Assembly (NCBI RefSeq): GCF_000015825.1
Contig: NC_009051.1
Location: forward strand, 1,420,695 to 1,484,694
Source of the DNA: Methanoculleus marisnigri JR1
GTDB lineage: Archaea; Halobacteriota; Methanomicrobia; Methanomicrobiales; Methanoculleaceae
Reading direction: 5' to 3'
Length of the DNA: 64,000 nt
The translations under genes were made by a program, and so were the position numbers. Position 1 is the stretch's first letter, and each line of letters begins with the position of its first letter. The notes under the pieces were generated by a model that made no database searches, had not been told where the DNA came from, and saw only the letters and a program-made list of their open reading frames with translations. Positions 1-64,000 of this stretch are shown here, piece after piece.

Positions 1-161
1 GCCGGCGGGCCTACGGGATCGGCGATCCGTCGCTCGCCTACATCTACCTCCTGGACGGGCGCGGCATCATCCGCTGGATGGAGAAAGGGACCGCGACACC
101 AGAAGGCCTCGCCGGCCTGCTCGATAGCGCCGGAACGATACTCGAACCGCTTCTCGCGTGA
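1..161 (+). CDS. C-terminal fragment of a thioredoxin-fold (redoxin-like) protein
   Basis: The window opens inside a reading frame that ends with TGA at 159-161 and shows 52 residues. The segment YIYLLDGRGIIRW followed by a glycine and a final amphipathic stretch resembles the last beta-strands and helix of thioredoxin-like or peroxiredoxin-like proteins, where a 'yLiDrdGiIrw' strand pairs with a C-terminal 'G.....l..ll' helix. No catalytic cysteine is visible because the N-terminal part lies outside the window. The family call rests only on this strand pattern and is tentative. Confidence 0.45.
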   Translation, partial: RRAYGIGDPSLAYIYLLDGRGIIRWMEKGTATPEGLAGLLDSAGTILEPLLA

Positions 162-294
162 CTCACGGCGACGGGCAAAAAGGCGGGACGCGAGCGAGGG
201 CGAGCGTCGCGGCCGCCCGGTCCCTTCCCGGGCTCACAGGGGTTCCGCACACCGGGGCATCTGTTGCCCCGAACAGGTTCCGATAAAAAAAAGG

Positions 295-771
295 TCAGAG
301 GTTCTTCAAGGCAACGATATCGGTCACGCCGGTAAGTTTCCAGATGTTCGAACGCTCTTCGGAGGCGATCGCCTCGATCGGCTCCTCGGGCTTATGGCCG
401 AGCGCCGCAAGGATGTTTTTGGAGAGGCTATGCGCCTTGATCATGTTCACGAACTTCTCCCTGACGAGCTTCTTCTCGATCGCGTCCTCAAGCTGCACCA
501 GGTACCCCTGCATCGTCACGAAGGTGTAGCAGGAGAGGTCGCCGGAATACCTCTCGACCTCGACGGAGACGTACGGGTGCTGCCGGAAGAGGTCGTTCTT
601 CCTGCCGTACTTGGTTGCCAGGAAGTAGAGAAATTTTCCGTCGAAGACGTACAGGAACGGGGCGATATACGGGTATTTTCCCCCCTGAAATGCGATACGG
701 CTGAGAAACCCTTCCTCGATGAGCTTGTCGTACTCCGCCTTGTCCATATTCGGTATCTTCACGATCTCCAT
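295..771 (-). CDS. Pyridoxamine 5'-phosphate oxidase-like FMN-binding protein
   Basis: This 158-residue protein has the split-barrel flavin-binding pattern of the pyridoxamine-phosphate-oxidase-like family: an N-terminal 'eeGFLSRIAFQGGKYPYIAPFLYVFDGKFLYF' strand series, then 'KNDLFRQHPYVSVEVE' and a 'GYLVQLEDAIEKKLV' segment. Such proteins bind FMN or F420 and often act as stress-related reductases; the substrate here is unknown. A much longer open frame runs upstream, but ATG at 771 is chosen because AGGAGG lies seven bases before it and the family similarity begins there. It is divergent from the secreted protein at 1136, with a 364-base gap between them. A second, smaller relative lies at 13147. 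Confidence 0.82.
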   Translation of the reverse strand: MEIVKIPNMDKAEYDKLIEEGFLSRIAFQGGKYPYIAPFLYVFDGKFLYFLATKYGRKNDLFRQHPYVSVEVERYSGDLSCYTFVTMQGYLVQLEDAIEKKLVREKFVNMIKAHSLSKNILAALGHKPEEPIEAIASEERSNIWKLTGVTDIVALKNL

Positions 772-1135
772 CGGGCATCCTCCTATGCCGGTAACCCGTG
801 AGAGTTCATATAAGTTTCCACAAGACGACGCGAAACCTCCGGCAAACATCCGACCAATCCCCGGAATGTCGGTCTTAACGGCCGGGAGCCCCGGCAATGA
901 CTCTTTCGCAGCCGGGATTATGCCCCACTCCCTGCAGGGTTCTGTTGCACCATGAGCGGTCTGCGGGTCTTTTGCCGGCTGCTCCAGGCCACGGCCCCGG
1001 CGACCCGGCCATGCTGCCGGGTATGCAGGGTCGCGGATGGTACAGATGTGCCGGTACCGAAAACGGTTTTGCCGGAGAACTCTTTTTTCTAAACAGAAAA
1101 TATAATAATATTTATATTCATCAACTGAAAGAAAA
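772..1135. promoter_or_regulatory. Divergent intergenic region with an AT-rich promoter for the secreted protein
   Basis: No gene was found in this 364-base gap. Its right end holds an AT-rich block at about 1097-1120 (TATAATAATATTTATATT) in otherwise GC-rich DNA. This fits an archaeal TATA element about 25 bases before the ATG at 1136. There is no Shine-Dalgarno sequence before that ATG, so the transcript may be leaderless. This is inferred from spacing only. Confidence 0.45.
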
Positions 1136-2455
1136 ATGCACATGAGCAAGCACCACCAGAGCGCTCTGATTCTCCTTGGAATTGCCGTCTGCGCGGGATT
1201 CCTCCTCTCCGTACCAGCCGCTGCCGGCTCCGGCCAGGGGCTCACGGTTCTGGAGACGGGAGAGCTGCTGTCGCTCTCGCTCAGGGAGCTTCCGGCGGCA
1301 GAGAACGGATCGGAGCCATCCGGTGATCCTGTACTCCCGGACGAGAACGGTACCCCCGATGTTGTCCCGGTGCTCCCCGAAGACGAGGCTGACCCCGACA
1401 TGCCCGCGGTGACCCCCGACATGGCTCCGGTAACCCCCGACGAGGATAACACCACCGGTGCAGTTCCCGCCCCGACCGGTGCCGACGTCGGCACGGAGCC
1501 GACAATGCCTGCCGGTGAAACCGGCAGTTACGACGACGAACGGCTGGCGGGGTTGGTCGAGACCGCCAGCATACGCCTGATGCGGCTCTCGATGGAGCAC
1601 GCCCACGCCCTCTACCTGCAGGATGAAGATGCCGCCGCTACGGCCGCAGACGACCTGCATGCATTCTCCGTCAGGCTGCTTGGCGAGGTGGAGCCGCTCC
1701 AGGTCTCCCCGGAACGGCAGCCTTTCAAGGACGAATTCGTCAGGTCGCTCGAGGCATACTCCCTGGCAAGCTCGAAACTTCTCGGCTCGACCGATGCCGG
1801 CGAGGATGCCGTTCCGGCGGCCTTCAGTGATCTGGCGGCGGCGTCGGAAAACCTTGAGACGGTCAGCCGCGAGGCCGGCGAGATACAATCCCGTGCACCC
1901 ATGGTGAGCTTCGCCGCCGCGGCGCCCGGCATCCCGGCCGGAACCGGGCCCGCCGTAATTCCGCCCCCAAAAAAGGTGCTCCATCTCCTGGATCGCCATA
2001 CATACGACGATCCGGGCGGCGAGAATATGATCTCGGTGCTCGCCGAGTCCTCCCGAACCGCAACGGCATACCGGGAGGTTCCCGGAAATGAGTCGACACC
2101 GACCGTCGAAGCAGGCGAAGGGCGCACGTTCCTCCTCGTTGCCGTCAAGTCGACCAACCTCGGGCACAAGGGCGACTCCGACCTCTACACCATCGAGGCG
2201 CCCGCAAGGGACGCGTTCGTCCTCGAATACGGGGGAACCACGGTTGCCCCCCTGGATGTTCCGCCCTTCACCACGCTCGGGGAGTCGTTCGACAAAAAGC
2301 CGCTTGAGCGGTACGAATCGCTGAAAGGCTACCTCTACTTCGATGTCCCGGATACGTTCGAGGTCTCGGAAGCGACGCTCAGGGCGGATCTCGGGTATGC
2401 CGGCACCCCGGCCTGGAGACTCGAAGAGAGATCCAGCGACGCGGAAGCGGTATAA
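1136..2455 (+). CDS. Secreted protein with acidic proline-rich linker and DUF4352-like C-terminal domain
   Basis: The 439-residue protein starts with MHMSKHHQ and a clear signal peptide (hydrophobic ALILLGIAVCAGFLLSV, then PAAAGS), so it is exported. Residues about 60-125 form a low-complexity linker rich in Pro, Asp, Glu and Val with repeated 'PVxPDE' or 'TPDM' blocks. A helical middle part (about 130-260) follows. The last 110 residues ('EAGEGRTFLLVAVKSTNLGHKGD...DLYTIEAPARDAFVLEYGG') resemble the beta-sandwich DUF4352 or telomeric-repeat-like extracytoplasmic fold. No enzyme motif is visible. A second ATG at 1142 is an alternative start. It is convergent with the phosphodiesterase at 2483 and separated by 27 bases. 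Function is unknown; a cell-surface role is inferred. Confidence 0.75.
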   Translation: MHMSKHHQSALILLGIAVCAGFLLSVPAAAGSGQGLTVLETGELLSLSLRELPAAENGSEPSGDPVLPDENGTPDVVPVLPEDEADPDMPAVTPDMAPVTPDEDNTTGAVPAPTGADVGTEPTMPAGETGSYDDERLAGLVETASIRLMRLSMEHAHALYLQDEDAAATAADDLHAFSVRLLGEVEPLQVSPERQPFKDEFVRSLEAYSLASSKLLGSTDAGEDAVPAAFSDLAAASENLETVSREAGEIQSRAPMVSFAAAAPGIPAGTGPAVIPPPKKVLHLLDRHTYDDPGGENMISVLAESSRTATAYREVPGNESTPTVEAGEGRTFLLVAVKSTNLGHKGDSDLYTIEAPARDAFVLEYGGTTVAPLDVPPFTTLGESFDKKPLERYESLKGYLYFDVPDTFEVSEATLRADLGYAGTPAWRLEERSSDAEAV

Positions 2456-2482
2456 CCCGCACCACCTCTCTTTTTACCCCCC

Positions 2483-2980
2483 TCAGAGGGAGAGCAGTTC
2501 CACGTTCCGGGTTCCCGTATCCAGCACGGCAACGGTCGGCCGCCCGGTCAGGTACCCGCAGGCCTCTCCGGGATTGACGACCAGCGTCCCGCAGAGCGTT
2601 CTGACCTGCGCCTGGTGGGTATGGCCGTGAACCATGACGTCGAAGGCCTTCCGCACGATGAGCGCCTGCAGGAGTTCCCGGTCATCGCCGTGGAGCAGCC
2701 CTATCGTCATGCCGCCTGCGGTGACGGCGGCAAACGTGCCCCGCAGGCTGAGCCGGTCGTGCTCGGCGAACCGTGCCGAGAGGAGACGGTGATCACCGTC
2801 GTTGTTCCCGAGGACGCCGATCATGGGCGACTGCAGGTTCGCAAGCCGGGGGATGACGAACGGCGAGACGTAATCCCCGGCGTGAAGCACCAGATCTACC
2901 CGTTCCCCGTTCAGCTGTCGTACGGCTGCGTCCACCATCTCGAGGCAGTCATGTGTGTCGGAGAGGATCCCGATGCGCAT
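2483..2980 (-). CDS. YfcE/MJ0936-type metallophosphodiesterase
   Basis: This 165-residue calcineurin-like phosphoesterase carries the family metal-binding motifs in order: MRIGILSDTHD (D-x-H) at the N-terminus, LVLHAGDYV (GD), GVLGNNDGD (GN-D/H), LLHGDD (GH-type) and VMVHGHTHQA (GHTH). YfcE and MJ0936 relatives are two-metal phosphodiesterases active on model substrates, with unsettled natural targets. The open frame extends 35 codons upstream, but the ATG at 2980 fits because the fold begins at the first beta-strand and relatives have this length. It lies tail-to-tail with the secreted protein at 1136. The family call is firm, the cellular role is not. Confidence 0.9.
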   Translation of the reverse strand: MRIGILSDTHDCLEMVDAAVRQLNGERVDLVLHAGDYVSPFVIPRLANLQSPMIGVLGNNDGDHRLLSARFAEHDRLSLRGTFAAVTAGGMTIGLLHGDDRELLQALIVRKAFDVMVHGHTHQAQVRTLCGTLVVNPGEACGYLTGRPTVAVLDTGTRNVELLSL

Positions 2981-3140
2981 GTATGCATCCTTGGGCACCG
3001 TCACGATATATATGGCTGCCCATCGCCGCAGGGGCAGGAGAATGTATCCCTCTATTACGACCCCCAAGGATGCGCTTCTATACACATCTCCCCGGAAATC
3101 AGGAATATTAATACCTAATCCTGCTATTTAAAGCGCAAAA

Positions 3141-3150
3141 TCTTTATAAC
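3141..3150 (+). promoter_or_regulatory. TATA-like element for the small acidic protein
   Basis: TCTTTATAAC follows a purine-rich GCGCAAAA (BRE-like) stretch and sits about 90 bases before the chosen start at 3233. A transcript starting near 3170 would begin at the palindrome at 3172-3185. Position and base composition are the only support. Confidence 0.4.
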
Positions 3151-3171
3151 GATGCCATCCGATACTGGAAT

Positions 3172-3185
3172 GGGAGCATGCTCCC
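3172..3185. promoter_or_regulatory. 14-bp perfect palindrome in the leader
   Basis: GGGAGCATGCTCCC is a perfect palindrome, followed at once by a second imperfect inverted pair (CCGG ... CCGG around AATTATG). It lies where the transcript of the small protein at 3233 would begin, so it could be a repressor site or an RNA hairpin in the leader. No regulator gene is adjacent. Confidence 0.35.
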
Positions 3186-3232
3186 GGAATTATGCCGGGA
3201 GCACAGAACGAATGGATCTGCAGAGGGACAGC

Positions 3233-3403
3233 ATGTGGGCGTACATCAAGTGCTCTGACGGCAGAACAGAGGAGCGGGAGTTTCCTGCAGGGGTATACAT
3301 CGAGATCGGCGACATCCTCGAGGACGGGTCGGTCGTCATCGACGTCCCGTACCCCGACGAGATCGAAGAGGACATGGATTTTCCGGATCTCTACGACGAC
3401 TGA
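3233..3403 (+). CDS. Small acidic conserved-type hypothetical protein
   Basis: The 56-residue protein begins MWAYIKCSDGRTEE and ends in a strongly acidic tail (DEIEEDMDFPDLYDD). The open frame extends upstream to an ATG at 3152, but ATG 3233 is preferred because AGAGGG lies about six bases before it and the upstream codons overlap the palindromic leader. The composition suggests a small beta-rich domain; no motif is recognised. It is convergent with the USP-GNAT gene ending at 3422. An alternative start is ATG 3212 (MDLQRDS). Confidence 0.6.
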   Translation: MWAYIKCSDGRTEEREFPAGVYIEIGDILEDGSVVIDVPYPDEIEEDMDFPDLYDD

Positions 3404-3421
3404 AACTGACGGGGAGAACCG

Positions 3422-4660
3422 TTATCGCCGGAACCAGCCTGCGGCCCGGCGCATCGGCTGGACGTTCGCCCCCTCCATCTCCCCCAGGGCAAATGCGAAC
3501 CTTGCCCGGATCGTCGGCGGAAGGTCGCTCTCGGGTATCGATATGAATCCATACTCCCCGTAGAAGTCGACGAGGTTTCTGACCGAGTGCATGTACAGGG
3601 TATCATGCTGGCACGCCTCGACGAGTGCGTCCATCGCCCGCCGGGCATATCCCCGACCCCGGAACCTGGCGGGGGTGAAGACGCCGTCCACCTCATAGCC
3701 GTCCGGGTGCCGGCGGCACCGGGCGACGGAGACCAGCGTGCCGCCGACAAAGACCCCGAATATCCGATCCGTCTTCGGGTTCGCCTTCAACTCGTGGTAA
3801 TCGAGCCAGATCTCTTCTGCGAGCCCGAACTCTTCGCTCCTGAGTTCCCGGGTCTCGATCTCCAGGCAGATAGAGACCGCCAGCACCAGCACCGGCTGTT
3901 TTACGCACCCTATAACGGCACTCGTGACGCTCCCGAGCGGTGCGGCTCCCGCAGCGTCACGCCTCCCTATGCGCGGGATGGCAACCAGGGATGCGCCGAT
4001 CTCGTCCGCCACGGCGCAGATGGTGCGTGCCGGATCCCCGGTCCGTACCAGCGGCTCGAGTTCCCGCCCGGAGGGCGACAGACTGTCTTTCAGGGCGGCG
4101 AGCCGGCCGCCGGTCTCCCGTTCGGCCTCCGAACGCCCGGGTTCGACGACGTGCAGGAGTGCCCACGTCCCGTCCCCGGCAACACCCTTGAGGAGCGAGC
4201 GGACTTCGGGTGCCGGGTCCGCAAGATCGGTCGGCACCAGCAGCCGCGAGAAGAGCGCCTGCCTGTCACCTGCCGTCGATTGCGGTACGATCAGGACGTG
4301 CACCCGGGCGTCCCGGAGCACGGTGGCCGCAACGTTGCCGGAGAAGAGGTTCCGGAGAAGCCCCTGGTCTCTGACTCCCATTGCTACCAGGTTCGCCCCC
4401 GTCGCCAGGGCGGTCCGGAGGATCCTCGCCGGGAGATCAGTCCCGTCATCCTCCGCAACCACCACCTCGACGGGGAAGCCCTGCCGCTGCACCAGTTCCC
4501 GCATCCGGCGGAGCGCATCCTCATCGGCAGACGAGAGGGCTGCCGATCTTTGGGCGTGGACGAGGACGACCTCGCGGACGCCCGGAACCTCGCCGACCCG
4601 CTCCGCCATGGTGACGGAGGCCGCGGAGAAGTCTGTCGGAATAAGCACCTTTGCAAACAT
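3422..4660 (-). CDS. Fusion of two universal-stress domains with a GNAT acetyltransferase
   Basis: The 412-residue protein has three parts. Residues 1-127 are a UspA domain (KVLIPTDFS ... NLVAMGVRDQGLLRNLFSGNVAATVL). Residues 138-262 are a second UspA domain (RLLVPTDL ... SLVAIPRIGR, AAPLGSVTSAVI). Residues about 265-405 are a GNAT acetyltransferase with the acetyl-CoA loop RFRGRGYARRAM at 332-343 and 'YMHSVRNLVDFYGEYGF' near the end. The ATG at 4660 is nine bases downstream of the stop of the sensor-kinase gene, so the two are probably co-transcribed. USP domains bind ATP or other nucleotides and GNAT domains acetylate amines, so a stress-responsive acetyltransferase gated by nucleotide is a reasonable but untested reading. 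The acetyl acceptor is unknown. Confidence 0.85.
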   Translation of the reverse strand: MFAKVLIPTDFSAASVTMAERVGEVPGVREVVLVHAQRSAALSSADEDALRRMRELVQRQGFPVEVVVAEDDGTDLPARILRTALATGANLVAMGVRDQGLLRNLFSGNVAATVLRDARVHVLIVPQSTAGDRQALFSRLLVPTDLADPAPEVRSLLKGVAGDGTWALLHVVEPGRSEAERETGGRLAALKDSLSPSGRELEPLVRTGDPARTICAVADEIGASLVAIPRIGRRDAAGAAPLGSVTSAVIGCVKQPVLVLAVSICLEIETRELRSEEFGLAEEIWLDYHELKANPKTDRIFGVFVGGTLVSVARCRRHPDGYEVDGVFTPARFRGRGYARRAMDALVEACQHDTLYMHSVRNLVDFYGEYGFISIPESDLPPTIRARFAFALGEMEGANVQPMRRAAGWFRR

Positions 4661-4669
4661 TCTTCTGCC

Positions 4670-6115
4670 TCAGATTATCCGGTATCCAGCCGGGGGCACG
4701 TGTATCTCGAACCTCGCCCCCCTGCCGGGCGTTCCGGTCTCCCGGATTGTCATGTTCGTGATGGCAAGGATCTCCCGGACGAGGAAGAGCCCGAGCCCGC
4801 CCTCGATGCCGACACCGTAGTCAAAGATCTGCTCCTTCTCCGCTTCGGGAATTCCCACGCCGTCATCCTCGATAGAGATCACGAGCCCGTCGTCCAGGAT
4901 CCGGTAGGTGATGACGACCGACGATACAGTCTTCCCGTGCCGGGCGGCGTTCTCCAGCAGGTTCGAAAAGACCCGGTCGAGCATCGGATCGGCGAAGACC
5001 TCGAGCCGCTCTACCCAGGAACGAACCGATATTCCGGGAAGCACCAGACGCGACGTCACCTCCCAGATCACCTTCTGAACTGGCTGCCAGCCCGACGGCC
5101 GGAGGCCGAGATCCTGGTAGTCCCGGGTGATCTCTGCACGCCGCTGCACCACCCGAGCGTCCTCTTCCAGGCTCCGGAGATACCGGTGGATACCAGGGTC
5201 GTCGAACTCCCGCATCCCTCCGGCGATCCGCTCGAGGAGTCCCGATACTGCCGCGGCGAGATCGCTCCGGGTGAGATGGCCCAGCATATTCAGTTTGGCG
5301 TTCGTCCGGCGGAGTGCGTCTTCGGCGTTCTTCCGGGCGGTGATATCGACGAGCGTGAGGACGATCCGCTCGCCCGGGAGCCGGCCGGCTGATACGAGCA
5401 CCTGGACGGCTGTTCCGTCGATTCGGAGAAGCACTGTCTCGTAGTCATAGAGGGTTCCACTGCGGTCGATATCCGCCGCTAGCGTTTCCCAGGCTTCTGG
5501 ATCTTCGAAGAACCCGGCGACGTGCTTCCCGACCAGATCCTTCGTCGTGAAGCCGAGGAGCGCGGCGCCCACGTAGTTCGTCTCCTCGATCTGCGGCCCG
5601 GACTCGCCGGGGGCAATGATGAACGTTCCCGCCTCCGAGTTATCGAAGATCCCCCGGTACCGTTCTTCCTGCTCCCGCAGCCGGAGAGAGAGGAACGACA
5701 CGACGGTGCCGACGGCGGCGAAGACTACCGCCCGCGAGAGCGCCGAGACGACCGCTCCGGCCTCTCCCCCGGTGAAGGGCAGGGCCAGCGCCAGGTACCC
5801 GAGAGCCAGGGCAAGCGAGAAGAGGATTCCGCGGCGGGGGAACCAGTAGGCGGCAAGGACGATCGGCAGGTACAGCAGGTGCGGGAGGACGATGGTGACG
5901 CCGGCAAGGAGGCCGGCGGCGTTTGCGATGAAGGCAACGAGAACCGATGCGGCAACCAGGAGGAGCCGGGTATCCCGGATTGCGGATCGGCGGCTGTACG
6001 AGGTCAGGCTGACCCCCCCCGGATACAGGTGCGCCACGCAACCGATGCGCCGGATCTCCGGCCGGGTGAGATCGCTCCACGGCATGCTCTCTGCATAGTC
6101 CTCTATAAGGCGCAT
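4670..6115 (-). CDS. Membrane PAS sensor histidine kinase-like protein lacking the usual phospho-accepting His
   Basis: This 481-residue protein has about four membrane segments at residues 45-145 (LLLVAASVLVAFIANAAGLL, VLPHLLYLPIVLAAYW, LFSLALALGYLALAL, AVVFAAVGTVVSFL), a PAS domain (about 150-265, 'RYRGIFDNSEAGTFII'), a dimerisation helix and a C-terminal HATPase domain with N-box (LLENAARHG), G1 (EDDGVGI) and G2 (EGGLGLFLV). In related methanogen kinases the dimerisation helix carries TRHD with the phosphorylated His; here it reads LGHLTRSDLAAAV, so Ser takes that place. A histidine four residues earlier is the only nearby candidate. The ATP-binding boxes look intact. It is followed directly by the USP-USP-GNAT gene, a likely partner. 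Confidence 0.85.
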   Translation of the reverse strand: MRLIEDYAESMPWSDLTRPEIRRIGCVAHLYPGGVSLTSYSRRSAIRDTRLLLVAASVLVAFIANAAGLLAGVTIVLPHLLYLPIVLAAYWFPRRGILFSLALALGYLALALPFTGGEAGAVVSALSRAVVFAAVGTVVSFLSLRLREQEERYRGIFDNSEAGTFIIAPGESGPQIEETNYVGAALLGFTTKDLVGKHVAGFFEDPEAWETLAADIDRSGTLYDYETVLLRIDGTAVQVLVSAGRLPGERIVLTLVDITARKNAEDALRRTNAKLNMLGHLTRSDLAAAVSGLLERIAGGMREFDDPGIHRYLRSLEEDARVVQRRAEITRDYQDLGLRPSGWQPVQKVIWEVTSRLVLPGISVRSWVERLEVFADPMLDRVFSNLLENAARHGKTVSSVVITYRILDDGLVISIEDDGVGIPEAEKEQIFDYGVGIEGGLGLFLVREILAITNMTIRETGTPGRGARFEIHVPPAGYRII

Positions 6116-6255
6116 TGACTTCCGGCCATTAAAAGGGGTATGGTCGGCGGGCGCGGGCAGTCAGGTGCCGGGAGACTTCCGTCCCGCGAGAATACGGCCA
6201 TGCAAAGACATATGCCATCCGTTTCGCCATTACTGATCATAATCGGGGAAGTACC

Positions 6256-7845
6256 ATGAAGATCTCACTCCTCCAGGTGAACACAGTCGTCGGCGACCTC
6301 GCCGGCAACGCCGGCCGGATTGCGGCGGGCACACGCGAGGCGGCCCGCCACCGACCGGACCTGATCGTCGCCCCGGAACTCTCCCTGACCGGCTGCCCGC
6401 CCCGGGATCTGCTCCTGCAGGCGGGGTTCATAACCCGGAGCCTCGCCGTCCTGGATGACCTGGCCGCCGGGCTCGCGGATGCCCCACCGGTGCTCGTCGG
6501 TTTCGCCGAGCCGAACCCCGCCGGAACCGGCCGACCGCTCTTCAACGCCGCCGCCCTCCTCCGGGACGGGGAGGTGCGGGGGACGTTCCGGAAAACCGCA
6601 ATCTCCGGCAGCTTCGATGAAGGCCGCTACTTCGAGCCGGCGGCCGGGAGCCCCGGGACATTCCACCTCGGCGAGAGAACGGTCGGGGTCGCCATCGGCG
6701 AGGAGATCCGGTGCGGCGGAGAGGTGCCGGACGTGATCGTGAACCTCTCTGCGTCGCCGTTCGTCATCGGAAGACAGTGCCTGCGCGAGGAGATGTTCTC
6801 CCGGGCCGCGAAGGAGAACCGGGTCGCGATCGTCTCGGCAAACCTCGTCGGCGGGAACGACGACCTGGTCTTCGACGGCCGGAGCGTTGCTTTTTCCGCA
6901 GACGGAACCCTCATCGCCCGCGGTGCGGCTTTTGCCGAGGAGATCGTAACCATCGATCTCGCCCGCCCCGCCCCGCAGGCGGTCGCTCCCGACGACCAGG
7001 GGCCCGAGTCCGAGATCTGGCGGGCGCTGGTGCTCGGCACCCGCGACTACGTCCATAAGTGCGGATTTAGATCCGTCCATCTCGGTCTCTCCGGCGGGAT
7101 TGACTCCTCGCTCGTGGCCGCCGTCGCCGCCCGGGCGCTCGGGCAGGAGAACGTCCTCGGGGTGCTCCTCCCCTCTCCCCACACCTCCGCGGAGAGCATC
7201 GAGGATGCCCGGGAACTTGCGGCGAACCTTGGTATCCGGGTGCAGTGCATCCCGATTGCTCCTATGATGGAGGCGTTCGACAGCGGCCTCGCGGACGTCT
7301 TCGCGGGGCTTGCCCCCGACATCACCGAGGAGAACCTGCAGGCCAGGATCCGGGCGACGGTTCTGATGGCACTCGCGAACAAGTTCGGCTCCATGCTCCT
7401 CTCGACCGGGAACAAGTCGGAGGTCGCGGTCGGCTACTGCACCCTCTATGGGGATGCGGCGGGGGGGCTCTCCGTGATCGCGGACGTCCCGAAGGGGATG
7501 GTCTACCGGATTGCCCGGTGGCTGAACGCCGAACGCCCCGTCATCCCCGAGAGGGTGCTCAAAAAACCCCCCTCAGCGGAGCTCCGGCCCGGCCAGACCG
7601 ACCAGGAGATCCTTCCTCCCTACGACCTCCTCGACGCGATCCTTCACCGTCTTATCGACTGTCTCGAGTCGCCCGACGAGATCATCGCCGCCGGGTATCC
7701 CGAAGAGACCGTCCGGGAGGTCGCCGGAATGGTCGAGCGGGCTGAGTTCAAGCGCAGGCAGGCCCCGCCCGGGATAAAAGTGACCGACAGGGCGTTTTCC
7801 ACCGACTGGCACATGCCGATCGCCGCGAAACCCTGGTGGCGGTGA
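6256..7845 (+). CDS. nadE: NAD+ synthetase with N-terminal nitrilase-like domain
   Basis: The 529-residue protein joins a nitrilase/amidase-fold domain (1-about 240) to an NAD synthetase domain with the ATP-pyrophosphatase loop LGLSGGIDSS (277-285) and the family stretch LLSTGNKSEVAVGYCTLYGD. It catalyses the last step of NAD synthesis, ATP-dependent amidation of nicotinic acid adenine dinucleotide. In glutamine-using enzymes the amidase triad is Glu, Lys, Cys. Glu41 (APELSLTG) and Lys113 (FRKTA) are present, but the segment normally reading ICED reads IGEE (147-150), so the catalytic Cys is Gly148. The enzyme may therefore use free ammonia. A cysteine at 153 is the only nearby alternative. 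The stop codon overlaps the start of the next gene. Confidence 0.92.
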   Translation: MKISLLQVNTVVGDLAGNAGRIAAGTREAARHRPDLIVAPELSLTGCPPRDLLLQAGFITRSLAVLDDLAAGLADAPPVLVGFAEPNPAGTGRPLFNAAALLRDGEVRGTFRKTAISGSFDEGRYFEPAAGSPGTFHLGERTVGVAIGEEIRCGGEVPDVIVNLSASPFVIGRQCLREEMFSRAAKENRVAIVSANLVGGNDDLVFDGRSVAFSADGTLIARGAAFAEEIVTIDLARPAPQAVAPDDQGPESEIWRALVLGTRDYVHKCGFRSVHLGLSGGIDSSLVAAVAARALGQENVLGVLLPSPHTSAESIEDARELAANLGIRVQCIPIAPMMEAFDSGLADVFAGLAPDITEENLQARIRATVLMALANKFGSMLLSTGNKSEVAVGYCTLYGDAAGGLSVIADVPKGMVYRIARWLNAERPVIPERVLKKPPSAELRPGQTDQEILPPYDLLDAILHRLIDCLESPDEIIAAGYPEETVREVAGMVERAEFKRRQAPPGIKVTDRAFSTDWHMPIAAKPWWR

Positions 7846-8525
7846 TGGCGGCGACCCTCACCGAGGATCTCATTCAGATCTACGACGCCCTCTTCGCGGC
7901 GTTCGGCCACCAGCACTGGTGGCCCGCAAAGACGCCGTTCGAGACGATGGTCGGCGCGATCCTCACCCAGAACGTCTCCTGGACGAACGCGGCGCAGGCC
8001 ATCGCAAACCTCGAAGACGCCGGGATGCTCGACCCCCGCCTCCTCGCCGAGGCCGATACAGCAGATATCGCCCCCCTGATCGTCCCTTCCCGGTACTACA
8101 ACCAGAAGGCGGAGCGGATCCGGGAGTTTTCCCGAGTCTATGTCAGGGAGTTTCGCGCCGACCCGGCGGCGATGGCGGCCATGGAGACCGGCGAACTCCG
8201 CGAGCGGCTGCTCGCCCTCCGCGGTTTCGGGAAGGAGACAACGGACACCATCCTGCTGTATGTCTGCGAAAAGCCGGTCTTCGTCGTCGATGCCTATACC
8301 CGGCGGATATTCTCGCGCTACGGCTTCCTCCCCGAAGGGGCGTCCTACGACCTGACGCAACGGCTCTTTGCCGAGAACCTCGAGCCGGACGCGGAACTCT
8401 TCAACGACTACCACGCCCAGATCGTGCGCCTGGGGAATACTATCTGCAAAAGATCGCCGCTCTGCGACCGCTGTCCCATCCGCGAGGTTCGCGGGACGCT
8501 CCGGTGCGCCGTGGGGCGGGGGTGA
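7845..8525 (+). CDS. Endonuclease III-family DNA glycosylase, MagIII-like
   Basis: The 226-residue protein has the helix-hairpin-helix-GPD fold: an FETMVGAILTQNVSW helix, the hairpin LRGFGKETTDTILLY and the catalytic-Asp strand VFVVDAYTRR. Endonuclease III proper has Lys after the hairpin glycine (G-x-G-R/K-K-T); here the corresponding residue is Glu (GFGKET), as in the 3-methyladenine glycosylase MagIII type. A monofunctional base-excision glycosylase is therefore more likely than a lyase. Four cysteines at the end (CKRSPLCDRC...C) suit an iron-sulfur loop. The ATG at 7845 overlaps the TGA of nadE (TGATG); an in-frame GTG lies at 7836. The shared transcript with nadE looks positional rather than functional. 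Confidence 0.85.
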   Translation: MAATLTEDLIQIYDALFAAFGHQHWWPAKTPFETMVGAILTQNVSWTNAAQAIANLEDAGMLDPRLLAEADTADIAPLIVPSRYYNQKAERIREFSRVYVREFRADPAAMAAMETGELRERLLALRGFGKETTDTILLYVCEKPVFVVDAYTRRIFSRYGFLPEGASYDLTQRLFAENLEPDAELFNDYHAQIVRLGNTICKRSPLCDRCPIREVRGTLRCAVGRG

Positions 8526-9100
8526 AGGGTGTTAGGTTTTCCGGGTGCGACGGACGGAACGTCCGGAGCTCGAGAAAACGCAAAGCGTTTTCGAGTTGCG
8601 ACGGGCCGAAGGGTGCGACGGTTCACTAGAACCGGAGCATGAGAAGCCCGAAGGGCTTCGAGTCCGGAGCGCGAGCACCGTCAGGTGCGGGGTACACACA
8701 GCGGAACGACGGGTGCAGGAGCACCGAGGGGGCAAAGCGCGACGGGAACTCGTCAACAATCACACGAACTTCGCGTTCTCGAAGACCTTCGGTCCGTCCC
8801 GAATCGAACCTCACAGTGCTCACATTCTTCGTATCTGGAAATTTCTGCAGTCATACTGGCACGGATTTCAAGGGGATATCGCCATTGGAGGAACGACGCT
8901 CCGCAGGAGCGGAGTTCGAGCACCGAAGGTGCGAGGTGGGGCTGACGGGGAGTGCGATGGGCGGAACGCCCGGAGCTCGACCACCGTCAGGTGGGGAGGG
9001 GGAAACCCCCTCCCCTGTCCCCACCCCCCACGGCGATAGTCCCACGGTCCACTGCATGGGGATCTCTCCTTATTTCGGTCGTGTTGTTGCCAGCACTCAA
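8526..9100. repeat. Hairpin array A (variable stems, mostly GNA loops)
   Basis: This non-coding stretch is built of short inverted repeats. Examples are CGGACG/CGTCCG with loop GAA (8551-8565), GAAAACGC/GCGTTTTC with loop AAA (8574-8592), GGTTC/GAACC with loop ACTA (8620-8633), GAAGCCC/GGGCTTC with loop GAA (8643-8659), CGCTCC/GGAGCG with loop GCA (8897-8911) and GCACC/GGTGC with loop GAA (8920-8932). The arms differ between hairpins but always match each other. Many hairpins are preceded by GGAG-NNN-GA. Near the end is a long hairpin GGGGAGGGGG / CCCCCTCCCC (about 8995-9020) that recurs in arrays B and C. No protein is supported here. Confidence 0.85.
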
Positions 9101-9120
9101 ACCTGACGGTTCCCACGCTC

Positions 9121-9767
9121 CGGTCCTTCGGTCCGTCGCACTTCGCACCTGACGGTGCTCAAACTCCGGTCCTTCGGTCCGTCGCACTTCGCACCTGACG
9201 GTGCTCAAACTCCGGTCCTTCGGTCCGTCGCACTTCGCACCTGACGGTGCTCAAACTCCGGTCCTTCGGTCCGTCGCACTTCGCACCTGACGGTGCTCAA
9301 ACTCCGGTCCTTCGGTCCGTCGCACTTCGCACCTGACGGTGCTCAAACTCCGGTCCTTCGGTCCGTCGCACTTCGCACCTGACGGTGCTCAAACTCCGGT
9401 CCTTCGGTCCGTCGCACTTCGCACCTGACGGTGCTCAAACTCCGGTCCTAGCGGAACGTCGCACTTCGCACCTGACGGTGCTCAAACTCCGGTCCTTCGG
9501 TCCGTCGCACTTCGCACCTGACGGTGCTCAAACTCCGGTCCTTCGGTCCGTCGCACTTCGCACCTGACGGTGCTCAAACTCCGGTCCTAGCGGAACGTCG
9601 CACTTCGCACCTGACGGTGCTCAAACTCCGGTCCTTCGGTCCGTCGCACTTCGCACCTGACGGTGCTCAAACTCCGGTCCTTCGGTCCGTCGCACTTCGC
9701 ACCTGACGGTGCTCAAACTCCGGTCCTAGCGGAACGTCGCACTTCGCGGCTTCACACGAACTTGCAG
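9121..9767. repeat. 46-bp tandem repeat, 14 units, with a 139-bp higher-order period
   Basis: Fourteen units start (at CGGTCCT) at 9121, 9167, 9213, 9259, 9305, 9351, 9397, 9443, 9490, 9536, 9582, 9629, 9675 and 9721. Eleven are 46-bp units containing CGGTCCTTCGGTCCG. The units at 9443, 9582 and 9721 are a variant in which this reads CGGTCCTAGCGGAACG; they are one base longer and the last is cut short. Variants are spaced exactly 139 bp apart, so the last nine units form a three-unit higher-order repeat. There are no unique spacers, so this is not CRISPR. Each unit is a reverse-oriented relative of the hairpin-array unit, with the small GCACC/GGTGC stem. Confidence 0.93.
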
Positions 9768-9849
9768 AGCATGGATGATGATACCGCTCACGCAAAATGA
9801 GCGATGACTCTCCCCGGGCCGCCAGCGCCGGGAGAAAACCAATGCCCGC

Positions 9850-10029
9850 TCACTTCTTCCGGTAGATGTTCAACCCGATCTTGATGTCCTCGTGTTCCGG
9901 CACCGAGACGTTGCCCTCGGTGGAGGCGATCGTGATCGACTTCCCGCTCTTCGATGCGCCGAACTCTTTTTCGAGATCCACGCGTATGGTGAGGACGCTT
10001 CCCTCAACCGTCATGTCGACGTTCTTCAT
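9850..10029 (-). CDS. Small conserved hypothetical protein (59 aa)
   Basis: The protein reads MKNVDMTVEGSVLTIRVDL... and includes KSGKSITIASTEGN and a basic end (NIYRKK). Proteins of this size with the pattern 'MKxVxMxVEGxxLTIxVDLxxEFGxSxSGKxxxIASTEGNxxVP' are widespread small conserved proteins of unknown function in archaea and bacteria. The open frame extends 17 codons further, but the family begins at this methionine. The composition suggests a compact beta-sheet. It is divergent from recQ, with 107 bases between the starts. Confidence 0.75.
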   Translation of the reverse strand: MKNVDMTVEGSVLTIRVDLEKEFGASKSGKSITIASTEGNVSVPEHEDIKIGLNIYRKK

Positions 10030-10136
10030 CGCTTTCAGTACGTGCGTTCCCCGCGGATATGCGCATCGGTGCGGGAACAATAAACGCTATCCCGCCCCCG
10101 GTCCAACCGTACCAGCACATCAGGTTCTGTGACGCA

Positions 10137-11954
10137 ATGGACGCAAAACACACTGCTCTGGAGAAATATTTCGGTTACACGTCGTTCCTCCCCCACCAGG
10201 AAGAGATCGTCGACGCCGTCCTCGCCGGGCGCGACGTCCTCGCCGTCATGGCGACCGGAGGCGGCAAATCCCTCTGCTACCAGCTCCCCGCCCTCGTCTT
10301 CGGCGGGCTTACGGTCGTCGTCTCGCCGCTCATCGCCCTGATGAAGGATCAGGTCGACGGTCTCCGGGCAAACGGCATCCCGGCGGCGACGATCAACAGC
10401 TCGCTCGGGTATGGGGAGCAGAAGATCGTCGAGCGGGTGATCCTCGAAGGCCGCATCCGGATCCTCTACGTCTCGCCGGAACGGGCAGTGCAGCCGTTCT
10501 TCCTCTCGCTCATCGCAAAAGCGGACGTCCGGCTCATCGCCATCGATGAGGCGCACTGCATCTCCATGTGGGGCCACAACTTCCGCCCCGAATACCGCCG
10601 GCTTCGGGTGCTCAAAGAGCGGTTCCCCACCGTCCCCGTCATCGCCCTGACCGCGACCGCCATCCCCGCCGTCCAGAACGACATCGCGGTCGAGCTCGCT
10701 CTCTCGAACCCTGCCCGGTTCGTCGGGAGTTTCAACCGCAAAAACCTCACCTACCGGGTGGTGCCGAAGGCACGCTACTTCCCGAGGCTGGTCGCCTACC
10801 TGAATGAACACAAAAACGACGCCGGCATCATCTACTGCTTCTCCCAGAAAGCAACGGTGGAACTCGCGAAGAAACTGCAGGATAAAGGGTTCTCGGCGCT
10901 CCCCTACCACGCCGGCCTCCCCGACGCCGTCCGCGCGGAGCACCAGGAGGCCTTCTCCCGCGGCGACGTTGCGATCATCTGCGCCACCGTCGCCTTCGGC
11001 ATGGGCATCGACAAACCGGACGTCCGGTTCGTCATCCACACCGACCTCCCGAAGGATATCGAGTCCTACTACCAGGAGACCGGCAGAGCAGGGAGGGACG
11101 GGGAGCCGGGCGACTGCATCCTCTACTACTCCCGTGGCGACTACGGCACGATCCGCTACATCATCGAGAAGGAGGGCGCCGATGCGACACAGAAGGACGT
11201 CGCCTACCGTAAAGTGGGGGCGATGCTCGACTACTGCGAGACTCCCGGATGCCGGAGGAAGTTCCTGCTCGCCTACTTCGGCGAGTCCTACCCGGAGGAG
11301 CGGTGCGGCGCATGCGACCGCTGCGAGACGCCGGTGAAGGTATTCGACGGGACGGAGGTGGCGGCGGCGGTCATCGCGTGCATCCGCGAGACAGGGGAAC
11401 GGTTCGGCGCTTCCTACATCGCCGACGTCCTCGCCGGCTCGAAGAGCGCGAGGGTTCGCGAGAACGGGCACGACCGGCTTTCTGCCTACGGCTCCGGCAG
11501 GGGCTACACCCGCGACCAGTGGCTGCTCTTCATCCAGGAGATGGTCGGGAAGGGGTTCGTCGCGTCGACCGGCGGCCGGTACCCCGTCCTCGTTTCAAAC
11601 GACCGGAGCCGGGCGGTGCTCGCGGGGAAGAACCCGGTGCCGCTCGCAGAGCCGCGTCCGGAGGGCGTCGTCGCGCCGGAAACCGGGGAGAAGGACTACG
11701 ACGAACCCCTCTTCCTCCGGCTCCGCCGGCTCCGGAAAGTCGTTGCCGACCTCGATCACGTGCCGCCGTTCGTCGTCTTCCACGACCGGAGCCTCAAGGA
11801 GATGGCAACGTACTACCCGACCACCGGCGTTGCCCTCCTCGAGATCTACGGCGTCAGCGAGGCGAAACTGAAGCGTTACGGCAGGAAGTTCCTCGACGCC
11901 ATCGATAAGCACTGCGCCGAACACGGGATCGGGCCGGAGCAGCGGAGAGGGTGA
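10137..11954 (+). CDS. recQ: ATP-dependent DNA helicase RecQ
   Basis: The 605-residue protein has helicase motif 0 (YFGYTSFLPHQEEIV), Walker A (MATGGGKSLCYQLPA, about 38-52), DEAH (AIDEAHCISMWGHNFRPEY, 135 on) and motifs IV-VI (GIIYCFSQ, GMGIDKPDVRFVIH, ETGRAGRDGEPG). A RecQ zinc-binding region (CDYCETPGCRRKFLLAYF ... CGACDRC), a winged-helix RQC part and a C-terminal HRDC domain ('FLRLRRLRKVVAD ... YGVSEAKLKRYGRKFLDAI') follow. It unwinds 3'-5' during repair and restart of forks. The ATG at 10137 is chosen over an upstream frame because the RecQ fold starts there. Full length for a bacterial-type RecQ. Confidence 0.95.
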   Translation: MDAKHTALEKYFGYTSFLPHQEEIVDAVLAGRDVLAVMATGGGKSLCYQLPALVFGGLTVVVSPLIALMKDQVDGLRANGIPAATINSSLGYGEQKIVERVILEGRIRILYVSPERAVQPFFLSLIAKADVRLIAIDEAHCISMWGHNFRPEYRRLRVLKERFPTVPVIALTATAIPAVQNDIAVELALSNPARFVGSFNRKNLTYRVVPKARYFPRLVAYLNEHKNDAGIIYCFSQKATVELAKKLQDKGFSALPYHAGLPDAVRAEHQEAFSRGDVAIICATVAFGMGIDKPDVRFVIHTDLPKDIESYYQETGRAGRDGEPGDCILYYSRGDYGTIRYIIEKEGADATQKDVAYRKVGAMLDYCETPGCRRKFLLAYFGESYPEERCGACDRCETPVKVFDGTEVAAAVIACIRETGERFGASYIADVLAGSKSARVRENGHDRLSAYGSGRGYTRDQWLLFIQEMVGKGFVASTGGRYPVLVSNDRSRAVLAGKNPVPLAEPRPEGVVAPETGEKDYDEPLFLRLRRLRKVVADLDHVPPFVVFHDRSLKEMATYYPTTGVALLEIYGVSEAKLKRYGRKFLDAIDKHCAEHGIGPEQRRG

Positions 11955-12020
11955 CCCCCCCTCCCCAAACACCCCAAATCCATCCTCAACTCGATGTATT
12001 AATGAACGAGGAGCGCCAAT

Positions 12021-13007
12021 ATGCCAGGTACAAGGCATATGCGGCTCATTTCATGGAACATAGATCTCTTCCGCTCCGGCCTTAAGAGCGTGGAGAAGAA
12101 AGTCGAAGCGGTCTGTCGGCACTCGCCTGATATCGTCGCTTTCCAGGAGGTGACGGATCGGGCGCTGCCGCTCTTCCGGGAAGAACTGGAGAAGTTTGGA
12201 CTGCTCCACTCCATCGACAGCCTTGCGCTGGTGGAGATCGCGCGGGTGGCCTATATGGCCGAACGACTGAACGACCTTCGCGCACGGGGCGCGAACGATC
12301 CCTTCCAGTTCGCGTATAACGTCTCCCGGCTCTCGGAACAGTACTATCCTCCCGGCGAAGCAAAGAGCTGCGGATGCCTGATCGCGAGCAGGTACCCCCT
12401 CACGCCGTTAAACCCGCTCGACTTCGATATCCCGTGGAAACAGCGGGTGGTCTCTGCCGTCGTCAGCGCACCGGCGGGCGAGTTCGAGGTTCACAACGCC
12501 CATGTGCCGACGGCGATCGGCACCCGGAGGAACGAGATCGTCAAGGCCGAGACGCTGGCCGGGATCTACCGCCACCTCGCCGTCCAGTCGGCACGACCGC
12601 GGATCCTCTGCGGCGATCTCCACATCCCGGAGGCGGAGCTCCCCGACGGAACGATCGTTCCCTTCTACCGCGACATCATCCCGGACGAAACCTACAACAC
12701 CATGATCTCCGAGAGCGACGAGTACCTCGGCCGCCCGAGAAAGTGGTGGTACAACGCCGAGATGAACGTCCTCCCCGGTCTCGCGGAGTACGACCTCCCC
12801 GACGTCTTCCGTAGACTTCACGGCTACCAGGCGAGAGAGTACAGCTGGTGCCCCGACCGCGGGCCCGAGGATGTGCCGAAGTGCAAACGCTACGACCACA
12901 TCTTCGCGTCTACGCGCCTCAACCCGACGGCGTGCTGGTACCTCCATGACCTGCGGGGGCAGGGGTTGAGCGATCACTCCGCCGTCGTGATGGACTTCGA
13001 GCCGTGA
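12021..13007 (+). CDS. Endonuclease/exonuclease/phosphatase family protein
   Basis: The 328-residue protein shows the EEP (DNase I-like) pattern: MRLISWNIDLF (Asn strand), DIVAFQEVTDRA (metal-binding Glu), HNAHVPTAIG, ILCGDLHIPEAE (D-x-N/H type) and the C-terminal LSDHSAVVMDF (SDH). These residues form the metal-dependent phosphodiester hydrolase site; DNA, RNA, lipid and nucleotide substrates are all known in the superfamily. GAGGAG seven bases before the ATG at 12021 supports that start. It is 66 bases after recQ on the same strand, so a repair role is possible but not shown. Confidence 0.82.
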   Translation: MPGTRHMRLISWNIDLFRSGLKSVEKKVEAVCRHSPDIVAFQEVTDRALPLFREELEKFGLLHSIDSLALVEIARVAYMAERLNDLRARGANDPFQFAYNVSRLSEQYYPPGEAKSCGCLIASRYPLTPLNPLDFDIPWKQRVVSAVVSAPAGEFEVHNAHVPTAIGTRRNEIVKAETLAGIYRHLAVQSARPRILCGDLHIPEAELPDGTIVPFYRDIIPDETYNTMISESDEYLGRPRKWWYNAEMNVLPGLAEYDLPDVFRRLHGYQAREYSWCPDRGPEDVPKCKRYDHIFASTRLNPTACWYLHDLRGQGLSDHSAVVMDFEP

Positions 13008-13103
13008 GCAGGTGCGAGGCCGTCCGCGGCACAAGCCCGGTCCGGCACCCACCTTAGCGCAGGCTCTGCCGGCCTGGCCGCACCCGCTGTTTTTCTTCAT
13101 GAC

Positions 13104-13114
13104 CTTTTTTAAAC
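13104..13114 (+). promoter_or_regulatory. TATA-like element before the small FMN-binding protein
   Basis: CTTTTTTAAAC lies about 35-40 bases before the ATG at 13147 in an otherwise GC-rich gap, at a suitable distance for an archaeal TATA box with a short leader containing GGTGA. Confidence 0.4.
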
Positions 13115-13146
13115 CTGCAGTCGAGAGAGTATACCGGTGAAAAACA

Positions 13147-13551
13147 ATGGTTGCACTTACTGAAGAGATGAAGACGGCGTTTCGCACGATGAAGGCGTTT
13201 CCGGTCGCCACTGCTTCGAAGGACGGCTGGCCGAACGTGGTGCCGATCGCGTTCGTCGAGATCGTCGACGACGAGACGATCTGGATCGCGGACAACTTCA
13301 TGAAGAAGACGCTCGCAAACGTCCAGGAGAACCCGAAGGTCTCCATCTACGTCTGGGGGCCCGAGACGAAGGGCTGCTTCCAGGTCAAGGGCGACGTCGA
13401 GATCCGGTCGAGCGGCCCGGAGTTCGAGAAGATGCAGTTCACCGTCCGGGCGAAGATGGCGAAGGCGCCGGCGAAGACCCTCCTCATCATGAAGGTTCGC
13501 GAGATCTACGAGTGCTCCCCCGGACCGAAGGCCGGGGAGAAGATTCTTTAA
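13147..13551 (+). CDS. Pyridoxamine 5'-phosphate oxidase-related FMN-binding protein
   Basis: The 134-residue protein has the split-barrel motif set FPVATASKDGWPNVVPIAFVEIVDDETIWIADNFMKKTLANVQENPKVSIYVW, typical of small FMN-binding PNPOx-like proteins in methanogens. These dimeric proteins bind FMN or F420 and are often found near stress genes. GGTGA lies six bases before the start codon. A T-run follows the stop. It lies between the EEP-family gene and hairpin array B and seems to be transcribed alone. Confidence 0.88.
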   Translation: MVALTEEMKTAFRTMKAFPVATASKDGWPNVVPIAFVEIVDDETIWIADNFMKKTLANVQENPKVSIYVWGPETKGCFQVKGDVEIRSSGPEFEKMQFTVRAKMAKAPAKTLLIMKVREIYECSPGPKAGEKIL

Positions 13552-13560
13552 CTTTTTTTC
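13552..13560 (+). terminator. T-run terminator
   Basis: Seven Ts (13553-13559) directly follow the stop codon at 13551, the usual form of an archaeal intrinsic terminator. Confidence 0.55.
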
Positions 13561-13682
13561 TGCGGGATCCCTGCCGGGATCTGCCGTGGGCAATATCCAC
13601 GGCCTTCTCCCAGGTTCTCTTGCGCCGCAGGTGGCGCCTACGTAGGCGATCGACAGAACCGTTCGGGTTCGTGAAAAGTCCC

Positions 13683-14060
13683 GTACAGTGGACCGTGGGG
13701 GATATCGCCACCGGGGGAGTGCGACTGGCCAAAGGTGCGATGTTCCGGAGGAACGGAGCTGGAGCACCGTTAGGTGCGGGGGCAGGAGCACGAGAAGAAC
13801 GAAGTTCTTCGAGGGGCTGACGGGGAGTGCGATGGTTCGGAGCGCGACTGCCGTCCCGGCAGGAGCGTGAGCACCGAAGGTGCGAAGAACCGGAGCTCGA
13901 GCACCCGAAGGGTGCGGAGTGCGAGCGAAGCGAGCTTGAGCACCGGAGGTGCGAGTGCGATGGGCGGATCGCCCGGAGCTCGACCACCGTCAGGTGGGGA
14001 GGGGGTCTCCCCTCCCCTGTCCCCACAATTTAAGGGATTTCTGTAACCCCAACCATCTCC
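13683..14060. repeat. Hairpin array B
   Basis: This array has the same architecture as A. It contains GTTCC/GGAAC with loop GGA (13742-13754), GCACC/GGTGC with loop GTTA, GAAGAAC/GTTCTTC with loop GAA (13794-13810), GCACC/GGTGC with GAA, GCACCC/GGGTGC with GAA, GCACC/GGTGC with GGA, and a G-rich terminal hairpin GGGGAGGGG/CCCCTCCCC with loop GTCT (about 13995-14018). It begins with AGTGGACCGTGGGGGATATCGCC-type sequence (split over 13686-13708) also seen in A (inverted) and C. The 13561-14322 gap holds no supported gene. Confidence 0.85.
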
Positions 14061-14322
14061 CGCTCCAGGCAGGTATACGCATCCCTGCTCCAGCCTTCCA
14101 GATCCACTCACGCCTGGCCGTATGGTACAATCAAATGCAAACTACCGTCCCCGGCCAGCACACGGATACCAGGCTTCGCACCTGACGGTGCTTTGAGGTT
14201 GTGTCTGCTCACGACCACCGAATCCACATGTTCGCGCACCGCCTCACAGAGGGGACTGCCTTCCCGGTTCTAAACTATTTTCCCGCACCGCCGCCAACGC
14301 TTCCTCAGGATTTGATGAAAAA

Positions 14323-14997
14323 ATGAAGATAGCCGCAGTTGTGGGAAGCCCGCGGGGAGTGCAGAGCAGGACGAGAAAACTTGTAACCTTCGTGCTCGCC
14401 GGGGCAAAAGAGGCCGGTGCCGAGATCGATATCATCGACCGCGCCGATCTGCAGATCGTCGCCTGCACCGGTTGCGAGAGTTGCAGCCTGGACGGGACGT
14501 GCGTCTTTGGCGACGACTTCCCCGCCGCGTACGACCGGATACGGGATGCCGACGGGCTGGTGTTCGCCTCGCCGGTCTACGTCGACAACGTCAGCGGGCA
14601 GATGAAGGTCTTCATCGACCGGCTGGCGGACGCTATGCGTTACCAGAAGTTCGCCGGGAAATACGGCTGCAGCGTCGCGACCACGCAGGTCTCGGGAGGC
14701 GACGCGGTCGTCGGTTACCTGAACCACGTGCTCAACTACCTCGGGGTGACGACGGTCGGGGGGATGAGCGTCGCACTCGATGACGACCCGGAGGCGCTCG
14801 ACCGGGCTGAACCGGCGGCACGCGATCTCGGGCGCCGGCTCGCCCTTGCCGTCAGGGACCGGCCGCGCTATCCCGATCAGGAGGCCCGGATGGCGGAGAA
14901 CCGGAAATACTTCGCCGGCATCGTCCGGGCGAACCGGGACTGGCGGCCGGACGAGTACGAGCGGTGGGTGCGTGAGGGCTGGATCGGGGAGGAATGA
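14323..14997 (+). CDS. Iron-sulfur flavoprotein (Isf-like)
   Basis: The 224-residue protein starts with a flavodoxin-like FMN loop (MKIAAVVGSPRGVQSRTRKLV) and carries the compact cysteine motif CTGCESCSLDGTC (C-x2-C-x2-C-x5-C), the signature of methanogen iron-sulfur flavoproteins that bind FMN and one [4Fe-4S] cluster. FASPVYVDNVSGQMKVFIDRL is the second flavin-binding loop. Isf proteins reduce O2, H2O2 or other acceptors with ferredoxin electrons. The tail (about 185-224, charged) is longer than in flavodoxin reductases. It stands alone between arrays B and C. Confidence 0.88.
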   Translation: MKIAAVVGSPRGVQSRTRKLVTFVLAGAKEAGAEIDIIDRADLQIVACTGCESCSLDGTCVFGDDFPAAYDRIRDADGLVFASPVYVDNVSGQMKVFIDRLADAMRYQKFAGKYGCSVATTQVSGGDAVVGYLNHVLNYLGVTTVGGMSVALDDDPEALDRAEPAARDLGRRLALAVRDRPRYPDQEARMAENRKYFAGIVRANRDWRPDEYERWVREGWIGEE

Positions 14998-15179
14998 GGA
15001 GCCGGCGACGCGATCCTGCCGGCATCGCCGGTTCCAGACCGGACAAAGGGAACCGCATCCAGCCATAGAAGAGCAGAACTACCGGTCCTGTTGAAACCCT
15101 GTTCCGATCATCATCCTTTCCCGATGGGGTTGATACTGGGCCCGGCTGTCCCGGGGACGACCTTTTTTCTCGGGCCCGG

Positions 15180-15575
15180 GATCAACCTTTTCCCCGGACA
15201 TCCCCATGCAGTGGACCGTGGTTGCCTGCGCACCTTCGCACCTTCGGTGCTCAAACTCCGTTCCTGAGGGAACGTCGTTCTCCGGTGCTCGAACTCCCGC
15301 CGTGCCGCCGGTCGCTTATCGCCACTGGGGTGGGGCTGACGGGGAGGGGGTCTCCCCCTCCCCTGTCTCCACGTTGTAATGGATCTCTGTAACCCCCACC
15401 ACCCGCGCTTCGCGCTCCTCCCGCCCCAGGGGGGCGGGCAGTGCGTGGCGATAGGCGATGCCCCTACGGGATATCGCTGGAGAAGACCGAAGGTCCTGGA
15501 CTGGCGATGGACGGAATGCGACCGGCCGCCAGGGCGGGAGCATGAGCACCGCAGGTGCGCAGCCCGGTGGAAAGC
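15180..15575. repeat. Hairpin array C
   Basis: This array contains, in mixed orientation, GCACC/GGTGC with loop TTC (about 15234-15247), GTTCC/GGAAC, the G-rich hairpin GGGGAGGGGG/CCCCCTCCCC with loop TCT (about 15341-15363) and GCACC/GGTGC with loop GCA (about 15545-15558). It shares the flank TCTGTAACCCC-CACC with array B and GCAGTGGACCGTGG with arrays A and B. The gap 14998-15664 has no supported gene. Confidence 0.8.
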
Positions 15576-15664
15576 CGTGCCCCTGATTGCGGCCATTTTG
15601 CGCAAACGGGGGGTTCAACAAGGCCCAACTACCTTTCTTCAACGATTGGGCGTGAATAACGGAG

Positions 15665-15749
15665 CGCCGGGAGGGAGATTTGAACTCCCGAGGTGCCAGG
15701 CACCAGTGGCTTTCAAGGCCACCGCCTTCCCGGACTAGACTATCCCGGC
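15665..15749 (-). tRNA. tRNA-Ser (anticodon TGA)
   Basis: On the minus strand the 85-nt sequence folds as a class II tRNA. It has a 7-bp acceptor stem (GCCGGGA with TCCCGGC), an anticodon arm with loop CTTGAAA (anticodon TGA), a long variable arm (TGGTGCC...GGCACC type) and a T-arm GGGAG-TTCAAAT-CTCCC. The discriminator base is G and CCA is not encoded, both normal for archaeal serine tRNA. No intron is seen. Confidence 0.95.
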
Positions 15750-15788
15750 TCGCCTTAACCTATAGGTCACCGGACAAAAAAAGGTTGT

Positions 15789-16874
15789 TCATCCCCTGCG
15801 CGCGAAGACAACGGCGAGAAGCGCGAGGAGTGCCAGGGCCGCCGGGAGCGGTGCAGCCTGTGCGGGGGTGGGGGTCGCGTCCCCGAAGAGCCCGGGCGCG
15901 GTCTGGCTCACCCTGACCGTATCGGCGTTCGTTGCCGATATCTGCACGGTGCCGCTGTCGTTGTAGCTCATGGGGTAGACCTTGACGTAGACCGGGCCTC
16001 CCTTTGCGGCAACCTCTACGGTCTCGGGCTCGAGCATGCCCTTGTTGTTAACTTTATGGGATTCCCCATCCTCATCGATGTATTCGACCACCCAATCGAT
16101 CCCGGCCGAGGTCATGATCTTCACCGTGCCGCTTTTGGTGTCGACCTCGAAGTAGGCCGGGGCGGACCGGCTGGCGGGGGAACTCGCGGATATCATCGCC
16201 TCCGTCGGCGTCGGACCGGGTGTCCCGGTTACCACGAATTCGGCGTCGCCGATGTAGCCCTTGTTGTCGGAGAAGGTGACCTCGTACGAGCCTCCTTCGG
16301 AGATAGGCACCTCAACGGAGAACGCACCGTTCTTGTCCGTCGCTACGTACTTCGGCCCGTAGACGGTAAAGCCGTCTCGTTCGACCAGAACCCGTGCTCC
16401 CGCATCACCGAGGTCGACGATCTTACCCCGGAGATCGAGGGTACCGTCGAAGTCCTGGTTGAGCGGAGAGTCTATCGTAATGCTCCCGGAACGGTCGACC
16501 AGGGTGACCGTCCGCTGTTTTGTCGAACTGCCCCCGAAGGTGGAGAGCGTGGGATCGATGAGCTCGATAGAGTACTGTCCCGGCTCCAGACCGTCCGTCT
16601 CGAACGTCGTGGAGAACGACCCGTCCTCCTGGACGACGATTGTCTTGCGGGCAATCTCGTGCTTCATGTACTGGGCACGGTACAGTACAATCTCCGTGCT
16701 GAATCCGGGATTGACCGTCGGCTTGGGGAGACCTCCAACGATCGTGGTGCCCGTGACTTTGAGCGGGTCGCCGACGTTTACCGTCTGCGGGGCACTGATT
16801 GAAACGTATGCGGCCGATGCCGTACCGACGAGCATCATCGCGACGATGATCGTCAGCCATGCGATCCTTTTCAT
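15789..16874 (-). CDS. Surface protein with signal peptide and C-terminal membrane anchor (sorting-signal-like)
   Basis: The 361-residue protein has a signal peptide (MKRIAWLTIIVAMMLVGTASA), then several Ig-like or beta-sandwich segments (NVGDPLKVTGTTI, GQYSIELIDPTL, GTLDLRGKIVDL, GSYEVTFSDNKGYIGDAEFVV). A Pro/Thr linker (TPGPTPTEA, DATPTPAQA) and a C-terminal hydrophobic helix ending ALLALLAVVFARRG follow. The Thr/Pro linker, helix and final Arg-Arg resemble archaeosortase-processed tails, although the classical PGF triplet is replaced by APLP. ATG 16874 is chosen as it begins the signal peptide and has GAGG upstream. It is divergent from the RaSEA gene, with only 28 bases between the two starts. 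Confidence 0.8.
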   Translation of the reverse strand: MKRIAWLTIIVAMMLVGTASAAYVSISAPQTVNVGDPLKVTGTTIVGGLPKPTVNPGFSTEIVLYRAQYMKHEIARKTIVVQEDGSFSTTFETDGLEPGQYSIELIDPTLSTFGGSSTKQRTVTLVDRSGSITIDSPLNQDFDGTLDLRGKIVDLGDAGARVLVERDGFTVYGPKYVATDKNGAFSVEVPISEGGSYEVTFSDNKGYIGDAEFVVTGTPGPTPTEAMISASSPASRSAPAYFEVDTKSGTVKIMTSAGIDWVVEYIDEDGESHKVNNKGMLEPETVEVAAKGGPVYVKVYPMSYNDSGTVQISATNADTVRVSQTAPGLFGDATPTPAQAAPLPAALALLALLAVVFARRG

Positions 16875-16902
16875 ATCATAACATCCTCGAATATGAGGTA
16901 TA

Positions 16903-17889
16903 ATGGTATCCAAATTAACCGAGAAGCCGCTGGCGTCCTGGCGGGGGAAAGACCGCTATGAAGGGCGGATCCTCGATACGCTGACGGTTATCTTTCGAAG
17001 CGGCGGGTGTTCCTGGAACCGGTGCAGGATGTGCGGCTACCGGCACGAGCGGTATCCCGACCTTCCCCGGGACGAACTCGCCGAACGGATGATTCGCCAG
17101 GTCCGCTGGGTGAAAGAGAACTTCCGCGACGAGGACTACCAGGTGCTCAAGATCTTCACGTCGGGGAGTTTCTTCGACCCCGACGAAGTTCCCCCCACGG
17201 TCAGGCGCGCAGTCGCGGAGGCGTTCCGGGGCAAAGCCGTGATCGCCGAGACGCGGCCCGAGTACGTCGACGCCGACGCAGTCCGCGAGTTCCGGGAAGG
17301 GATCGATACCGGCGACTGGGACAAACCGCTCCACGTCGCCGTGGGCCTCGAGACCACGAACGATCTCATCAGGGAGAGGAGCATCGACAAGGGGTTCTCG
17401 TACGCCGACTTCCTCCGCGCCGCAGAGGTCGCCCACGCCGCCGGTGCGGGCATGAAGGCCTACCTGCTGATGAAACCGCCGTTCCTGACCGAACGCGAGG
17501 CACGCGACGACATGATACGCTCGATCAGGGACGTCGCCCCCGTCGCGGACAGCATCTCCATGAACCTCTGCACCGTCCAGAGCAGAACCGAGGTCGAACA
17601 CCTCTGGAAGCAGCACGCATACCGGCCGCCGTATCTCTGGAGCGTTCTCGACGTGCTGATCGCTTCCCCGGTGCATATCCTCTGCGACCCCGTCGGCGGC
17701 GGGAAGATGCGGGGGCCGCACAACTGCGGAAGATGCGACGGCCCGATCGTGAAGGGGATCATCGACTACTCGCTCTCTGAAGATGTCGAACTCCTGCGTG
17801 CCCTTGCGGAGACGGAGTGCGGGTGCAAAGAAGAGTGGGAGTTCGTGCTGGACCGGGAAGAGCCGTTCTGTATGCCGCTCACCCGCTAG
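16903..17889 (+). CDS. Archaeosine biosynthesis radical SAM protein RaSEA
   Basis: The 328-residue protein has the radical SAM cluster motif in the family form GGCSWNRCRMCGY (Cys36, Cys41, Cys44) and motifs characteristic of the Elp3-like RaSEA family (IFTSGSFFDPDEVP, AETRPEYVD, VAVGLETTNDLIRERSIDKGF). A C-terminal cysteine-rich tail (CDPVGGGKMRGPHNCGRCDGPIVK) follows. RaSEA works with ArcS: ArcS attaches lysine to preQ0 at tRNA position 15 and RaSEA cleaves the product to archaeosine. The start has GAGGT just upstream. The stop codon TAG overlaps the TAG of the convergent gene in a shared CTAG. Confidence 0.92.
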   Translation: MVSKLTEKPLASWRGKDRYEGRILDTLTVIFRSGGCSWNRCRMCGYRHERYPDLPRDELAERMIRQVRWVKENFRDEDYQVLKIFTSGSFFDPDEVPPTVRRAVAEAFRGKAVIAETRPEYVDADAVREFREGIDTGDWDKPLHVAVGLETTNDLIRERSIDKGFSYADFLRAAEVAHAAGAGMKAYLLMKPPFLTEREARDDMIRSIRDVAPVADSISMNLCTVQSRTEVEHLWKQHAYRPPYLWSVLDVLIASPVHILCDPVGGGKMRGPHNCGRCDGPIVKGIIDYSLSEDVELLRALAETECGCKEEWEFVLDREEPFCMPLTR

Positions 17890-19115
17890 CACTTCTCCTG
17901 TTCTTCGAGCTGCTCGCAGAGCAGCGGGAGGAACGTCCCCGCATCGCTCACGACGCCGATCGCCTGCGTCGTGCCGCGGTCCATCAGTTTCGTCACCGAT
18001 GCGGGGTTGATGTCGACGCAGACGGTCTTGACGTACGAGGGGAGGCAGTTCCCGACGGCGATCGAGTGGAGAAGCGTTCCCACCATCACCACCATCCCGA
18101 GATCGTGGATATGGCGGCGCATGACTTCCTGCGCCTCGACGACGTCCGTGATTGTGTCGGGGAGCGGCCCGTCGTCCCGGATGGAGCCGGCGAGCACGAA
18201 CGGGATGCCCTTCTTCACGCACTCGTACATGATCCCGCCGGTGACGACCCCCTGGTCGACCGCGTTCTTGATGGAGCCCGCCCGCATGATCTCGCTGATG
18301 GCGCGGATGTGGTGCTTGTGCCCGCCGGTGACGAGCGTGCCCGTCTTGACGTCCATCCCGAGCGACGTGCCGTAGAGGTTGGACTCGATATCGTGGGTGG
18401 CGAGCGCGTTCCCCGCAAAGAGCACGTCGATGTAGCCTTCGCGGATCATCTTCGCGAGGGCGTCGGCCGCTCCGGTATGGACGATGGCGGGGCCGCCGAC
18501 GAGCGCGATCTTCTCGCCTTTCTGCTTCGACTTCAGGATCTCGCGGGCGATCTTTGCGATGATCGCCTCGCTCGGCCGCTCGGACGAGACGGTTCCGTGC
18601 ATGAACTCGAACGTGCTGACCTTCCTCGGCCGCTCGGGGTAGACCACCCGAACGCCGGTCTCGCTGACGACAACAGCGTCCCCGCCCTTGATCTTCGATA
18701 TCGGGGTGCAGATCGCCCGCTTCTCCGTCTCGTCGACCACGATGTGGCAGTCCATCTCAATGCGCTCGACGGGCAGCCAGTCGCCCCGGTATTTTACGTA
18801 GGTCGGGTGGTTGGTGGTCGAGTAGAACCCCTTCGGCAGGATCCGGTCGCCCTCTGCCGGTACGAGGGTGACGTCGTCGATCTCGGGGGCCCGTGCGCCG
18901 AGCCGGTGCAGCTCGGAGAGGATGGCGTCAAGCTGGTGATCGCCGGGCGCCGTCACGCGGAGCCGTGCGTAACTCGTGTCCGTCTTCAGTCTTCCGACGT
19001 TGAACGTGAGGATCTCGAATTCTCCCCCCATATCCATGATCCTGTCAAACACGAGGGTCATGACGCCCGAATCGATGATATGGCCCTCTAGTTCGATTTC
19101 CCGGCAGGATTCCAT
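17886..19115 (-). CDS. Archaeal ornithine cyclodeaminase-type protein (TIGR00300 / LOR-SDH domain family)
   Basis: The 409-residue protein has an N-terminal LOR/SDH-type domain ('SREIELEGHIIDSGVMTLVFDRIMDMGGEFEILTFNVG', DTSYARLRV) and a Rossmann-like C-terminal domain (KIALVGGPAIVHTGAADALAKMI, NALATHDIESNLYGTSLG, GGHKHHIRAI, TVCVDINPASVTKLMDRGT). This architecture is the TIGR00300 family. Methanococcus members convert ornithine to proline, the proline route in archaea without ProABC. NAD binds in the second domain. It ends convergently with RaSEA, with 4 bp of overlap. The function follows from family membership; the active site was not checked residue by residue. Confidence 0.82.
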   Translation of the reverse strand: MESCREIELEGHIIDSGVMTLVFDRIMDMGGEFEILTFNVGRLKTDTSYARLRVTAPGDHQLDAILSELHRLGARAPEIDDVTLVPAEGDRILPKGFYSTTNHPTYVKYRGDWLPVERIEMDCHIVVDETEKRAICTPISKIKGGDAVVVSETGVRVVYPERPRKVSTFEFMHGTVSSERPSEAIIAKIAREILKSKQKGEKIALVGGPAIVHTGAADALAKMIREGYIDVLFAGNALATHDIESNLYGTSLGMDVKTGTLVTGGHKHHIRAISEIMRAGSIKNAVDQGVVTGGIMYECVKKGIPFVLAGSIRDDGPLPDTITDVVEAQEVMRRHIHDLGMVVMVGTLLHSIAVGNCLPSYVKTVCVDINPASVTKLMDRGTTQAIGVVSDAGTFLPLLCEQLEEQEKC

Positions 19116-19326
19116 ATGTAAGAGTTGGTGATAGTCCGATAATACAGTTTCCCCGCCCGTCTCTCCCCCCGGAACAGTGCGCCTGCCGCCCGTCCGTAAC
19201 GATACCCTCCCGGACGAGCGCCGCCGCGCGCCGGTCCCGGGAGTGGGAAACCTTCGGGCTCAAATTCCTTTCAGCGGGGCTGAAACTCTTCAATCGTGCA
19301 GCATGACCCCGGCACAACCGGGAGCG

Positions 19327-19932
19327 CTATTCTCTCCGCTTCCGGCAGAGGTACTCCTGCACCAGCGCCAGTTCCTCGCGGGTGTTGACGTTGAAGGCAA
19401 GCCGCTTGTCGTGCAGGAGAAGTTGCACCTCGTCCTGGGCCGCACCGGAACCGCCCGCCGTCAGGATGTTGATCCCGGCGGGACAGGCCGGGACGCCGTC
19501 GACCGTTTCCGTGTACCGCGTGCGGCAGCCGTGCTCCTCGCAGAGGTCGCGGGGCACCCACGTCGAGCATGCCGGCACTCCCGCCCGGCGCCAGGCCTCC
19601 TCGACACCGGCGACGATATCGGGCGCAAGGCAGGGGAGGTCGGAGACGCAGGTGAAGAACGGCGTTCCTCCCTCCTCCAGGTCTGCCGCAGCGGCGTTGA
19701 TATCCTCAATGTAGCCGAGCCCCTCCGCCTCGTACAGGCCGACCCCCTGCGCCCGGCACCAGTTCTTGGTGAACGGCGTCCGGTACGAGGCGACCACGAC
19801 CACCTCGTGGCCTGCGGCCGTGAAGGCGTCGGTGACGTAGGAGAGCATCGGCCGCCCGCAGATGGTGACCAGGGGCTTCTCGCCCATCCGGAGACGGGTG
19901 CCCTCTCCCCCGGCCATGATCAGGGCAAGCAT
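19327..19932 (-). CDS. cobY: Adenosylcobinamide-phosphate guanylyltransferase (CobY)
   Basis: The 201-residue nucleotidyltransferase has the N-terminal GTP-binding loop ALIMAGGEGTRLRMGEKPLVTICGRPML and the acidic metal site FTCVSDLPCLAPDIV. In archaea this family (CobY) replaces bacterial CobU for transfer of GMP to adenosylcobinamide phosphate. Its start overlaps the end of the cobD-type gene by 13 bases, so the two are translated together. The shared pathway with the upstream gene supports CobY over a sugar-phosphate nucleotidyltransferase. Confidence 0.9.
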   Translation of the reverse strand: MLALIMAGGEGTRLRMGEKPLVTICGRPMLSYVTDAFTAAGHEVVVVASYRTPFTKNWCRAQGVGLYEAEGLGYIEDINAAAADLEEGGTPFFTCVSDLPCLAPDIVAGVEEAWRRAGVPACSTWVPRDLCEEHGCRTRYTETVDGVPACPAGINILTAGGSGAAQDEVQLLLHDKRLAFNVNTREELALVQEYLCRKRRE

Positions 19933-20918
19933 GTTTCGAGCGCCTCGATGAGTTGCCGGTTCTCTTCATGCGTCCGGACGGCCACGCGGATGTGGCGGGG
20001 AAGCCCGAACGACCGGCAGTCCCGCACCAGGATACCGCGGGAGAGGAGCCGCCCAACGAGCACCTCCGACTCCACCGGGACTTCGATAAGGATGTAGTTC
20101 GCGGACGGCGGCGCATAGACGAGACCGAGAGCGTCCAGGCGGCTGCAGAGCCAGGCCCGCTCCCGGGCAATCCGCTCCCGCGACGCCTCAAGGAGGTCGT
20201 AGTGCCGGAAGGCCTCGATCGCGAAGGATTCGGCGAACGCGTTCACCGTCCAGGGAAGGCGCACCGTCTCGACCTTCTCGATGAGCTCGGGCGTGCCGAA
20301 GGCGTAGCCGAACCGGATGCCCGGCACGGCGAAGCTCTTTGTCAGGGAGCGCAGCAGAAAGAGGTTCTCGTCCGAGACGTCGGCGACGCTCTGGGCCGGG
20401 TCGGAGAGTTCGATGAAGGCTTCGTCGAGGAAGAGGCAGGCCCCCCGCCCGGTGACCCCATCGAGCACCCGGAGGACTTCCGCCCGGGTCAAAAGCTTCC
20501 CGGTGGGGTTGTTCGGGTTGCAGAGGAACCGGACGGCAGCTCCGCTCTCCTCCGCCGTGCACCGGGCACCGGCGAGCCTCACCGCCATCCCGTACTCGGC
20601 GAACGTCGGCGACTCGACATAGGCGGCATCTCCGGCCCCGAGCACGGCAGAACAGAACGCGCGGATCAACTCGACGGATCCGTTGCCGACGGCGACCTCT
20701 GAGGCATCGCGCCCGAAGGTTCTGCTTATTTCCTCTTTGAGCGTCTCATAACGGTCGTCGGGGTAATCTTTCAGCGCCGAAGCGTCCGGAATCCAGGGGA
20801 ACGCCGGGGGATACGGATTTATGTTGGCACTGAAATCAAGCACCTCGCCCCTCTCCCGGGTGCGGTGCCAGCGCACCCGGCCGCCATGTTCTGCCCTTTT
20901 AGGGAGATTATCTCTCAT
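19920..20918 (-). CDS. cobD: L-threonine-O-3-phosphate decarboxylase (CobD), HisC-like
   Basis: This 332-residue fold-type I PLP enzyme shows VLDFSANINPYPPAFP at the N-terminus, VAVGNGSVELIRAF, FLCNPNNPTGKLL, CLFLDEAFIEL, the Schiff-base lysine in LRSLTKSFAVPGIRFGY, and the C-terminal NYILIEV. CobD decarboxylates threonine phosphate to aminopropanol phosphate, the linker of cobalamin's lower axial arm. Histidinol-phosphate aminotransferase is the close alternative; the overlap with cobY and the 'SANINPYPP' start favour CobD. Upstream (20919-21106) lies the divergent promoter region shared with cdrS-ftsZ. Confidence 0.87.
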   Translation of the reverse strand: MRDNLPKRAEHGGRVRWHRTRERGEVLDFSANINPYPPAFPWIPDASALKDYPDDRYETLKEEISRTFGRDASEVAVGNGSVELIRAFCSAVLGAGDAAYVESPTFAEYGMAVRLAGARCTAEESGAAVRFLCNPNNPTGKLLTRAEVLRVLDGVTGRGACLFLDEAFIELSDPAQSVADVSDENLFLLRSLTKSFAVPGIRFGYAFGTPELIEKVETVRLPWTVNAFAESFAIEAFRHYDLLEASRERIARERAWLCSRLDALGLVYAPPSANYILIEVPVESEVLVGRLLSRGILVRDCRSFGLPRHIRVAVRTHEENRQLIEALETCLP

Positions 20919-20997
20919 ATTCGTGGCAACTCTTTGAGGATACGTTGTCGGCTGCTATCCATAAAACCGTTATGTCGGGCAGGATTGCATATCGATA

Positions 20998-21071
20998 GGT
21001 ATATATACCATCCACATATTATTATGCCTTATCTGATACAGTCAGACGAAAAGGACACGTTTGTCTGACAA
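20998..21071 (+). promoter_or_regulatory. Promoter and candidate operator of the cdrS-ftsZ operon
   Basis: A 12-bp palindromic TATA element GGTATATATACC lies at 20998-21009 in an AT-rich block. Further down, TTGTCTGACAA (21061-21071) is a small inverted repeat, followed by a second CTGACAAGG. Repeated GACAA/TTGTC motifs just upstream of a ribbon-helix-helix gene suggest an autoregulatory site, because such regulators bind short inverted repeats. This is inference from pattern and position. Confidence 0.45.
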
Positions 21072-21115
21072 ACGGCTGACAAGGGGCTGCCACATGTCAG
21101 ATACGAGTGATTGAA

Positions 21116-21295
21116 ATGATGGATCGGATTACAATCAGATTGCCACGGCAACAGGTCGAGATGCTCGAGAAGCTGGTGGAGGCTGGCGAATTCCCCACGG
21201 TATCGGAGGCTGTGCGGTATTCGGTCAGGGCGCTTCTTGAACGGCATGGAAACCGTGTTCTACGTGAGGCCGACCAGATTTCATTCAAAGTTTAG
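21116..21295 (+). CDS. cdrS: Ribbon-helix-helix regulator, CdrS-like
   Basis: The 59-residue protein is a single ribbon-helix-helix domain: beta-strand [16 protein letters not shown], helix [28 protein letters not shown], ending FKV. In haloarchaea a protein of this size and fold, CdrS, is encoded immediately upstream of ftsZ2 and controls cell-division genes; the same order is found here with only 12 bases between the genes. The stop codon TAG is followed directly by the GGAGGT that serves ftsZ. The start may be ATG 21116, ATG 21119 or GTG 21107; 21116 has GAGTG six bases upstream. The name is by synteny and fold. Confidence 0.8.
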
Positions 21296-21307
21296 GAGGT
21301 ATTATTG

Positions 21308-22432
21308 ATGCAGACGATCATCAACGAGGCGTTAAAACACGCAGAACGTGAGAAGTACCTGAAGACGGACATGGTCGATGGCGAAGACGACATCATCGGC
21401 CAGCCACGTATTGTCATCGTAGGGTGCGGCGGTGCGGGCAACAACACCGTCAACCGGCTGTACCACATGCAGGTCAGCGGTGCAGAGACGATCGCGATCA
21501 ACACGGACAAGCAGCACCTGGACATGATCCAGGCAGACAAGAGAGTTCTTGTCGGCAAGTCGCTCACCAAAGGCCTTGGAGCCGGCGGATTCCCCGACGT
21601 CGGCAGGCGTGCAGCCGAGATGGCCCGGCCGACCCTGGAGAGCCTCCTCTGCGACGCGGACCTTGTCTTCATCACCGCCGGCATGGGCGGAGGCACCGGT
21701 ACGGGCACCGCCCCGGTCGTCGCACAGATCGCAAAGGAGCAGGGCGCTATCGTCGTCGGCATGGTCAGCTACCCCTTCCAGGTCGAAAAGGCCCGACTCC
21801 TCCGTGCGGAAGAGGGGCTTGAACAGCTCTCGGCCTCCGCCGACTCGGTGATCGTGCTCGACAACAACCGCCTCATCAAGTACGTGCCGAACCTCCCGCT
21901 CGGCCAGGCGTTCTCAGTCATGGACCAGCTCATCGCGGAGACCGTCAAGGGCATCAGCGAGACGATCACGGAGCCTTCCCTCATCAACATCGACTACGCC
22001 GACGTGCGTGCCATCATGAGCAAGGGCGGCGTCGCCGTGATGCTCGTCGGCGAGAGCAAGCAGCAGAACAAGGCCGAGAGCGTCGTTCACGAGTGCTTGA
22101 ACCACCCCCTGCTGGACATCGACTACCGCGGAGCAACCGGGAGCCTCATCCACATCACGGGCGGCAACGACCTGACCCTCCAGGACGCCGAGGAGATCGC
22201 AAGCTCCCTGACCTACGAACTCGACCCCCACGCGGACGTCATCTGGGGAGCGCGGGTGAACAGCGATTACGAAGGAAGAGTTCGGGTCATGGCGGTCATG
22301 ACCGGCGTAAAAAGTGCACAGATCCTCGGAAGCCACCGCACCTACGAACAGGTCGCGCAGCGGTCCAGCGCACCTGCCGGCAGGCGCATAGCAGGGGACT
22401 CCCCGAGCGGGCACCTCATCGACTTCCTCTGA
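21308..22432 (+). CDS. ftsZ: Cell division protein FtsZ
   Basis: The 374-residue tubulin-like GTPase has the N-terminal GTP-binding strand [19 protein letters not shown], the tubulin signature [23 protein letters not shown] and the T7-region [15 protein letters not shown]. The tail ends SGHLIDFL, a short hydrophobic C-terminal peptide that could bind a membrane-anchor protein. It polymerises into the division ring. GGAGGT at 21295-21300 is seven bases before ATG 21308; a TTG one codon earlier is less likely. It is translationally close to cdrS, which probably regulates it. Full length. Confidence 0.96.
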
Positions 22433-22791
22433 AATCCCCTACCCTCTTTCATACCTTTTTTAAATCGGAATCGTTCCACGGAGGCGCGCTCCGTCCTCCT
22501 ACGAAATACTTAAGAGTACAGATGACGTTTGAAATATAGACGTTCTTGTATAATCCCTCCAGCACGGGGTGTATTGTGCAGGGCACAGATCCACCGGGTC
22601 TGCGATTGCCAAAGTACCGGGGTTGAACACATGAGCAGACAGATGAACGACGGTCTCGATTGTCGAGTCCGAAAGCGTCTTTTCTTGTGGTGTAGCCGCT
22701 ACACGAGCCTCCGGCATCCTGCAGCACACGGGAGCGATCTTTTGCTGGCGGGGATATGAGACAGGTACCGAATGTCGAGGATTGGTAAAGA
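22433..22791 (+). other. 359-base intergenic region with a promoter-like element
   Basis: A T-run at 22456-22461 fits termination of ftsZ. TACGAAATACTTAAGAG (22499-22515) resembles BRE plus TATA about 275 bases before the coiled-coil gene, so the transcript may have a long leader or carry a small RNA. The remainder has no convincing open frame and no recognised RNA family. Confidence 0.35.
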
Positions 22792-23652
22792 ATGCTGAAC
22801 GATCTGATTGAAAAAAGAAAAAAAGTCCTTGCGGAGTCTGAACAGCACAAAGACCGGCGCAACGAGTTGAACGCGCTTGCCAGCAAAAACGCCCGGGAAC
22901 GCAACACGTTGAATGCCCAGACCCGCGAGTTCGTCGAGGAGGCGCAGCAGCACAAGGAGCAGCGGGATAAGATCAACGAGGAAGTCCAGGCGCTGAAGGA
23001 CCAGAGGAACGAACACAACGACAAGGCAAACGCGCTCTTCGAAGAGATCGAGTCCTTCAAGAGAGAGCACGGCAACCTCCAGAACCGGGGTGTCAAGGAA
23101 CTGCAGAAGCAGATCGAGCACCTGGAGTTCAAGCAGCAGACCGAGGTTTACAGCACCGATAAGGAGCGCGAACTGATCGAGAAGATCAAGCAGCTCAAGG
23201 CGGCGGCGAAGGACCAGGAGGCCGAGCTCGAACAGAACAAGGAGATGCGGACGAAGCTTGCCGATGCCCGCGAGTTTCGCCGGCTGGCCTCCGAGATCCA
23301 CAAGGAAGTCACCGAGAAGGCCGAGGCCGCACAGCAGCACCACGACCTGATGGTGGAGTCCTACAGGAAGGCCGACAAGTCCCGCGAAGAGGCCGATCAG
23401 TCCCATCAGCAGTTCGTCGAAGCCCAGGAGGCTGCGGACGAGGAGCACAAGCAGTTCATCGCCTGCCAGAAGGAACTCCGCGACTACGACAAAGTCATCT
23501 CGGGTCTCCGGAAGAAGACCAAAAAGACCAAAGTCACCAAAGAGCAGAAGGCCGTCCGGAAAGAGGCGGAACGTGTCTTCCAGCAGTTCCGTGACGGTGA
23601 GAAGATCACCACCGACGATCTGCTCCTGCTTCAGCGTGCAAAACTCATCTAA
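22792..23652 (+). CDS. Coiled-coil protein (COG1340-type)
   Basis: The 286-residue protein is almost entirely a heptad-patterned helix rich in Glu, Lys, Gln, Ala and Arg from residue 1 to about 240 (for example LNDLIEKRKKVLAESEQHKDRRNELN and KELQKQIEHLEFKQQTEV). A short basic hinge (KKTKKTKVTKEQKAVRKEAERVF) and a final segment FQQFRDGEKITTDDLLLLQRAKLI follow. Archaea carry a conserved coiled-coil protein of this length and tail, of unknown function. No membrane or enzyme motif is present. It is followed by a T-run terminator and is close to ftsZ, which may be coincidental. Confidence 0.82.
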   Translation: MLNDLIEKRKKVLAESEQHKDRRNELNALASKNARERNTLNAQTREFVEEAQQHKEQRDKINEEVQALKDQRNEHNDKANALFEEIESFKREHGNLQNRGVKELQKQIEHLEFKQQTEVYSTDKERELIEKIKQLKAAAKDQEAELEQNKEMRTKLADAREFRRLASEIHKEVTEKAEAAQQHHDLMVESYRKADKSREEADQSHQQFVEAQEAADEEHKQFIACQKELRDYDKVISGLRKKTKKTKVTKEQKAVRKEAERVFQQFRDGEKITTDDLLLLQRAKLI

Positions 23653-23654
23653 TA

Positions 23655-23662
23655 CTTTTTTA
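23655..23662 (+). terminator. T-run terminator
   Basis: Six consecutive Ts at 23656-23661 follow the stop codon of the coiled-coil gene at once. Confidence 0.5.
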
Positions 23663-23707
23663 CCGCGCTCCAAATCATTTAATAGATCTGAGGCGATGTT
23701 CTATTGA

Positions 23708-24835
23708 ATGGCAAAAGAGCGGACGCTTGTCCTCTGTGTCGATCGCGATGACGATCTCGGGTTCAAAGCCGGGATCGATGGTCCCACCGTGGGCAGAGAG
23801 GCATGCCTCCATGCGGCGACCTCACTCGCCCTGGTCGATCCCGAGGACTCCGATGTCAACGCTATCTTCGAGACGATCAGGCTCTACGACGAACTCGCCA
23901 AAAAAGGGGAAGAGGTCGCCGTTGCCGTCATCTGCGGCAACCACATGAATCTGCTCGAGGGCGATCGCCGGGTAGCGTCCGGTCTCGATGCAATCCTCTC
24001 CGCAACGGGCTCTACATCCTGCATCATCGTGACGGACGGCGCCGAGGACGAGTATGTCCTGCCGATCATCCAGTCCCGGGTGCCGGTCAGCAGCGTGCGG
24101 CGGGTCGTGGTCAACCAGATGCCGAACCTCGAGGGGACGTACTACATCTTACGACGCCTTCTCGACGACCCGAAGGTCTCGAAGATCGTGCTCGTCCCGC
24201 TCGGTCTCGCGATGCTCCTCTATGCCGTGGGATACCTGCTCGGGTACCCCGAGGGTGCGACCATCGTCGTCGTCGGCGTCATCGGCACCTACCTGCTCTT
24301 CAAGGGCGTCGGGATAGACGAGATCTTCGGTTACCTGATCACCTCGCTGAAAACATCGCTCCACGGCGGGAGGTTCACGTTCGTATCCTACATCGCAGCG
24401 ATACTGCTCGGTATCGTCGGGGTTATCCTCGGGCTCATAAGCCTCCTCGAATACTACTCCCCGTTCGGCATCGTCATCCAGATGCTCGCGTTCATCTACG
24501 GTGCCGTCGCCTGGTTCATCGCCGCCGGCCTCGTGGCGTCGGTGGGAAAGATCATCGACGTCTTCCTAAACGAGCGCGAGGCGATCCAGCGGGTGGTCGC
24601 CCTGCCGTTCTTCGTCCTGGCGATCGGGGCCATCGCCTACGGGGCAAGCACCTACATCCTCTCGATCAGCAGCGAGATCTCCGGGTTCCCCGTAACGAGT
24701 ACGGGCGGTGCGCTGTATATCGTCTTCGCGATAATAGGAGGCCTCTTCTGCGCCTTTTTCGGCGTCTACCTCCAGTCGTTCCTGGGCCGGTGGGTTGACG
24801 AGCGGGAACCGGCCACACTGAAGAGAGAAGCGTAG
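23708..24835 (+). CDS. DUF373 family integral membrane protein
   Basis: The 375-residue protein begins with a soluble domain (TLVLCVDRDDDLGFKAGIDGPTVGREACL, VAVICGNHMNLLEGDRRVASGLDAIL) characteristic of archaeal DUF373. Five to seven membrane helices follow (for example IVLVPLGLAMLLYAVGYLLG, GATIVVVGVIGTYLLF, FTFVSYIAAILLGIVGVILGLISLL, VVALPFFVLAIGAIAYG, LYIVFAIIGGLFCAFFGVYL). The conserved Asp/Arg-rich N-terminal motif suggests nucleotide or metal binding. The cellular role is unknown. A TTTAATAG box about 30 bases upstream and the lack of a close Shine-Dalgarno allow a short or absent leader. Confidence 0.85.
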   Translation: MAKERTLVLCVDRDDDLGFKAGIDGPTVGREACLHAATSLALVDPEDSDVNAIFETIRLYDELAKKGEEVAVAVICGNHMNLLEGDRRVASGLDAILSATGSTSCIIVTDGAEDEYVLPIIQSRVPVSSVRRVVVNQMPNLEGTYYILRRLLDDPKVSKIVLVPLGLAMLLYAVGYLLGYPEGATIVVVGVIGTYLLFKGVGIDEIFGYLITSLKTSLHGGRFTFVSYIAAILLGIVGVILGLISLLEYYSPFGIVIQMLAFIYGAVAWFIAAGLVASVGKIIDVFLNEREAIQRVVALPFFVLAIGAIAYGASTYILSISSEISGFPVTSTGGALYIVFAIIGGLFCAFFGVYLQSFLGRWVDEREPATLKREA

Positions 24836-24868
24836 AGACGCCCCTCGGAGCCGGGGTGTCTCACAGGG

Positions 24869-25139
24869 CTACCCCCACTTCTCGATGATATCGGTTTCAT
24901 CGAGCCGGGGGAATGCCTCCCCGAAGTACCGGCCGGGAAAAGGGTAGGGGCTGTTGTTGAGCACGATCGCCTGGATCTCCGGGTCTGCTCGAGCCCTGGT
25001 ACGACGCCGATATGTTACGGCAGCCCCGGCCCCCCAGGGCACGGCGGGTGTGGCGGGCACAATAAGGGCCTTTCGGGGATGCCGCTACCTCGCGGCAGAG
25101 ACGATCCAGGTCGGCCGCCACCGTACTCGAAAGACCCAC
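24869..25139 (-). pseudogene. Probable decayed gene remnant
   Basis: Two overlapping minus-strand frames each look protein-like over only part of their length. One begins MGLSSTVAADLDRLCREVAASPKG; the other ends PEIQAIVLNNSPYPFPGRYFGEAFPRLDETDIIEKWG. A frameshift between them would give one continuous small protein. I do not recognise the family. Neither frame is convincing alone, and there is no good start signal. The remaining gap from 24836 to 25184 holds nothing else. Confidence 0.35.
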
Positions 25140-25184
25140 AGGTAGACGTCAAAAGATCGGCACCGCAATCCGGCTTACCGGCGG

Positions 25185-25628
25185 TTAAGCAAAATAGCCG
25201 AGTCCTTCCGGGAACTCGCTGACGTCCTCATAGTGTTTGACGTCCTGGGGGGTGATGACGGTGAGCGAGGGCACGACCACGCCGAAACCGTGCGCGGGGA
25301 ACCAGTACGACCCCTGCCCGTAGTCGTTCGACGCGTCCTTCACGCGCACCTCGATACGCTCGAGATCGAGTTGCTGAACGCTGACGTTGTCGAAGTTCAG
25401 TATCTCGAGTGCCTTCTGTTTCAGATCGGATTTTCCAAGGAGGAGAACGAGGAACCCGATGCCGTCGTCTATCGTATAGTTCATGGTGACGACGGCATCC
25501 GCCTTATCCAGCCGGACGGTGACGTCTTTGACGGTGATGTAACTGTGTCGCTCCTCGTCCGCCGCCAGAGCGGGGAGAACGAGAGCAGTTACCAGCATCA
25601 GCGCTATGCCGACCGTCAACCACCTCAT
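25185..25628 (-). CDS. Exported hypothetical protein
   Basis: The 147-residue protein has a clear signal peptide (MRWLTVGIALMLVTALVLPALAADEE) and then a beta-rich domain with alternating hydrophobic strands (HSYITVKDVTVRLDKADAVVTMNYTIDDGIGFLVLLLG; LDLERIEVRVKDASNDYGQGSYWFPAHGFGVVVPSLTVIT). No catalytic motif or anchor is visible. Methanomicrobiales genomes contain many such short exported proteins. It has no close neighbours on the same strand. Confidence 0.72.
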   Translation of the reverse strand: MRWLTVGIALMLVTALVLPALAADEERHSYITVKDVTVRLDKADAVVTMNYTIDDGIGFLVLLLGKSDLKQKALEILNFDNVSVQQLDLERIEVRVKDASNDYGQGSYWFPAHGFGVVVPSLTVITPQDVKHYEDVSEFPEGLGYFA

Positions 25629-25811
25629 AGTATAGCGTATATAGTGCGGGTCTTAAAGCCTTTATGGTCGATCCGCATCAAACCGACCAGATAAACGGCC
25701 ATCTGCCGGATAGCGCGCGACAGGCAGGTTTTTCCGGCGCGCCGTGCAGGAGCGCCGCCACCCGGCCGCTACGCTCCCTTGAAGAGTATCAAAAAAGCGT
25801 TTCGGATTCCC

Positions 25812-26087
25812 TCACTTCGCATGAGTGAGGACAATCTCGATGCTTGATACGTTCGTCTTGCCGGTATCGGTGTCGATCATCTCGGTCGACGTGAAGATCT
25901 CTTTCTTGTCCACGTTTGCAAGGAACCGGTTGAGCGCGATCTCCGCCGTATCGACCGCGCGTGAAATTGCCTTCCCCCGCGCCTTAATCGCGACTTCCTC
26001 CGCTCCGTTATTAAACTGGGTGACCACCGCAAGCACGTAGTTCATGACCGGTTTGTTTCCCACGAATACTGTGTTGTCCTTTATCAT
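25812..26087 (-). CDS. albA: DNA/RNA-binding protein Alba
   Basis: The 91-residue protein matches Alba: N-terminal [52 protein letters not shown], with the Lys in the [12 protein letters not shown] loop that contacts nucleic acid, and a C-terminal beta-hairpin ([12 protein letters not shown]). Alba dimers coat archaeal DNA and RNA. GAGGTGGG precedes the ATG. It is 13 bases downstream of asd and probably the last gene of the run. Confidence 0.96.
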
Positions 26088-26100
26088 TAGCCCACCTCGT

Positions 26101-27117
26101 CTAAAGGTACTTCCTCGAGCATATCAGTTCAGCGTTGAGGACGGATGCGCCTGCGGCCCCACGGATGGTGTTGTGGCCGAGCGCAACGAACCGTAACCCT
26201 TCGCGGATTCTCCCGACGGACACCGTCATGCCCCGTCCACGGTTACGGTCGAGCCGTGGCTGCGGACGGTCGGGCGGGTCGAGGAGCTCAACGGCCTTCT
26301 CCGGCTGTAAGGGTAGATTGCTGAAGGGGGACTTAAAGTTTGCGTAAACTTTTTTCACCTCGGCAACCGGCTCCTTTACGTCGACCCAGACCGCAATGGT
26401 GTGTCCGTCGATGACGGGGACCCGGTGGCAGCTTGCGCTCACGCCGAACGAAGCCGGGGTTACCTCGGAACCGTCGAACGACCCCATTATTTTCACCGTC
26501 TCGCTCTCCATCTTCTCCTCTTCGGAGCCGATGTAGGGGACGACGTTATCGTAGATGTCCATGGCGGAGACGCCGGCAAACCCGCCTCCCGAGATTGCCT
26601 GCATGGTCGCCACACGCACGTCATGGAACTCGAACGACCGGAGGGGTGCAAGGGCCAGCGCAAGGACGATCGTCGAACAGTTCGGGTTCGTCACGATGAA
26701 CCCCTCGCGTCCGCGATCCCGCTGGACGTCGATCAGGCCGAGGTGGTCCGGGTTGACTTCCGGGATCACCAGCGGAACGTCCGCGTCCATGCGGTGCGAG
26801 CGGGCGTTGCTGCAGACACCGATACCCGCATCGGCGATCTCCGTCTCAAGGGACGCCGCCACCTCGGGAGGAAGCGCGGAGAAGACGAGGTCGCAGTCCT
26901 TCAGACTCTCGACGGTTGTGGGAGTGACGACGATATCGCTGACGTTGTCCGGGTACGGCGCATCGAGGCGCCAGTTGACCACCTTGCCGTACGGTTTTCC
27001 CGCACTCCGCTCAGATGCGGTCAGAGTCTGGAGATTAAACCAGGGATGATCCGCCAGCAACTGAACGAAGCGCTGTCCCACCGCTCCTGTGGCACCAAGC
27101 ACTCCTACATTAATCAT
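26101..27117 (-). CDS. asd: Aspartate-semialdehyde dehydrogenase
   Basis: The 338-residue enzyme begins with the NADP-binding loop [24 protein letters not shown] and has the catalytic cysteine in [11 protein letters not shown] plus the substrate-binding [22 protein letters not shown] and [17 protein letters not shown]. It reduces aspartyl phosphate to the semialdehyde, the branch point for lysine, threonine and methionine. The fungal/archaeal Asd subfamily fits this length. The frame continues 33 codons upstream, but ATG 27117 starts the Rossmann strand. It follows the small ferredoxin by 47 bases, in the dap gene run. Confidence 0.95.
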
Positions 27118-27164
27118 AGACAAAAATATCTGTAGTGTTGGTGGTATTAAAAGAGTTGGTTTCT

Positions 27165-27338
27165 TTATTCCATGGAGATTGCTTCCGACGGGCACTCGTC
27201 GACGCAGGTTTCGCAATCAACACAGAGGTCGACGTCGACTTTTGCCTTGCCGTCTTCCATGGTGATGGCGGAAGCCGGACAGACGTCCACACAGGTTTCA
27301 CAGCCGGTACACTTCTCAATATCAACAACTGCTGCCAA
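27165..27338 (-). CDS. 2[4Fe-4S] ferredoxin, TTG start
   Basis: A 57-residue ferredoxin is encoded here: (M)AAVVDIEKCTGCETCVDVCP followed by ASAITMEDGKAKVDVDL and CVDCETCVDECPSEAISME. Cys10, 13, 16 and 20 and Cys39, 42, 45 and 49 form two C-x2-C-x2-C-x3-C motifs for two [4Fe-4S] clusters. GGAGG lies seven bases before the TTG at 27338, which makes this the start; there is no ATG or GTG in frame nearby. It sits between dapB and asd on the same strand. It carries low-potential electrons, but which enzyme it serves is unknown. Confidence 0.93.
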   Translation of the reverse strand: MAAVVDIEKCTGCETCVDVCPASAITMEDGKAKVDVDLCVDCETCVDECPSEAISME

Positions 27339-27399
27339 TTTGGTTCCTCCGAACGTACATAGTTTACGACCGTATCAAAAATAAATTTCGCTTTCCTTA

Positions 27400-28158
27400 T
27401 CACAGCCCGAGGACATCCTGCATACCATAGATGCGCGGCTCCCTGCCGACGACCCAGCGTGCGGCCCGGACGGCGCCCTGGGCGAAGACCGCCCGGTCGT
27501 AGGCGCGGTGAGAGACCTCGATGCACTCGAAGTTCCCGGCAAAGAGAACGGAGTGATCGCCGACGATATCGCCGCCGCGGATGACGTGGACGCCGATCTC
27601 GTCTTTCCGCTCGGTCTCGCCGACACGGCCGTAGGCCTTCTCGCGGCTCCCGAGTTCCTGGTCCAGGATCTCGAGGATGGTCTTCGCCGTGCCGCTCGGG
27701 GCGTCCTTCTTATAGCGGTGATGGGCTTCGGTGACCTCGACGTCGTAGTCGCCGAGCTCGCGTGCCGCTTCCCGCACGAGTTTCCAGAAGATGTTGACGC
27801 CGACGGAGAAGTTGCTCGATATCACCGCCGGGACGTTTCCTTCGACGGCGGCCGCGATCGTCTCCCGCTGCTCGGGGGAGAACCCCGTCGTCCCGACGAT
27901 GAGCGCCACGCCGTTTCGGGCGGCGGCTTTGATGTTCTCGACCGCAGCGCCCGCAACGGTGAAGTCGATCAGGACGTCGGGCTTCTTCTCGTTCAGGAAC
28001 GCGTCGATCTTCGCCGCCGGGACGACCTCGGTCTTAAAAAGCGTTCCCTCCCGCACGTCGATGCCTCCGACCAGTTCCATGTCGGGGGCTTCGTCGACGA
28101 TCCGGCCGATGTTGGTTCCCATACGTCCCAGGGCACCGGATACGACTACCTTAACCAT
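27400..28158 (-). CDS. dapB: 4-hydroxy-tetrahydrodipicolinate reductase
   Basis: The 252-residue enzyme has the NAD(P)H loop VKVVVSGALGRMGTNIGRIV, the DapB active-site stretch VEVTEAHHRYKKDAPSGTAKTILEIL with the catalytic His and Lys, and IGVHVIRGGDIVGDHSVLFAGNFECIEVSHRAYDR. It reduces the product of DapA to tetrahydrodipicolinate in the diaminopimelate route to lysine. Its ATG overlaps the dapA stop codon by 8 bases (ATGGTTAA). Length is normal for archaeal DapB. Confidence 0.97.
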   Translation of the reverse strand: MVKVVVSGALGRMGTNIGRIVDEAPDMELVGGIDVREGTLFKTEVVPAAKIDAFLNEKKPDVLIDFTVAGAAVENIKAAARNGVALIVGTTGFSPEQRETIAAAVEGNVPAVISSNFSVGVNIFWKLVREAARELGDYDVEVTEAHHRYKKDAPSGTAKTILEILDQELGSREKAYGRVGETERKDEIGVHVIRGGDIVGDHSVLFAGNFECIEVSHRAYDRAVFAQGAVRAARWVVGREPRIYGMQDVLGL

Positions 28159-29026
28159 GATTCACCAGCACCTTTCTCAGTTGTTCCGTCTTTGCTTCGT
28201 CGAGTTCGTCGAGCGGCAGCCTGACCGGGCCCGCGGCCATCCCGAGGAGTTCCACCGCCTTCTTCACGGGGATGGGGTTCGTGTCGATGAACATCGCCCG
28301 CATGAGGGGAGCGAGTTCGTAGTGCAGAACCTGTGCGCGGGCAAGGTCGCCGGCCCGGAAGGCCTCGTACATCCCCACCATCCGGCCGGGGTCGACGTTT
28401 GCCGCCACCGATATCACGCCCGCACCCCCTACGGCGAGGACGGGGAGCGTCATCGCGTCGTCCCCGGAGATCACGCTGAACTCCTCGTCCCGCGTCTCCT
28501 CGATGATACGGGAGATCTGGGTGATGTCGCCGCTTGCCTCCTTGATCCCGACGATGTTCGGGTGTCTCGCGAGCTCCGCCACCAGGTCGGGCTGGAGGTT
28601 CTGCCCCGTCCGGCCGGGGACGTTGTAGAGGACGATTGGAATATCAAGGTCGGCAAGCTTCGTGAAGTGCTTGATGAGCCCGGAGCGGTTCGGCTTGTTG
28701 TAGTAGGGGCTGATGATGAGCGCGCCGTCCGCACCCGCATCCTTCGCCGACCGGGTCAGGCGGACGGCCTCTTCGGTGTTGTTCGATCCCGTCCCGGCAA
28801 GCACCGGGACCCGCCCGTCGACGACCTCGACGGCCTTGCCGATCACCTGCTCGTGCTCCTCGAACGTGAGCGTCGCGGACTCGCCGGTCGACCCGCAGGG
28901 CACGATACCGTGAACCCCGCGCTGCAGGAGTGATTCTATGTTGGACTGTAATCCTTCAATATCGAGACTCGCTCTGGAGTCCCGGTAAAAAGGGGTAATG
29001 ATTGCCGGAAGGATTCCCTCAAACAT
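28151..29026 (-). CDS. dapA: 4-hydroxy-tetrahydrodipicolinate synthase
   Basis: This 291-residue class I aldolase has the DapA motifs: ILPAIITPF, GVHGIVPCGSTGESATLT, the tyrosine loop PIVLYNVPGRTGQNL and the Schiff-base lysine in NIVGIKEASGDI. It condenses pyruvate with aspartate semialdehyde as the first step to lysine. The substrate comes from asd in the same run. It overlaps dapB and is 10 bases after rps17e. Confidence 0.97.
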   Translation of the reverse strand: MFEGILPAIITPFYRDSRASLDIEGLQSNIESLLQRGVHGIVPCGSTGESATLTFEEHEQVIGKAVEVVDGRVPVLAGTGSNNTEEAVRLTRSAKDAGADGALIISPYYNKPNRSGLIKHFTKLADLDIPIVLYNVPGRTGQNLQPDLVAELARHPNIVGIKEASGDITQISRIIEETRDEEFSVISGDDAMTLPVLAVGGAGVISVAANVDPGRMVGMYEAFRAGDLARAQVLHYELAPLMRAMFIDTNPIPVKKAVELLGMAAGPVRLPLDELDEAKTEQLRKVLVNHG

Positions 29027-29036
29027 ACAGTTTGGT

Positions 29037-29225
29037 TTACCGCTTCCTTGTATTTATCTTTCTTGAGATGTACCCGGCAACCCGGTTCCGGACGGTCTTG
29101 CTGTCGATCACGGCAACCTCGGCGACAGCGTGTTTATTCTCTTCAAAGTCTCCACTGAATCTGTCGCGGTGCTTGACGATGAGTTCTTCGCCGAGGTTCT
29201 TGATATATGACGGTTTTATTCCCAT
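29037..29225 (-). CDS. rps17e: 30S ribosomal protein S17e
   Basis: The 62-residue basic protein starts MGIKPSYIKNLGEELIVKHRDRFSGDFEENK, the S17e signature, and ends in a basic tail (VRNRVAGYISRKINTRKR). S17e is an archaeal/eukaryotic small-subunit protein of this length. It is placed between thiN and dapA, with gaps of 12 and 10 bases. Confidence 0.97.
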   Translation of the reverse strand: MGIKPSYIKNLGEELIVKHRDRFSGDFEENKHAVAEVAVIDSKTVRNRVAGYISRKINTRKR

Positions 29226-29237
29226 GTGGACCTACCC

Positions 29238-29786
29238 TTACAATTGTGCATAGGTAATGCGATTTGACAGTTTAAGAATATTTTGTGCGACCGTGACCGG
29301 ATCTTCCCCGAGAACCCGGATCATCGGCTCTTTCCCCACGGCCCCCCGGTCGTAGATGACGTCGGGAACACCCTCCCTGCAGCAGGAGGCGACGCCCCAG
29401 TCCATCGTCTGCACGCCCACCGGTTCTTTCTCCCGGTCGAACGAGCAGACCTCGAAGAGGAGGTTGTCGAGCTCCGGGAGGATTGCTTCCGAGAAGCGGA
29501 TGTTTGCCGCGCTCCTGATGCGCGGGTCGAAACGCATGGCCGTGATGACGATCCGGGCCACGTGGTCGCTTGCCCCGAACGCGATCTCCCCGACGGGGTG
29601 CACCTTATCATCAAGCCTGACGATCCGGCCGAGGACTCCCGCCACGTCGTCTTTGCTCCGCGCATCGGGCAGGGCGTAGACGATGTTCATCCCGACCTCC
29701 GGGATGAGCCGGGCATCCATCCGCTCGACGAGCAGCGCTACGGCCTCTTCCACGCGATCGATAACCTTCCCGCGCTCTTGCATCAT
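29238..29786 (-). CDS. Stand-alone ThiN-type thiamine-phosphate synthase domain protein
   Basis: The 182-residue protein has the ThiN signature: PEVGMNIVYALPDARSKDDVAGVLGRIVRL, GEIAFGASDHVARIVITAMRFDPRIRSAANIRFSE and DREKEPVGVQTMDWG. ThiN couples the pyrimidine and thiazole phosphates to thiamine phosphate; in many archaea it is fused to ThiD, but here it is alone. Some stand-alone copies are predicted regulators instead, so catalysis is not certain. It may be the first gene of the minus-strand run down to alba. Two adjacent ATG codons (29786 and 29783) are possible starts. Confidence 0.82.
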   Translation of the reverse strand: MMQERGKVIDRVEEAVALLVERMDARLIPEVGMNIVYALPDARSKDDVAGVLGRIVRLDDKVHPVGEIAFGASDHVARIVITAMRFDPRIRSAANIRFSEAILPELDNLLFEVCSFDREKEPVGVQTMDWGVASCCREGVPDVIYDRGAVGKEPMIRVLGEDPVTVAQNILKLSNRITYAQL

Positions 29787-30001
29787 GCCTTCTATCCTCG
29801 GTCAGGGAGCCATATATGGGTTGCGCTCACGCAAAGCCGATGTCGCCGCCGGACCTCCGCGAGCCCCTCGATCGGCCGCCGCGGCATGGCTGTGCGTCGT
29901 CTCACTCCATGCGTGCGGGATTGTCGGCCGGCCCGGATAAGCGTGTGGGTCGCCCCCGCCCTATGGATAGAGATATACCTGCACGTCCCCCACCTGTTTA
30001 C

Positions 30002-30187
30002 ATGAATCTACGGGTTCTTGAGGTGCTGACCGCAGTCGGGTGCCTCGCACTGTTCATCGTGCTGCTGGTGACGCTGCCCAAACTTATGGGAGAGGCAATG
30101 CAGGGGCTTGCATACGTCGTCGCACTGGTCATCTTTATCGCCGTGCTCAGTATCGCCGGCTACCTGATCGATAAAAAGGTCGCTTAA
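30002..30187 (+). CDS. Small two-helix membrane protein
   Basis: The 61-residue protein has two hydrophobic helices, LEVLTAVGCLALFIVLLVTL and GLAYVVALVIFIAVLSIAGYLI, joined by PKLMGEAMQ and ending DKKVA. The longer upstream frame is not protein-like, and the ATG at 30002 starts the hydrophobic part. No family is recognised. Its stop overlaps the convergent priL stop region by 4 bases. Confidence 0.68.
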   Translation: MNLRVLEVLTAVGCLALFIVLLVTLPKLMGEAMQGLAYVVALVIFIAVLSIAGYLIDKKVA

Positions 30188-31188
30188 CTCCGTTTTTTCG
30201 CCATATTTTTCTTGAGCCGGTAGTAACTCAGCGGATGGTTGACCCGCTCGCAGTCCTTGTCCCGGTTGGCGCAGAGCCCGAACGTGCGCATGGTGGCGCA
30301 CGACGGCGGGGTATACTCGGTGCCGCCCCGGCCGGAGATGTGCTCCACCTGGTACATCGTCATGTCCGGGTCGAAGTCGGGAGCCCGCGCGAACACGTCC
30401 GCTATCTGCGCAACGTTCATCCCGATGGTATGGAGGAACGACGTGATGGCGAACCGGCCCATGTGCGTCAGGTTCGTCCCCGCGGTGATCGCCTGGATGA
30501 GCGCGCTGATGCAGGGCGGGAACGCTTCCTCCTTGATCTCGCCGAACTGTTCGAGGACCTGCTGCTGCCGCAGCGCGGTAATCTCGCTCGTGACCGGCGC
30601 GAGGCGTTCGCAGATCCCGGTCGGAACCCGGAGCGGCAGCTGGTCGGCGATGATCGCCCGGATCCGTTCCCGGATGAGTTCGTCGATCTCGCCTGCCTCG
30701 AGGTTCACGCCTCCCTGCCGGACATCCCTGTTGACGAGCCGCCACCGCCTGTCGCGCAGGTGAGGGACCAGCTCGACGTACCGGGTGACCGGCATTGCAA
30801 CCGCCCCGGTATCGATGCCGACGCTCCAGGCAACGAACCGCCGTATCTCCGGCTCTTCGGCCGCGAGGAAGAAGGATGCGCGTTCGGCCTCGTAGCGGGC
30901 AAGGCGGTCGACGAGCGACCGGTCGCCGGCGCAGGAGACGAGCATCCGGGCGATGGCGTAACTCGCGATCTCGATCTCGGGCTTGAGATTCTGCGTGTTT
31001 TCGTCCCCGAACTCCTTTTTGAACGTGAGCGCGGCAACGACCCGTTCCTTCGCGCGCTCGAGCGCCGCGACGCCCGGGCTGCTTCCAAGGAACTCTTCGA
31101 GCGACTCCACGTGCCGGCGGGCCAGCTGCTGCGATTCTTTCAAAAAGGGATATTTGATGAGTTCTTTGCGATCGAGTACGATACCCAT
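30184..31188 (-). CDS. priL: DNA primase large subunit PriL
   Basis: The 334-residue protein has the PriL architecture: a helical N-terminal domain (ELIKYPFLKESQQLARRHVESL, with the 'yPFl' start) and a C-terminal iron-sulfur domain with FPPCISALI, PPSCATMRTFGLC and DKDCERVNHPLSYY, whose four cysteines bind a [4Fe-4S] cluster. With PriS it makes RNA primers for replication. ATG 31188 overlaps the pcn TGA (TGATG), with GAGG just upstream. The pcn-priL pair couples clamp and primase synthesis. PriS is not in the window. Confidence 0.95.
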   Translation of the reverse strand: MGIVLDRKELIKYPFLKESQQLARRHVESLEEFLGSSPGVAALERAKERVVAALTFKKEFGDENTQNLKPEIEIASYAIARMLVSCAGDRSLVDRLARYEAERASFFLAAEEPEIRRFVAWSVGIDTGAVAMPVTRYVELVPHLRDRRWRLVNRDVRQGGVNLEAGEIDELIRERIRAIIADQLPLRVPTGICERLAPVTSEITALRQQQVLEQFGEIKEEAFPPCISALIQAITAGTNLTHMGRFAITSFLHTIGMNVAQIADVFARAPDFDPDMTMYQVEHISGRGGTEYTPPSCATMRTFGLCANRDKDCERVNHPLSYYRLKKNMAKKRS

Positions 31189-31931
31189 CAATCGGCCTCG
31201 ATCCGAGGAGCAAGGAGGTACTCAACGCGGCCGTTGCCGTCCGCAATGTCAAAGACAAACCTCACCGGGTGATCGATGCCGAGGTAGACCTCCACCTTGT
31301 CCGCGCGCGCCATGACCCGCCCCATGTCCTTCAGGTAATCGATCGAGAAGAGGGAACGGGCCTGCACCGGGCTTAAGGCGACGAGTTCGTCCTCGCCGAG
31401 CGCGAGTTTGATGTGGTCGGTGTCGCCCTCCGCCTCCATGTAGAAGGTCATGGCATCGGGGTCGATCCCGAGCGCGATCTTGTCGGAGATGACGGCGGCC
31501 GCTTTGATGGCGTTGTTCAGCGCGTCGCCCGGGACGACCGCCTTTCCGGGGAGGTCGATTCCCGGCGGGTTCGGATCTTTCCGGATGGTGTTGACATCAA
31601 GGAGCGATATGGAGTAGCGATAGCCGCCGAAACTCAGTTCCAGTTTTCGCTCTTCGTCGAGCAGGGTCAAAGTCAGCGCGTCGCCCTTCCCCATCATCCC
31701 GATGATGTTCTTCATCTTTGCGATATCCAGACCCAGCTCCCCGGCTGTCGCCGAGAACGAGTTGAACGCCGTGCTCTGGAGTTCCAGGGAGACCATGGCC
31801 ACGTTTGCGGTATCGACGGAGCGTGTCCTGATCTGATCCTCGGCCGTGTGCAGGCGGCACTCCGTCACCAGTGCGGCGATCGCGTCGATGGATTCCCGAA
31901 ATATTTCTGCGTCAATCGTTGCCTTTAACAT
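31188..31931 (-). CDS. pcn: DNA polymerase sliding clamp PCNA
   Basis: The 247-residue clamp subunit has the PCNA pattern MLKATIDAEIFRESIDAIAALVTE, RTRSVDTANVAMVSLEL, IIGMMGKGDALTL, and the C-terminal strand HPVRFVFDIADGNGRVEYLLAPRI, whose exposed 'LAPRI' end is the normal C-terminus. It forms a trimeric ring tethering polymerase, ligase and nucleases. The stop overlaps the priL start. A promoter-like TATATAAT region is seen upstream. Confidence 0.97.
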   Translation of the reverse strand: MLKATIDAEIFRESIDAIAALVTECRLHTAEDQIRTRSVDTANVAMVSLELQSTAFNSFSATAGELGLDIAKMKNIIGMMGKGDALTLTLLDEERKLELSFGGYRYSISLLDVNTIRKDPNPPGIDLPGKAVVPGDALNNAIKAAAVISDKIALGIDPDAMTFYMEAEGDTDHIKLALGEDELVALSPVQARSLFSIDYLKDMGRVMARADKVEVYLGIDHPVRFVFDIADGNGRVEYLLAPRIEAD

Positions 31932-31960
31932 TGTGACCCCTTATTAAACTCTCGTTGAAA

Positions 31961-31969
31961 GTATATAAT
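31961..31969 (-). promoter_or_regulatory. TATA-like element for pcn-priL
   Basis: On the minus strand ATTATATAC lies about 30-38 bases before the pcn ATG, a typical distance for an archaeal promoter with a short leader that includes GGGGT. Confidence 0.5.
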
Positions 31970-32160
31970 CACCCTATTCATTATAGTGCTTTACGATCAC
32001 AATCGGCGGTAGACCCATGACGCCGGTCGCGGAAGCGGTCGCGGCAGACACGTACTCCGGAACCGTATCATTCATGTTTAACAGCATCGAATACTATACA
32101 TAATCTTCTTGATTGTGCTGGAGGTCGGATCCGTCAGCCTCAAGCGGAGGGTGATCTCCC

Positions 32161-32772
32161 ATGGGTTCTCAATGGACTAAAGACAGCGTCTATCGAAAGG
32201 CGATGAAGGCGGGATACCGGGCACGTGCCGCCTACAAGCTGCTGGAGATCCAGCAGCGAAACGGTATCATCAGGCCCGACGACAACGTCGTCGACCTCGG
32301 GGCGGCGCCGGGCAGCTGGCTGCAGGTGCTTCGCGACCTGACCGACGGCAGGGTCATCGGCGTGGATCTCAATCCCATCGCGCCCATGGAAGGCGTCACC
32401 ACCATCGTCGGGGACTTCACCGATCCTCTCGTCCAGGAGCGCATCCGCGAGGAGGCCGGCGGCGTCGTCAGCGTCGTGGTCTCCGACGCCTCGCCGAAAC
32501 TCTCCGGCCAGAAGAGTTACGATCAGGCCCGTGCGATCGGGCTCGGCGAGGACGCACTGGCGTTTGCCTGCACGGTCTTAAAACCCGGCGGCAATATGGT
32601 GATAAAGTCGTTCCAGGGCGAGCTCTTCGGGGAGCTGATTGCCGAAACGAGAAAGCATTTCTATTCCGTCCGGGGGTACAGGACGAAGGCGTCGCGGAAA
32701 GGGAGTGCCGAGACCTACATTATTGCAAAGAATTTCAAGGGAACATGCGATGATGCTGAAGGACCCCTATAA
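32161..32772 (+). CDS. rlmE: 23S rRNA 2'-O-methyltransferase RlmE (FtsJ)
   Basis: The 203-residue SAM methyltransferase has the RrmJ pattern: RARAAYKLLEIQ (with the K of the K-D-K-E tetrad), NVVDLGAAPGSWLQVL (motif I), VSDASPKLSG (catalytic Asp), GGNMVIKSFQG (catalytic Lys) and the C-terminal ASRKGSAETYIIAKNFK with Glu. It methylates the ribose of a uridine in the 23S rRNA peptidyl-transferase region. The last 23 bases overlap the moaA start, so the two are probably co-transcribed. Confidence 0.95.
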   Translation: MGSQWTKDSVYRKAMKAGYRARAAYKLLEIQQRNGIIRPDDNVVDLGAAPGSWLQVLRDLTDGRVIGVDLNPIAPMEGVTTIVGDFTDPLVQERIREEAGGVVSVVVSDASPKLSGQKSYDQARAIGLGEDALAFACTVLKPGGNMVIKSFQGELFGELIAETRKHFYSVRGYRTKASRKGSAETYIIAKNFKGTCDDAEGPL

Positions 32773-33628
32773 CCGAACCGTAACCAACCTCCGGATCAGC
32801 CTGACCTCCCGGTGCAACCTGCGGTGCATCTACTGCCACGCCGAGGGCGAGGTGAACCCGGAGGAGCAGATGAGTGCCGGGGATATCGCCGAACTGATGC
32901 GGGTGGGCGTGCAGTTCGGTATCAGAAGTATCAAGTTCACCGGCGGGGAGCCGCTGCTCCGCCGCGACCTCGTCGATATCATCCGCTCGGTGCCGCCGGG
33001 TGTGGAGTCGTCCCTGACGACGAACGGGACGCTGCTTGCGGCGAAGGCCGCGGAGCTCAAAGAGGCCGGGCTTGCACGGGTGAACGTCAGCCTCGACAGC
33101 CTCCGCCCCGAGCGCTACCGCGAGATCACGGGCAAAGACTGCCTCGCGGATGTCCTTAAGGGGATCGACGCGGCGATCGAGGTCGGGCTGACCCCGGTCA
33201 AACTCAACATGGTGCTCCTCGACGGCATCAACGAGGACGAACTGGACGACTTCATGGCGTTCGTCCGGAGCAAACGCGACGTCATCCTGCAGGTCATCGA
33301 GCTGATGGAGTTCAACGAGTGCAAGTTCCACGGGGACGTGGACAGCGTCGAGCAGGACTTAAACGACCGGGCGAAACGGGTCGTCACCCGCCGGATGCAC
33401 CACCGCAAGAAGTACTGCCTCGACGGCGCCGAGGTCGAGGTCGTCCGCCCGCTCCACAACACGGAGTTCTGCGCATTCTGCAACCGCCTCCGCGTGACCT
33501 CGGACGGGAAACTCAAGCCCTGCCTTCTCCGGAGCGACAACCTGGTCGATATCCGGGGCAAGCACGGCAAGGAACTCGAAGACGCCTTCCGCGAAGCCGT
33601 CGGCAGGAGAAAGCCGTTCTTTACATAA
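32750..33628 (+). CDS. moaA: GTP 3',8-cyclase MoaA
   Basis: This 292-residue radical SAM enzyme has the N-terminal cluster motif SLTSRCNLRCIYCHAEGE (C-x3-C-x2-C), FTGGEPLLRRDL, VNVSLDSLRPERYREITGKD and the second cluster motif EFCAFCNRLRVTSDGKLKPCLL (C-x2-C-x13-C) that distinguishes MoaA. It starts molybdopterin synthesis by rearranging GTP. Start ATG 32750 (a second ATG follows) overlaps rlmE. The usual C-terminal GG is not seen; the protein ends RRKPFFT, so a MoaA-like archaeal variant is possible. Confidence 0.88.
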   Translation: MMLKDPYNRTVTNLRISLTSRCNLRCIYCHAEGEVNPEEQMSAGDIAELMRVGVQFGIRSIKFTGGEPLLRRDLVDIIRSVPPGVESSLTTNGTLLAAKAAELKEAGLARVNVSLDSLRPERYREITGKDCLADVLKGIDAAIEVGLTPVKLNMVLLDGINEDELDDFMAFVRSKRDVILQVIELMEFNECKFHGDVDSVEQDLNDRAKRVVTRRMHHRKKYCLDGAEVEVVRPLHNTEFCAFCNRLRVTSDGKLKPCLLRSDNLVDIRGKHGKELEDAFREAVGRRKPFFT

Positions 33629-33636
33629 CGATGTCT

Positions 33637-33890
33637 GCCCCGTTAGGGCGCGACGGACGGAACGTCCGGAGCGCGAGCACCGTAGGTGCGAAGGCAGGCG
33701 GAGTTCGAGAAAATTGCGCCGCAATTTTCGATGACGATGTTCAGCCCGCAGGGCTGAACGGAGCTTGAGAAAACGCGAAGCGTTTTCGAAGGCGATGTTC
33801 TGCCCGCAACGTTGAACGGAGTTTGAGAAGCCATCAGGCTTCGAAGGCGACGCGTGCCTCGTAAGGGTGCGACGCGTGCCCTGAAGAGGC
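33637..33890. repeat. Hairpin array D
   Basis: This is the clearest array. Hairpins in order: CGGACG/CGTCCG loop GAA (33654-33668); GCACC/GGTGC loop GTA (33677-33689); GAAAATTGC/GCAATTTTC loop GCC (33709-33729); GTTCAGCCC/GGGCTGAAC loop GCA (33739-33759); GAAAACGC/GCGTTTTC loop GAA (33769-33787); GAAGCC/GGCTTC loop ATCA (33827-33842). The second, third, fifth and sixth are each preceded by CGGAG-NNN-GA and followed by GAAGGC or GATGAC. The gap 33629-33966 has no gene. Confidence 0.88.
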
Positions 33891-33966
33891 AACCAGAGCC
33901 CCTCACCGCCGCCACTGTTGTACGGAAGCAATACTTTTTGTACCTCTCTCCCCAATAGGAGAGAAT

Positions 33967-34476
33967 ATGCTGGAAATGAACGAGTACGTCCGCGTCATGC
34001 AGAAACTATACGGCAAATCGCTGATCCTGGAGAGTCCCACCGAGTTCCATCCGGTCCTGCACTTCTACTTCACCGACGCCCTCGCCCACATCGACTACAC
34101 GCTCGGCATCCTCGCCTACAACTACATGTCACCACGAAATATCATGAGCATGGAATACATGCGGTGGCGGCTGGACGAGGAGAAGGTCGGCGACCGGGCG
34201 CACTTCCCCGGGTTCGTCAACTGGCTCAAAGAGGAGCAGCCGGAGAAGTACGAGGCGCTCCCGATGCTCTGGTCCGGCGTCTACGACAACGACGACCCCG
34301 CCCAGTACCGGAGTTTCCGGATCGTGCTCAACCCCGACGACAAAAAAGCGATCCCGGCCGAGTATCTCTCGACGTTCATCGACGAGTTCTTCGACCCGAA
34401 GTTCGTCAAACAACTCTATAAGACCTCGTCGCTCGCCCGACTCTTCGACGAGTACGTCCGGAGCAGATCGGCATAA
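33967..34476 (+). CDS. Hypothetical protein upstream of M20 peptidase
   Basis: The 169-residue protein (MLEMNEYVRVMQKLYGKSLILES...) is predicted to be soluble and mainly helical, with several aromatic-rich segments (HFYFTDALAHIDYTLGILAYNYMS; MRWRLDEEKVGDRAHFPGFVNWLKEEQPEKYEAL). No known motif is found. GGAGA lies just before the start. It is 12 bases upstream of the M20 peptidase on the same strand and likely co-transcribed. Confidence 0.7.
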   Translation: MLEMNEYVRVMQKLYGKSLILESPTEFHPVLHFYFTDALAHIDYTLGILAYNYMSPRNIMSMEYMRWRLDEEKVGDRAHFPGFVNWLKEEQPEKYEALPMLWSGVYDNDDPAQYRSFRIVLNPDDKKAIPAEYLSTFIDEFFDPKFVKQLYKTSSLARLFDEYVRSRSA

Positions 34477-34488
34477 GGGGACCACTCC

Positions 34489-35655
34489 ATGGATGTTGCT
34501 CGACTCGCTTCATCGCTCATCCGGATCAGGAGCGAGAACCCCCCGGGGAGCACGGCGGATGTCGTCGCGTTCATCGGGGAGTTCCTCGATGCGCTCGGGG
34601 TGAAGAACCGCATCATCTCGCATCCCGGCGGCCGGGATAACCTCGTCACGACTGAGCCCGGTTCCCGGCTCCTCCTCTGCGGCCACGTCGACGTCGTCCC
34701 CGCCATCCCCGACGACTGGACGCACGATCCCTACAGCGGGGAGGTCACCGGCGGTTACGTCTGGGGGAGAGGCGCCACCGATATGAAAGGGGGATGCGCT
34801 GCTCTCCTTATCGCCTGCCGCGACCTCATCGAGAGCGGGGTGGAGCCGGAGGTCCAGTTCGCCTTCGTCTGCGACGAGGAGACCGGCGGGGAGTACGGGA
34901 TCCGGTCGCTGCTCGCCCAGAACCTGCTCGAACCCCGCGAATGCCTGATCGCCGAACCGACGCCGGAGACCAGCCCGGCGATCGGCCAGAAAGGCCTCTA
35001 CCGGATCGACCTCTCCTTCCGCGGCAGACCCGGCCACAGTTCCCTCTATCCCCTGGTCGGGAAGAGCGCCGTCATGGCGGCGTTCGACCTCCTCGGCTAC
35101 CTCCAAGAGGTTCACGCCCGCCCGTTCCCCGTCGATGAAGACCTGCAGCCGCTTATCGAGGAGGGTGCCCGGGTCTTCTCCGAGATCTTCGGGATCGAGG
35201 GAGGGGATGAGATCCTGACCCGGGTGATGTTCAACCCCGGACGCATCGAGGGCGGCGAGAAGGCGAACATCGTGGCGGAGCAGTGCCGGATGGAACTCGA
35301 CATCCGGGTGCCGTGGGGCTGCTCCCTCGAGAGCCTGCGGAGTGGGATCGCCGAACACGCCCCGGACGCCGTGATACGCGAGACGGACGTGGCCGAACCG
35401 ACCCTGACGCCCCCGGACGCCCGGATTGTCCGGACGGTCTGTCGCGAGGTGGAGCGGGTCTACGGGACGGCAGCCCCCTTCCTCCAGTGGGCGGCAAGCG
35501 ACGCGAAGTACCTCCGCGACAGGGGGTTCGATGTTCTGGAGTACGGGCCGGGGGAGATCCCGACGCTGCACGCGGTGGACGAGCGGGTCGGCGTTGAGCA
35601 GCTCGAGAAGGCAGTGGATGTCTACCGGGGCGTCATCCGGGCGTACTCTTCATGA
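34489..35655 (+). CDS. M20-family metallopeptidase (ArgE/DapE/CPG2 type)
   Basis: The 388-residue di-zinc hydrolase has the M20 motifs: LLLCGHVDVVPA (HxD), GRGATDMKGGCAALL (metal Asp), FVCDEETGGEYGI (catalytic Glu then metal Glu), GRPGHSSLYP (dimerisation-domain His), and the C-terminal GPGEIPTLHAVDERVGVEQL with the final metal His. Substrates in the family include N-succinyl-diaminopimelate, N-acetylornithine and dipeptides; the sequence alone does not decide among them. If lysine is made here by the DapL shortcut, as usual in methanogens, a succinylase role is less likely. Confidence 0.87.
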   Translation: MDVARLASSLIRIRSENPPGSTADVVAFIGEFLDALGVKNRIISHPGGRDNLVTTEPGSRLLLCGHVDVVPAIPDDWTHDPYSGEVTGGYVWGRGATDMKGGCAALLIACRDLIESGVEPEVQFAFVCDEETGGEYGIRSLLAQNLLEPRECLIAEPTPETSPAIGQKGLYRIDLSFRGRPGHSSLYPLVGKSAVMAAFDLLGYLQEVHARPFPVDEDLQPLIEEGARVFSEIFGIEGGDEILTRVMFNPGRIEGGEKANIVAEQCRMELDIRVPWGCSLESLRSGIAEHAPDAVIRETDVAEPTLTPPDARIVRTVCREVERVYGTAAPFLQWAASDAKYLRDRGFDVLEYGPGEIPTLHAVDERVGVEQLEKAVDVYRGVIRAYSS

Positions 35656-35737
35656 GTGGATACCCGGACGGCCGTCGACTGCAAACCACGTTTTTTGTTC
35701 CAAAGGGAGGATGCCCCTTTTTCCGGGAAGACCGTCA

Positions 35738-36853
35738 TCAGCCCCTTACCCACGTGTAATGCCTGTTTATCGCATAGTTCCAGGCAAACGCGATGAGTAT
35801 TCCTGCAAGGTTTGCGACGAGGTAGTAGGCCCCGGCAATATCCACGAGGAGGTAGAGGACGGCCATGTTGATGGCGAGCCCGCCCATCGAGACCGCCTGG
35901 AACGATCCGAACCGCGAAAACTTCCGCTCGAACTTCAGGTTTTCTATCGACCGAAACGTCCAGACGTCGTTTAAGACGAAGTTGTTCACGATGGAGAGTT
36001 CAATCGCGATTGCCGCCGAGACGAGGTAGTAGAGGCCGGCAATCTCGGTCAGGGCATAGAGGAGGCCCATGTTGACGAAGATGCCGGAGAGCCCGACAAG
36101 CCCGAACCGGACGACCTTGTTCCACTCGGTCCAGACCGATCCTGTCCGGCGCGTGACGGAGAACCGGACGATCCCGCCGCACTGCCGGAGGTAGTCGATC
36201 ACGGTGCCGGCCCGGAGTTTGCTCGCCCCCTCCTCGCGGTCTTTGAAGACGAACGGTATCTCGACAAACGTTCGCCACCGGCCTTTGCCGAGAACCTCCA
36301 TCAGGATCTTGTAGCCCCGGGGCGCAAGCGGGGCGCCGTCGACGACCTGGCGCCGCACGGCAAAGAACCCGCTCACGGGATCGGTGATCTCGGGGAAGAG
36401 GATGCGGCCGAACGCGGTTGCCCCGAGTGATATGATCCTCCGCTTGAGCGGCCACGCCTCGATATCGCCGCCCTTCGTGTACCTGCTCCCGACGGCGATG
36501 TCCGCGCCGCCCCGTATCGCCTCGTAGAACAGGGGGATGAGATCGGGAGGGTGCGAGAAGTCGGCGTCGATGACCTGCAGGATATCCGAGCGCGCCGACC
36601 GGAATCCCTCGACGACCGACTGCGAGAGGCCGTGATCCTCCCTCCGCACGATCAGGCGCACGTTCTCCTGCCGGCCGGCGATCTCCCGGACGATCGGGAT
36701 CGTGCGGTCCTTCGAGTCGTCGTCCACCACCAGGATCTCGTCGTGGATGCCGTTTTGCGACAGAACCCCGTCGACCGCATCGATGATCGCGGCGATGTTC
36801 TCCTCCTCGTTGAAGGTAGGGATGATCACCGAAAGATCACAGGGTTCGGCCAT
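35738..36853 (-). CDS. Dolichyl-phosphate mannosyltransferase-like GT2 fused to GtrA-like membrane domain
   Basis: The 371-residue protein has an N-terminal GT2 domain (DLSVIIPTFNEEENIAAIIDAVDGVL, ILVVDDDSKDRT, VIDADFSHPPDLIPLFY with the metal-binding Asp, RGGADIAVGSRYTKGGDI) and a C-terminal part from about residue 235 with four hydrophobic helices (FVNMGLLYALTEIAGLYYLV, VVNNF-type loop, MAVLYLLVDIAGAYYLVANL, LIAFAWNYAINRHYTW) of the GtrA type. It probably makes or flips a polyprenyl-phosphate sugar. It is 12 bases downstream of the GT39-like gene and likely co-transcribed. Confidence 0.9.
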   Translation of the reverse strand: MAEPCDLSVIIPTFNEEENIAAIIDAVDGVLSQNGIHDEILVVDDDSKDRTIPIVREIAGRQENVRLIVRREDHGLSQSVVEGFRSARSDILQVIDADFSHPPDLIPLFYEAIRGGADIAVGSRYTKGGDIEAWPLKRRIISLGATAFGRILFPEITDPVSGFFAVRRQVVDGAPLAPRGYKILMEVLGKGRWRTFVEIPFVFKDREEGASKLRAGTVIDYLRQCGGIVRFSVTRRTGSVWTEWNKVVRFGLVGLSGIFVNMGLLYALTEIAGLYYLVSAAIAIELSIVNNFVLNDVWTFRSIENLKFERKFSRFGSFQAVSMGGLAINMAVLYLLVDIAGAYYLVANLAGILIAFAWNYAINRHYTWVRG

Positions 36854-36865
36854 GGTTCTTTTCCC

Positions 36866-38287
36866 CTAGGTCGACCTGAAGAGATAGATTCCCGTGTGCT
36901 GCCCGGTAAACTGCGCGTTCTCGTCAAGCCAGCCCAGTGCATCCTCGCCGGGGTTCGCGGCAAAGATATCGTGGGTCACGACGTAGAACGCGCGCCGGTC
37001 GGGATACCGGTCACGGACAGCCGCGAGGTCGTCCCCGGTCGTCGCCGCGAGTTCGATGGTTCCGTCGGTCGCGTTGCTGTAGTAGTAGTCGAGCGGAAGC
37101 GCCATGTAGGACGGCAGCACGACGACGAGATCTCCTTCCCCGGTCATCCCGCCGAGTTCCGCGGAGAAACCCCGCCAGTCGTTCTTCTGCGGTGTCGTGT
37201 AGTAGGTGGAGAGAAACGGGGCGCTGACGAGGATTGCCGCGGCGATGAAGATTGCGACCGCCCACCTCTCCCGCACGAGGGCACGGAGCGCGGGATACGC
37301 CGACGCGATCCCGATGAAGTAGACCGGGAGGAGGTAGATGAGGTAGCGCGGGAACATCGGCATCCGTGAGGAGAGGACGAGGCTCGCCGCCAGCGGGACG
37401 AAGATCATGAAAAGGAGGAGGAGCGCCCCGTTCCGGTCCTCGCGCCAGGTATAGGCGACGCCGAGCAGGAAGAGGAGGAGGAAGGGAACCAGGACGGCGA
37501 TGCTGTGTCCCGATGCCTCGAGAAGGGTCTGGTAGACGACGTCGAGCCCCTGCATGCCGAACGTCGGGTCGGACGACGTTCTCGCGAGAAAGAGGTTCAC
37601 AGTCACGATGAGCAGAGGGAGGGCGGCAACGACGAAGGCAACGAGCCCGAGGGCAGGGCCGCTCGCGTTCCTGGCGTCTTTTCGGATCTCGCCGGCGCGG
37701 GCGACCAGGGCATGGAGGACGAGGACGGCGACCGGCACGATGGCGTAGAAGTGCATCCAGAACGCGACCGCGGAGAAGATCCCGAAGAGGACCCAGGAGC
37801 GGGTCTCGTTCGATCTGCTCGCCCGCACGTAGGAGAGCAGGGCGAGGGAGAAGAAGAAGAGCATGGGGGTGTACGCCCGGGCCTCCTGGGAGTAGAATAT
37901 GTGAAAGGGCGAGAACGCGAGGAGGGCGGCGGCGATGAGCCCGACGTTTCTGTCCTTAAACTCGGAGCCGATGTAGTATACGACCGGGATCGTCAGGACG
38001 CCAAGGAGCGCGGGGAGAAACCTGAGCACGAACTCGCTCTCCCCGAAGACGAGTATCCCGTGCTCCAGCCAGTAGAAGAGCGGCGGGTTGAACTCTCCGC
38101 CCGCAGTGCTCTCCCAGATGCCGGCAAGCGACTGCCGGGCAAACGAGAGGGTCGCAGCCTCGTCGAGCCAGAGCGAGTTGCCGGCGAGGTTGTAGAACCG
38201 CAGCAGGGCACCGATGACGGTCAGGCCCAGGAGGTACCAGAGCGCCGCGCCGTTTTCCTGAGTGCCGTGCCGGGTTTTTGCGCTCAT
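36866..38287 (-). CDS. GT39/ArnT-like membrane glycosyltransferase
   Basis: The 473-residue polytopic protein has the GT-C signature: first helix, then NLAGNSLWLDEAATLSF with the catalytic Asp-Glu in the first external loop, GEFNPPLFYWLEHGILVFGESEFVLRFLPALLGVLTIPVVYYIG, and FSPFHIFYSQEARAYTPMLFFFSLALLSYV with the family Q-E-A-R. At least ten membrane segments follow. Such enzymes transfer sugars from lipid-linked donors to surface glycans or proteins. The frame extends 57 codons upstream, but ATG 38287 starts where the protein becomes family-like. Paired with the downstream GT2-GtrA gene, it suggests S-layer or lipid glycosylation. Confidence 0.87.
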   Translation of the reverse strand: MSAKTRHGTQENGAALWYLLGLTVIGALLRFYNLAGNSLWLDEAATLSFARQSLAGIWESTAGGEFNPPLFYWLEHGILVFGESEFVLRFLPALLGVLTIPVVYYIGSEFKDRNVGLIAAALLAFSPFHIFYSQEARAYTPMLFFFSLALLSYVRASRSNETRSWVLFGIFSAVAFWMHFYAIVPVAVLVLHALVARAGEIRKDARNASGPALGLVAFVVAALPLLIVTVNLFLARTSSDPTFGMQGLDVVYQTLLEASGHSIAVLVPFLLLFLLGVAYTWREDRNGALLLLFMIFVPLAASLVLSSRMPMFPRYLIYLLPVYFIGIASAYPALRALVRERWAVAIFIAAAILVSAPFLSTYYTTPQKNDWRGFSAELGGMTGEGDLVVVLPSYMALPLDYYYSNATDGTIELAATTGDDLAAVRDRYPDRRAFYVVTHDIFAANPGEDALGWLDENAQFTGQHTGIYLFRST

Positions 38288-38594
38288 GCCGCCCCGAATA
38301 AACGTCCCGGTGTCCCTGTGCTGTACCTCATGCCGCTCCGGTGCTGTCATCGACCGAGCGGTAGAGATACGAGTGCCGATAAAAAGGTTCCCCCGCCCGG
38401 AGTGCATGATTGGCTTCTCCCGGGAATGTCGGCGGCTCTCTTTCTCCGCTCCGGTCACGCGTCTTCAGAGATCATGTCGTGAAACCGGCCGGCTTCCAAC
38501 GACATTTTCTGCCGGTTAATAACTATCGAATAAAATATTTCTTCGAATATGCAAGAGTAAAAACATAAATATCCCCCTGGATAATCCCTCTACG

Positions 38595-39224
38595 ATGAGC
38601 AAGGTGTATAAATCGCTCTTTGCAGCTGCGGTGATGATCCTGGTCCTCGCATCCGCCGGGTGCGCGGAGATGCCGGCGGCTAGCGATCCGGGCTGGTCCG
38701 GGGACCTTTCGCCGGAAGAGGGCGGAGAGGACGACGACCCCGGATACCTGACCCCGGCAACCCCGTATCCGACTGCAACGAACGGTATGGCCGGCCCCAC
38801 GCTCAGCAGGCCGACGGAGGTCCCGCCGACGCAGGACCCCTACGTGACGCTCTTTAACAAAACAATAGAGTTCAGTCCCGCTCACCTGAGGGATGCCTAC
38901 TCCTTCAACCTGACCGCGCCCCCGCTCATCATCGACTTCGACGTTGAGCCCAAGATGGTCACGCGGGAGAAGTATACCACCAGCGATTACGGCAAGAAGA
39001 AGGACATCGTCGTCAAACAGGAATATCCGAGCGAGGACTCGTGGTTTACGGTGACCGTCAGGGAGCGTGAGTCCGGCGAGATTGTGGCCGAGGACGGGTT
39101 CGGAAAAGGTTTCGGCACGGCGACCGATAAGCGAATCTTCGTGGGCAAGTTCGGGGATTACCTGATCGAGCTCTCCGGGAACGAGGCAAAGGTGCACATA
39201 AAGATGCGCGCGGGGGGCATTTAG
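38595..39224 (+). CDS. Predicted lipoprotein
   Basis: The 209-residue protein starts MSKVYKSLFAAAVMILVLASAGC; the lipobox LASAGC places the modified Cys at residue 23, so it should be anchored outside. A proline- and acid-rich stalk (GDLSPEEGGEDDDPGYLTPATPYP) is followed by a beta domain (VTLFNKTIEFSPAHLRDAYSFNLTAPPLIIDFDVEPKMVTREKY; SWFTVTVRERESGEIVAEDGF). No enzyme motif is visible. An AT-rich stretch upstream (38520-38575) is promoter-like. Function unknown. Confidence 0.75.
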   Translation: MSKVYKSLFAAAVMILVLASAGCAEMPAASDPGWSGDLSPEEGGEDDDPGYLTPATPYPTATNGMAGPTLSRPTEVPPTQDPYVTLFNKTIEFSPAHLRDAYSFNLTAPPLIIDFDVEPKMVTREKYTTSDYGKKKDIVVKQEYPSEDSWFTVTVRERESGEIVAEDGFGKGFGTATDKRIFVGKFGDYLIELSGNEAKVHIKMRAGGI

Positions 39225-39368
39225 GCCCCCCGGCCCTCACCGTCGGACGGATTTTTACCGGCCGAACTCCGGCACCTGCGGTCTTTGCCGTGGCGTTCCG
39301 ATCGCCCGGCGAGCAATCCTTTTTAACCTGGACGACCTAGTTGTTAGGGGTAAGACACATATTCTCGT

Positions 39369-39440
39369 GTCCCGGTAGGGTAGTGGATATCCTAGAAGCC
39401 TGCGGAGCTTTTGACCCGGGTTCAAGTCCCGGCCGGGGCG
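39369..39440 (+). tRNA. tRNA-Arg (anticodon GCG)
   Basis: The 72-nt sequence folds with a 7-bp acceptor stem (GTCCCGG with CCGGGGC), D-arm (GGGTAGTGGATATCC), anticodon arm AAGC-CTGCGGA-GCTT giving anticodon GCG, and T-arm CCGGG-TTCAAGT-CCCGG. The discriminator is G and CCA is not encoded. A T-rich terminator follows. Confidence 0.94.
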
Positions 39441-39452
39441 TTTTTCGCTTTT
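39441..39452 (+). terminator. T-rich terminator after tRNA-Arg
   Basis: TTTTTCGCTTTT directly follows the mature tRNA end, the expected position for archaeal tRNA termination. The rest of the gap to 39754 holds an AT-rich promoter-like patch (about 39538-39552) for the fic gene and nothing else recognised. Confidence 0.55.
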
Positions 39453-39754
39453 CATCGTGACCGTAGATCGGTGTCTCGTCCGGCCAGGCGGTGCTCCACT
39501 GCATATACCGGACGATGGACGTTACAATTCCAAATAGTCAATATTAATACCCTTTCACACCATCGGATAATTGTATGGAGAATTTTCAGCGCACGGAACG
39601 CTCTCCGCCACCAGGGAGCACGTCCTCGCTGATACCAATCCGAACGCAGATATCCGGCTTTTTTGGGCAGGTGATGACGGGATGAGAGGTGCTTCGTGCA
39701 GCAGGCCGCTGCCGCGGGGTGCGGGCGCATTGCGACCCCGGGGAGGGGGATAAC

Positions 39755-40864
39755 ATGACGATCCGACCCTACGTGCCGGAGCCGCTGCCCCCGTCCGGCA
39801 TCGACTGGGAGACCCATATCCCCCGGATTGCGTCGGCAAACCGCGCCCTCGCCCGCTACGACGGCATCCTCCAGGCGATCCCGAACCCGGGGCTCCTCCT
39901 CTCCCCGCTCCTGACGCAGGAGGCGGTGCTGTCTTCAAGGATCGAGGGGACGCAGGCATCGCTCGAGGACGTCCTGCGGTTCGAGGCGAACCCGAAGGAG
40001 CCGGTCGGCGATGCGTCGCTTGCCGACATCCGGGAGATCATCAACTACCGGGAGGCGCTGAATGCTGCGGTGGACGCCCTCAAGGCCGGGCGGCTGGACA
40101 CCGGCCTCGTCTGCGACCTGCACCGGGTTCTCCTGGCCGGCAGCCGGGGCATGGACCGGGAGCCGGGGTGCATCCGCACGATCCAGAACTTCATCGGGCG
40201 GGATGCGCATATCGAGCACGCGATCTTCGTCCCGCCGGCGCCGGCGGATCTTCCCGGGGCGCTCGCGGACTGGGAGGCCTACCTGCACCGCGAGGAGAAA
40301 GACGTCCTCGTCCAGCTCTCCGTCCTGAAGGCGCAGTTCGAACTCATCCACCCGTTCTGCGACGGCAACGGCCGTGTCGGCCGGATGCTCGTCCCGCTGA
40401 TCATGTACGAGAAGGGGCTGATCGGAAGCCCGATGTTCTATATCAGCGCCTACCTCGAGCGGAACCGGCCGGTCTACTACGAGCGGCTGCTCGCGATCTC
40501 GGGGGACGGGGACTGGAACGGCTGGATCGGGTTCTTCCTCCACGCTATCGAGGAGCAGGCCGGGGCGAACGGCCGGAAAGCAAAGGCGATCCTCGATCTC
40601 TACGACGAGATGAAGCGGACGGTGCCGGAGGTGACCCGCTCGCAGTACGCGACCGCCGCGATCGATGCGCTCTTTAAGACGCCGGTCTTCAGTTCGGCCG
40701 AGTTTTACGACCAGGCGGCAATACCGCGGAGGGCGGCGGAGCGGGTCCTCCAGCAGCTCCGGGAACACGGGATCATCGCCGTCCTCGCGGAGGGCGGGGG
40801 AAGGCGTGCCGCGACCTACGTCTTTCCGCGCCTGATTGCCATCACCGAGGGGGACCGGTTGTGA
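39755..40864 (+). CDS. Fic family protein with N-terminal inhibitory motif
   Basis: The 369-residue protein carries the Fic active-site loop HPFCDGNGRVGR (199-210), which transfers AMP or another nucleotide to target proteins. The inhibitory helix motif S-x-x-x-E-G is present N-terminally (SSRIEGT, 60-66), making it a class II, self-inhibited Fic protein. An N-terminal Fic/DOC-N domain (residues 1-100) and a C-terminal winged helix (YATAAIDALFKTPVFSSAEFYDQAAIPRRAAERVLQQL) that could bind DNA complete it. ATG 39755 has GGAGG upstream. It stands alone, so no partner antitoxin is needed. Confidence 0.92.
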   Translation: MTIRPYVPEPLPPSGIDWETHIPRIASANRALARYDGILQAIPNPGLLLSPLLTQEAVLSSRIEGTQASLEDVLRFEANPKEPVGDASLADIREIINYREALNAAVDALKAGRLDTGLVCDLHRVLLAGSRGMDREPGCIRTIQNFIGRDAHIEHAIFVPPAPADLPGALADWEAYLHREEKDVLVQLSVLKAQFELIHPFCDGNGRVGRMLVPLIMYEKGLIGSPMFYISAYLERNRPVYYERLLAISGDGDWNGWIGFFLHAIEEQAGANGRKAKAILDLYDEMKRTVPEVTRSQYATAAIDALFKTPVFSSAEFYDQAAIPRRAAERVLQQLREHGIIAVLAEGGGRRAATYVFPRLIAITEGDRL

Positions 40865-40957
40865 ATACCCCGGTACCTGCGAGCCGTCCTGTGGATCGAT
40901 TCGCCATGCAACGTTGTATGCACCGGCGTATTCCATGCCCCGGGGGTTTTAGGGCAA

Positions 40958-41057
40958 CCATGACCCGCAGCGGAATTTGTGCGACACCCATGACCCACAA
41001 CCGATCTTGTGCGACATAGAACACACTTTTGTGTCGCACAAAAGAGGTAGTGCGACA
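40958..41057. repeat. Two 30-bp direct repeats and an inverted TGTCGCACAA site
   Basis: Two 30-bp copies begin CCATGACCC at 40958 and 40988; both contain TTGTGCGACA at the end. The second copy's TTGTGCGACA (41007-41016) pairs with TGTCGCACAA at 41032-41041 as a 10-bp inverted repeat with a 15-base spacer. A further TGCGACA lies at 41051. This looks like a cluster of protein-binding sites or the stem of a structured RNA. Confidence 0.7.
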
Positions 41058-41154
41058 CCGCCGCCGCACAACGATCGGGGCCCGGGGCGGGGCGATCGGG
41101 CCGGATCCTGGCACTGGAGGGATGGCGGGCGGAGAAGGTGGGGGAAGAACGACT

Positions 41155-41290
41155 GGCCGAAGGTGTGACGTTCCTCCGGAATGCGACTGCCCGTAGGGTG
41201 CGACGGACAACGTCCGGAGCTTGAGCACCCGCAAGGGTGGGAGCAGGAGCGTGAGCACCGGAGTTTGAGCACCGGAGGTTGCGAGAGAAG
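41155..41290. repeat. Hairpin array E
   Basis: This is a shorter, more decayed member of the array family: GTTCC/GGAAT with TCC loop, GCCC/GGGT with GTA loop, CGGAC/GTCCG with AAC loop, GCACCC/GGGTGG with GCAA loop and GCACC/GGTTGC with GGA loop, again with GGAG-NNN-GA before some. The 40865-41396 gap contains this, the direct repeats at 40958 and no gene. Confidence 0.6.
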
Positions 41291-41396
41291 AGGAACTCGA
41301 CGATCAGCGCCGGGGCCGGGGGGGTGGTCGTGAAGGTGCTCGGCGGGGGTGAGGTGCCCTGTGAGATTTGATACTGGAGAGTTCCAGACCGGAGGA

Positions 41397-41657
41397 TCAG
41401 TACTTCCGGGAGATATTTTTGTACCCGATCTCGACTACGAATATCACTAGTTTGTTGTCCTCGATTGTCAGGATGCAGCGGTACTGGCCGATTCTGTACG
41501 AGTAGAGGGGGACGGCAAACGATCCTTCGAGTTTCCTGACATGGTTGTAGAGGTCCGCCTTGATCTTTTTGAGGGACGTGTGGATTCTCACCGCCATGTC
41601 CCGGGGGAGTCCGGCAACGTCTTTTTGCGCACCGGGGGAGTAGATGAGGGCGTACAT
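41397..41657 (-). CDS. RelE/ParE-family mRNA interferase toxin
   Basis: The 86-residue protein has the RelE fold pattern: MYALIYSPGAQKDVAGLPRDMAVRIHTSLKKIKADLYNHVRKLEG, SYRIGQYRCILTIEDNKLVIFVVEIGYKNISRKY. The basic C-terminal strand with the terminal Arg-Lys-Tyr suits ribosome-dependent mRNA cleavage. Its ATG overlaps the stop codon of the antitoxin gene (TAATG), indicating translational coupling. RelE and ParE share this fold; RelE is favoured by the 'HVRKLEG' and 'YRIGQYR' motifs. Confidence 0.9.
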   Translation of the reverse strand: MYALIYSPGAQKDVAGLPRDMAVRIHTSLKKIKADLYNHVRKLEGSFAVPLYSYRIGQYRCILTIEDNKLVIFVVEIGYKNISRKY

Positions 41658-41890
41658 TACAGGCCCAGGGTTCTATCCATCTCTTCTTCGGTCACGTATC
41701 GTCCCGCCTGGAAATCCGCCACGGCCTCCTCTATTCGTCCAAGCGTCTCTTCGGAGAGCGGCTCCGTATCGATGGCCGTCTCGGTCAGGCGCCGGATTAC
41801 ATCGCTGTAGGTCTCGCGGGGATGCCGTTTGAGCGTATTGAGGCGGCGTTTGAGCTCTGTATCGATCTTGATGGTGGCGGTCCGGGGCAT
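41657..41890 (-). CDS. Antitoxin of the RelE-type pair
   Basis: The 77-residue protein has an N-terminal ribbon-helix-helix-like DNA-binding part (TATIKIDTELKRRLNTLKRHPRETYSDVIRRLTETAID) and an acidic C-terminal half (EETLGRIEEAVADFQAGRYVTEEEMDRTLGL) that would wrap the toxin. It precedes the toxin and overlaps it by one base, the usual antitoxin-first order. It probably represses its own promoter. Its family (archaeal DUF7557-like RHH) is not assigned firmly. Confidence 0.85.
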   Translation of the reverse strand: MPRTATIKIDTELKRRLNTLKRHPRETYSDVIRRLTETAIDTEPLSEETLGRIEEAVADFQAGRYVTEEEMDRTLGL

Positions 41891-41963
41891 ACCTAGGTGT
41901 ATGATGGTATACCAAGATACAGGTGATGGAGGATCGAGGGTGTGTCCGTGGGCGGTGTGGGAG

Positions 41964-42029
41964 TTACTTCAGCATCCCGTCCCGCCAGAAGAAGGTCTTG
42001 CCGGGGTCCCGTTCGTATTTTTCAATTTA
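41964..42029 (-). pseudogene. C-terminal gene remnant
   Basis: On the minus strand a short frame ends KYERDPGKTFFWRDGMLK then TAA (stop at 41964-41966). The composition and sequence are protein-like, but an in-frame stop lies about 20 residues upstream, so the rest has been lost. I do not recognise the parent family. It marks the boundary between the TA pair and the defence island. Confidence 0.45.
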
Positions 42030-42110
42030 GCAGGTAGTGTCATGATCGGGAGAATACTTGGATGACCTCTATTTCCTTAGGATTAAGGATCCAGCCATGA
42101 CATTTGTCAA

Positions 42111-45100
42111 CTATAGCTGAACTTGTATGATTCTAGCCTCAAGTTCATCCAGTTGCCACCGTTTGACAGGGTTCTGAATCTTTTCGCAGATCATGATACC
42201 TTCAGAGGGGCTATAATAGACATGGTAGATGAAATATCTGTCACCGGATTCTTTAGCCAGATCCCACTCATTCTTAGATATCATGAACGCATCTCGTGGT
42301 TTAATTGATGATTTCACTTCGATATAGATTTCCTTACCACTTTCAACGACCTTGATATCGTGGCCATATCCTCTATCATTACTTTTACGGGCTTTATTGT
42401 GCCAAACAACTTCAATCGCGATATCGCCATTATGAGAGAGGACAAAACCATCTTCGGTGTCGCTCATAGACGCACCAGGATAGCGTTTTTGCATCTTCTG
42501 TTTGAGATCCTGGTATACAACTTCCTCACCCCAGTGACCAATCTTGATCCGCTTATCCTCCTTATACCGCTCTGATTCGTGGATCTTTTCTTCAGACCCT
42601 GGCCTTTCAGGCAATTTCGTCATCTTCAAATCATTGAGGTTACCCTTTCTTTGGCGAGGAGAGAAGGTGACATGGACTAATCGGACTAATTCCGGGTCTT
42701 TGCTAGTTAATATATCTATATTCTCATTTTCCAACTCAAATGAGCGGTCTTCGACATTTCGATGTTTCGATGGCTCTTCGGGGTGCAATAGCGTTCTAGG
42801 TTGCCCCGATTGCGATCGGGAGGGGATCCCACCTAAACCGCTATCGTTATCTCTTGAGGGAGGTGCTGGTGGGCTACTAGGACTTGGTGGAATAGACAAC
42901 GGTTCTACATTATCTGAGTTAGAGGGAATTTCTTCAGGTGACAAGCAGTTTTTTGACGTAGTTCTGGGATTGGATGAAGTATCAGGTTCTCTCTCCAAGG
43001 GTTTTTCTGTCGGTTTGACCAACGTTGAGGTATCCTGCACCTGATCTATCGCAGTTAGTGAAGTAAACCATTTGACCTCACTATATGGCAATTGCGGGAT
43101 CTTTACGGAGTCAAGGAACTTTTCAACGCTCTCTGAATTTGGATGCGTAAACAGATGACATATAAATATATCAAGATCTTTAATAGGACCAAAGAATTTC
43201 CCGAACTCGATAGGGATTTGGGATTGATCGATTTTGTCGATGTAGAGAGTGTTTCCATCAAGTAAAACATCTCTGGTAGTTTTTACAGTCCGATTTCTAA
43301 GAATGTACTCTACATTGATGCGATCAAGCAACACACATCGAATGTCTTTTAGATTAATCAGTTTATGACCACTCTTTAAACAATCGTAATCCTCTGGGTG
43401 TTTATTGTAGAGATATCGCAGAATATAGGGGGTTAAATCCTGTATACGCCGAGTCAATTCTGGTGCATCCTTGTGAGCCAGATGACCGCCATCTGTAAGG
43501 ACGCATTTCACTGACTCCGACAGTTTTGAGATCTTTGCATGCTTGACGAAATGTTCTAGATCCCGGAGATCTGTGATATCTACTGCCAGGAATGCAATGT
43601 CTTCCCATTCGACAAACAGGTCATAGAGCGCAGGATCATCATTAACAAAAATGTCACCATCGTTACGCCAGAACTGCTTTTTGTTAACCCACAACAGGGA
43701 CTTACCAGTAAAATCCTTCCACCATGAAGCATTTGAATTTCCCGCGTTTTGTTTTAAAAGTCTATTAAATTCTTTGTAGATTGTGATAATCTTTCTTTCA
43801 TCAACCTCCGCTCGCTCCACGTTTGCTGAAATTTGCTCGAGGGTTGTTACGAGATCCTCGGAGGCAGGACTTACTTTCACAACCAGACCGTCAATAAACA
43901 GGCTACGGCACTCCGAATACCAGGTTCTCAATGAGGGTAAGTGTTCTTTGAGATTGTCAAATTGACAGTCCCAGAACACGTCATCCGCAGAGAAATATTT
44001 CTGATCAGTTTCAGGGATAAAAATTAAACGTTCTTCCCGAAATGCATGCAGGACTGGAAACGGACTCTGTTTCGGTTGAGGGATTAAGTAACTTCCCGAA
44101 TACTTTCGTTTAGGGATCAAATCTTGGAGAAGTGAATAGAGATATTTAAACTCTTCAACGTTCTCGGATCCAGAACGCACCATCCTATCAATCACTTCGG
44201 TTATCTCGTTGATGCCTACGCTTGTCCGTATCTCTACATCGTTGAGGAATTTAGTATGTTGCTTTAGATCTACATCAAAACCAATGTACTTTACGGAATT
44301 TTCAAGAGTCCTCCTAATATCACTGCTATTCAAAAAAAGGCCTTTTAAGGGGGCAAAAGTTCCGTCCGTGGCAGTAACCCATGGGAACGTCTTCAGCTTA
44401 AGAAGGAAGGTTGTTTGTGTTTTATCATACTTCCATCCATGCTCACCCAGATAACGGTAGTAATATCTGCATTCAAGGTACCCTCGATAGTCATCCCAGT
44501 TATCCAAAAACAGCTTAAATAGCATAAAACTGATGTCTCTCTGCTGTGCTGGAGCAGACTTACAAAAACAGCCAAAAATACGATCTAAATCTGTGCTAAT
44601 GTAATCGTCCTCGATAAAATATGCCGATTCCGTATTCTTCCATCCACTGGAACTCCATGGTGTGTTTTTAAGATCATACCGATAGATTCTTTTCTTTGTC
44701 ACCACATTATTGGCCTTCTCTCCACCTTCATAACGTTCTGTCTCAGGATCAAGTGAAACAGAGATGCCCTCATGAACACGAAGGGCCATCACAAATTCCT
44801 TCCAAGAGGATTCGACCTCCATCTTTCTTTTACGATAGGGCTCAATTTGTTTCTGGATCTGCGACCGCTTTTTTGCTCTTCTTCCCTTCTTCGGTTTTGA
44901 CTCCGCCAGGACCTGTTGGATTTTTGCATCGATATTTTTCAAATCGCTCCTGATATAACAGGGATGGAGGGAATTCTCCAGGAAGAAGGTCTCTCCGGCA
45001 GCAGCCATAGTAGAAGAGAGATGATATCTGCTTTCGTAGTCATCAGACAGATAGATTTGATCAGGATGTCTGTAGTCACCCTGGCCCTGTTTGCCATTAA

Positions 45101-46988
45101 CTCTAAGATAAATCGCTTTTCCGATGGTTCCAATAAGTCCTTCAACTTTCTGTAGTCGCTCAAAATGATCTTTGATGAAATGGATATGGCCCTGCAGAAT
45201 TCCAGGAGGTTTCTTTTTCCAAGTCTCTCTATGGTATTGAGGCAAAATATGCTGATTGATGATATTGCTTGGATCGGGATTGACTATGTTTAACTTTTTA
45301 AGAAATTCGATGAGATCCTTTGCATCTTCCTCGGCCCTGACAGCATTTCTAATGTCAGCATCAAGCACCCTGAGTGTGCCTTCGAGATCTGACTCAAATC
45401 CATATTTTTTCCCGGTCCTTTCAAGATATAAAAAGATTTGACCGTTGTTTGCTGAGCAGTAATCCCCGTTTTCGAGTTTAATGATAGGTAATTGGATGAT
45501 GTCATCCAAAGTTAAGTTTCCCGACTTTGCCACTTCCAGTTGCTGTGCACAATATCGGTACAGCATTATAAGCCATTCATTGGAATGTTTCTTTACCCAT
45601 TCTGGATGTTTAAGGCATTCCTCGAGGTGCTTAGGTGTGAAATCCGCGATGCCGAGCAAGTCACGTAATTCTCTTTTCAGATAAAAGGTATTTGCAACAT
45701 ATTCTTTCCCAAAGTTAGATCGAAGTTCATTGTTGGAAACAAGATCTTTAAGGTCATCTTCTGCATAATAGACATCGCAGGGCTTTTTCCACGAACCTGA
45801 TTCGGTAAGAATGCATTCAACACCACTTAATGCCTGAAATGCTTGATGCATGAGTGGGTTGAAGAACTCATCAGTAATCTCTTCGGGGAGCGAGAGATGT
45901 TTGAGGAAACTCGTGCTCAGTTTTTTATCGTGCTTAAACTTCCCAATGGCTTTAATTAAAACATCGGGTATCTTAGAGCGTAACCATTGATTCCACCGTG
46001 AATCCTGTAAAATATCTTCCCGGTTTGAAGTGAGAAGAAAATCTGCTTGAACTATAAAATTAAAACCACACTTTTTTACAGGGAGGAATGCAAAAATATC
46101 AGGCTTTGACACGTTTTGGATATTAATAGGATGTCCACCCTCACTCACCGGGAATGCGAGGACTATTTCAGTGCTTCTGATATCCTCTCTCCGGGGCTCC
46201 TGATCGATTATCTCCTGTGGCACCTTGAATGTAGCACGGATTACCCACCAGTACTGACTCTGGTCCTGGTAATCAATCGTAACAAGACCTTCACTCCCCG
46301 ATTTCGTTACCGCTTTGAGGTTATCATTGATTTCGTCGATAATTTCTATACGTTGTAATTTGCGCAGGAAGAGAATGAGTGTCGGATCAATCTCGTCAAA
46401 CAAGTTTAACCGTTCACGAGCGTCAGCACGAAGAGGGAGGATAATATTCGTTACTTTTGGATTTGCGTACTCCGGAATTGAAGGCAACCAATATGGCACA
46501 ATGTAGCCAAGGTCACCCCCATCTGAACGTCTGAACTCAAACTGGAATCCATTCGAGATGATTTTTGGGGAGTCACTGATTTTAAAAACAGATTTGAAGC
46601 CAATGCCCTTCTCACCAATGTATCCCTCACTCTTTTTTTTAGCCTTGATAGTCTGTCCAACGCTGCAAATTCTCTCAACGTCTTCGGCAGTGAATCCAAT
46701 CTCATTATTATATATAACCAATGTATCTGGTTTTATGGAAAACACAATCGAAGGCTGAACGGCTGGATCGTAGGTATTGTCCTCAGCATTTTGGATGAGT
46801 TCCATGACGAAATGGGTTTTCTTTCTATAGAGATCTTCAGATAGTTTTTGCAGGGCACTATCGAGATCCCGGTTTTTTTTGTTCCAAGCATTTTTAGTTC
46901 TGCGATTCCTAAGACCTTTTAACCTGTGCCCCGTATTCTCATTATGAATTTGCTCGACAATCCTTTTGACATTCCGAGAAGAATACAC
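42111..46988 (-). CDS. Sacsin/Hsp90-like ATPase with C-terminal DUF3883 nuclease-like domain
   Basis: The 1,625-residue protein begins with a GHKL ATP-binding domain: ALQKLSEDLYRKKTHFVMELIQNAEDNTYD (N-box, about 45-74), YNNEIGFTAEDVERI and GYIGEKGIGFKSVFKISDSP (122-141), as in sacsin and Hsp90 N-termini. The very long middle has no recognised domain. A charged Ser/Pro-rich stretch (about 1390-1470) precedes a C-terminal DUF3883 domain (about 1510-1620) with GHDIKVVESGKEIYIEVKSS, whose D...E-V-K fits a PD-(D/E)xK nuclease core. The start is GTG 46988. It is AT-richer than the chromosome. It lies 169 bases downstream of nurA and may have its own promoter. A DNA-damage or phage-defence role is inferred from context. 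Confidence 0.85.
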   Translation of the reverse strand: MYSSRNVKRIVEQIHNENTGHRLKGLRNRRTKNAWNKKNRDLDSALQKLSEDLYRKKTHFVMELIQNAEDNTYDPAVQPSIVFSIKPDTLVIYNNEIGFTAEDVERICSVGQTIKAKKKSEGYIGEKGIGFKSVFKISDSPKIISNGFQFEFRRSDGGDLGYIVPYWLPSIPEYANPKVTNIILPLRADARERLNLFDEIDPTLILFLRKLQRIEIIDEINDNLKAVTKSGSEGLVTIDYQDQSQYWWVIRATFKVPQEIIDQEPRREDIRSTEIVLAFPVSEGGHPINIQNVSKPDIFAFLPVKKCGFNFIVQADFLLTSNREDILQDSRWNQWLRSKIPDVLIKAIGKFKHDKKLSTSFLKHLSLPEEITDEFFNPLMHQAFQALSGVECILTESGSWKKPCDVYYAEDDLKDLVSNNELRSNFGKEYVANTFYLKRELRDLLGIADFTPKHLEECLKHPEWVKKHSNEWLIMLYRYCAQQLEVAKSGNLTLDDIIQLPIIKLENGDYCSANNGQIFLYLERTGKKYGFESDLEGTLRVLDADIRNAVRAEEDAKDLIEFLKKLNIVNPDPSNIINQHILPQYHRETWKKKPPGILQGHIHFIKDHFERLQKVEGLIGTIGKAIYLRVNGKQGQGDYRHPDQIYLSDDYESRYHLSSTMAAAGETFFLENSLHPCYIRSDLKNIDAKIQQVLAESKPKKGRRAKKRSQIQKQIEPYRKRKMEVESSWKEFVMALRVHEGISVSLDPETERYEGGEKANNVVTKKRIYRYDLKNTPWSSSGWKNTESAYFIEDDYISTDLDRIFGCFCKSAPAQQRDISFMLFKLFLDNWDDYRGYLECRYYYRYLGEHGWKYDKTQTTFLLKLKTFPWVTATDGTFAPLKGLFLNSSDIRRTLENSVKYIGFDVDLKQHTKFLNDVEIRTSVGINEITEVIDRMVRSGSENVEEFKYLYSLLQDLIPKRKYSGSYLIPQPKQSPFPVLHAFREERLIFIPETDQKYFSADDVFWDCQFDNLKEHLPSLRTWYSECRSLFIDGLVVKVSPASEDLVTTLEQISANVERAEVDERKIITIYKEFNRLLKQNAGNSNASWWKDFTGKSLLWVNKKQFWRNDGDIFVNDDPALYDLFVEWEDIAFLAVDITDLRDLEHFVKHAKISKLSESVKCVLTDGGHLAHKDAPELTRRIQDLTPYILRYLYNKHPEDYDCLKSGHKLINLKDIRCVLLDRINVEYILRNRTVKTTRDVLLDGNTLYIDKIDQSQIPIEFGKFFGPIKDLDIFICHLFTHPNSESVEKFLDSVKIPQLPYSEVKWFTSLTAIDQVQDTSTLVKPTEKPLEREPDTSSNPRTTSKNCLSPEEIPSNSDNVEPLSIPPSPSSPPAPPSRDNDSGLGGIPSRSQSGQPRTLLHPEEPSKHRNVEDRSFELENENIDILTSKDPELVRLVHVTFSPRQRKGNLNDLKMTKLPERPGSEEKIHESERYKEDKRIKIGHWGEEVVYQDLKQKMQKRYPGASMSDTEDGFVLSHNGDIAIEVVWHNKARKSNDRGYGHDIKVVESGKEIYIEVKSSIKPRDAFMISKNEWDLAKESGDRYFIYHVYYSPSEGIMICEKIQNPVKRWQLDELEARIIQVQL

Positions 46989-47020
46989 ACCCGATCACTA
47001 AACGAAAGTGTGTGAAGCAC

Positions 47021-47030
47021 CATATAAGGC
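47021..47030 (-). promoter_or_regulatory. TATA-like element before the GHKL-DUF3883 gene
   Basis: On the minus strand GCCTTATATG lies about 33-42 bases before the GTG start at 46988 in the 169-base gap after nurA, suggesting that this gene can be transcribed separately. Confidence 0.35.
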
Positions 47031-47157
47031 TTTGCAAACCATCTATGCCCAATCAGAATCAGTCATCACCAACAAGCCTCGTACCTCCTCCAAGAACGAT
47101 GCAACTAGCAATCTAGTCAGTTTCCAATACCTTTACGAAGATCTTTTTGCGGTTAAT

Positions 47158-48480
47158 CTACGGATGTAATCCTTCTTCAGAGAACAACTTCAGAATCTTT
47201 GCAGATGGATATGTGGACAATGAAGCAATCCCATTGGCGAGTTCTATGGGTAGGAGCGCTCCCTCATACCGATTGCTCAAAATTGTCAGGAGCGTGGCAA
47301 ATATTCTCTCCCATCCGATGAGATCTTCCGATCGGGGGTTTTGAGTGTACAAACCAAATGGGACATTCAGAACCATCATATGGTAATTGTTCAGCTTAAC
47401 AAAGACTTTTGCACCATAGTTTGTATCCTTCCCATACGGGGCCCCATTTTCTGGGCGGCATTGGATGTGTCTCTTGATGTAGAGGTCTTGCAGGATAAGA
47501 TAACTCATCGTTGGTGCATCTTTACCTATGAACTGCAGGTGATCGTAGAATGTCCCCGACTTTTCCTGTCCAATGATATGGATAGGATAGCCGTTCTCTT
47601 GGGCATAGGCAAGGAATAACCGAATTGGCTCAACGAGTTTTGAATACTGGGCACGAATTGAAAGAGGGCCATCTTTTAGGAAGAGGCACTCTGTCAACAA
47701 CTCGCGGTGGTTCTCCCAAAACAATCTGATCGCGGTGAATAGAAGAAGTGTCTCATGCAGGATCATATAGGTGGAGGCAATTGTCGGTGAAACTGCTTCT
47801 TCGCCCATTTCAAGATGGAAACCAAGAAAGTCAGTAATATACACTTCCTTTCCGCACGTGGGACACCTCCCGCATTCAGCATCGTAAGGTAAAGTGGTCA
47901 GATGTTTACTTCCTTCATGCCCATGCGGACATTCAAATTCGGGCAGACTCCTCTTAGTTTCCCCCCATTTCCTGTATGCAAGCCACTTGAGGGTCTCGAG
48001 GATTTGACCATTCATTCCAGGGGAGGTATCACAGATAGATTTGTAGATCGTTTGACGAACCGTATCGTAGATATTACTCCCTTCACTCCATGTGTTTCGT
48101 AGCGGGAGCAATGTTGCATGGAATATTACCGACTCTCGCAGGATGTCACGTAAAACAAATGGATGTGGGTTTTCCTTATCCACCCTTGCGAGTGCATGAG
48201 TATCAAGTTTTATCATGGCTGTTTTGATGAATGCTATGGAGGAGTAAGGAACGGAATCATGGTCAATCCTCTGCAGAGATCCGTCCACTGCAAAGATATA
48301 CTTGAGTGGTTCTCCAGGATCTAGCATCTCTTGCCATTCCACGGTCAGGCATTCATCAGGCACATACTGGCGTTTGAAACTCTCAAGTAACTCGTTAACC
48401 AGCGAGTAATCAAGTATATCCAGGTGACCCAGTCGGCTGGCATGTTCTCCTGGAAGTCGTGATCCCTGCTGATATGGCAT
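47158..48480 (-). CDS. nurA: NurA-family nuclease with an inserted zinc ribbon
   Basis: The 440-residue protein has the NurA catalytic strand KYIFAVDGSLQRID (metal Asp66, D-x-S) and the second conserved ECLFLKDGPLSIRAQYS (DG). A likely zinc ribbon inside (CPHGHEG ... CGRCPTCGKEV, about 184-217) is not in the core NurA fold. NurA is a 5'-3' exo/endonuclease that works with the HerA translocase. Its ATG directly follows the herA stop (TAAATG), so the two are translated together. It is longer than Pyrococcus or Sulfolobus NurA. Confidence 0.88.
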   Translation of the reverse strand: MPYQQGSRLPGEHASRLGHLDILDYSLVNELLESFKRQYVPDECLTVEWQEMLDPGEPLKYIFAVDGSLQRIDHDSVPYSSIAFIKTAMIKLDTHALARVDKENPHPFVLRDILRESVIFHATLLPLRNTWSEGSNIYDTVRQTIYKSICDTSPGMNGQILETLKWLAYRKWGETKRSLPEFECPHGHEGSKHLTTLPYDAECGRCPTCGKEVYITDFLGFHLEMGEEAVSPTIASTYMILHETLLLFTAIRLFWENHRELLTECLFLKDGPLSIRAQYSKLVEPIRLFLAYAQENGYPIHIIGQEKSGTFYDHLQFIGKDAPTMSYLILQDLYIKRHIQCRPENGAPYGKDTNYGAKVFVKLNNYHMMVLNVPFGLYTQNPRSEDLIGWERIFATLLTILSNRYEGALLPIELANGIASLSTYPSAKILKLFSEEGLHP

Positions 48481-50493
48481 TTATGCACACCTTCGTGAAG
48501 ACGGCTGGGGAGTGAACTTGTTTGCCTGAACAGGTATCACAAAACGGTGCGACCGAGTGAGCATCCGCACATACCCCTGCGTTTTTGTTTGAAGTATATC
48601 TTCGATGAGATCTTCGTATGCTACATTCAGATTTGCGAGTTTAGTGACCTCTGGCCTTGAGGAGATATGAGTGACAAAGAAATTCTCTGTTTGTGCAAGA
48701 AGATCCCGGCTAATGGTTGACGGAGATTGTGTGGAATATACCATACCGAGGTGATACTTTGCTCCTTCTTTTGCTATTCGGCTGTAAATATCAACAATTT
48801 TCTGTTCATCAGCAGGGAACAGATTATGGGCCTCCTCGAAGTATAGTTGAATATAATGATCGTTGAGCGCGTTTGACGAGAACAGATCAACCTGATGGGC
48901 AAAGATCTCCTCCGAAAGCCATCGCGAGAAATAGTTCATTACTTCAGGGTGTGCGTTGCTCAAATCAAGAATGACAGTCTGCCCCTGAACGACAAGTCTG
49001 ATTATCTCGGTCACAAAGTTTGTAGCGTTCGGATCGTGGTAGATCCTATAGCGCTGGATTTTCCTCGGGCCGCTGGCGGACCTGGATCGCGGAGCCAAGA
49101 ATCCAAGCAGCGCTTCGTCATCGGAGTCAAAGAGGTTGTGATCCCCAGAGGTTGAACGAAGCCTGTCACCTTCGCGATCTTGTTGCGCAAAGAGCTCAAA
49201 TTCGTGTGCGAGTTCTTCAAGAGTGCTTATCGATGGGGGCGGGGTTTGGTCCACCGATTGATACACAGCGGTTCGTGTCCGTCGTGCAAACCGTGGATTT
49301 ACGCCCCCTAACTCCCGAATTGTTTCCATGTTCGGGGTGAAACCAGCCCGATGGAGGATTGCCCAGTACATCAGGATCTTTCTTCGAGCACGGATCTGAT
49401 CTCCTGGGTTCTCCATCCCTTCAATCTGTTCAAATGAGGGGATTTCTACTGAAAGGAAACTGCTGACGTAGTCAGAGGGATGTCGCTCCTGTTCGCGTAT
49501 AAAGGTGTTGAGGATGTGATGCGAAAGATCGGGATGTGCATAGAAGTCTAATCGAAGCGGGCGTGATGGTGTATTGGCCTTGGGTGTAATGGCATAGATC
49601 TGGCAATCGTCAGCATGTGCAGTTGCCAGAGATGCACTGTCGTCCTGAGGGTTATCGTTGGCATACTCACCGTTAATGTCGAAAATGACCTGCCCCACAG
49701 TATGTGTCCGAGGGTCTTCCTCTGTGGGTGTCCTTCGGGTTGTTAGGATGACGCTCTCGGCAATGATCTTTACAATATTGCTTTTACCTGTGCGGGTTTT
49801 CCCAAACATGGCAGTTCTAGTGCCTTTGAAGTCGTTTGTGGATATTGCCACGGGAACTGTGTGCATAGTCTGCCCCGGCAATGGCAACCGACATTCGGTC
49901 AATCGCAGTGTTCCAATATCGCACCTGTTTTCCTGCGGGACCGTAGCGTTTATGATGAGATCGAGGAGTTCATCGCTGGGAGCATATACGAGGTATTTGT
50001 GGGCGCTCACGATGTTATTGAGGTCTCCGGAAAGTTCAACCGCATTCGGTCGGTCAGGGTGAGGGTAATACATTCCAAGGACTGCCGTCTTCAATGCACC
50101 CCACTGAAGCTCGCTTTGGGTGAATACATCCAGTTCAGGCATGGACTTTTTGTGCAACTCAAAGTAGGTCTGTTGCTTTTCCTGCTTCAGTGGTTCATCC
50201 GCTGTTTCAAGAACCCGTAGCAGGGAGAAATGAGGAGGATATTTCTCGTACTCGGCAGGGACCATGATGAGAAGTGAGTTCCGGGGGATGCCACCCACAG
50301 CCTTTTTGAAGGCATCCGATGTGATGATGGTTGCCGTAGTGTAGCCGATTTCAAGTACGTATCCCACAAATCGGGAACCCTCATAATCCCCGCTCGTGAC
50401 CTTTCGTTTTTCTTCCACTAGGAAATCCGAGAGTCTCCGTAGCGGGTGCTCCTGCATTGCCGCACTGCTGCAGAATGCCTGCATATTCATCAT
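48481..50493 (-). CDS. herA: HerA-like hexameric DNA translocase ATPase
   Basis: The 670-residue ATPase has an N-terminal HAS-barrel-like domain (VGYVLEIGYTTATIITSDAFKKAVGG), Walker A in AMFGKTRTGKSNIVK (231-238), Walker B VILDLSNAH, a second acidic element YFEEAHNLFPADE and the C-terminal arginine region of the FtsK-HerA class. Canonical HerA (about 500 aa) drives DNA through NurA. ATG 50493 overlaps the upstream methylase stop (ATGA). A longer upstream frame exists but lies inside the methylase gene. The N-terminal middle (about 250-500) is enlarged relative to repair-type HerA. Confidence 0.9.
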   Translation of the reverse strand: MMNMQAFCSSAAMQEHPLRRLSDFLVEEKRKVTSGDYEGSRFVGYVLEIGYTTATIITSDAFKKAVGGIPRNSLLIMVPAEYEKYPPHFSLLRVLETADEPLKQEKQQTYFELHKKSMPELDVFTQSELQWGALKTAVLGMYYPHPDRPNAVELSGDLNNIVSAHKYLVYAPSDELLDLIINATVPQENRCDIGTLRLTECRLPLPGQTMHTVPVAISTNDFKGTRTAMFGKTRTGKSNIVKIIAESVILTTRRTPTEEDPRTHTVGQVIFDINGEYANDNPQDDSASLATAHADDCQIYAITPKANTPSRPLRLDFYAHPDLSHHILNTFIREQERHPSDYVSSFLSVEIPSFEQIEGMENPGDQIRARRKILMYWAILHRAGFTPNMETIRELGGVNPRFARRTRTAVYQSVDQTPPPSISTLEELAHEFELFAQQDREGDRLRSTSGDHNLFDSDDEALLGFLAPRSRSASGPRKIQRYRIYHDPNATNFVTEIIRLVVQGQTVILDLSNAHPEVMNYFSRWLSEEIFAHQVDLFSSNALNDHYIQLYFEEAHNLFPADEQKIVDIYSRIAKEGAKYHLGMVYSTQSPSTISRDLLAQTENFFVTHISSRPEVTKLANLNVAYEDLIEDILQTKTQGYVRMLTRSHRFVIPVQANKFTPQPSSRRCA

Positions 50494-51335
50494 GAGGACA
50501 CCTCGTTTACGTGGTAGATCACCATTTCCCCAGGATCCGTTGTTATCTGTCCGGGGCTCGAACCGGTTCCTCTGTCGAGCCGGTACATAGAGTAGTCGTC
50601 GTATAGCGCGAGAATGTCCGGATGAGACGAGTTTGTCATGACCCACTGTACTCCACGCTCTGTAGCCTCACGAAGGCACGATGCAAGCCTCTTGTGATCC
50701 TCGAAGTTGAACTCGCCGAACATGTAATGAGCATGCAGCTGTTCACGTTCACCCGGGCGGTATGGGGGGTCAAGGTAGAGAAAATCCCCTTCACGGCATG
50801 AGGCAATGGTTTCCTCAAAATCGCAGCAAAGTAGAACTGCGTGCTGGAGTCGCTGTGCCACCGCACAAAGATCATCAGGCCCTATCACCCAACGTCGTTC
50901 TTGGCCTCCATATCCCACGTTAAATTCGCCGTTGTTGTTATGACGCCACATGCCTTTGAAGCAGGTTCGGTTCAGGTAGAGGGTTCGTGCGGCTCGCTCC
51001 AGAAGGTGAAGGTCATCACGGTTCAGGCTCCTTATTTTATAGTATCCTGCCTTATTTGCCGGATACCTGCTGTAGAGTTCCCAGACGACATCCGGGTTTT
51101 TTCTGATACCCAGATACAGATCGATTAACTCTCTATTGATATCAGCAAGGATCGCCTTTTCTGGATTTACATGGAAGAAGACTGAACCGCCCCCTAGAAA
51201 GGGTTCGACATATGTCCGGATGGATTGAGGCTCAAGAGGGAGGAGATGAGAGAAGTGACATACATACCTCTGTTTCCCCCCAGGATAGCGTAATAATGAA
51301 ATATTTTTCTCTATACTGGCTGTCTGGGTTAGCAT
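50490..51335 (-). CDS. D12-class DNA adenine N6-methyltransferase
   Basis: The 281-residue enzyme is an alpha-type Dam methylase: SLLRYPGGKQRY, the SAM loop YVEPFLGGGSVFF (43-54), GTCFKG-type target segment LNRTCFKGMWRHNNNGEFNVGYG (121-143) and the catalytic DPPY in FLYLDPPYRPGE (186-197). It methylates the N6 of adenine in a short site, probably protecting self DNA. ATG 51335 has AGGAG nine bases upstream; a TTG at 51341 is the alternative. It overlaps herA by four bases, so methylase-HerA-NurA form one operon. Target sequence is not readable from sequence. Confidence 0.93.
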   Translation of the reverse strand: MLTQTASIEKNISLLRYPGGKQRYVCHFSHLLPLEPQSIRTYVEPFLGGGSVFFHVNPEKAILADINRELIDLYLGIRKNPDVVWELYSRYPANKAGYYKIRSLNRDDLHLLERAARTLYLNRTCFKGMWRHNNNGEFNVGYGGQERRWVIGPDDLCAVAQRLQHAVLLCCDFEETIASCREGDFLYLDPPYRPGEREQLHAHYMFGEFNFEDHKRLASCLREATERGVQWVMTNSSHPDILALYDDYSMYRLDRGTGSSPGQITTDPGEMVIYHVNEVSS

Positions 51336-51348
51336 AAGCAAGGGCTCC

Positions 51349-51362
51349 TTTTATATGTCATA
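51349..51362 (-). promoter_or_regulatory. TATA-like element of the methylase-herA-nurA operon
   Basis: On the minus strand GACATATAAAAGG lies 14-27 bases before the methylase ATG, with a further CTATATGA 10 bases farther upstream. The spacing allows a transcript starting close to the start codon. Confidence 0.4.
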
Positions 51363-51479
51363 TAGCAAATGTGCTTGACTAATGGTGATTATGTAGAGTC
51401 GGCATAAAAAGGATTCGTAACGGCCCCAGCAGATGAATGTGTCGTTATCGAGTGTCCGTTTACGTCTTTGTTGTGCGTA

Positions 51480-51923
51480 TTAGGGTTTTGCAGCGTCCAA
51501 GACTGTTTGGTAGTCCTCTTCAGGAATCACCCGCATCGCCTGTCGTATATGCCCGGTCCACATCGTTTTATTGGTAATAAATTTCAGCTTTGGGATGAGC
51601 GGCTTGAACTCCACTGGGAGGTCGAAAACGTTTACGGGCTTCAGTTTTATCCGGTATGGGAAGACCTCGTCACCCATCTGCTCGGGTGCGACAAACACCT
51701 TCGTTCGCTCCTCATAGGGCTCTGATACTACCTCGAATGCTCCGGTCACAGCGGATGGCAGCAGCGTGTCCCCCTCTTTCTGCTGTGATACATAGATGAG
51801 GACCGTGTCGCCAGGCTTCACCCGTTCAATAATGCTCTTATTGCGCTGAGGGACACCCCAGATATTCTTCTTCCGGGTGATCTCCCAGTTTGTCCGGTTG
51901 GATATTGCGAGCCAACGTGTCAT
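51480..51923 (-). CDS. EVE-domain protein
   Basis: The 147-residue protein begins MTRWLAISNRTNWEITRKKNIWGVPQRNKSIIERVKPGDTVLIYV, the EVE fold (PUA-like barrel) signature, with DTLLPSAVTGAFEVVSE, PYRIKLKPVNVFDLP and NKTMWTGHIRQAMRVIPEEDY. EVE domains flip out modified bases, often in defence proteins or as stand-alone readers. The ATG at 51923 is the family start. It is 47 bases after the res stop, so it is probably the last gene of the type III operon. Whether it reads DNA or RNA modification is not shown. Confidence 0.87.
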   Translation of the reverse strand: MTRWLAISNRTNWEITRKKNIWGVPQRNKSIIERVKPGDTVLIYVSQQKEGDTLLPSAVTGAFEVVSEPYEERTKVFVAPEQMGDEVFPYRIKLKPVNVFDLPVEFKPLIPKLKFITNKTMWTGHIRQAMRVIPEEDYQTVLDAAKP

Positions 51924-51970
51924 GCAGAGTGATTGTAAGAAAATGACGTAAATGTTTGGTTTGATAGTTC

Positions 51971-54900
51971 TCATGAGAGAACGAATTCAAACAACTCACT
52001 AATGAAGTTCGATTGATAAAGGGAAAGGACATGGTGCTTCTTCCGCTGCTCTTTCGTTTTGTAAAGAGACGTCTCAGCCACCGTGCCCGGCTGGCTCACG
52101 GAGATGATGAAGGAGTCGAGTGATATTCCGCATTCAATGCCTTTATTCCTGTACGTTGCATTGACTTTCCGCTCGATCTCCTTGATATCCTCTGCAAGTT
52201 GCACCTTTTCATCTTCAGGCCCGGGACTGAACACCATCCCATGCGGCTCAAGGAAGACGATATGCTGCTTGCTGGCGTCGACCACCCACATGATGAAATC
52301 CGGGTAGAACCACGAATATTTGTAAAAACCTACGCCGGTTTTCGGGATGTTGCGAAGCAGATAGATCTTTTTTCCGTCGAAGAGATCTGCATGGTCATTG
52401 ATGTAGTTCTTAATCCCCTGCACCAGTTTTTCTTCACCCTCATTGAGCCCTTCCGGGGAGATTGCGGCGATTTTACTCGAAGCCTTACTGGTTTTTGCGA
52501 GCAGCGGCTGATACAGGTGGTTCTGGAAGAAGACATTGGTGACGAACTTGGTGTTCTCGTCCGCATAGATCCGATCGACCTGCCGGGCAAGCGCATCGAT
52601 TGCCTCGATTACGTCCGTCTCGTTTTCCCGCATTTTTACGACGTACTCCTTGAACTCGAAATTGCCATGTGACTCCGAAAGGCGCTCGATCCAGATGTTC
52701 TCCATCATCCATGCGTTCTTCTGCCGGCTGTACGCAGCCTGGAGCGCCTTTTTCAGGACAAGCACGATGACGTCCTGCAGTTTCTGCACGTCCCCAAATG
52801 ACTCAGGGTTGATAACATGGTCGGCACAGTACAGGGTGTAGCGCCCGGGGTCTTCTATGGTCTCCCGTAACAGGGTTTTGTCGAAGACCATGTTCTTCCA
52901 GCCCTTGCTGCTCTTGTGCTCGAGGAGGGTGAAGTACACCGCGTCCCAGTCAACGAGATCCAGGTAGCGCGGGTCGATTGAGACGGGGTCGGGGCGGGAG
53001 TCGGCTTCCAAACCTTCGTAATACACGCTGTCCTCACTCTCCACTTTGGCGAGGAGATCAACCTTTACCGGGACGATGTGATCTCCAGTCAGGACGAACC
53101 GTCGTTTCCTCTCGAATCCGGTCTTCTCCCAGTGGGGAATGAGCAGACCTTCGCTGAGGTGATCCTCGCAGACCTTGATTGCAATATGTCGTTCGACGGT
53201 CTTGTAATCATCAACGCCTTCGATGGTGAGGAACTCGCGCAGGTAGCCGATGTACTTGGCGTCGACCCCGAAGATGTTGAGCGTCTCCAGGAGCGGGAGA
53301 TCCAGGGGTTGATCCCCGGCATCGTTGGTGCTGCGTTTGAGGGAATTGTTCCTGCCCTTGAGCCGGACCCCGCGCCCGAAGAGCTGGATGATCTCGGTGC
53401 CTTCGCTCTTCCCGATGTTGATGAGCCCCATGCAGGAGACCCGGTAGCAGTCCCAGCCTTCGATGAACTTTTTCGCACCGATGAGCACGTTCACGGTGGA
53501 GTCCGGGGCGTCGATGGCGCGGAAAAGTGATGGATGATCGATTCTCTCGATACCAATCTGCGGCTCATGCCCTTCGACAAGTTTTATGAACTTCGTTGCG
53601 TCTCCAACGTAGATGTCCCCAAAGAAGTCGCTGTCGCCGCTTTTGAGACCGATTTCCCCATCAGTGCCCTTCAGGAGCACAAGGGTCAGACCAGCGGGTT
53701 CGGCGCAGCGGAAGATGCGGCCAAGCATGTCGCCGTAGATCTCCTCCGCGCTCAGCCCACGCTCCCTGAGGTAACGGAGGCGCTGCTCGGGATAGGCCGG
53801 ACTGAAGATGTCGTGCTTGGTTTTTTCGTGGAGAAGGCCGGATTTTCCCTGGAGGAACTCATCCGTGGTCCGGGTTATCCAGTCCCGTTCGGTGAGAACC
53901 TTCTGCAGGAACCGGACGACCGTGAGCACGTCGGACTTGGTGCCGGAGACATTGACCTTGCTCCCCACGAATATCCAGAGCGGGTCGGCGATGTTGTACT
54001 CGGCGGTGGCGACGTCCTTGAGATCCTCGAAGACCAGTTTCTGCTCGTAGTAGGTGAGGAGGTTTGCGAGGAGCACCCGGTCCGTTTCGTACGTGGATTT
54101 GTTGACGTTGAGGATGCGGTACTCCTTGCCATAGCCGTCGTTGTAGAAGTACGGGTAGGAGTAGTCGAAGAGGATGGTCTTGGCAAATTCGGCGAGGTTG
54201 TCGTTATCGCCTCCTGAAGCCGCCGCCTGCCCGAATGTGGCGCTGTACTCGAAGGTGAAGCCTTCGCGGGCAACTTCACGCCGGAACATCTTCCACTTCT
54301 CACCGCCGCTGCCCTTATGCGCTTCGTCCACGAAGACGAGGTTCTTCCTGCCGAAGCTCTCGATGTCCACCCGCCTGAGGCCGCCGTCCTGTTTGTCCTC
54401 GGTGAACCGGGTGATCTCGATGACGTTCACGGCCTCCTCAGACTGCCGCTGGAAGTAGCCGCCGAGCCCGGTGGCGTCGAACTCGGTACACGGGATGCCA
54501 CTTTTCTTCATCTCCCGGAGGTGCTGCGCGGTGAGGTCGCTATTAGGGGTGATGAGGAGGATGCGGTCAATGTCCAGCCGATGGGGTCCTTTGTTGTAGT
54601 GCTGGAACTGGAGGTAGGCAAGATGGATGAGGAAGGTCTTGCCCGACCCGGTCGCCATCCAGTAGGCGCACTTGCGGAGGTCGTCCATGCCGGGCATGTA
54701 CCGCTCGTAATACTCATAGGGGTCTAGGACGGATGGAAATGCCTCTTTGATATATTCCTTCACCGCCTCCTCGACCAGGGAGGCGAGTCTCCCGGGGCTC
54801 TGGAAGTAGCGGTCCAGGTAGGCCTCGGTGAAAAGGGCGGCAAGCCACTGGTAGTACTTGAGGTTGATGGGAACGTCGCGGTGGACGTTGATGCGGTGCA

Positions 54901-55183
54901 TGTGCCGCACAATATTGTCGTCGTAGTTGCGCAACTCGTCGAGCGTGACGCCGGCGTCTTTCCGGAACCGGGTGTCGCTCTTGAGGACGTGGTAGTAGTG
55001 GGTGTGCCCGTCCTCACCCTCGCCCTCCTCGACGCCAGCGAGGGCACCCTGGAAGTCCTGGAAGGACTTCATCCCGAAGAGACGGTACGCAAATGCGCAC
55101 TTGACCAGCCACGGCCGGAGTCCCTCCTCCTTCGATGATTTCCCGGGCTTTTGCCCTTTCTTTCGTCCCCGCTGTGCCGCCAC
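51971..55183 (-). CDS. Type III restriction enzyme, Res subunit
   Basis: The 1,070-residue helicase-nuclease has motif I MATGSGKTFLIHLAY, motif II NLVFVDEAHKGSGG, motif III-like FTFEYSATFGQA, and motif VI region TEIIQLFGRGVRLKGRNNSLKR. A C-terminal PD-(D/E)xK-type end reads YSWFYPDFIMWVVDASKQHIVFLEPHG, where the third catalytic residue is a His rather than Lys in the usual spacing. Res cuts DNA together with Mod after ATP-driven sliding between sites. GTG 55183 is chosen, with GAGG before it and four bases after the mod stop; a long upstream frame is only a shadow of mod. GC-rich like the chromosome. Confidence 0.92.
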   Translation of the reverse strand: MAAQRGRKKGQKPGKSSKEEGLRPWLVKCAFAYRLFGMKSFQDFQGALAGVEEGEGEDGHTHYYHVLKSDTRFRKDAGVTLDELRNYDDNIVRHMHRINVHRDVPINLKYYQWLAALFTEAYLDRYFQSPGRLASLVEEAVKEYIKEAFPSVLDPYEYYERYMPGMDDLRKCAYWMATGSGKTFLIHLAYLQFQHYNKGPHRLDIDRILLITPNSDLTAQHLREMKKSGIPCTEFDATGLGGYFQRQSEEAVNVIEITRFTEDKQDGGLRRVDIESFGRKNLVFVDEAHKGSGGEKWKMFRREVAREGFTFEYSATFGQAAASGGDNDNLAEFAKTILFDYSYPYFYNDGYGKEYRILNVNKSTYETDRVLLANLLTYYEQKLVFEDLKDVATAEYNIADPLWIFVGSKVNVSGTKSDVLTVVRFLQKVLTERDWITRTTDEFLQGKSGLLHEKTKHDIFSPAYPEQRLRYLRERGLSAEEIYGDMLGRIFRCAEPAGLTLVLLKGTDGEIGLKSGDSDFFGDIYVGDATKFIKLVEGHEPQIGIERIDHPSLFRAIDAPDSTVNVLIGAKKFIEGWDCYRVSCMGLINIGKSEGTEIIQLFGRGVRLKGRNNSLKRSTNDAGDQPLDLPLLETLNIFGVDAKYIGYLREFLTIEGVDDYKTVERHIAIKVCEDHLSEGLLIPHWEKTGFERKRRFVLTGDHIVPVKVDLLAKVESEDSVYYEGLEADSRPDPVSIDPRYLDLVDWDAVYFTLLEHKSSKGWKNMVFDKTLLRETIEDPGRYTLYCADHVINPESFGDVQKLQDVIVLVLKKALQAAYSRQKNAWMMENIWIERLSESHGNFEFKEYVVKMRENETDVIEAIDALARQVDRIYADENTKFVTNVFFQNHLYQPLLAKTSKASSKIAAISPEGLNEGEEKLVQGIKNYINDHADLFDGKKIYLLRNIPKTGVGFYKYSWFYPDFIMWVVDASKQHIVFLEPHGMVFSPGPEDEKVQLAEDIKEIERKVNATYRNKGIECGISLDSFIISVSQPGTVAETSLYKTKEQRKKHHVLSLYQSNFISELFEFVLS

Positions 55184-55187
55184 GCCC

Positions 55188-58100
55188 TCACGCTCCCATG
55201 CACTTCTTGAACTCGGGCTCGATGGGCGTTGCCCGGGGTGCGAAGCAGTGGCCGTTGACGTAGAGCACGCCGGTGTCGGGGAACTCCCTGAGAATCTCGT
55301 CGGTGATGAACGCCGCGTCCGCTTCGAGCGCCTGCTCGTGCCCTGCGGGGTTCTTCGGGGAGTTGCGCCAGACGATGGTGGCGACCTTACCATCGGGGAG
55401 GGCGCCGTGGACGACCCGGTAGGTGAGACCGCCCTGGTGCCGGACCACCCGGCGCCGGACGTGCAGCCCGAGGAGATAGTTGAAGGTCTCGACAAGGTCC
55501 ACGGTCACTTCCCGGAACCCGTCCTCGTCGACCGGGACATGGTTGAACCCCACATCGCGGCGGATCCGGAGAGTGTAGGCGAACGGCGTCGCCAGCCGAT
55601 CCACGTTCAGCCGGCAGAGGCTCTCCCGGGTCTCGACGTCGAGGAAGTAGCGGAGCATGTAGTCGCTCATGCCGAAGATGGTGGCCTGCACGTGGCCGTC
55701 CCGGTCAAGGAACTCGATGTTGTTGAGCGTGTCCTCGTATTGCTCGAGTTCCATGTACTTGAAGATGTGGCTCTGGCCGTCGGCGTCCTTGGGGTTGCCG
55801 TCTTTCCAGTTGGAGGAGTACATGACTTTCTGGATGCGGGGTTTGATGATAAAGTCTAAATAATCCCCTAATTCGATTAAAACATATTTACGTGTCGATG
55901 TTTGTGTTTTATTAATCTCTAACACGGATTGCCCAGTAGTGCCGGATCCTGCAAAAAAATCCAGAATGATATCTTCTTCTCCCGACGAGATGTGAAGGAT
56001 ATCCTTAATTAATTCAGGAGATTTTGGATTATCAAACTGAACCTCTCCCAACAGTTTTTTATATGCATGTGTTCCATAGTCGCTGGAATATTTTGTGTCA
56101 AGCCAGATGGATTTTGCTTTTGTACCCTTTTCCTCACCATCTATTAGCAGATAGTCCTTTTGAAAAACGTCGTATTCATCCCGTGTAGATACCTTTTTTA
56201 TTAAAATTTTTTGGATATTTTCGCGGACGGTTTCTTTTTTCCACCTCCATCGACCATCCGAACCATCTGAAAGTTTTGGTAAAATTTTGATAAAGCTGCC
56301 ATTTCCCTCTAATGAGATTTCTTTATTACTTGGATTATAGTAAATAGGATAATACAAATTTGGTCTATCTTCTCTTCTAGCACCAGCTCCTCTCTTTCTC
56401 AAACCTTGTAAACGATAAGGTCCATTATCGTCCCTTTCAGCATACTCTTGCCGATAATTATCAGGCAGAGGTAAGTCAAATGCTTTAAAATCGTTTCTAA
56501 TATACATTAGGAGATTTTCATGGGCAGTAGCGATGTTTGCACGATCACTCCTACCTTTTAAATTGTTAACGACTGAAATAGTTGATATAAAATTTAAAGA
56601 GCCAAATGTAGAATTCATTAGGGATCTAAGGTTAACTATTTCATGGTCATCAATGCTCGAAAATAGTGCCCCATGATTGGATATTATGGTGTGCGCGAGA
56701 TTTAACCGATCCCCCATCATACTCAACCAGCTGCTGTGCTGGTAGTTATCCCGGTAGACGAACTCGTCATTCCCCGTATTATACGGCGGATCGATGTAGA
56801 TGCATTTCACCTGCTCCCGGTACCGTTCCTGCAGGAGGTTCAGGGCCTGCCAGTTCTCGCTCTTGATCATCAGCCCGCCGATGGCCTCGTCGAGGTCCTC
56901 CACCGGCGTGCCGTCCGGGTGCTGCAGTTTTTCGAGCAGTCGGTCCGTGAAATCATCATCGAAGAGCGCCGTGTCGATGACGAGATAAGGGTGGCTCTGC
57001 AGGAACGCCTCATCGACCCGGTCGCCTGCAAGCGTCTTCTGTCCACTCTTCCCCTCCCCGATACCATAGAGGTTCCGCCACTCCACCAGTTGCCCCCCAT
57101 TTGCCAGGATCTCGGGGTAGAACTCCTCCGGCACGTGGTCGATCGTCATGCAGTAGCCGGCCCGCAGGACGAACTTCTTCTTCTCCCAGAGCGTCTTCTG
57201 GAAGTCCTCCAGCTGCGCCAGGAAGTCGATGATCCGGTGGGCGATGGACTTGAGCACCTTTGCCCGCTTCACGTAGCGCTCCACCGCCACCTCGTTCTCC
57301 GTCCCGAGATCGTCGAGCCGGAAGACCTCGTTCTTGATGTAGAAGTCCAGCTCCTGCCCGAAGAACCCGCCGAGATCCTTGTGGATGAAGAAGTCGCTCG
57401 TGTTCTCCTTCGTAAAGCTCATCACGTGCTTGTAGAGCCGCGGGTTCCTGTCGGTGTCCCGCTCGTTCGTCTGCAGGGCATCGGCGAGCCCCTTCGGAAT
57501 GCCATTGCCCCGCAGGATCTCCGCCACCAGACCGCCCACGATGTCGTCCTGGTTCGGCTTCTGGCGCCCGGCCCCGGGCGGGAAGCGACTGAGGAGGTCG
57601 TCGTCTGAGAGGGGTACCTGAGCGAACCTTGCGGTGAGCAGGTGCTTCTCATCGTCATACGTCACCGCGTCGTCGCCCGCGAGCACGAAGTACCGGCCCT
57701 TGCCGTTGCCGTTCGACTGCCCCTCGACCTGCACCACCTCAAAGAGCACCCGGTATGACCCCACATCGAACCCGTGGCTCTTCAGGAACCGGTCGGTCTT
57801 GATGTAGTACTGGTCCTTGTTCGCCCAGTGGAGCAGCACCTCCTCGCCGTTGTAGGGCACCGCGTACTTCTCGTTCGCCGCATACCGCCGGAGCGAGAGG
57901 AAGTCACCGTCCTTGTAATAACGGGAGAAGAACTCCTCCAGGTGGGCGAATATCTCTGCTTTCTGCAGGTCGCTCATCGAGGCTTCTTCGGCATCCCCCT
58001 GTAACTTCAGCCACTTCTCATGCAGTTCTTTGCCCTTTGCCGCCTTCCGGTACTCCTCCTTCAGGCCATTCGCATCGAGGGCATCGTCTCCGTACGTGTC

Positions 58101-58367
58101 GCGGATGGTCTGTTCGAGTTCCTTGAATTCTGCTATTATCTGGGTGCGGCTTTCCGTGTCGTACTTCCCAAACTCAGCATCGACAGCCTCGATCAGGTCT
58201 TTGTCCATGAACCGCGTGATCTCGTCCCGCTTCTGGTTCATGATCCGGTAAACACCGAAATCAAGGTCCGGCGAGTCTATCTGGAATAGTTCGGTAAGTT
58301 TCTGTCTCAACTGCTGCTTATGCCGCTTCAACCGTTCTTCCTGGTGTTTTGCCATCTTTGGATCCAT
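55188..58367 (-). CDS. Type III DNA adenine methyltransferase, Mod subunit, mosaic
   Basis: The 1,059-residue protein has a long N-terminal region (1-about 500, QEERLKRHKQQLRQKLTELFQI...) without a methylase motif. Motif IV CIYIDPPYNTG (DPPY at 526-529) comes next and motif I ILDFFAGSGTTGQSVLE (805-809) last, the beta-class order of Mod. The target-recognition region lies between them. Residues about 550-840 are encoded by AT-rich DNA (56281-56340 is 17 G+C of 60) in an otherwise GC-rich gene (55441-55500 is 40 of 60), so this part was probably acquired separately. ATG 58367; an inner ATG is at 58355. It precedes res by 4 bases. Confidence 0.92.
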   Translation of the reverse strand: MDPKMAKHQEERLKRHKQQLRQKLTELFQIDSPDLDFGVYRIMNQKRDEITRFMDKDLIEAVDAEFGKYDTESRTQIIAEFKELEQTIRDTYGDDALDANGLKEEYRKAAKGKELHEKWLKLQGDAEEASMSDLQKAEIFAHLEEFFSRYYKDGDFLSLRRYAANEKYAVPYNGEEVLLHWANKDQYYIKTDRFLKSHGFDVGSYRVLFEVVQVEGQSNGNGKGRYFVLAGDDAVTYDDEKHLLTARFAQVPLSDDDLLSRFPPGAGRQKPNQDDIVGGLVAEILRGNGIPKGLADALQTNERDTDRNPRLYKHVMSFTKENTSDFFIHKDLGGFFGQELDFYIKNEVFRLDDLGTENEVAVERYVKRAKVLKSIAHRIIDFLAQLEDFQKTLWEKKKFVLRAGYCMTIDHVPEEFYPEILANGGQLVEWRNLYGIGEGKSGQKTLAGDRVDEAFLQSHPYLVIDTALFDDDFTDRLLEKLQHPDGTPVEDLDEAIGGLMIKSENWQALNLLQERYREQVKCIYIDPPYNTGNDEFVYRDNYQHSSWLSMMGDRLNLAHTIISNHGALFSSIDDHEIVNLRSLMNSTFGSLNFISTISVVNNLKGRSDRANIATAHENLLMYIRNDFKAFDLPLPDNYRQEYAERDDNGPYRLQGLRKRGAGARREDRPNLYYPIYYNPSNKEISLEGNGSFIKILPKLSDGSDGRWRWKKETVRENIQKILIKKVSTRDEYDVFQKDYLLIDGEEKGTKAKSIWLDTKYSSDYGTHAYKKLLGEVQFDNPKSPELIKDILHISSGEEDIILDFFAGSGTTGQSVLEINKTQTSTRKYVLIELGDYLDFIIKPRIQKVMYSSNWKDGNPKDADGQSHIFKYMELEQYEDTLNNIEFLDRDGHVQATIFGMSDYMLRYFLDVETRESLCRLNVDRLATPFAYTLRIRRDVGFNHVPVDEDGFREVTVDLVETFNYLLGLHVRRRVVRHQGGLTYRVVHGALPDGKVATIVWRNSPKNPAGHEQALEADAAFITDEILREFPDTGVLYVNGHCFAPRATPIEPEFKKCMGA

Positions 58368-58518
58368 ATTTTCACACTCAATTTGCCGCTAAACCCCAAT
58401 AGTCAAAGCACACTATCTATTCAGACGAATTGGATATAGAATGCATTGGCAATCTGCAGGATAAGCACTTCGATTTCGAAGCGCCACTTAAAAAGTAATT
58501 TACATCATATTGCAATCA

Positions 58519-61464
58519 TTACACTTTCAGTCGCATCTTATTGAAGTCCTCCTCAATCCTCTCTGCAATACTTATCACTTTTCTCTTTACGATATTGCGA
58601 TCTATGTCGTCAACGATAATGTTATATTTGCTCCTCAAAAATCGCTTTATATTGTGATCTCCAAGCGTATAAAGCAACCTTTCGTAATCTGGTTTTGATT
58701 CGAAGCCCTTTGCCAGACAAACAAGTGCTTTTTGATAAAAGTAGTCCGCATTTTTCTGATCCCTACGGGCAACACGAGTGTATGCTTGGGTTAAATAATT
58801 GTAGTCTATAGCATTGTGATAAAGATCGTCATCATTTTGTGGCTGATCAATAACATTGGCTTCGAATATTTTAATCGCTAATTTTACATATTCATCCGCC
58901 ATTATAAAATGATCCTGCTTATCAGGGTAATTTGCTAGTTGACCGAGATTTTTTTCAATCTCACCTAATTTTAAGTAAGATGATCCAATATGGTCCCTAA
59001 CAGTTCTTTTGGATCTTTCGTCAGTGTACAGCAATAAGGCCTTCTTATTATAGCCTATGGAATTTAAGACATATTGGGCAATCTGTTGTTCAGTTCCTCT
59101 AAGTTGCTCCCAATATGCAAGTTTCGTGTAAGTAATTGGATTATCGGGATCAAATTCAATCGCCTTCTGGAAGGAGGAACGGGCTTTATCATCATCTTCC
59201 AAAAATTTGAACTCAAATTCAGCAAGTTCTCTCCACGCAATAGCGTTTTCAGGGAAGAATTGAATGCACTTTTTATAATAATCGTGGGCATAGGTGATCG
59301 AACCTATACGGATGAAGGATTCAGCTTTCTGGATCAATTGCCGCAGATGAATTTCATCAGCATCACAAGGAAATGCGGAATTTTGACTTGAATCCTTAGG
59401 TTTTTGATCAAACCCTAGATTGAGAATTCTCCACTGTGTGGCAAATTCCTCCTCTTTGTGAGGATATTCTATTAATTTGTGTTTGACAAATGCGTGAATT
59501 GGAGGTAACAGAGACAATACGGAATTTTCTAACTCACTTTGCACGATGAAAGAACGTTGGGTCAATTCTTCCTTTGCAGTTAAGAAATCTGTGTTATCAA
59601 CAATACTGCACATCTGACGCACTTGAGAGAAACTACACGTACCATTGGCTACAGTTACGGCCATGAGTATATCTTTTGCCAAATCCGAGAGTTCTCTCCA
59701 CTGGAAGTCGCAAATGAAATTTAAAGCTTGCTCATATGCTTGGATCTCTCCTTTACTCAGTTCTTTGAGTGTGTAGCCTCTTGCTAGAAGTTGAACAACA
59801 AAAATGATCAGAAGGGGGGACTTCGCACTTATGTTTGCAATTTGTTTCAGTGCTGACTGATTAGAATAACGATTTAAAAGCCCCAAACGATCTAATTGTT
59901 CAGAGATCAATTGCTGAGCTTCATCGTCTTCCATCGATCCAACTGGTATAACATACTGACCAAATGTATAGTCATCAACCCTCGATGTGATTATAAATTT
60001 TATCCCACTTTTGACATCGCGAAGAAGAACGTCAAGATAAGCCCATAGAGAATTCTTATCCGCAACCGTTTCAAGATTGTCGATTACCAGCAGAGTTGAT
60101 TCATAGCAGTTCAAAATTCCGCAGATAAGATTTCTTTTACTTTCCTCTGAGTGATCAATATACTGAATATTGTTTGTGACGTATAAAATGCAATCCAAGA
60201 AGTCTTCAAGACTGTGAAATGATGAAGTAAATTCGTTTATCTTCCCTTTCTCAAACAGTGTCTCTTTAGCCGATATCCATATGATAAGATCATAGCATAG
60301 ACTATCTATTTCCGTTAACTCAGGGTTTGTAACAATATCCCAGACAACTTTCTTTACTAATTCCGTTTTCCCATAGCCTCCCCCTCCGGATAACGATATA
60401 GAGAAAGCACGAGGATGTTCTAATCTTTCAAGTAACTCAAGTTCTTTTTTCGGCCTGCCAACATAGTAGTCACAAAGGTCAGGGAAATTATGAATTATTC
60501 CTCCATCCTGGCGGATCTGCCCGAATTTTTGTTTCAACGTCAACCTAATGCGATCGTTTTGAGCCTCAACCTGAGACAATGAAAAGACTTCTTCATGACC
60601 TTTGAAAGGTATTTTTTCTTCCTTAATTCCACCAGAACGCGGGAGACTGGTAAAGTACGCCGAATGATCACTCTGCATACTCCCATACACATAGATTCTA
60701 TCTTCTTTATCATCCAAAATTATCAGGTTAGTGGGATTTAAAAAGAGATCTTCCTCATCAGGAAAAGTTACATATGTTTTCGCAAGACACTCTGGTAACA
60801 GTGATGTTTCAGCCACCTGCATCCGTGAAAAAGTTCCAGACCGTGAATCCCATTGGTAAGTATTAATGTGTTCTCTCTGAATACTTTCAGGTTTAACAAT
60901 CTTTATGTCAACATCATTGAAAATATCGGAGACTGTTGCAATAACTGCGTCCTTTATGCCATGTTTTACAAGCGGATCTAACATCGTATTGTTATCCCAA
61001 TGATGGGCTCTAAAATTTCGTAATTCTTTCATCTTCTCAAGAAACCATGCATACTGAACCCTTCGTGGAAGATTGATAGAACAGGATTTGAGCCCATAAA
61101 TTTCTGTTACAATTTGCCGTATATTATCAATAGAGTTCTGCGGAAATTGCTTATTTAAGGATTTATTTAGCCTCTCGACAAACGGATCGTTCGTTTGACT
61201 GAAAACCAGGTAGCAATTTTGTGCAAGTTTCATCCAACTATCAAACGTCGGTTTTTGGAAATAATCCTGTATTAAGTTGGTGATGTCATTGCAAATTTGG
61301 ACGTTATTTTCTTTTATGTTCTTTCTATAGCGGATATATAACAGAATGCCTAGCGTCTTGTAGAATTCTTCCGTAAAGCGGTTAATCGCTTCAATAACCT
61401 CAATATTACTCTTGGCCTTATTGATTTCCTGAACTGCACCATCCAAATTTATGATTAATCCCAT
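58519..61464 (-). CDS. HEPN-STAND-TPR protein (putative NLR-like defence effector)
   Basis: The 981-residue protein has three parts. The N-terminal helical domain contains ELRNFRAHHWD with R149-N-x3-H154, the HEPN ribonuclease motif. The middle is a STAND/NB-ARC-like NTPase with Walker A LSGGGGYGKTEL (358-369), Walker B LLVIDNLETV (458-467) and the sensor FIITSR. The C-terminal region (about 715-930) has TPR-like helices (FIRIGSITYAHDYYKKCIQFFPENAIAWRELAEFEFKFLEDDDKARSSFQKAIEF). In known NLR-like systems the repeats sense a phage product and the N-terminal effector kills. AAGGTG precedes ATG 61464. The gene is very AT-rich between GC-rich neighbours. Confidence 0.85.
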   Translation of the reverse strand: MGLIINLDGAVQEINKAKSNIEVIEAINRFTEEFYKTLGILLYIRYRKNIKENNVQICNDITNLIQDYFQKPTFDSWMKLAQNCYLVFSQTNDPFVERLNKSLNKQFPQNSIDNIRQIVTEIYGLKSCSINLPRRVQYAWFLEKMKELRNFRAHHWDNNTMLDPLVKHGIKDAVIATVSDIFNDVDIKIVKPESIQREHINTYQWDSRSGTFSRMQVAETSLLPECLAKTYVTFPDEEDLFLNPTNLIILDDKEDRIYVYGSMQSDHSAYFTSLPRSGGIKEEKIPFKGHEEVFSLSQVEAQNDRIRLTLKQKFGQIRQDGGIIHNFPDLCDYYVGRPKKELELLERLEHPRAFSISLSGGGGYGKTELVKKVVWDIVTNPELTEIDSLCYDLIIWISAKETLFEKGKINEFTSSFHSLEDFLDCILYVTNNIQYIDHSEESKRNLICGILNCYESTLLVIDNLETVADKNSLWAYLDVLLRDVKSGIKFIITSRVDDYTFGQYVIPVGSMEDDEAQQLISEQLDRLGLLNRYSNQSALKQIANISAKSPLLIIFVVQLLARGYTLKELSKGEIQAYEQALNFICDFQWRELSDLAKDILMAVTVANGTCSFSQVRQMCSIVDNTDFLTAKEELTQRSFIVQSELENSVLSLLPPIHAFVKHKLIEYPHKEEEFATQWRILNLGFDQKPKDSSQNSAFPCDADEIHLRQLIQKAESFIRIGSITYAHDYYKKCIQFFPENAIAWRELAEFEFKFLEDDDKARSSFQKAIEFDPDNPITYTKLAYWEQLRGTEQQIAQYVLNSIGYNKKALLLYTDERSKRTVRDHIGSSYLKLGEIEKNLGQLANYPDKQDHFIMADEYVKLAIKIFEANVIDQPQNDDDLYHNAIDYNYLTQAYTRVARRDQKNADYFYQKALVCLAKGFESKPDYERLLYTLGDHNIKRFLRSKYNIIVDDIDRNIVKRKVISIAERIEEDFNKMRLKV

Positions 61465-61488
61465 TGAAACATCACCTTGTATCCGTTA

Positions 61489-64000
61489 TTATGCTCGCCA
61501 CCTGCAAATGCCCTGATAATCGCACCGCTCACAGACCGCTCCCGGACATGCCGTGAAGTCGCCCGAGAGAATCCGTCCGATATCCTCCTCTACACGTGCC
61601 ATCGTCCCTGCAACGGCCTGCTCGGTCACATCCACAGCGTCCACAGCAGCCTCCTCGAGGAATGCCACCGAACCCCGGGAGACAGTCTCGCCGAGCACGC
61701 AGAGGCCACGGGTGTAAAGTTGCACCTGGAGCGCCGAATCCTCGGGTGTTGTCGCCGTGTCGGAGGTCTTGTAGTCGCGCACCTCCACAGCATCCCCATC
61801 ATGGAGGATGACATCCACCTTCCCGGCCACAATGGCGTTCTGCACCGGGAATTCGACCCTCGTCTCCACTTCCCGGATCCGGAGCATATCGTCGCGGTAC
61901 TTCTCCGCAAATCTCATTAGATGGTTCTTCGCTGCGCGCTTAATCTTCTCCATTCGTCCCTCGGTCATGAACGGCATGTAGAAGTTCCGGTCCACTGCCG
62001 TTGCCACCGCAATCATCGGAGACAGATCCTCGTTCTTCATCAGGTCCGCAGCTTCCCGGAGGCAGAAGTGCAGAGTCTGCCCATATCCAAGGTAATCAGT
62101 GAGACCCGGCTCGTATCCCCAGATATGCCGAAGCCTGTAGAAGTAGCCGCACTTCCCGTAGTCCACAATCTCACCGGCAGAGAAGGTACGCAGCTCGTCC
62201 GCAGCGCCGCCGGTTGCATAATCATGATCCGGCAGTGTGTCTCTCTGTGAGAGGGGCTCGACGTGAGGCAGATCCTCGATGTCACCCACAAAAGCGCTTC
62301 GTCCTTTTCGTCGCCCGTTCATGGACGTGAAGTAACTCACCACGGCCACGTCCTTCGCCCGGGTCAGCGCCACATACATGAGTTTGCGTTCGCTCTCCAG
62401 GTCCCCCTCGTACTTCGCCACGTCGAAGAGCTCCGGGGATATGAGCCAGGTTCTCCCCTTGCCCACCATGCTTGACGGGAACCGTTGCCGGACCATGCAG
62501 GGCACAAACACCAGCGGCCACTCCAGACCCTTGCTCTGGTGGATCGTCACCAGTTGCACAGCGTCCACGCCACCGATGTCGTCGCCGGTCTGTTCCTCGT
62601 ACTTTGAGGACGCGTAGGTGTTCAGGTACCAGCACAGCCCTTTCAGATCGGTCTCCCAGTTCCTGCGCCGTCCCCCAAGCATAATTGCTGTCTCGTAATC
62701 CGTAAGGAGCGTGTTGAACCTGCCCAGATTCGCCATGATGACCGCATGGCGTACATCGTCAGGATCGAGCCCGTGGTACCCGAGCAGGACGAGCAGTTCC
62801 CCGAAGACTTGAGAGAAGTTATCGTAGGTACTGTTCAGCACCGAGTCCTTCCAACGACGAAGGTTCAGTACATCGGAAGCCTCCAGTGCCAGATCTGGAA
62901 TTCCCTGGTTCCAGTTCACCACTGCCTCTTCGAGCAGATCCTCGCCTCGGAGAGCAGGCAACCTTGACCACTTGCCCTGCTGCCAGAACCCATCTTCCCA
63001 CAGCCACGCAAACAACTGCCCTATGCCCAGGATCTCCGGGCGGCGGAACAAGCCCACTTTTCCGCCAACGACAAAGGGTATATCGCGGCGCCTGAACTCA
63101 TCGATGAAGGGGGGCGCCGAGGTGCTCACGCTCCGAAAGAGGAGCGCAATGTCGCTGTAACTGCATTTCTCTTCTCTAACAAGCGCCTGGATCTGATCCG
63201 CAATCCAGTCTACCTCGGTTATATCACTCTGCATCTCTGCCAGATACGCCCCGCCCTGCTCACGGCGAACCGGGTCCATGTGGTCGTAGTGCTGGTCCTC
63301 AAACGTGTCCGAGAACCCGTTAGCCGTCTCGATCACCGCTACGGTCGAACGGCGGTTCTCGGTTATGTGGATGGTGACTGCCTCCGGGTACCGCGTAGTA
63401 AACTCCTCGAAATACTGTTCGTCGGAGCCACGCCACTGGTAAATTGTCTGCCGCGGATCGCCGACAACGAAGATGCTCCCCCCCAGCCCTATCAGCCGGA
63501 TGAGTTCATCCTGTGCGTGATTAATGTCCTGGTACTCGTCAACAATGAGGTATTTTACGTGTTCGGCCACTTCAGGACGGTGCTGCAGGTTCTCCACTGC
63601 AAGCTGCACCATGCGGTTGAAGGTGAGCCGCTTGTGTTGATCCAGTGACGCCTCGTAACGGCGCAGTTTTTCAAGGAATTCTCTGTCTTTCTTTTTCCTT
63701 AGACCCTCTTCCGGGATCATCTCGCCGTAGTAGACATTCAGGGCATTGACGAAATCTTCACAGTTGGTAGCGTAATAACCGGATCTTCCGAGCCCCAGAG
63801 CCCACCCGACCCGCATAAGGTACGCCATCTCCTGTTTTTCATCAAGCACGCCCCAGTCCCCGTACCCGAAGTGCTCCTCCAGAAGACGATAGCAGTAGCC
63901 GTGAATGGTGCCAATGAACATCTCCCCGAGGCGGGCACAGATCTCATCTCCGCCAAGGTGCTTCACACGCTCGTACACACGGCTCTTCATACTCTGTGCT
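61489..64000 (-). CDS. UvrD-family helicase fused to a RecB-type nuclease (5' end outside window)
   Basis: The gene runs off the right end; AAQSMKSRV at the edge is motif Ia, so Walker A lies outside. Visible motifs are YLIVDEYQDINHAQDELI (II), VVGDPRQTIYQWRGSD (III), ENRRSTVAVIE (IV), AVQLVTIHQSKGLEWPLVFVP (V) and RKLMYVALTRAKD (VI). The last 260 residues are a RecB-like nuclease (VAGKVDVILHDGDAVEVRDYKTSD: D, E, DYK), with the cysteines CPGAVCERCDYQGIC plus one in YGKCGYFYRL expected to hold a [4Fe-4S] cluster, as in AddB and Cas4. It unwinds and degrades DNA. It is 24 bases upstream of the STAND gene on the same strand. Confidence 0.9.
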   Translation of the reverse strand, partial: AQSMKSRVYERVKHLGGDEICARLGEMFIGTIHGYCYRLLEEHFGYGDWGVLDEKQEMAYLMRVGWALGLGRSGYYATNCEDFVNALNVYYGEMIPEEGLRKKKDREFLEKLRRYEASLDQHKRLTFNRMVQLAVENLQHRPEVAEHVKYLIVDEYQDINHAQDELIRLIGLGGSIFVVGDPRQTIYQWRGSDEQYFEEFTTRYPEAVTIHITENRRSTVAVIETANGFSDTFEDQHYDHMDPVRREQGGAYLAEMQSDITEVDWIADQIQALVREEKCSYSDIALLFRSVSTSAPPFIDEFRRRDIPFVVGGKVGLFRRPEILGIGQLFAWLWEDGFWQQGKWSRLPALRGEDLLEEAVVNWNQGIPDLALEASDVLNLRRWKDSVLNSTYDNFSQVFGELLVLLGYHGLDPDDVRHAVIMANLGRFNTLLTDYETAIMLGGRRRNWETDLKGLCWYLNTYASSKYEEQTGDDIGGVDAVQLVTIHQSKGLEWPLVFVPCMVRQRFPSSMVGKGRTWLISPELFDVAKYEGDLESERKLMYVALTRAKDVAVVSYFTSMNGRRKGRSAFVGDIEDLPHVEPLSQRDTLPDHDYATGGAADELRTFSAGEIVDYGKCGYFYRLRHIWGYEPGLTDYLGYGQTLHFCLREAADLMKNEDLSPMIAVATAVDRNFYMPFMTEGRMEKIKRAAKNHLMRFAEKYRDDMLRIREVETRVEFPVQNAIVAGKVDVILHDGDAVEVRDYKTSDTATTPEDSALQVQLYTRGLCVLGETVSRGSVAFLEEAAVDAVDVTEQAVAGTMARVEEDIGRILSGDFTACPGAVCERCDYQGICRWRA

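Follow-up and report, generated by a model that had tools for sequence, protein, structure and literature searches.

A DNA methyltransferase-HerA-NurA gene triplet in Methanoculleus marisnigri JR1, a likely relative of the Thermus Tdp system with a probable role in restriction-modification-like defence

Introduction

In the Tdp system (TdpABC) of Thermus, self DNA is marked by phosphorothioation; TdpAB destroys the DNA of phages and is held back by self DNA that bears this mark. The system is built of a modifier (the PAPS-reductase-like TdpC), a HerA-type hexameric ATPase and a NurA-like nuclease (PDB 8wet, 8wfd, 8y1k), and in Thermaceae the TdpC-like (PF01507), TdpB-like and TdpA-like genes form a three-gene operon. 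HerA-family ATPases take part in other arrangements as well. The Thermus element ICETh1 has one operon for a HerA-family ATPase (TdtA), a methylase of the PF01555 type, a type IIG enzyme and a nuclease resembling NurA; efficient DNA transfer (donation) requires TdtA as well as this nuclease (PMC5365140, PMC7767461). HerA/FtsK ATPases are also tied to restriction in DndFGH and in the 'HerA/FtsK capture' systems, in whose description NurA goes unmentioned (PMC10853773). Here we report a locus in the archaeon Methanoculleus marisnigri JR1 that joins an adenine methyltransferase to HerA and NurA, and we compare it with these systems.

Results

The three genes form a compact operon in a low-GC island

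The window analysed here is a stretch of 64,000 nucleotides of the M. marisnigri JR1 genome. Its GC content drops from ~0.62 to 0.43-0.57 beyond 40 kb, adjoining a tRNA-Arg at 39.4 kb, and the island that begins there contains a minus-strand operon encoding a D12/Dam-family methyltransferase, a HerA translocase and a zinc-ribbon nuclease of the NurA type, in this order (Table 1). The three genes had been described in an earlier note on this sequence as overlapping or abutting, and the junctions are indeed an ATGA overlap between the methyltransferase and HerA genes and TAAATG between the HerA and NurA genes.

The methyltransferase matched PF02086 (E 6.5e-47) and the NCBIfam model TIGR00571 ('dam'; 199 bits, above the cut-off). 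Its DPPY and FxGGG motifs are intact, and DPPY is present in 45 of 45 relatives. GATC depletion provided no clue to the target of the methylase, since the window contains 496 such sites where 496.4 are expected, which is uninformative. HerA matched PF01935 in Pfam (E 3.2e-9) and has a Walker A motif (GKTRTGKSN), a Walker B motif (YFEEAH) and a large helical insert. The ORF caller places its start at a GTG at 50646, but the relatives and the ATGA start favour 50493. The resulting protein is enlarged, as had been proposed, its 670 aa comparing with 543 aa in the canonical HerA of the host. HerA residues ~107-134 (QQTYFELHKKSMPELDxxTQSELQWGAL) were modelled with low confidence and are among the best-conserved parts outside the ATPase; we regard them as a candidate contact or sensing element.

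Table 1. Features of the island and its border, in coordinates of the window.
Feature	Coordinates	Strand	Basis or remark
tRNA-Arg, beside which the low-GC island begins	39368..39441	+	same-anticodon tRNA-Arg flanks the island in L007
Sacsin/NO VEIN protein (PADLOC TmtA), 1625 aa	42111..46988	-	PDLC03972 E 1.5e-191, PF13020 E 1.7e-15
NurA-type nuclease, inserted zinc ribbon, 440 aa, RNase H-like fold	47158..48480	-	homologues, AlphaFold2, invariant residues
HerA/FtsK-type hexameric DNA translocase, 670 aa	48481..50493	-	PF01935, structure match to TdpA
D12-class (Dam family) N6-adenine DNA methyltransferase, 281 aa, first triplet gene	50490..51335	-	PF02086, TIGR00571
EVE-domain protein, possible modified-base reader, accessory	51480..51974	-	PF01878 E 4.1e-25
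Type III restriction Res-like helicase, start uncertain	51971..55495	-	PF04851; PADLOC REase_III E 2.8e-138
Type III Mod-like methyltransferase	55188..58367	-	PF01555 E 9.1e-30
STAND NTPase, NB-ARC and TPR repeats, island neighbour	58519..61464	-	PF00931 E 1.4e-9
UvrD helicase with C-terminal PD-(D/E)XK nuclease, island neighbour	61489..63990	-	PF13361, PF00580, PF12705

The nuclease belongs to the NurA family

No Pfam, PADLOC or NCBIfam model matched the window nuclease, and the NurA model PF09376 misses it, matching in the host only the canonical NurA encoded elsewhere. The name NurA is nevertheless right, though not obvious, and is established by three lines of evidence: full-length tblastn homologues in plasmids carry the NurA annotation, the AlphaFold2 model (pLDDT 89) matches NurA structures, and the residues D66, E243 and D270 do not vary among 50 relatives. 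A search of PDB sequences with either the single NurA or an 8-row profile as query gave no relevant match. Profile-profile comparisons of the window-type NurA were not significant, either with TdpB-like proteins or with the canonical NurA of the host, and therefore its links to TdpB and to canonical NurA rest on structure. The extra zinc ribbon that had been noticed in the nuclease is real, with C184, C206 and C209 invariant in 50 sequences and C187 present in 46 of the 50. In the window NurA and its congeners the second of these cysteines is gone (G187); the adjoining H186 and H188 may substitute for it in the window protein.

The host encodes a separate canonical HerA-NurA operon

It had also been pointed out that Mre11 and Rad50 are missing from the locus, where a methylase is found instead. 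This is the case, as there is no Mre11-Rad50 linkage at the triplet. Elsewhere in the same 2.48 Mb genome, Mre11, Rad50, a canonical NurA (PF09376) and a canonical HerA are encoded together (L010; G000:C1, ~1.621-1.628 Mb), Rad50 being identified by position and ORF sequence only. The HerA and NurA of the triplet are accordingly not the sole copies in the genome (sole copies would have spoken for a role in general repair), and the separate operon indicates that the triplet is not the repair copy. The triplet and the canonical archaeal pair have the HerA and NurA folds and an RNase H-like nuclease in common, whereas only the triplet lacks Mre11-Rad50 and a PF09376 match and has a zinc ribbon and a methylase partner. 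Within the genus, no more than 3 of 35 genomes carry window-type NurA, and among relatives 4 of 100 do.

Tdp is the closest relative of the triplet

The best solved structure for the AlphaFold2 model of HerA (pLDDT 85) is TdpA, with Z 31.7 versus 28.8 for the next entry, and the NurA model scored Z 21.0 with TdpB versus 15.0 with Sulfolobus (Sso) NurA. Alignment of triplet HerA with Thermus TdpA-like proteins by hhalign gave E 5.6e-42, and the ATPase can be assigned to the TdpA type as its best match in both sequence and structure. An assignment of the nuclease to the TdpB type is less firm, resting on the structural match alone, as NurA profile A4 had no match in 49 other Thermaceae genomes and the profile-profile comparison was not significant. 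In the HerA tree the triplet proteins are sister to the TdpA-like proteins and not nested in them (supports 97/94 and 98/94), with some very long branches. Judged from these models and comparisons, Tdp is the closest relative of the triplet, which makes the triplet a variant and not a wholly new kind of system. The earlier note had missed this relative; that it did not recognise the combination as a named system agrees with our searches. PADLOC offered no name or description for the nuclease, and a literature search, mostly without subscription papers, found no paper on MTase-HerA-NurA or Tdp, although neither result proves absence.

The triplet and TdpABC share a modifier, a HerA-type hexameric ATPase and a NurA-like nuclease. 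They differ in the modifier, a D12 adenine methyltransferase in place of TdpC, and in gene order, MTase-HerA-NurA as against TdpC-TdpB-TdpA; the triplet HerA is longer than TdpA, and TdpB-like proteins have no zinc ribbon. None of the nine island genes scanned matched PF01507, and the PF02086 methyltransferase stands in its place. In one Thermaceae locus (L133:2879-5194) an apparent transposase interrupts the tdpB-like gene, and the adjoining TdpC-like and TdpA-like genes are open.

Other described systems resemble the triplet in part. The ICETh1 operon likewise combines a HerA-family ATPase, a NurA-like nuclease and a DNA methylase, but its methylase is of the PF01555 type and it comes with a type IIG enzyme, an integrase and a shown role in DNA donation; neither of these enzymes was detected in the nine island genes scanned, and the island extends beyond the window end. 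A Meiothermus-family HerA gene that overlaps a PF01555 methylase gene (L135:1439-4419) is possibly part of a TdtA-like module, and its product falls outside the clade of TdpA and triplet HerA. In HerA-SIR2 (Nezha) and HerA-DUF4297, a HerA structurally very similar to that of the triplet joins an effector in anti-phage complexes. These systems are defined without a methylase, and no SIR2 or DUF4297 effector adjoins the window HerA, its neighbour being the NurA-type nuclease. With type I, type III and ISP restriction-modification systems the triplet would share methylation-based self-marking and an ATP-driven translocating nuclease, as far as can be inferred, but its motor is a HerA/FtsK hexamer and not an SF2 helicase, its nuclease is an RNase H-like NurA and not a PD-(D/E)XK enzyme, and it has no specificity subunit. 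DndFGH and the 'HerA/FtsK capture' systems differ from it in nucleases and domain architecture (PMC10853773). As to MADS, only HerA among the six window proteins scanned resembles a mad gene (mad8, E 5.6e-12).

The triplet recurs across phyla and its proteins co-evolve

Scanning 84,980 species genomes with the NurA alignment only, we obtained 68 loci in bacteria and archaea, spanning 19 named phyla and including Heimdallarchaeota and Methanoperedens. Methylase-HerA-NurA triplets are present at 56 of them, in one case (L055) with the methylase cut at a contig end, and a further triplet (L064) has a frameshifted HerA. Eight loci are cut by contig ends, and in all eight HerA still adjoins NurA. 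Three (L069, L103 and L104) are without HerA and methylase, and in all three NurA is broken; for L069 only 2.9 kb of upstream DNA was available. In L104 (7872-10992, Thermovorax) a transposase-like gene splits NurA, and with HerA and methylase gone it appears as a decaying copy. Every intact NurA with enough upstream DNA is thus preceded by methylase and HerA in the same order, and the median gaps are 6 and 5 bp; L063 has ~2.5 kb of other genes between methylase and HerA. When the window, G005, G077, three IMG/VR viral contigs and three later finds are added to the scan loci, ~65 complete triplets were seen. The arrangement is therefore not unique to this genome (uniqueness would have refuted the original reading), and chance or an annotation artefact is ruled out by the number of recurrences.

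Among D12 triplets we found no locus with an intact HerA-NurA pair after loss of the methyltransferase, which fits toxicity of the effector alone. The triplet proteins co-evolve (Mantel r 0.885 for NurA-HerA, 0.73 for MTase-HerA and 0.70 for MTase-NurA). Phyla are intermixed in the NurA tree, and the distribution of the family is sporadic, with some copies in prophages and plasmids. One bacterial triplet used as query had no near match in E. coli genomes.

The methylase is exchangeable and matched to the nuclease

Further HMM searches of ~400 Acidobacteriota and ~400 Bacteroidota genomes, with members taken irrespective of their neighbours, added 17 NurA-family members, two of them (L163 and L164) near-identical. 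A DNA methyltransferase is found in the cluster in 17 of 17, so that a cognate enzyme is linked to the nuclease in these as in all testable D12-type relatives. Three are of the window's D12 type, three of a second D12 lineage, eight have an SPPY and two an SPPF motif, and one is an HsdM, supplied by a type I HsdRMS set downstream; those SPPY and SPPF enzymes that were scanned belong to PF01555. The partners of haloarchaeal and Deferribacter copies are methylases of the PF01555 type, whereas a copy in a Vibrio prophage is paired with a D12 enzyme.

These types follow the NurA subclades. In the NurA tree, copies with the window's type of D12 methylase make up one group and those with the second D12 type another, a well-supported branch separating the two, and the methylase class was switched at least four times on this tree. 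Within the D12 triplets, the methylase carries either K127 and G141 or N127 and P141, which covary without exception and split with the NurA clades, unmixed; the two positions presumably correspond to DNA-contacting residues of E. coli Dam, with which they align. The modifier is thus exchangeable but matched to the effector, as expected if the effector reads, or tolerates, the mark of its own methylase.

Two other arrangements were observed. Cyanobacterial plasmids (L012, L013 and L016) encode a set of XRE regulator, HerA and NurA, with no methylase seen adjoining. In two Bacteroidota loci (L159:2520-9989 and L160:2631-10100) two additional genes come immediately after an SPPF methylase, HerA and NurA; those of L159 encode an AAA ATPase and an HNH protein, resembling Septu (PtuA-PtuB).

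Defence genes surround the triplet

The protein genes of the island (UvrD-PD-(D/E)XK, STAND, Mod, Res, EVE, the triplet and sacsin/NO VEIN) are all on the same strand. TmtA is encoded directly downstream of the triplet and is kept in all three congeneric loci. The Res-like gene is syntenic in L007-L009; the EVE gene occurs in three congeneric loci, being present in L007 and L008 but not in L009, and G077 lacks it. Res-like genes further occur beside the triplets of L064, L077 and L101, and the Mod-like gene clusters by similarity with genes of L007, L009, L064, L077, L101 and L102, both being recurrent but optional. Related UvrD genes adjoin triplets in other phyla. Elsewhere the neighbours include Gabija (L106), UvrD and type III genes (L064, L077, L101, L102), IIG/ISP (L058) and a pAgo-like gene (L056), and, at loci not itemised, Kiwa, PARIS AriA and mad3. 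The sole control for our PADLOC tally of neighbours consisted of 19 proteins from the window itself, and generic homologies produced scores there too; as this control is weak, we rely on the named strong matches and not on counts.

Discussion

The triplet, for which we observed the operon structure, the conservation of all three genes, intact catalytic motifs, the folds, the relation to TdpAB, the matching of methyltransferase and NurA and a defence context, is probably a horizontally mobile three-gene defence system of the restriction-modification kind, in which the methyltransferase marks self DNA and HerA-NurA degrades DNA without the mark. A restriction-type reading had been put forward from this locus alone and is supported by the methylase linkage, the correspondence of methylase class and NurA, the defence-island context and the carriage by prophages. 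Our conclusion is that a HerA-NurA of the Tdp type probably works here with adenine methylation, in place of phosphorothioation, as the mark of self. The marking of self, the degradation of unmarked DNA and the reading of methylation are inferred, with no activity, methylome or phage assay behind them.

According to this proposal, the D12 methyltransferase would mark a specific site in the host's DNA with N6-methyladenine, and a HerA hexamer and a NurA dimer would assemble as in TdpAB and take in double-stranded DNA, NurA cutting the strands while HerA feeds them in. Methylated self DNA would be spared, most simply if translocation is halted or prevented by methylated sites, in the way that phosphorothioate acts on TdpAB, and unmodified phage or plasmid DNA would be destroyed. 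HerA and NurA have no obvious recognition domain, which leaves the reading step unexplained, and the HerA-NurA pairs of cyanobacterial plasmids, for which no adjoining methylase was seen, count against a defence marked by methylation.

The chief rival is a role in DNA transfer, as for TdtA of ICETh1, with HerA pumping DNA between cells, NurA trimming the ends and the methylase protecting the DNA from a companion restriction enzyme. That the ICETh1 operon unites such proteins, of which TdtA and the NurA-like one are needed for efficient transfer (PMC5365140, PMC7767461), means that HerA, NurA and a methylase together need not indicate defence, and some triplets do reside in prophages or other mobile DNA. 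However, no integrase, relaxase or type IIG family recurs among the triplet neighbours, those that could be named being defence genes, and the possibly TdtA-like Meiothermus HerA is separate from the TdpA and triplet clade. Moreover, NurA profile A4 matched none of 49 other Thermaceae genomes, only Meiothermus hypogaeus being found, where some matches are expected if the nuclease were of the ICETh1 type. We consider this role unlikely.

The EVE-domain neighbour in the window hints at a type IV-like or abortive system, in which HerA-NurA would target DNA that is modified, or bring about the death of the cell, with the methylase serving as antidote or trigger instead of providing a self-mark. 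SIR2 and DUF4297, which are other partners of HerA, act as anti-phage effectors. A cognate methylase within a type IV system would be self-destructive, however, HerA and NurA correspond to the class of their methylase, and the nearest relatives, TdpAB, spare modified DNA; this explanation is improbable.

Quite improbable, too, is that the triplet has no function of its own and merely forms part of a larger composite system, together with type III Mod-Res, UvrD and EVE. It would suit this view that the triplet is syntenic with Mod-Res in the window, G005, G032 and G077 and that UvrD-Mod genes adjoin the triplets of Desulfobacteraceae, Butyrivibrio, Lentibacillus and Ferruginibacter, but Mod-like and UvrD neighbours cluster in just 7 loci each, and the three viral contigs carry the triplet with neither of these nearby. 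Finally, a HerA-NurA pair for repair or end resection with an orphan Dam as accidental neighbour, which could appeal to the action of canonical HerA-NurA at DNA ends and to the NurA fold of the window nuclease, is very improbable and already contradicted by the canonical operon of the host, the rarity of window-type NurA among congeners (3 of 35) and a methylase linkage kept across many phyla.

Returning to the reading of the triplet as methylase-marked defence, a wider view is possible, which we hold tentatively and would not call probable: HerA-NurA may be the restriction engine shared by a broad class of defence systems that are guided by modification, with a self-mark that can be exchanged and with each effector clade tuned to its modifier. 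The marks would be m6A (two D12 lineages), probably m4C (SPPY/SPPF), HsdM methylation and, in Tdp, phosphorothioate. Marked sites would stop the processive shredder much as Chi stops RecBCD, so that a specificity subunit would be unnecessary.

For Thermococcus HerA-NurA, antiviral defence rather than end resection has been suggested (PMC12977600), and the triplet bears on this suggestion. If our reading is true, there would be a restriction-modification-like class in which a HerA hexamer and NurA take the roles otherwise played by an SF2 helicase and a PD-(D/E)XK nuclease, and Tdp and the triplets would be joined in one modular scheme, raising the testable question of how one translocating complex reads chemically different marks.
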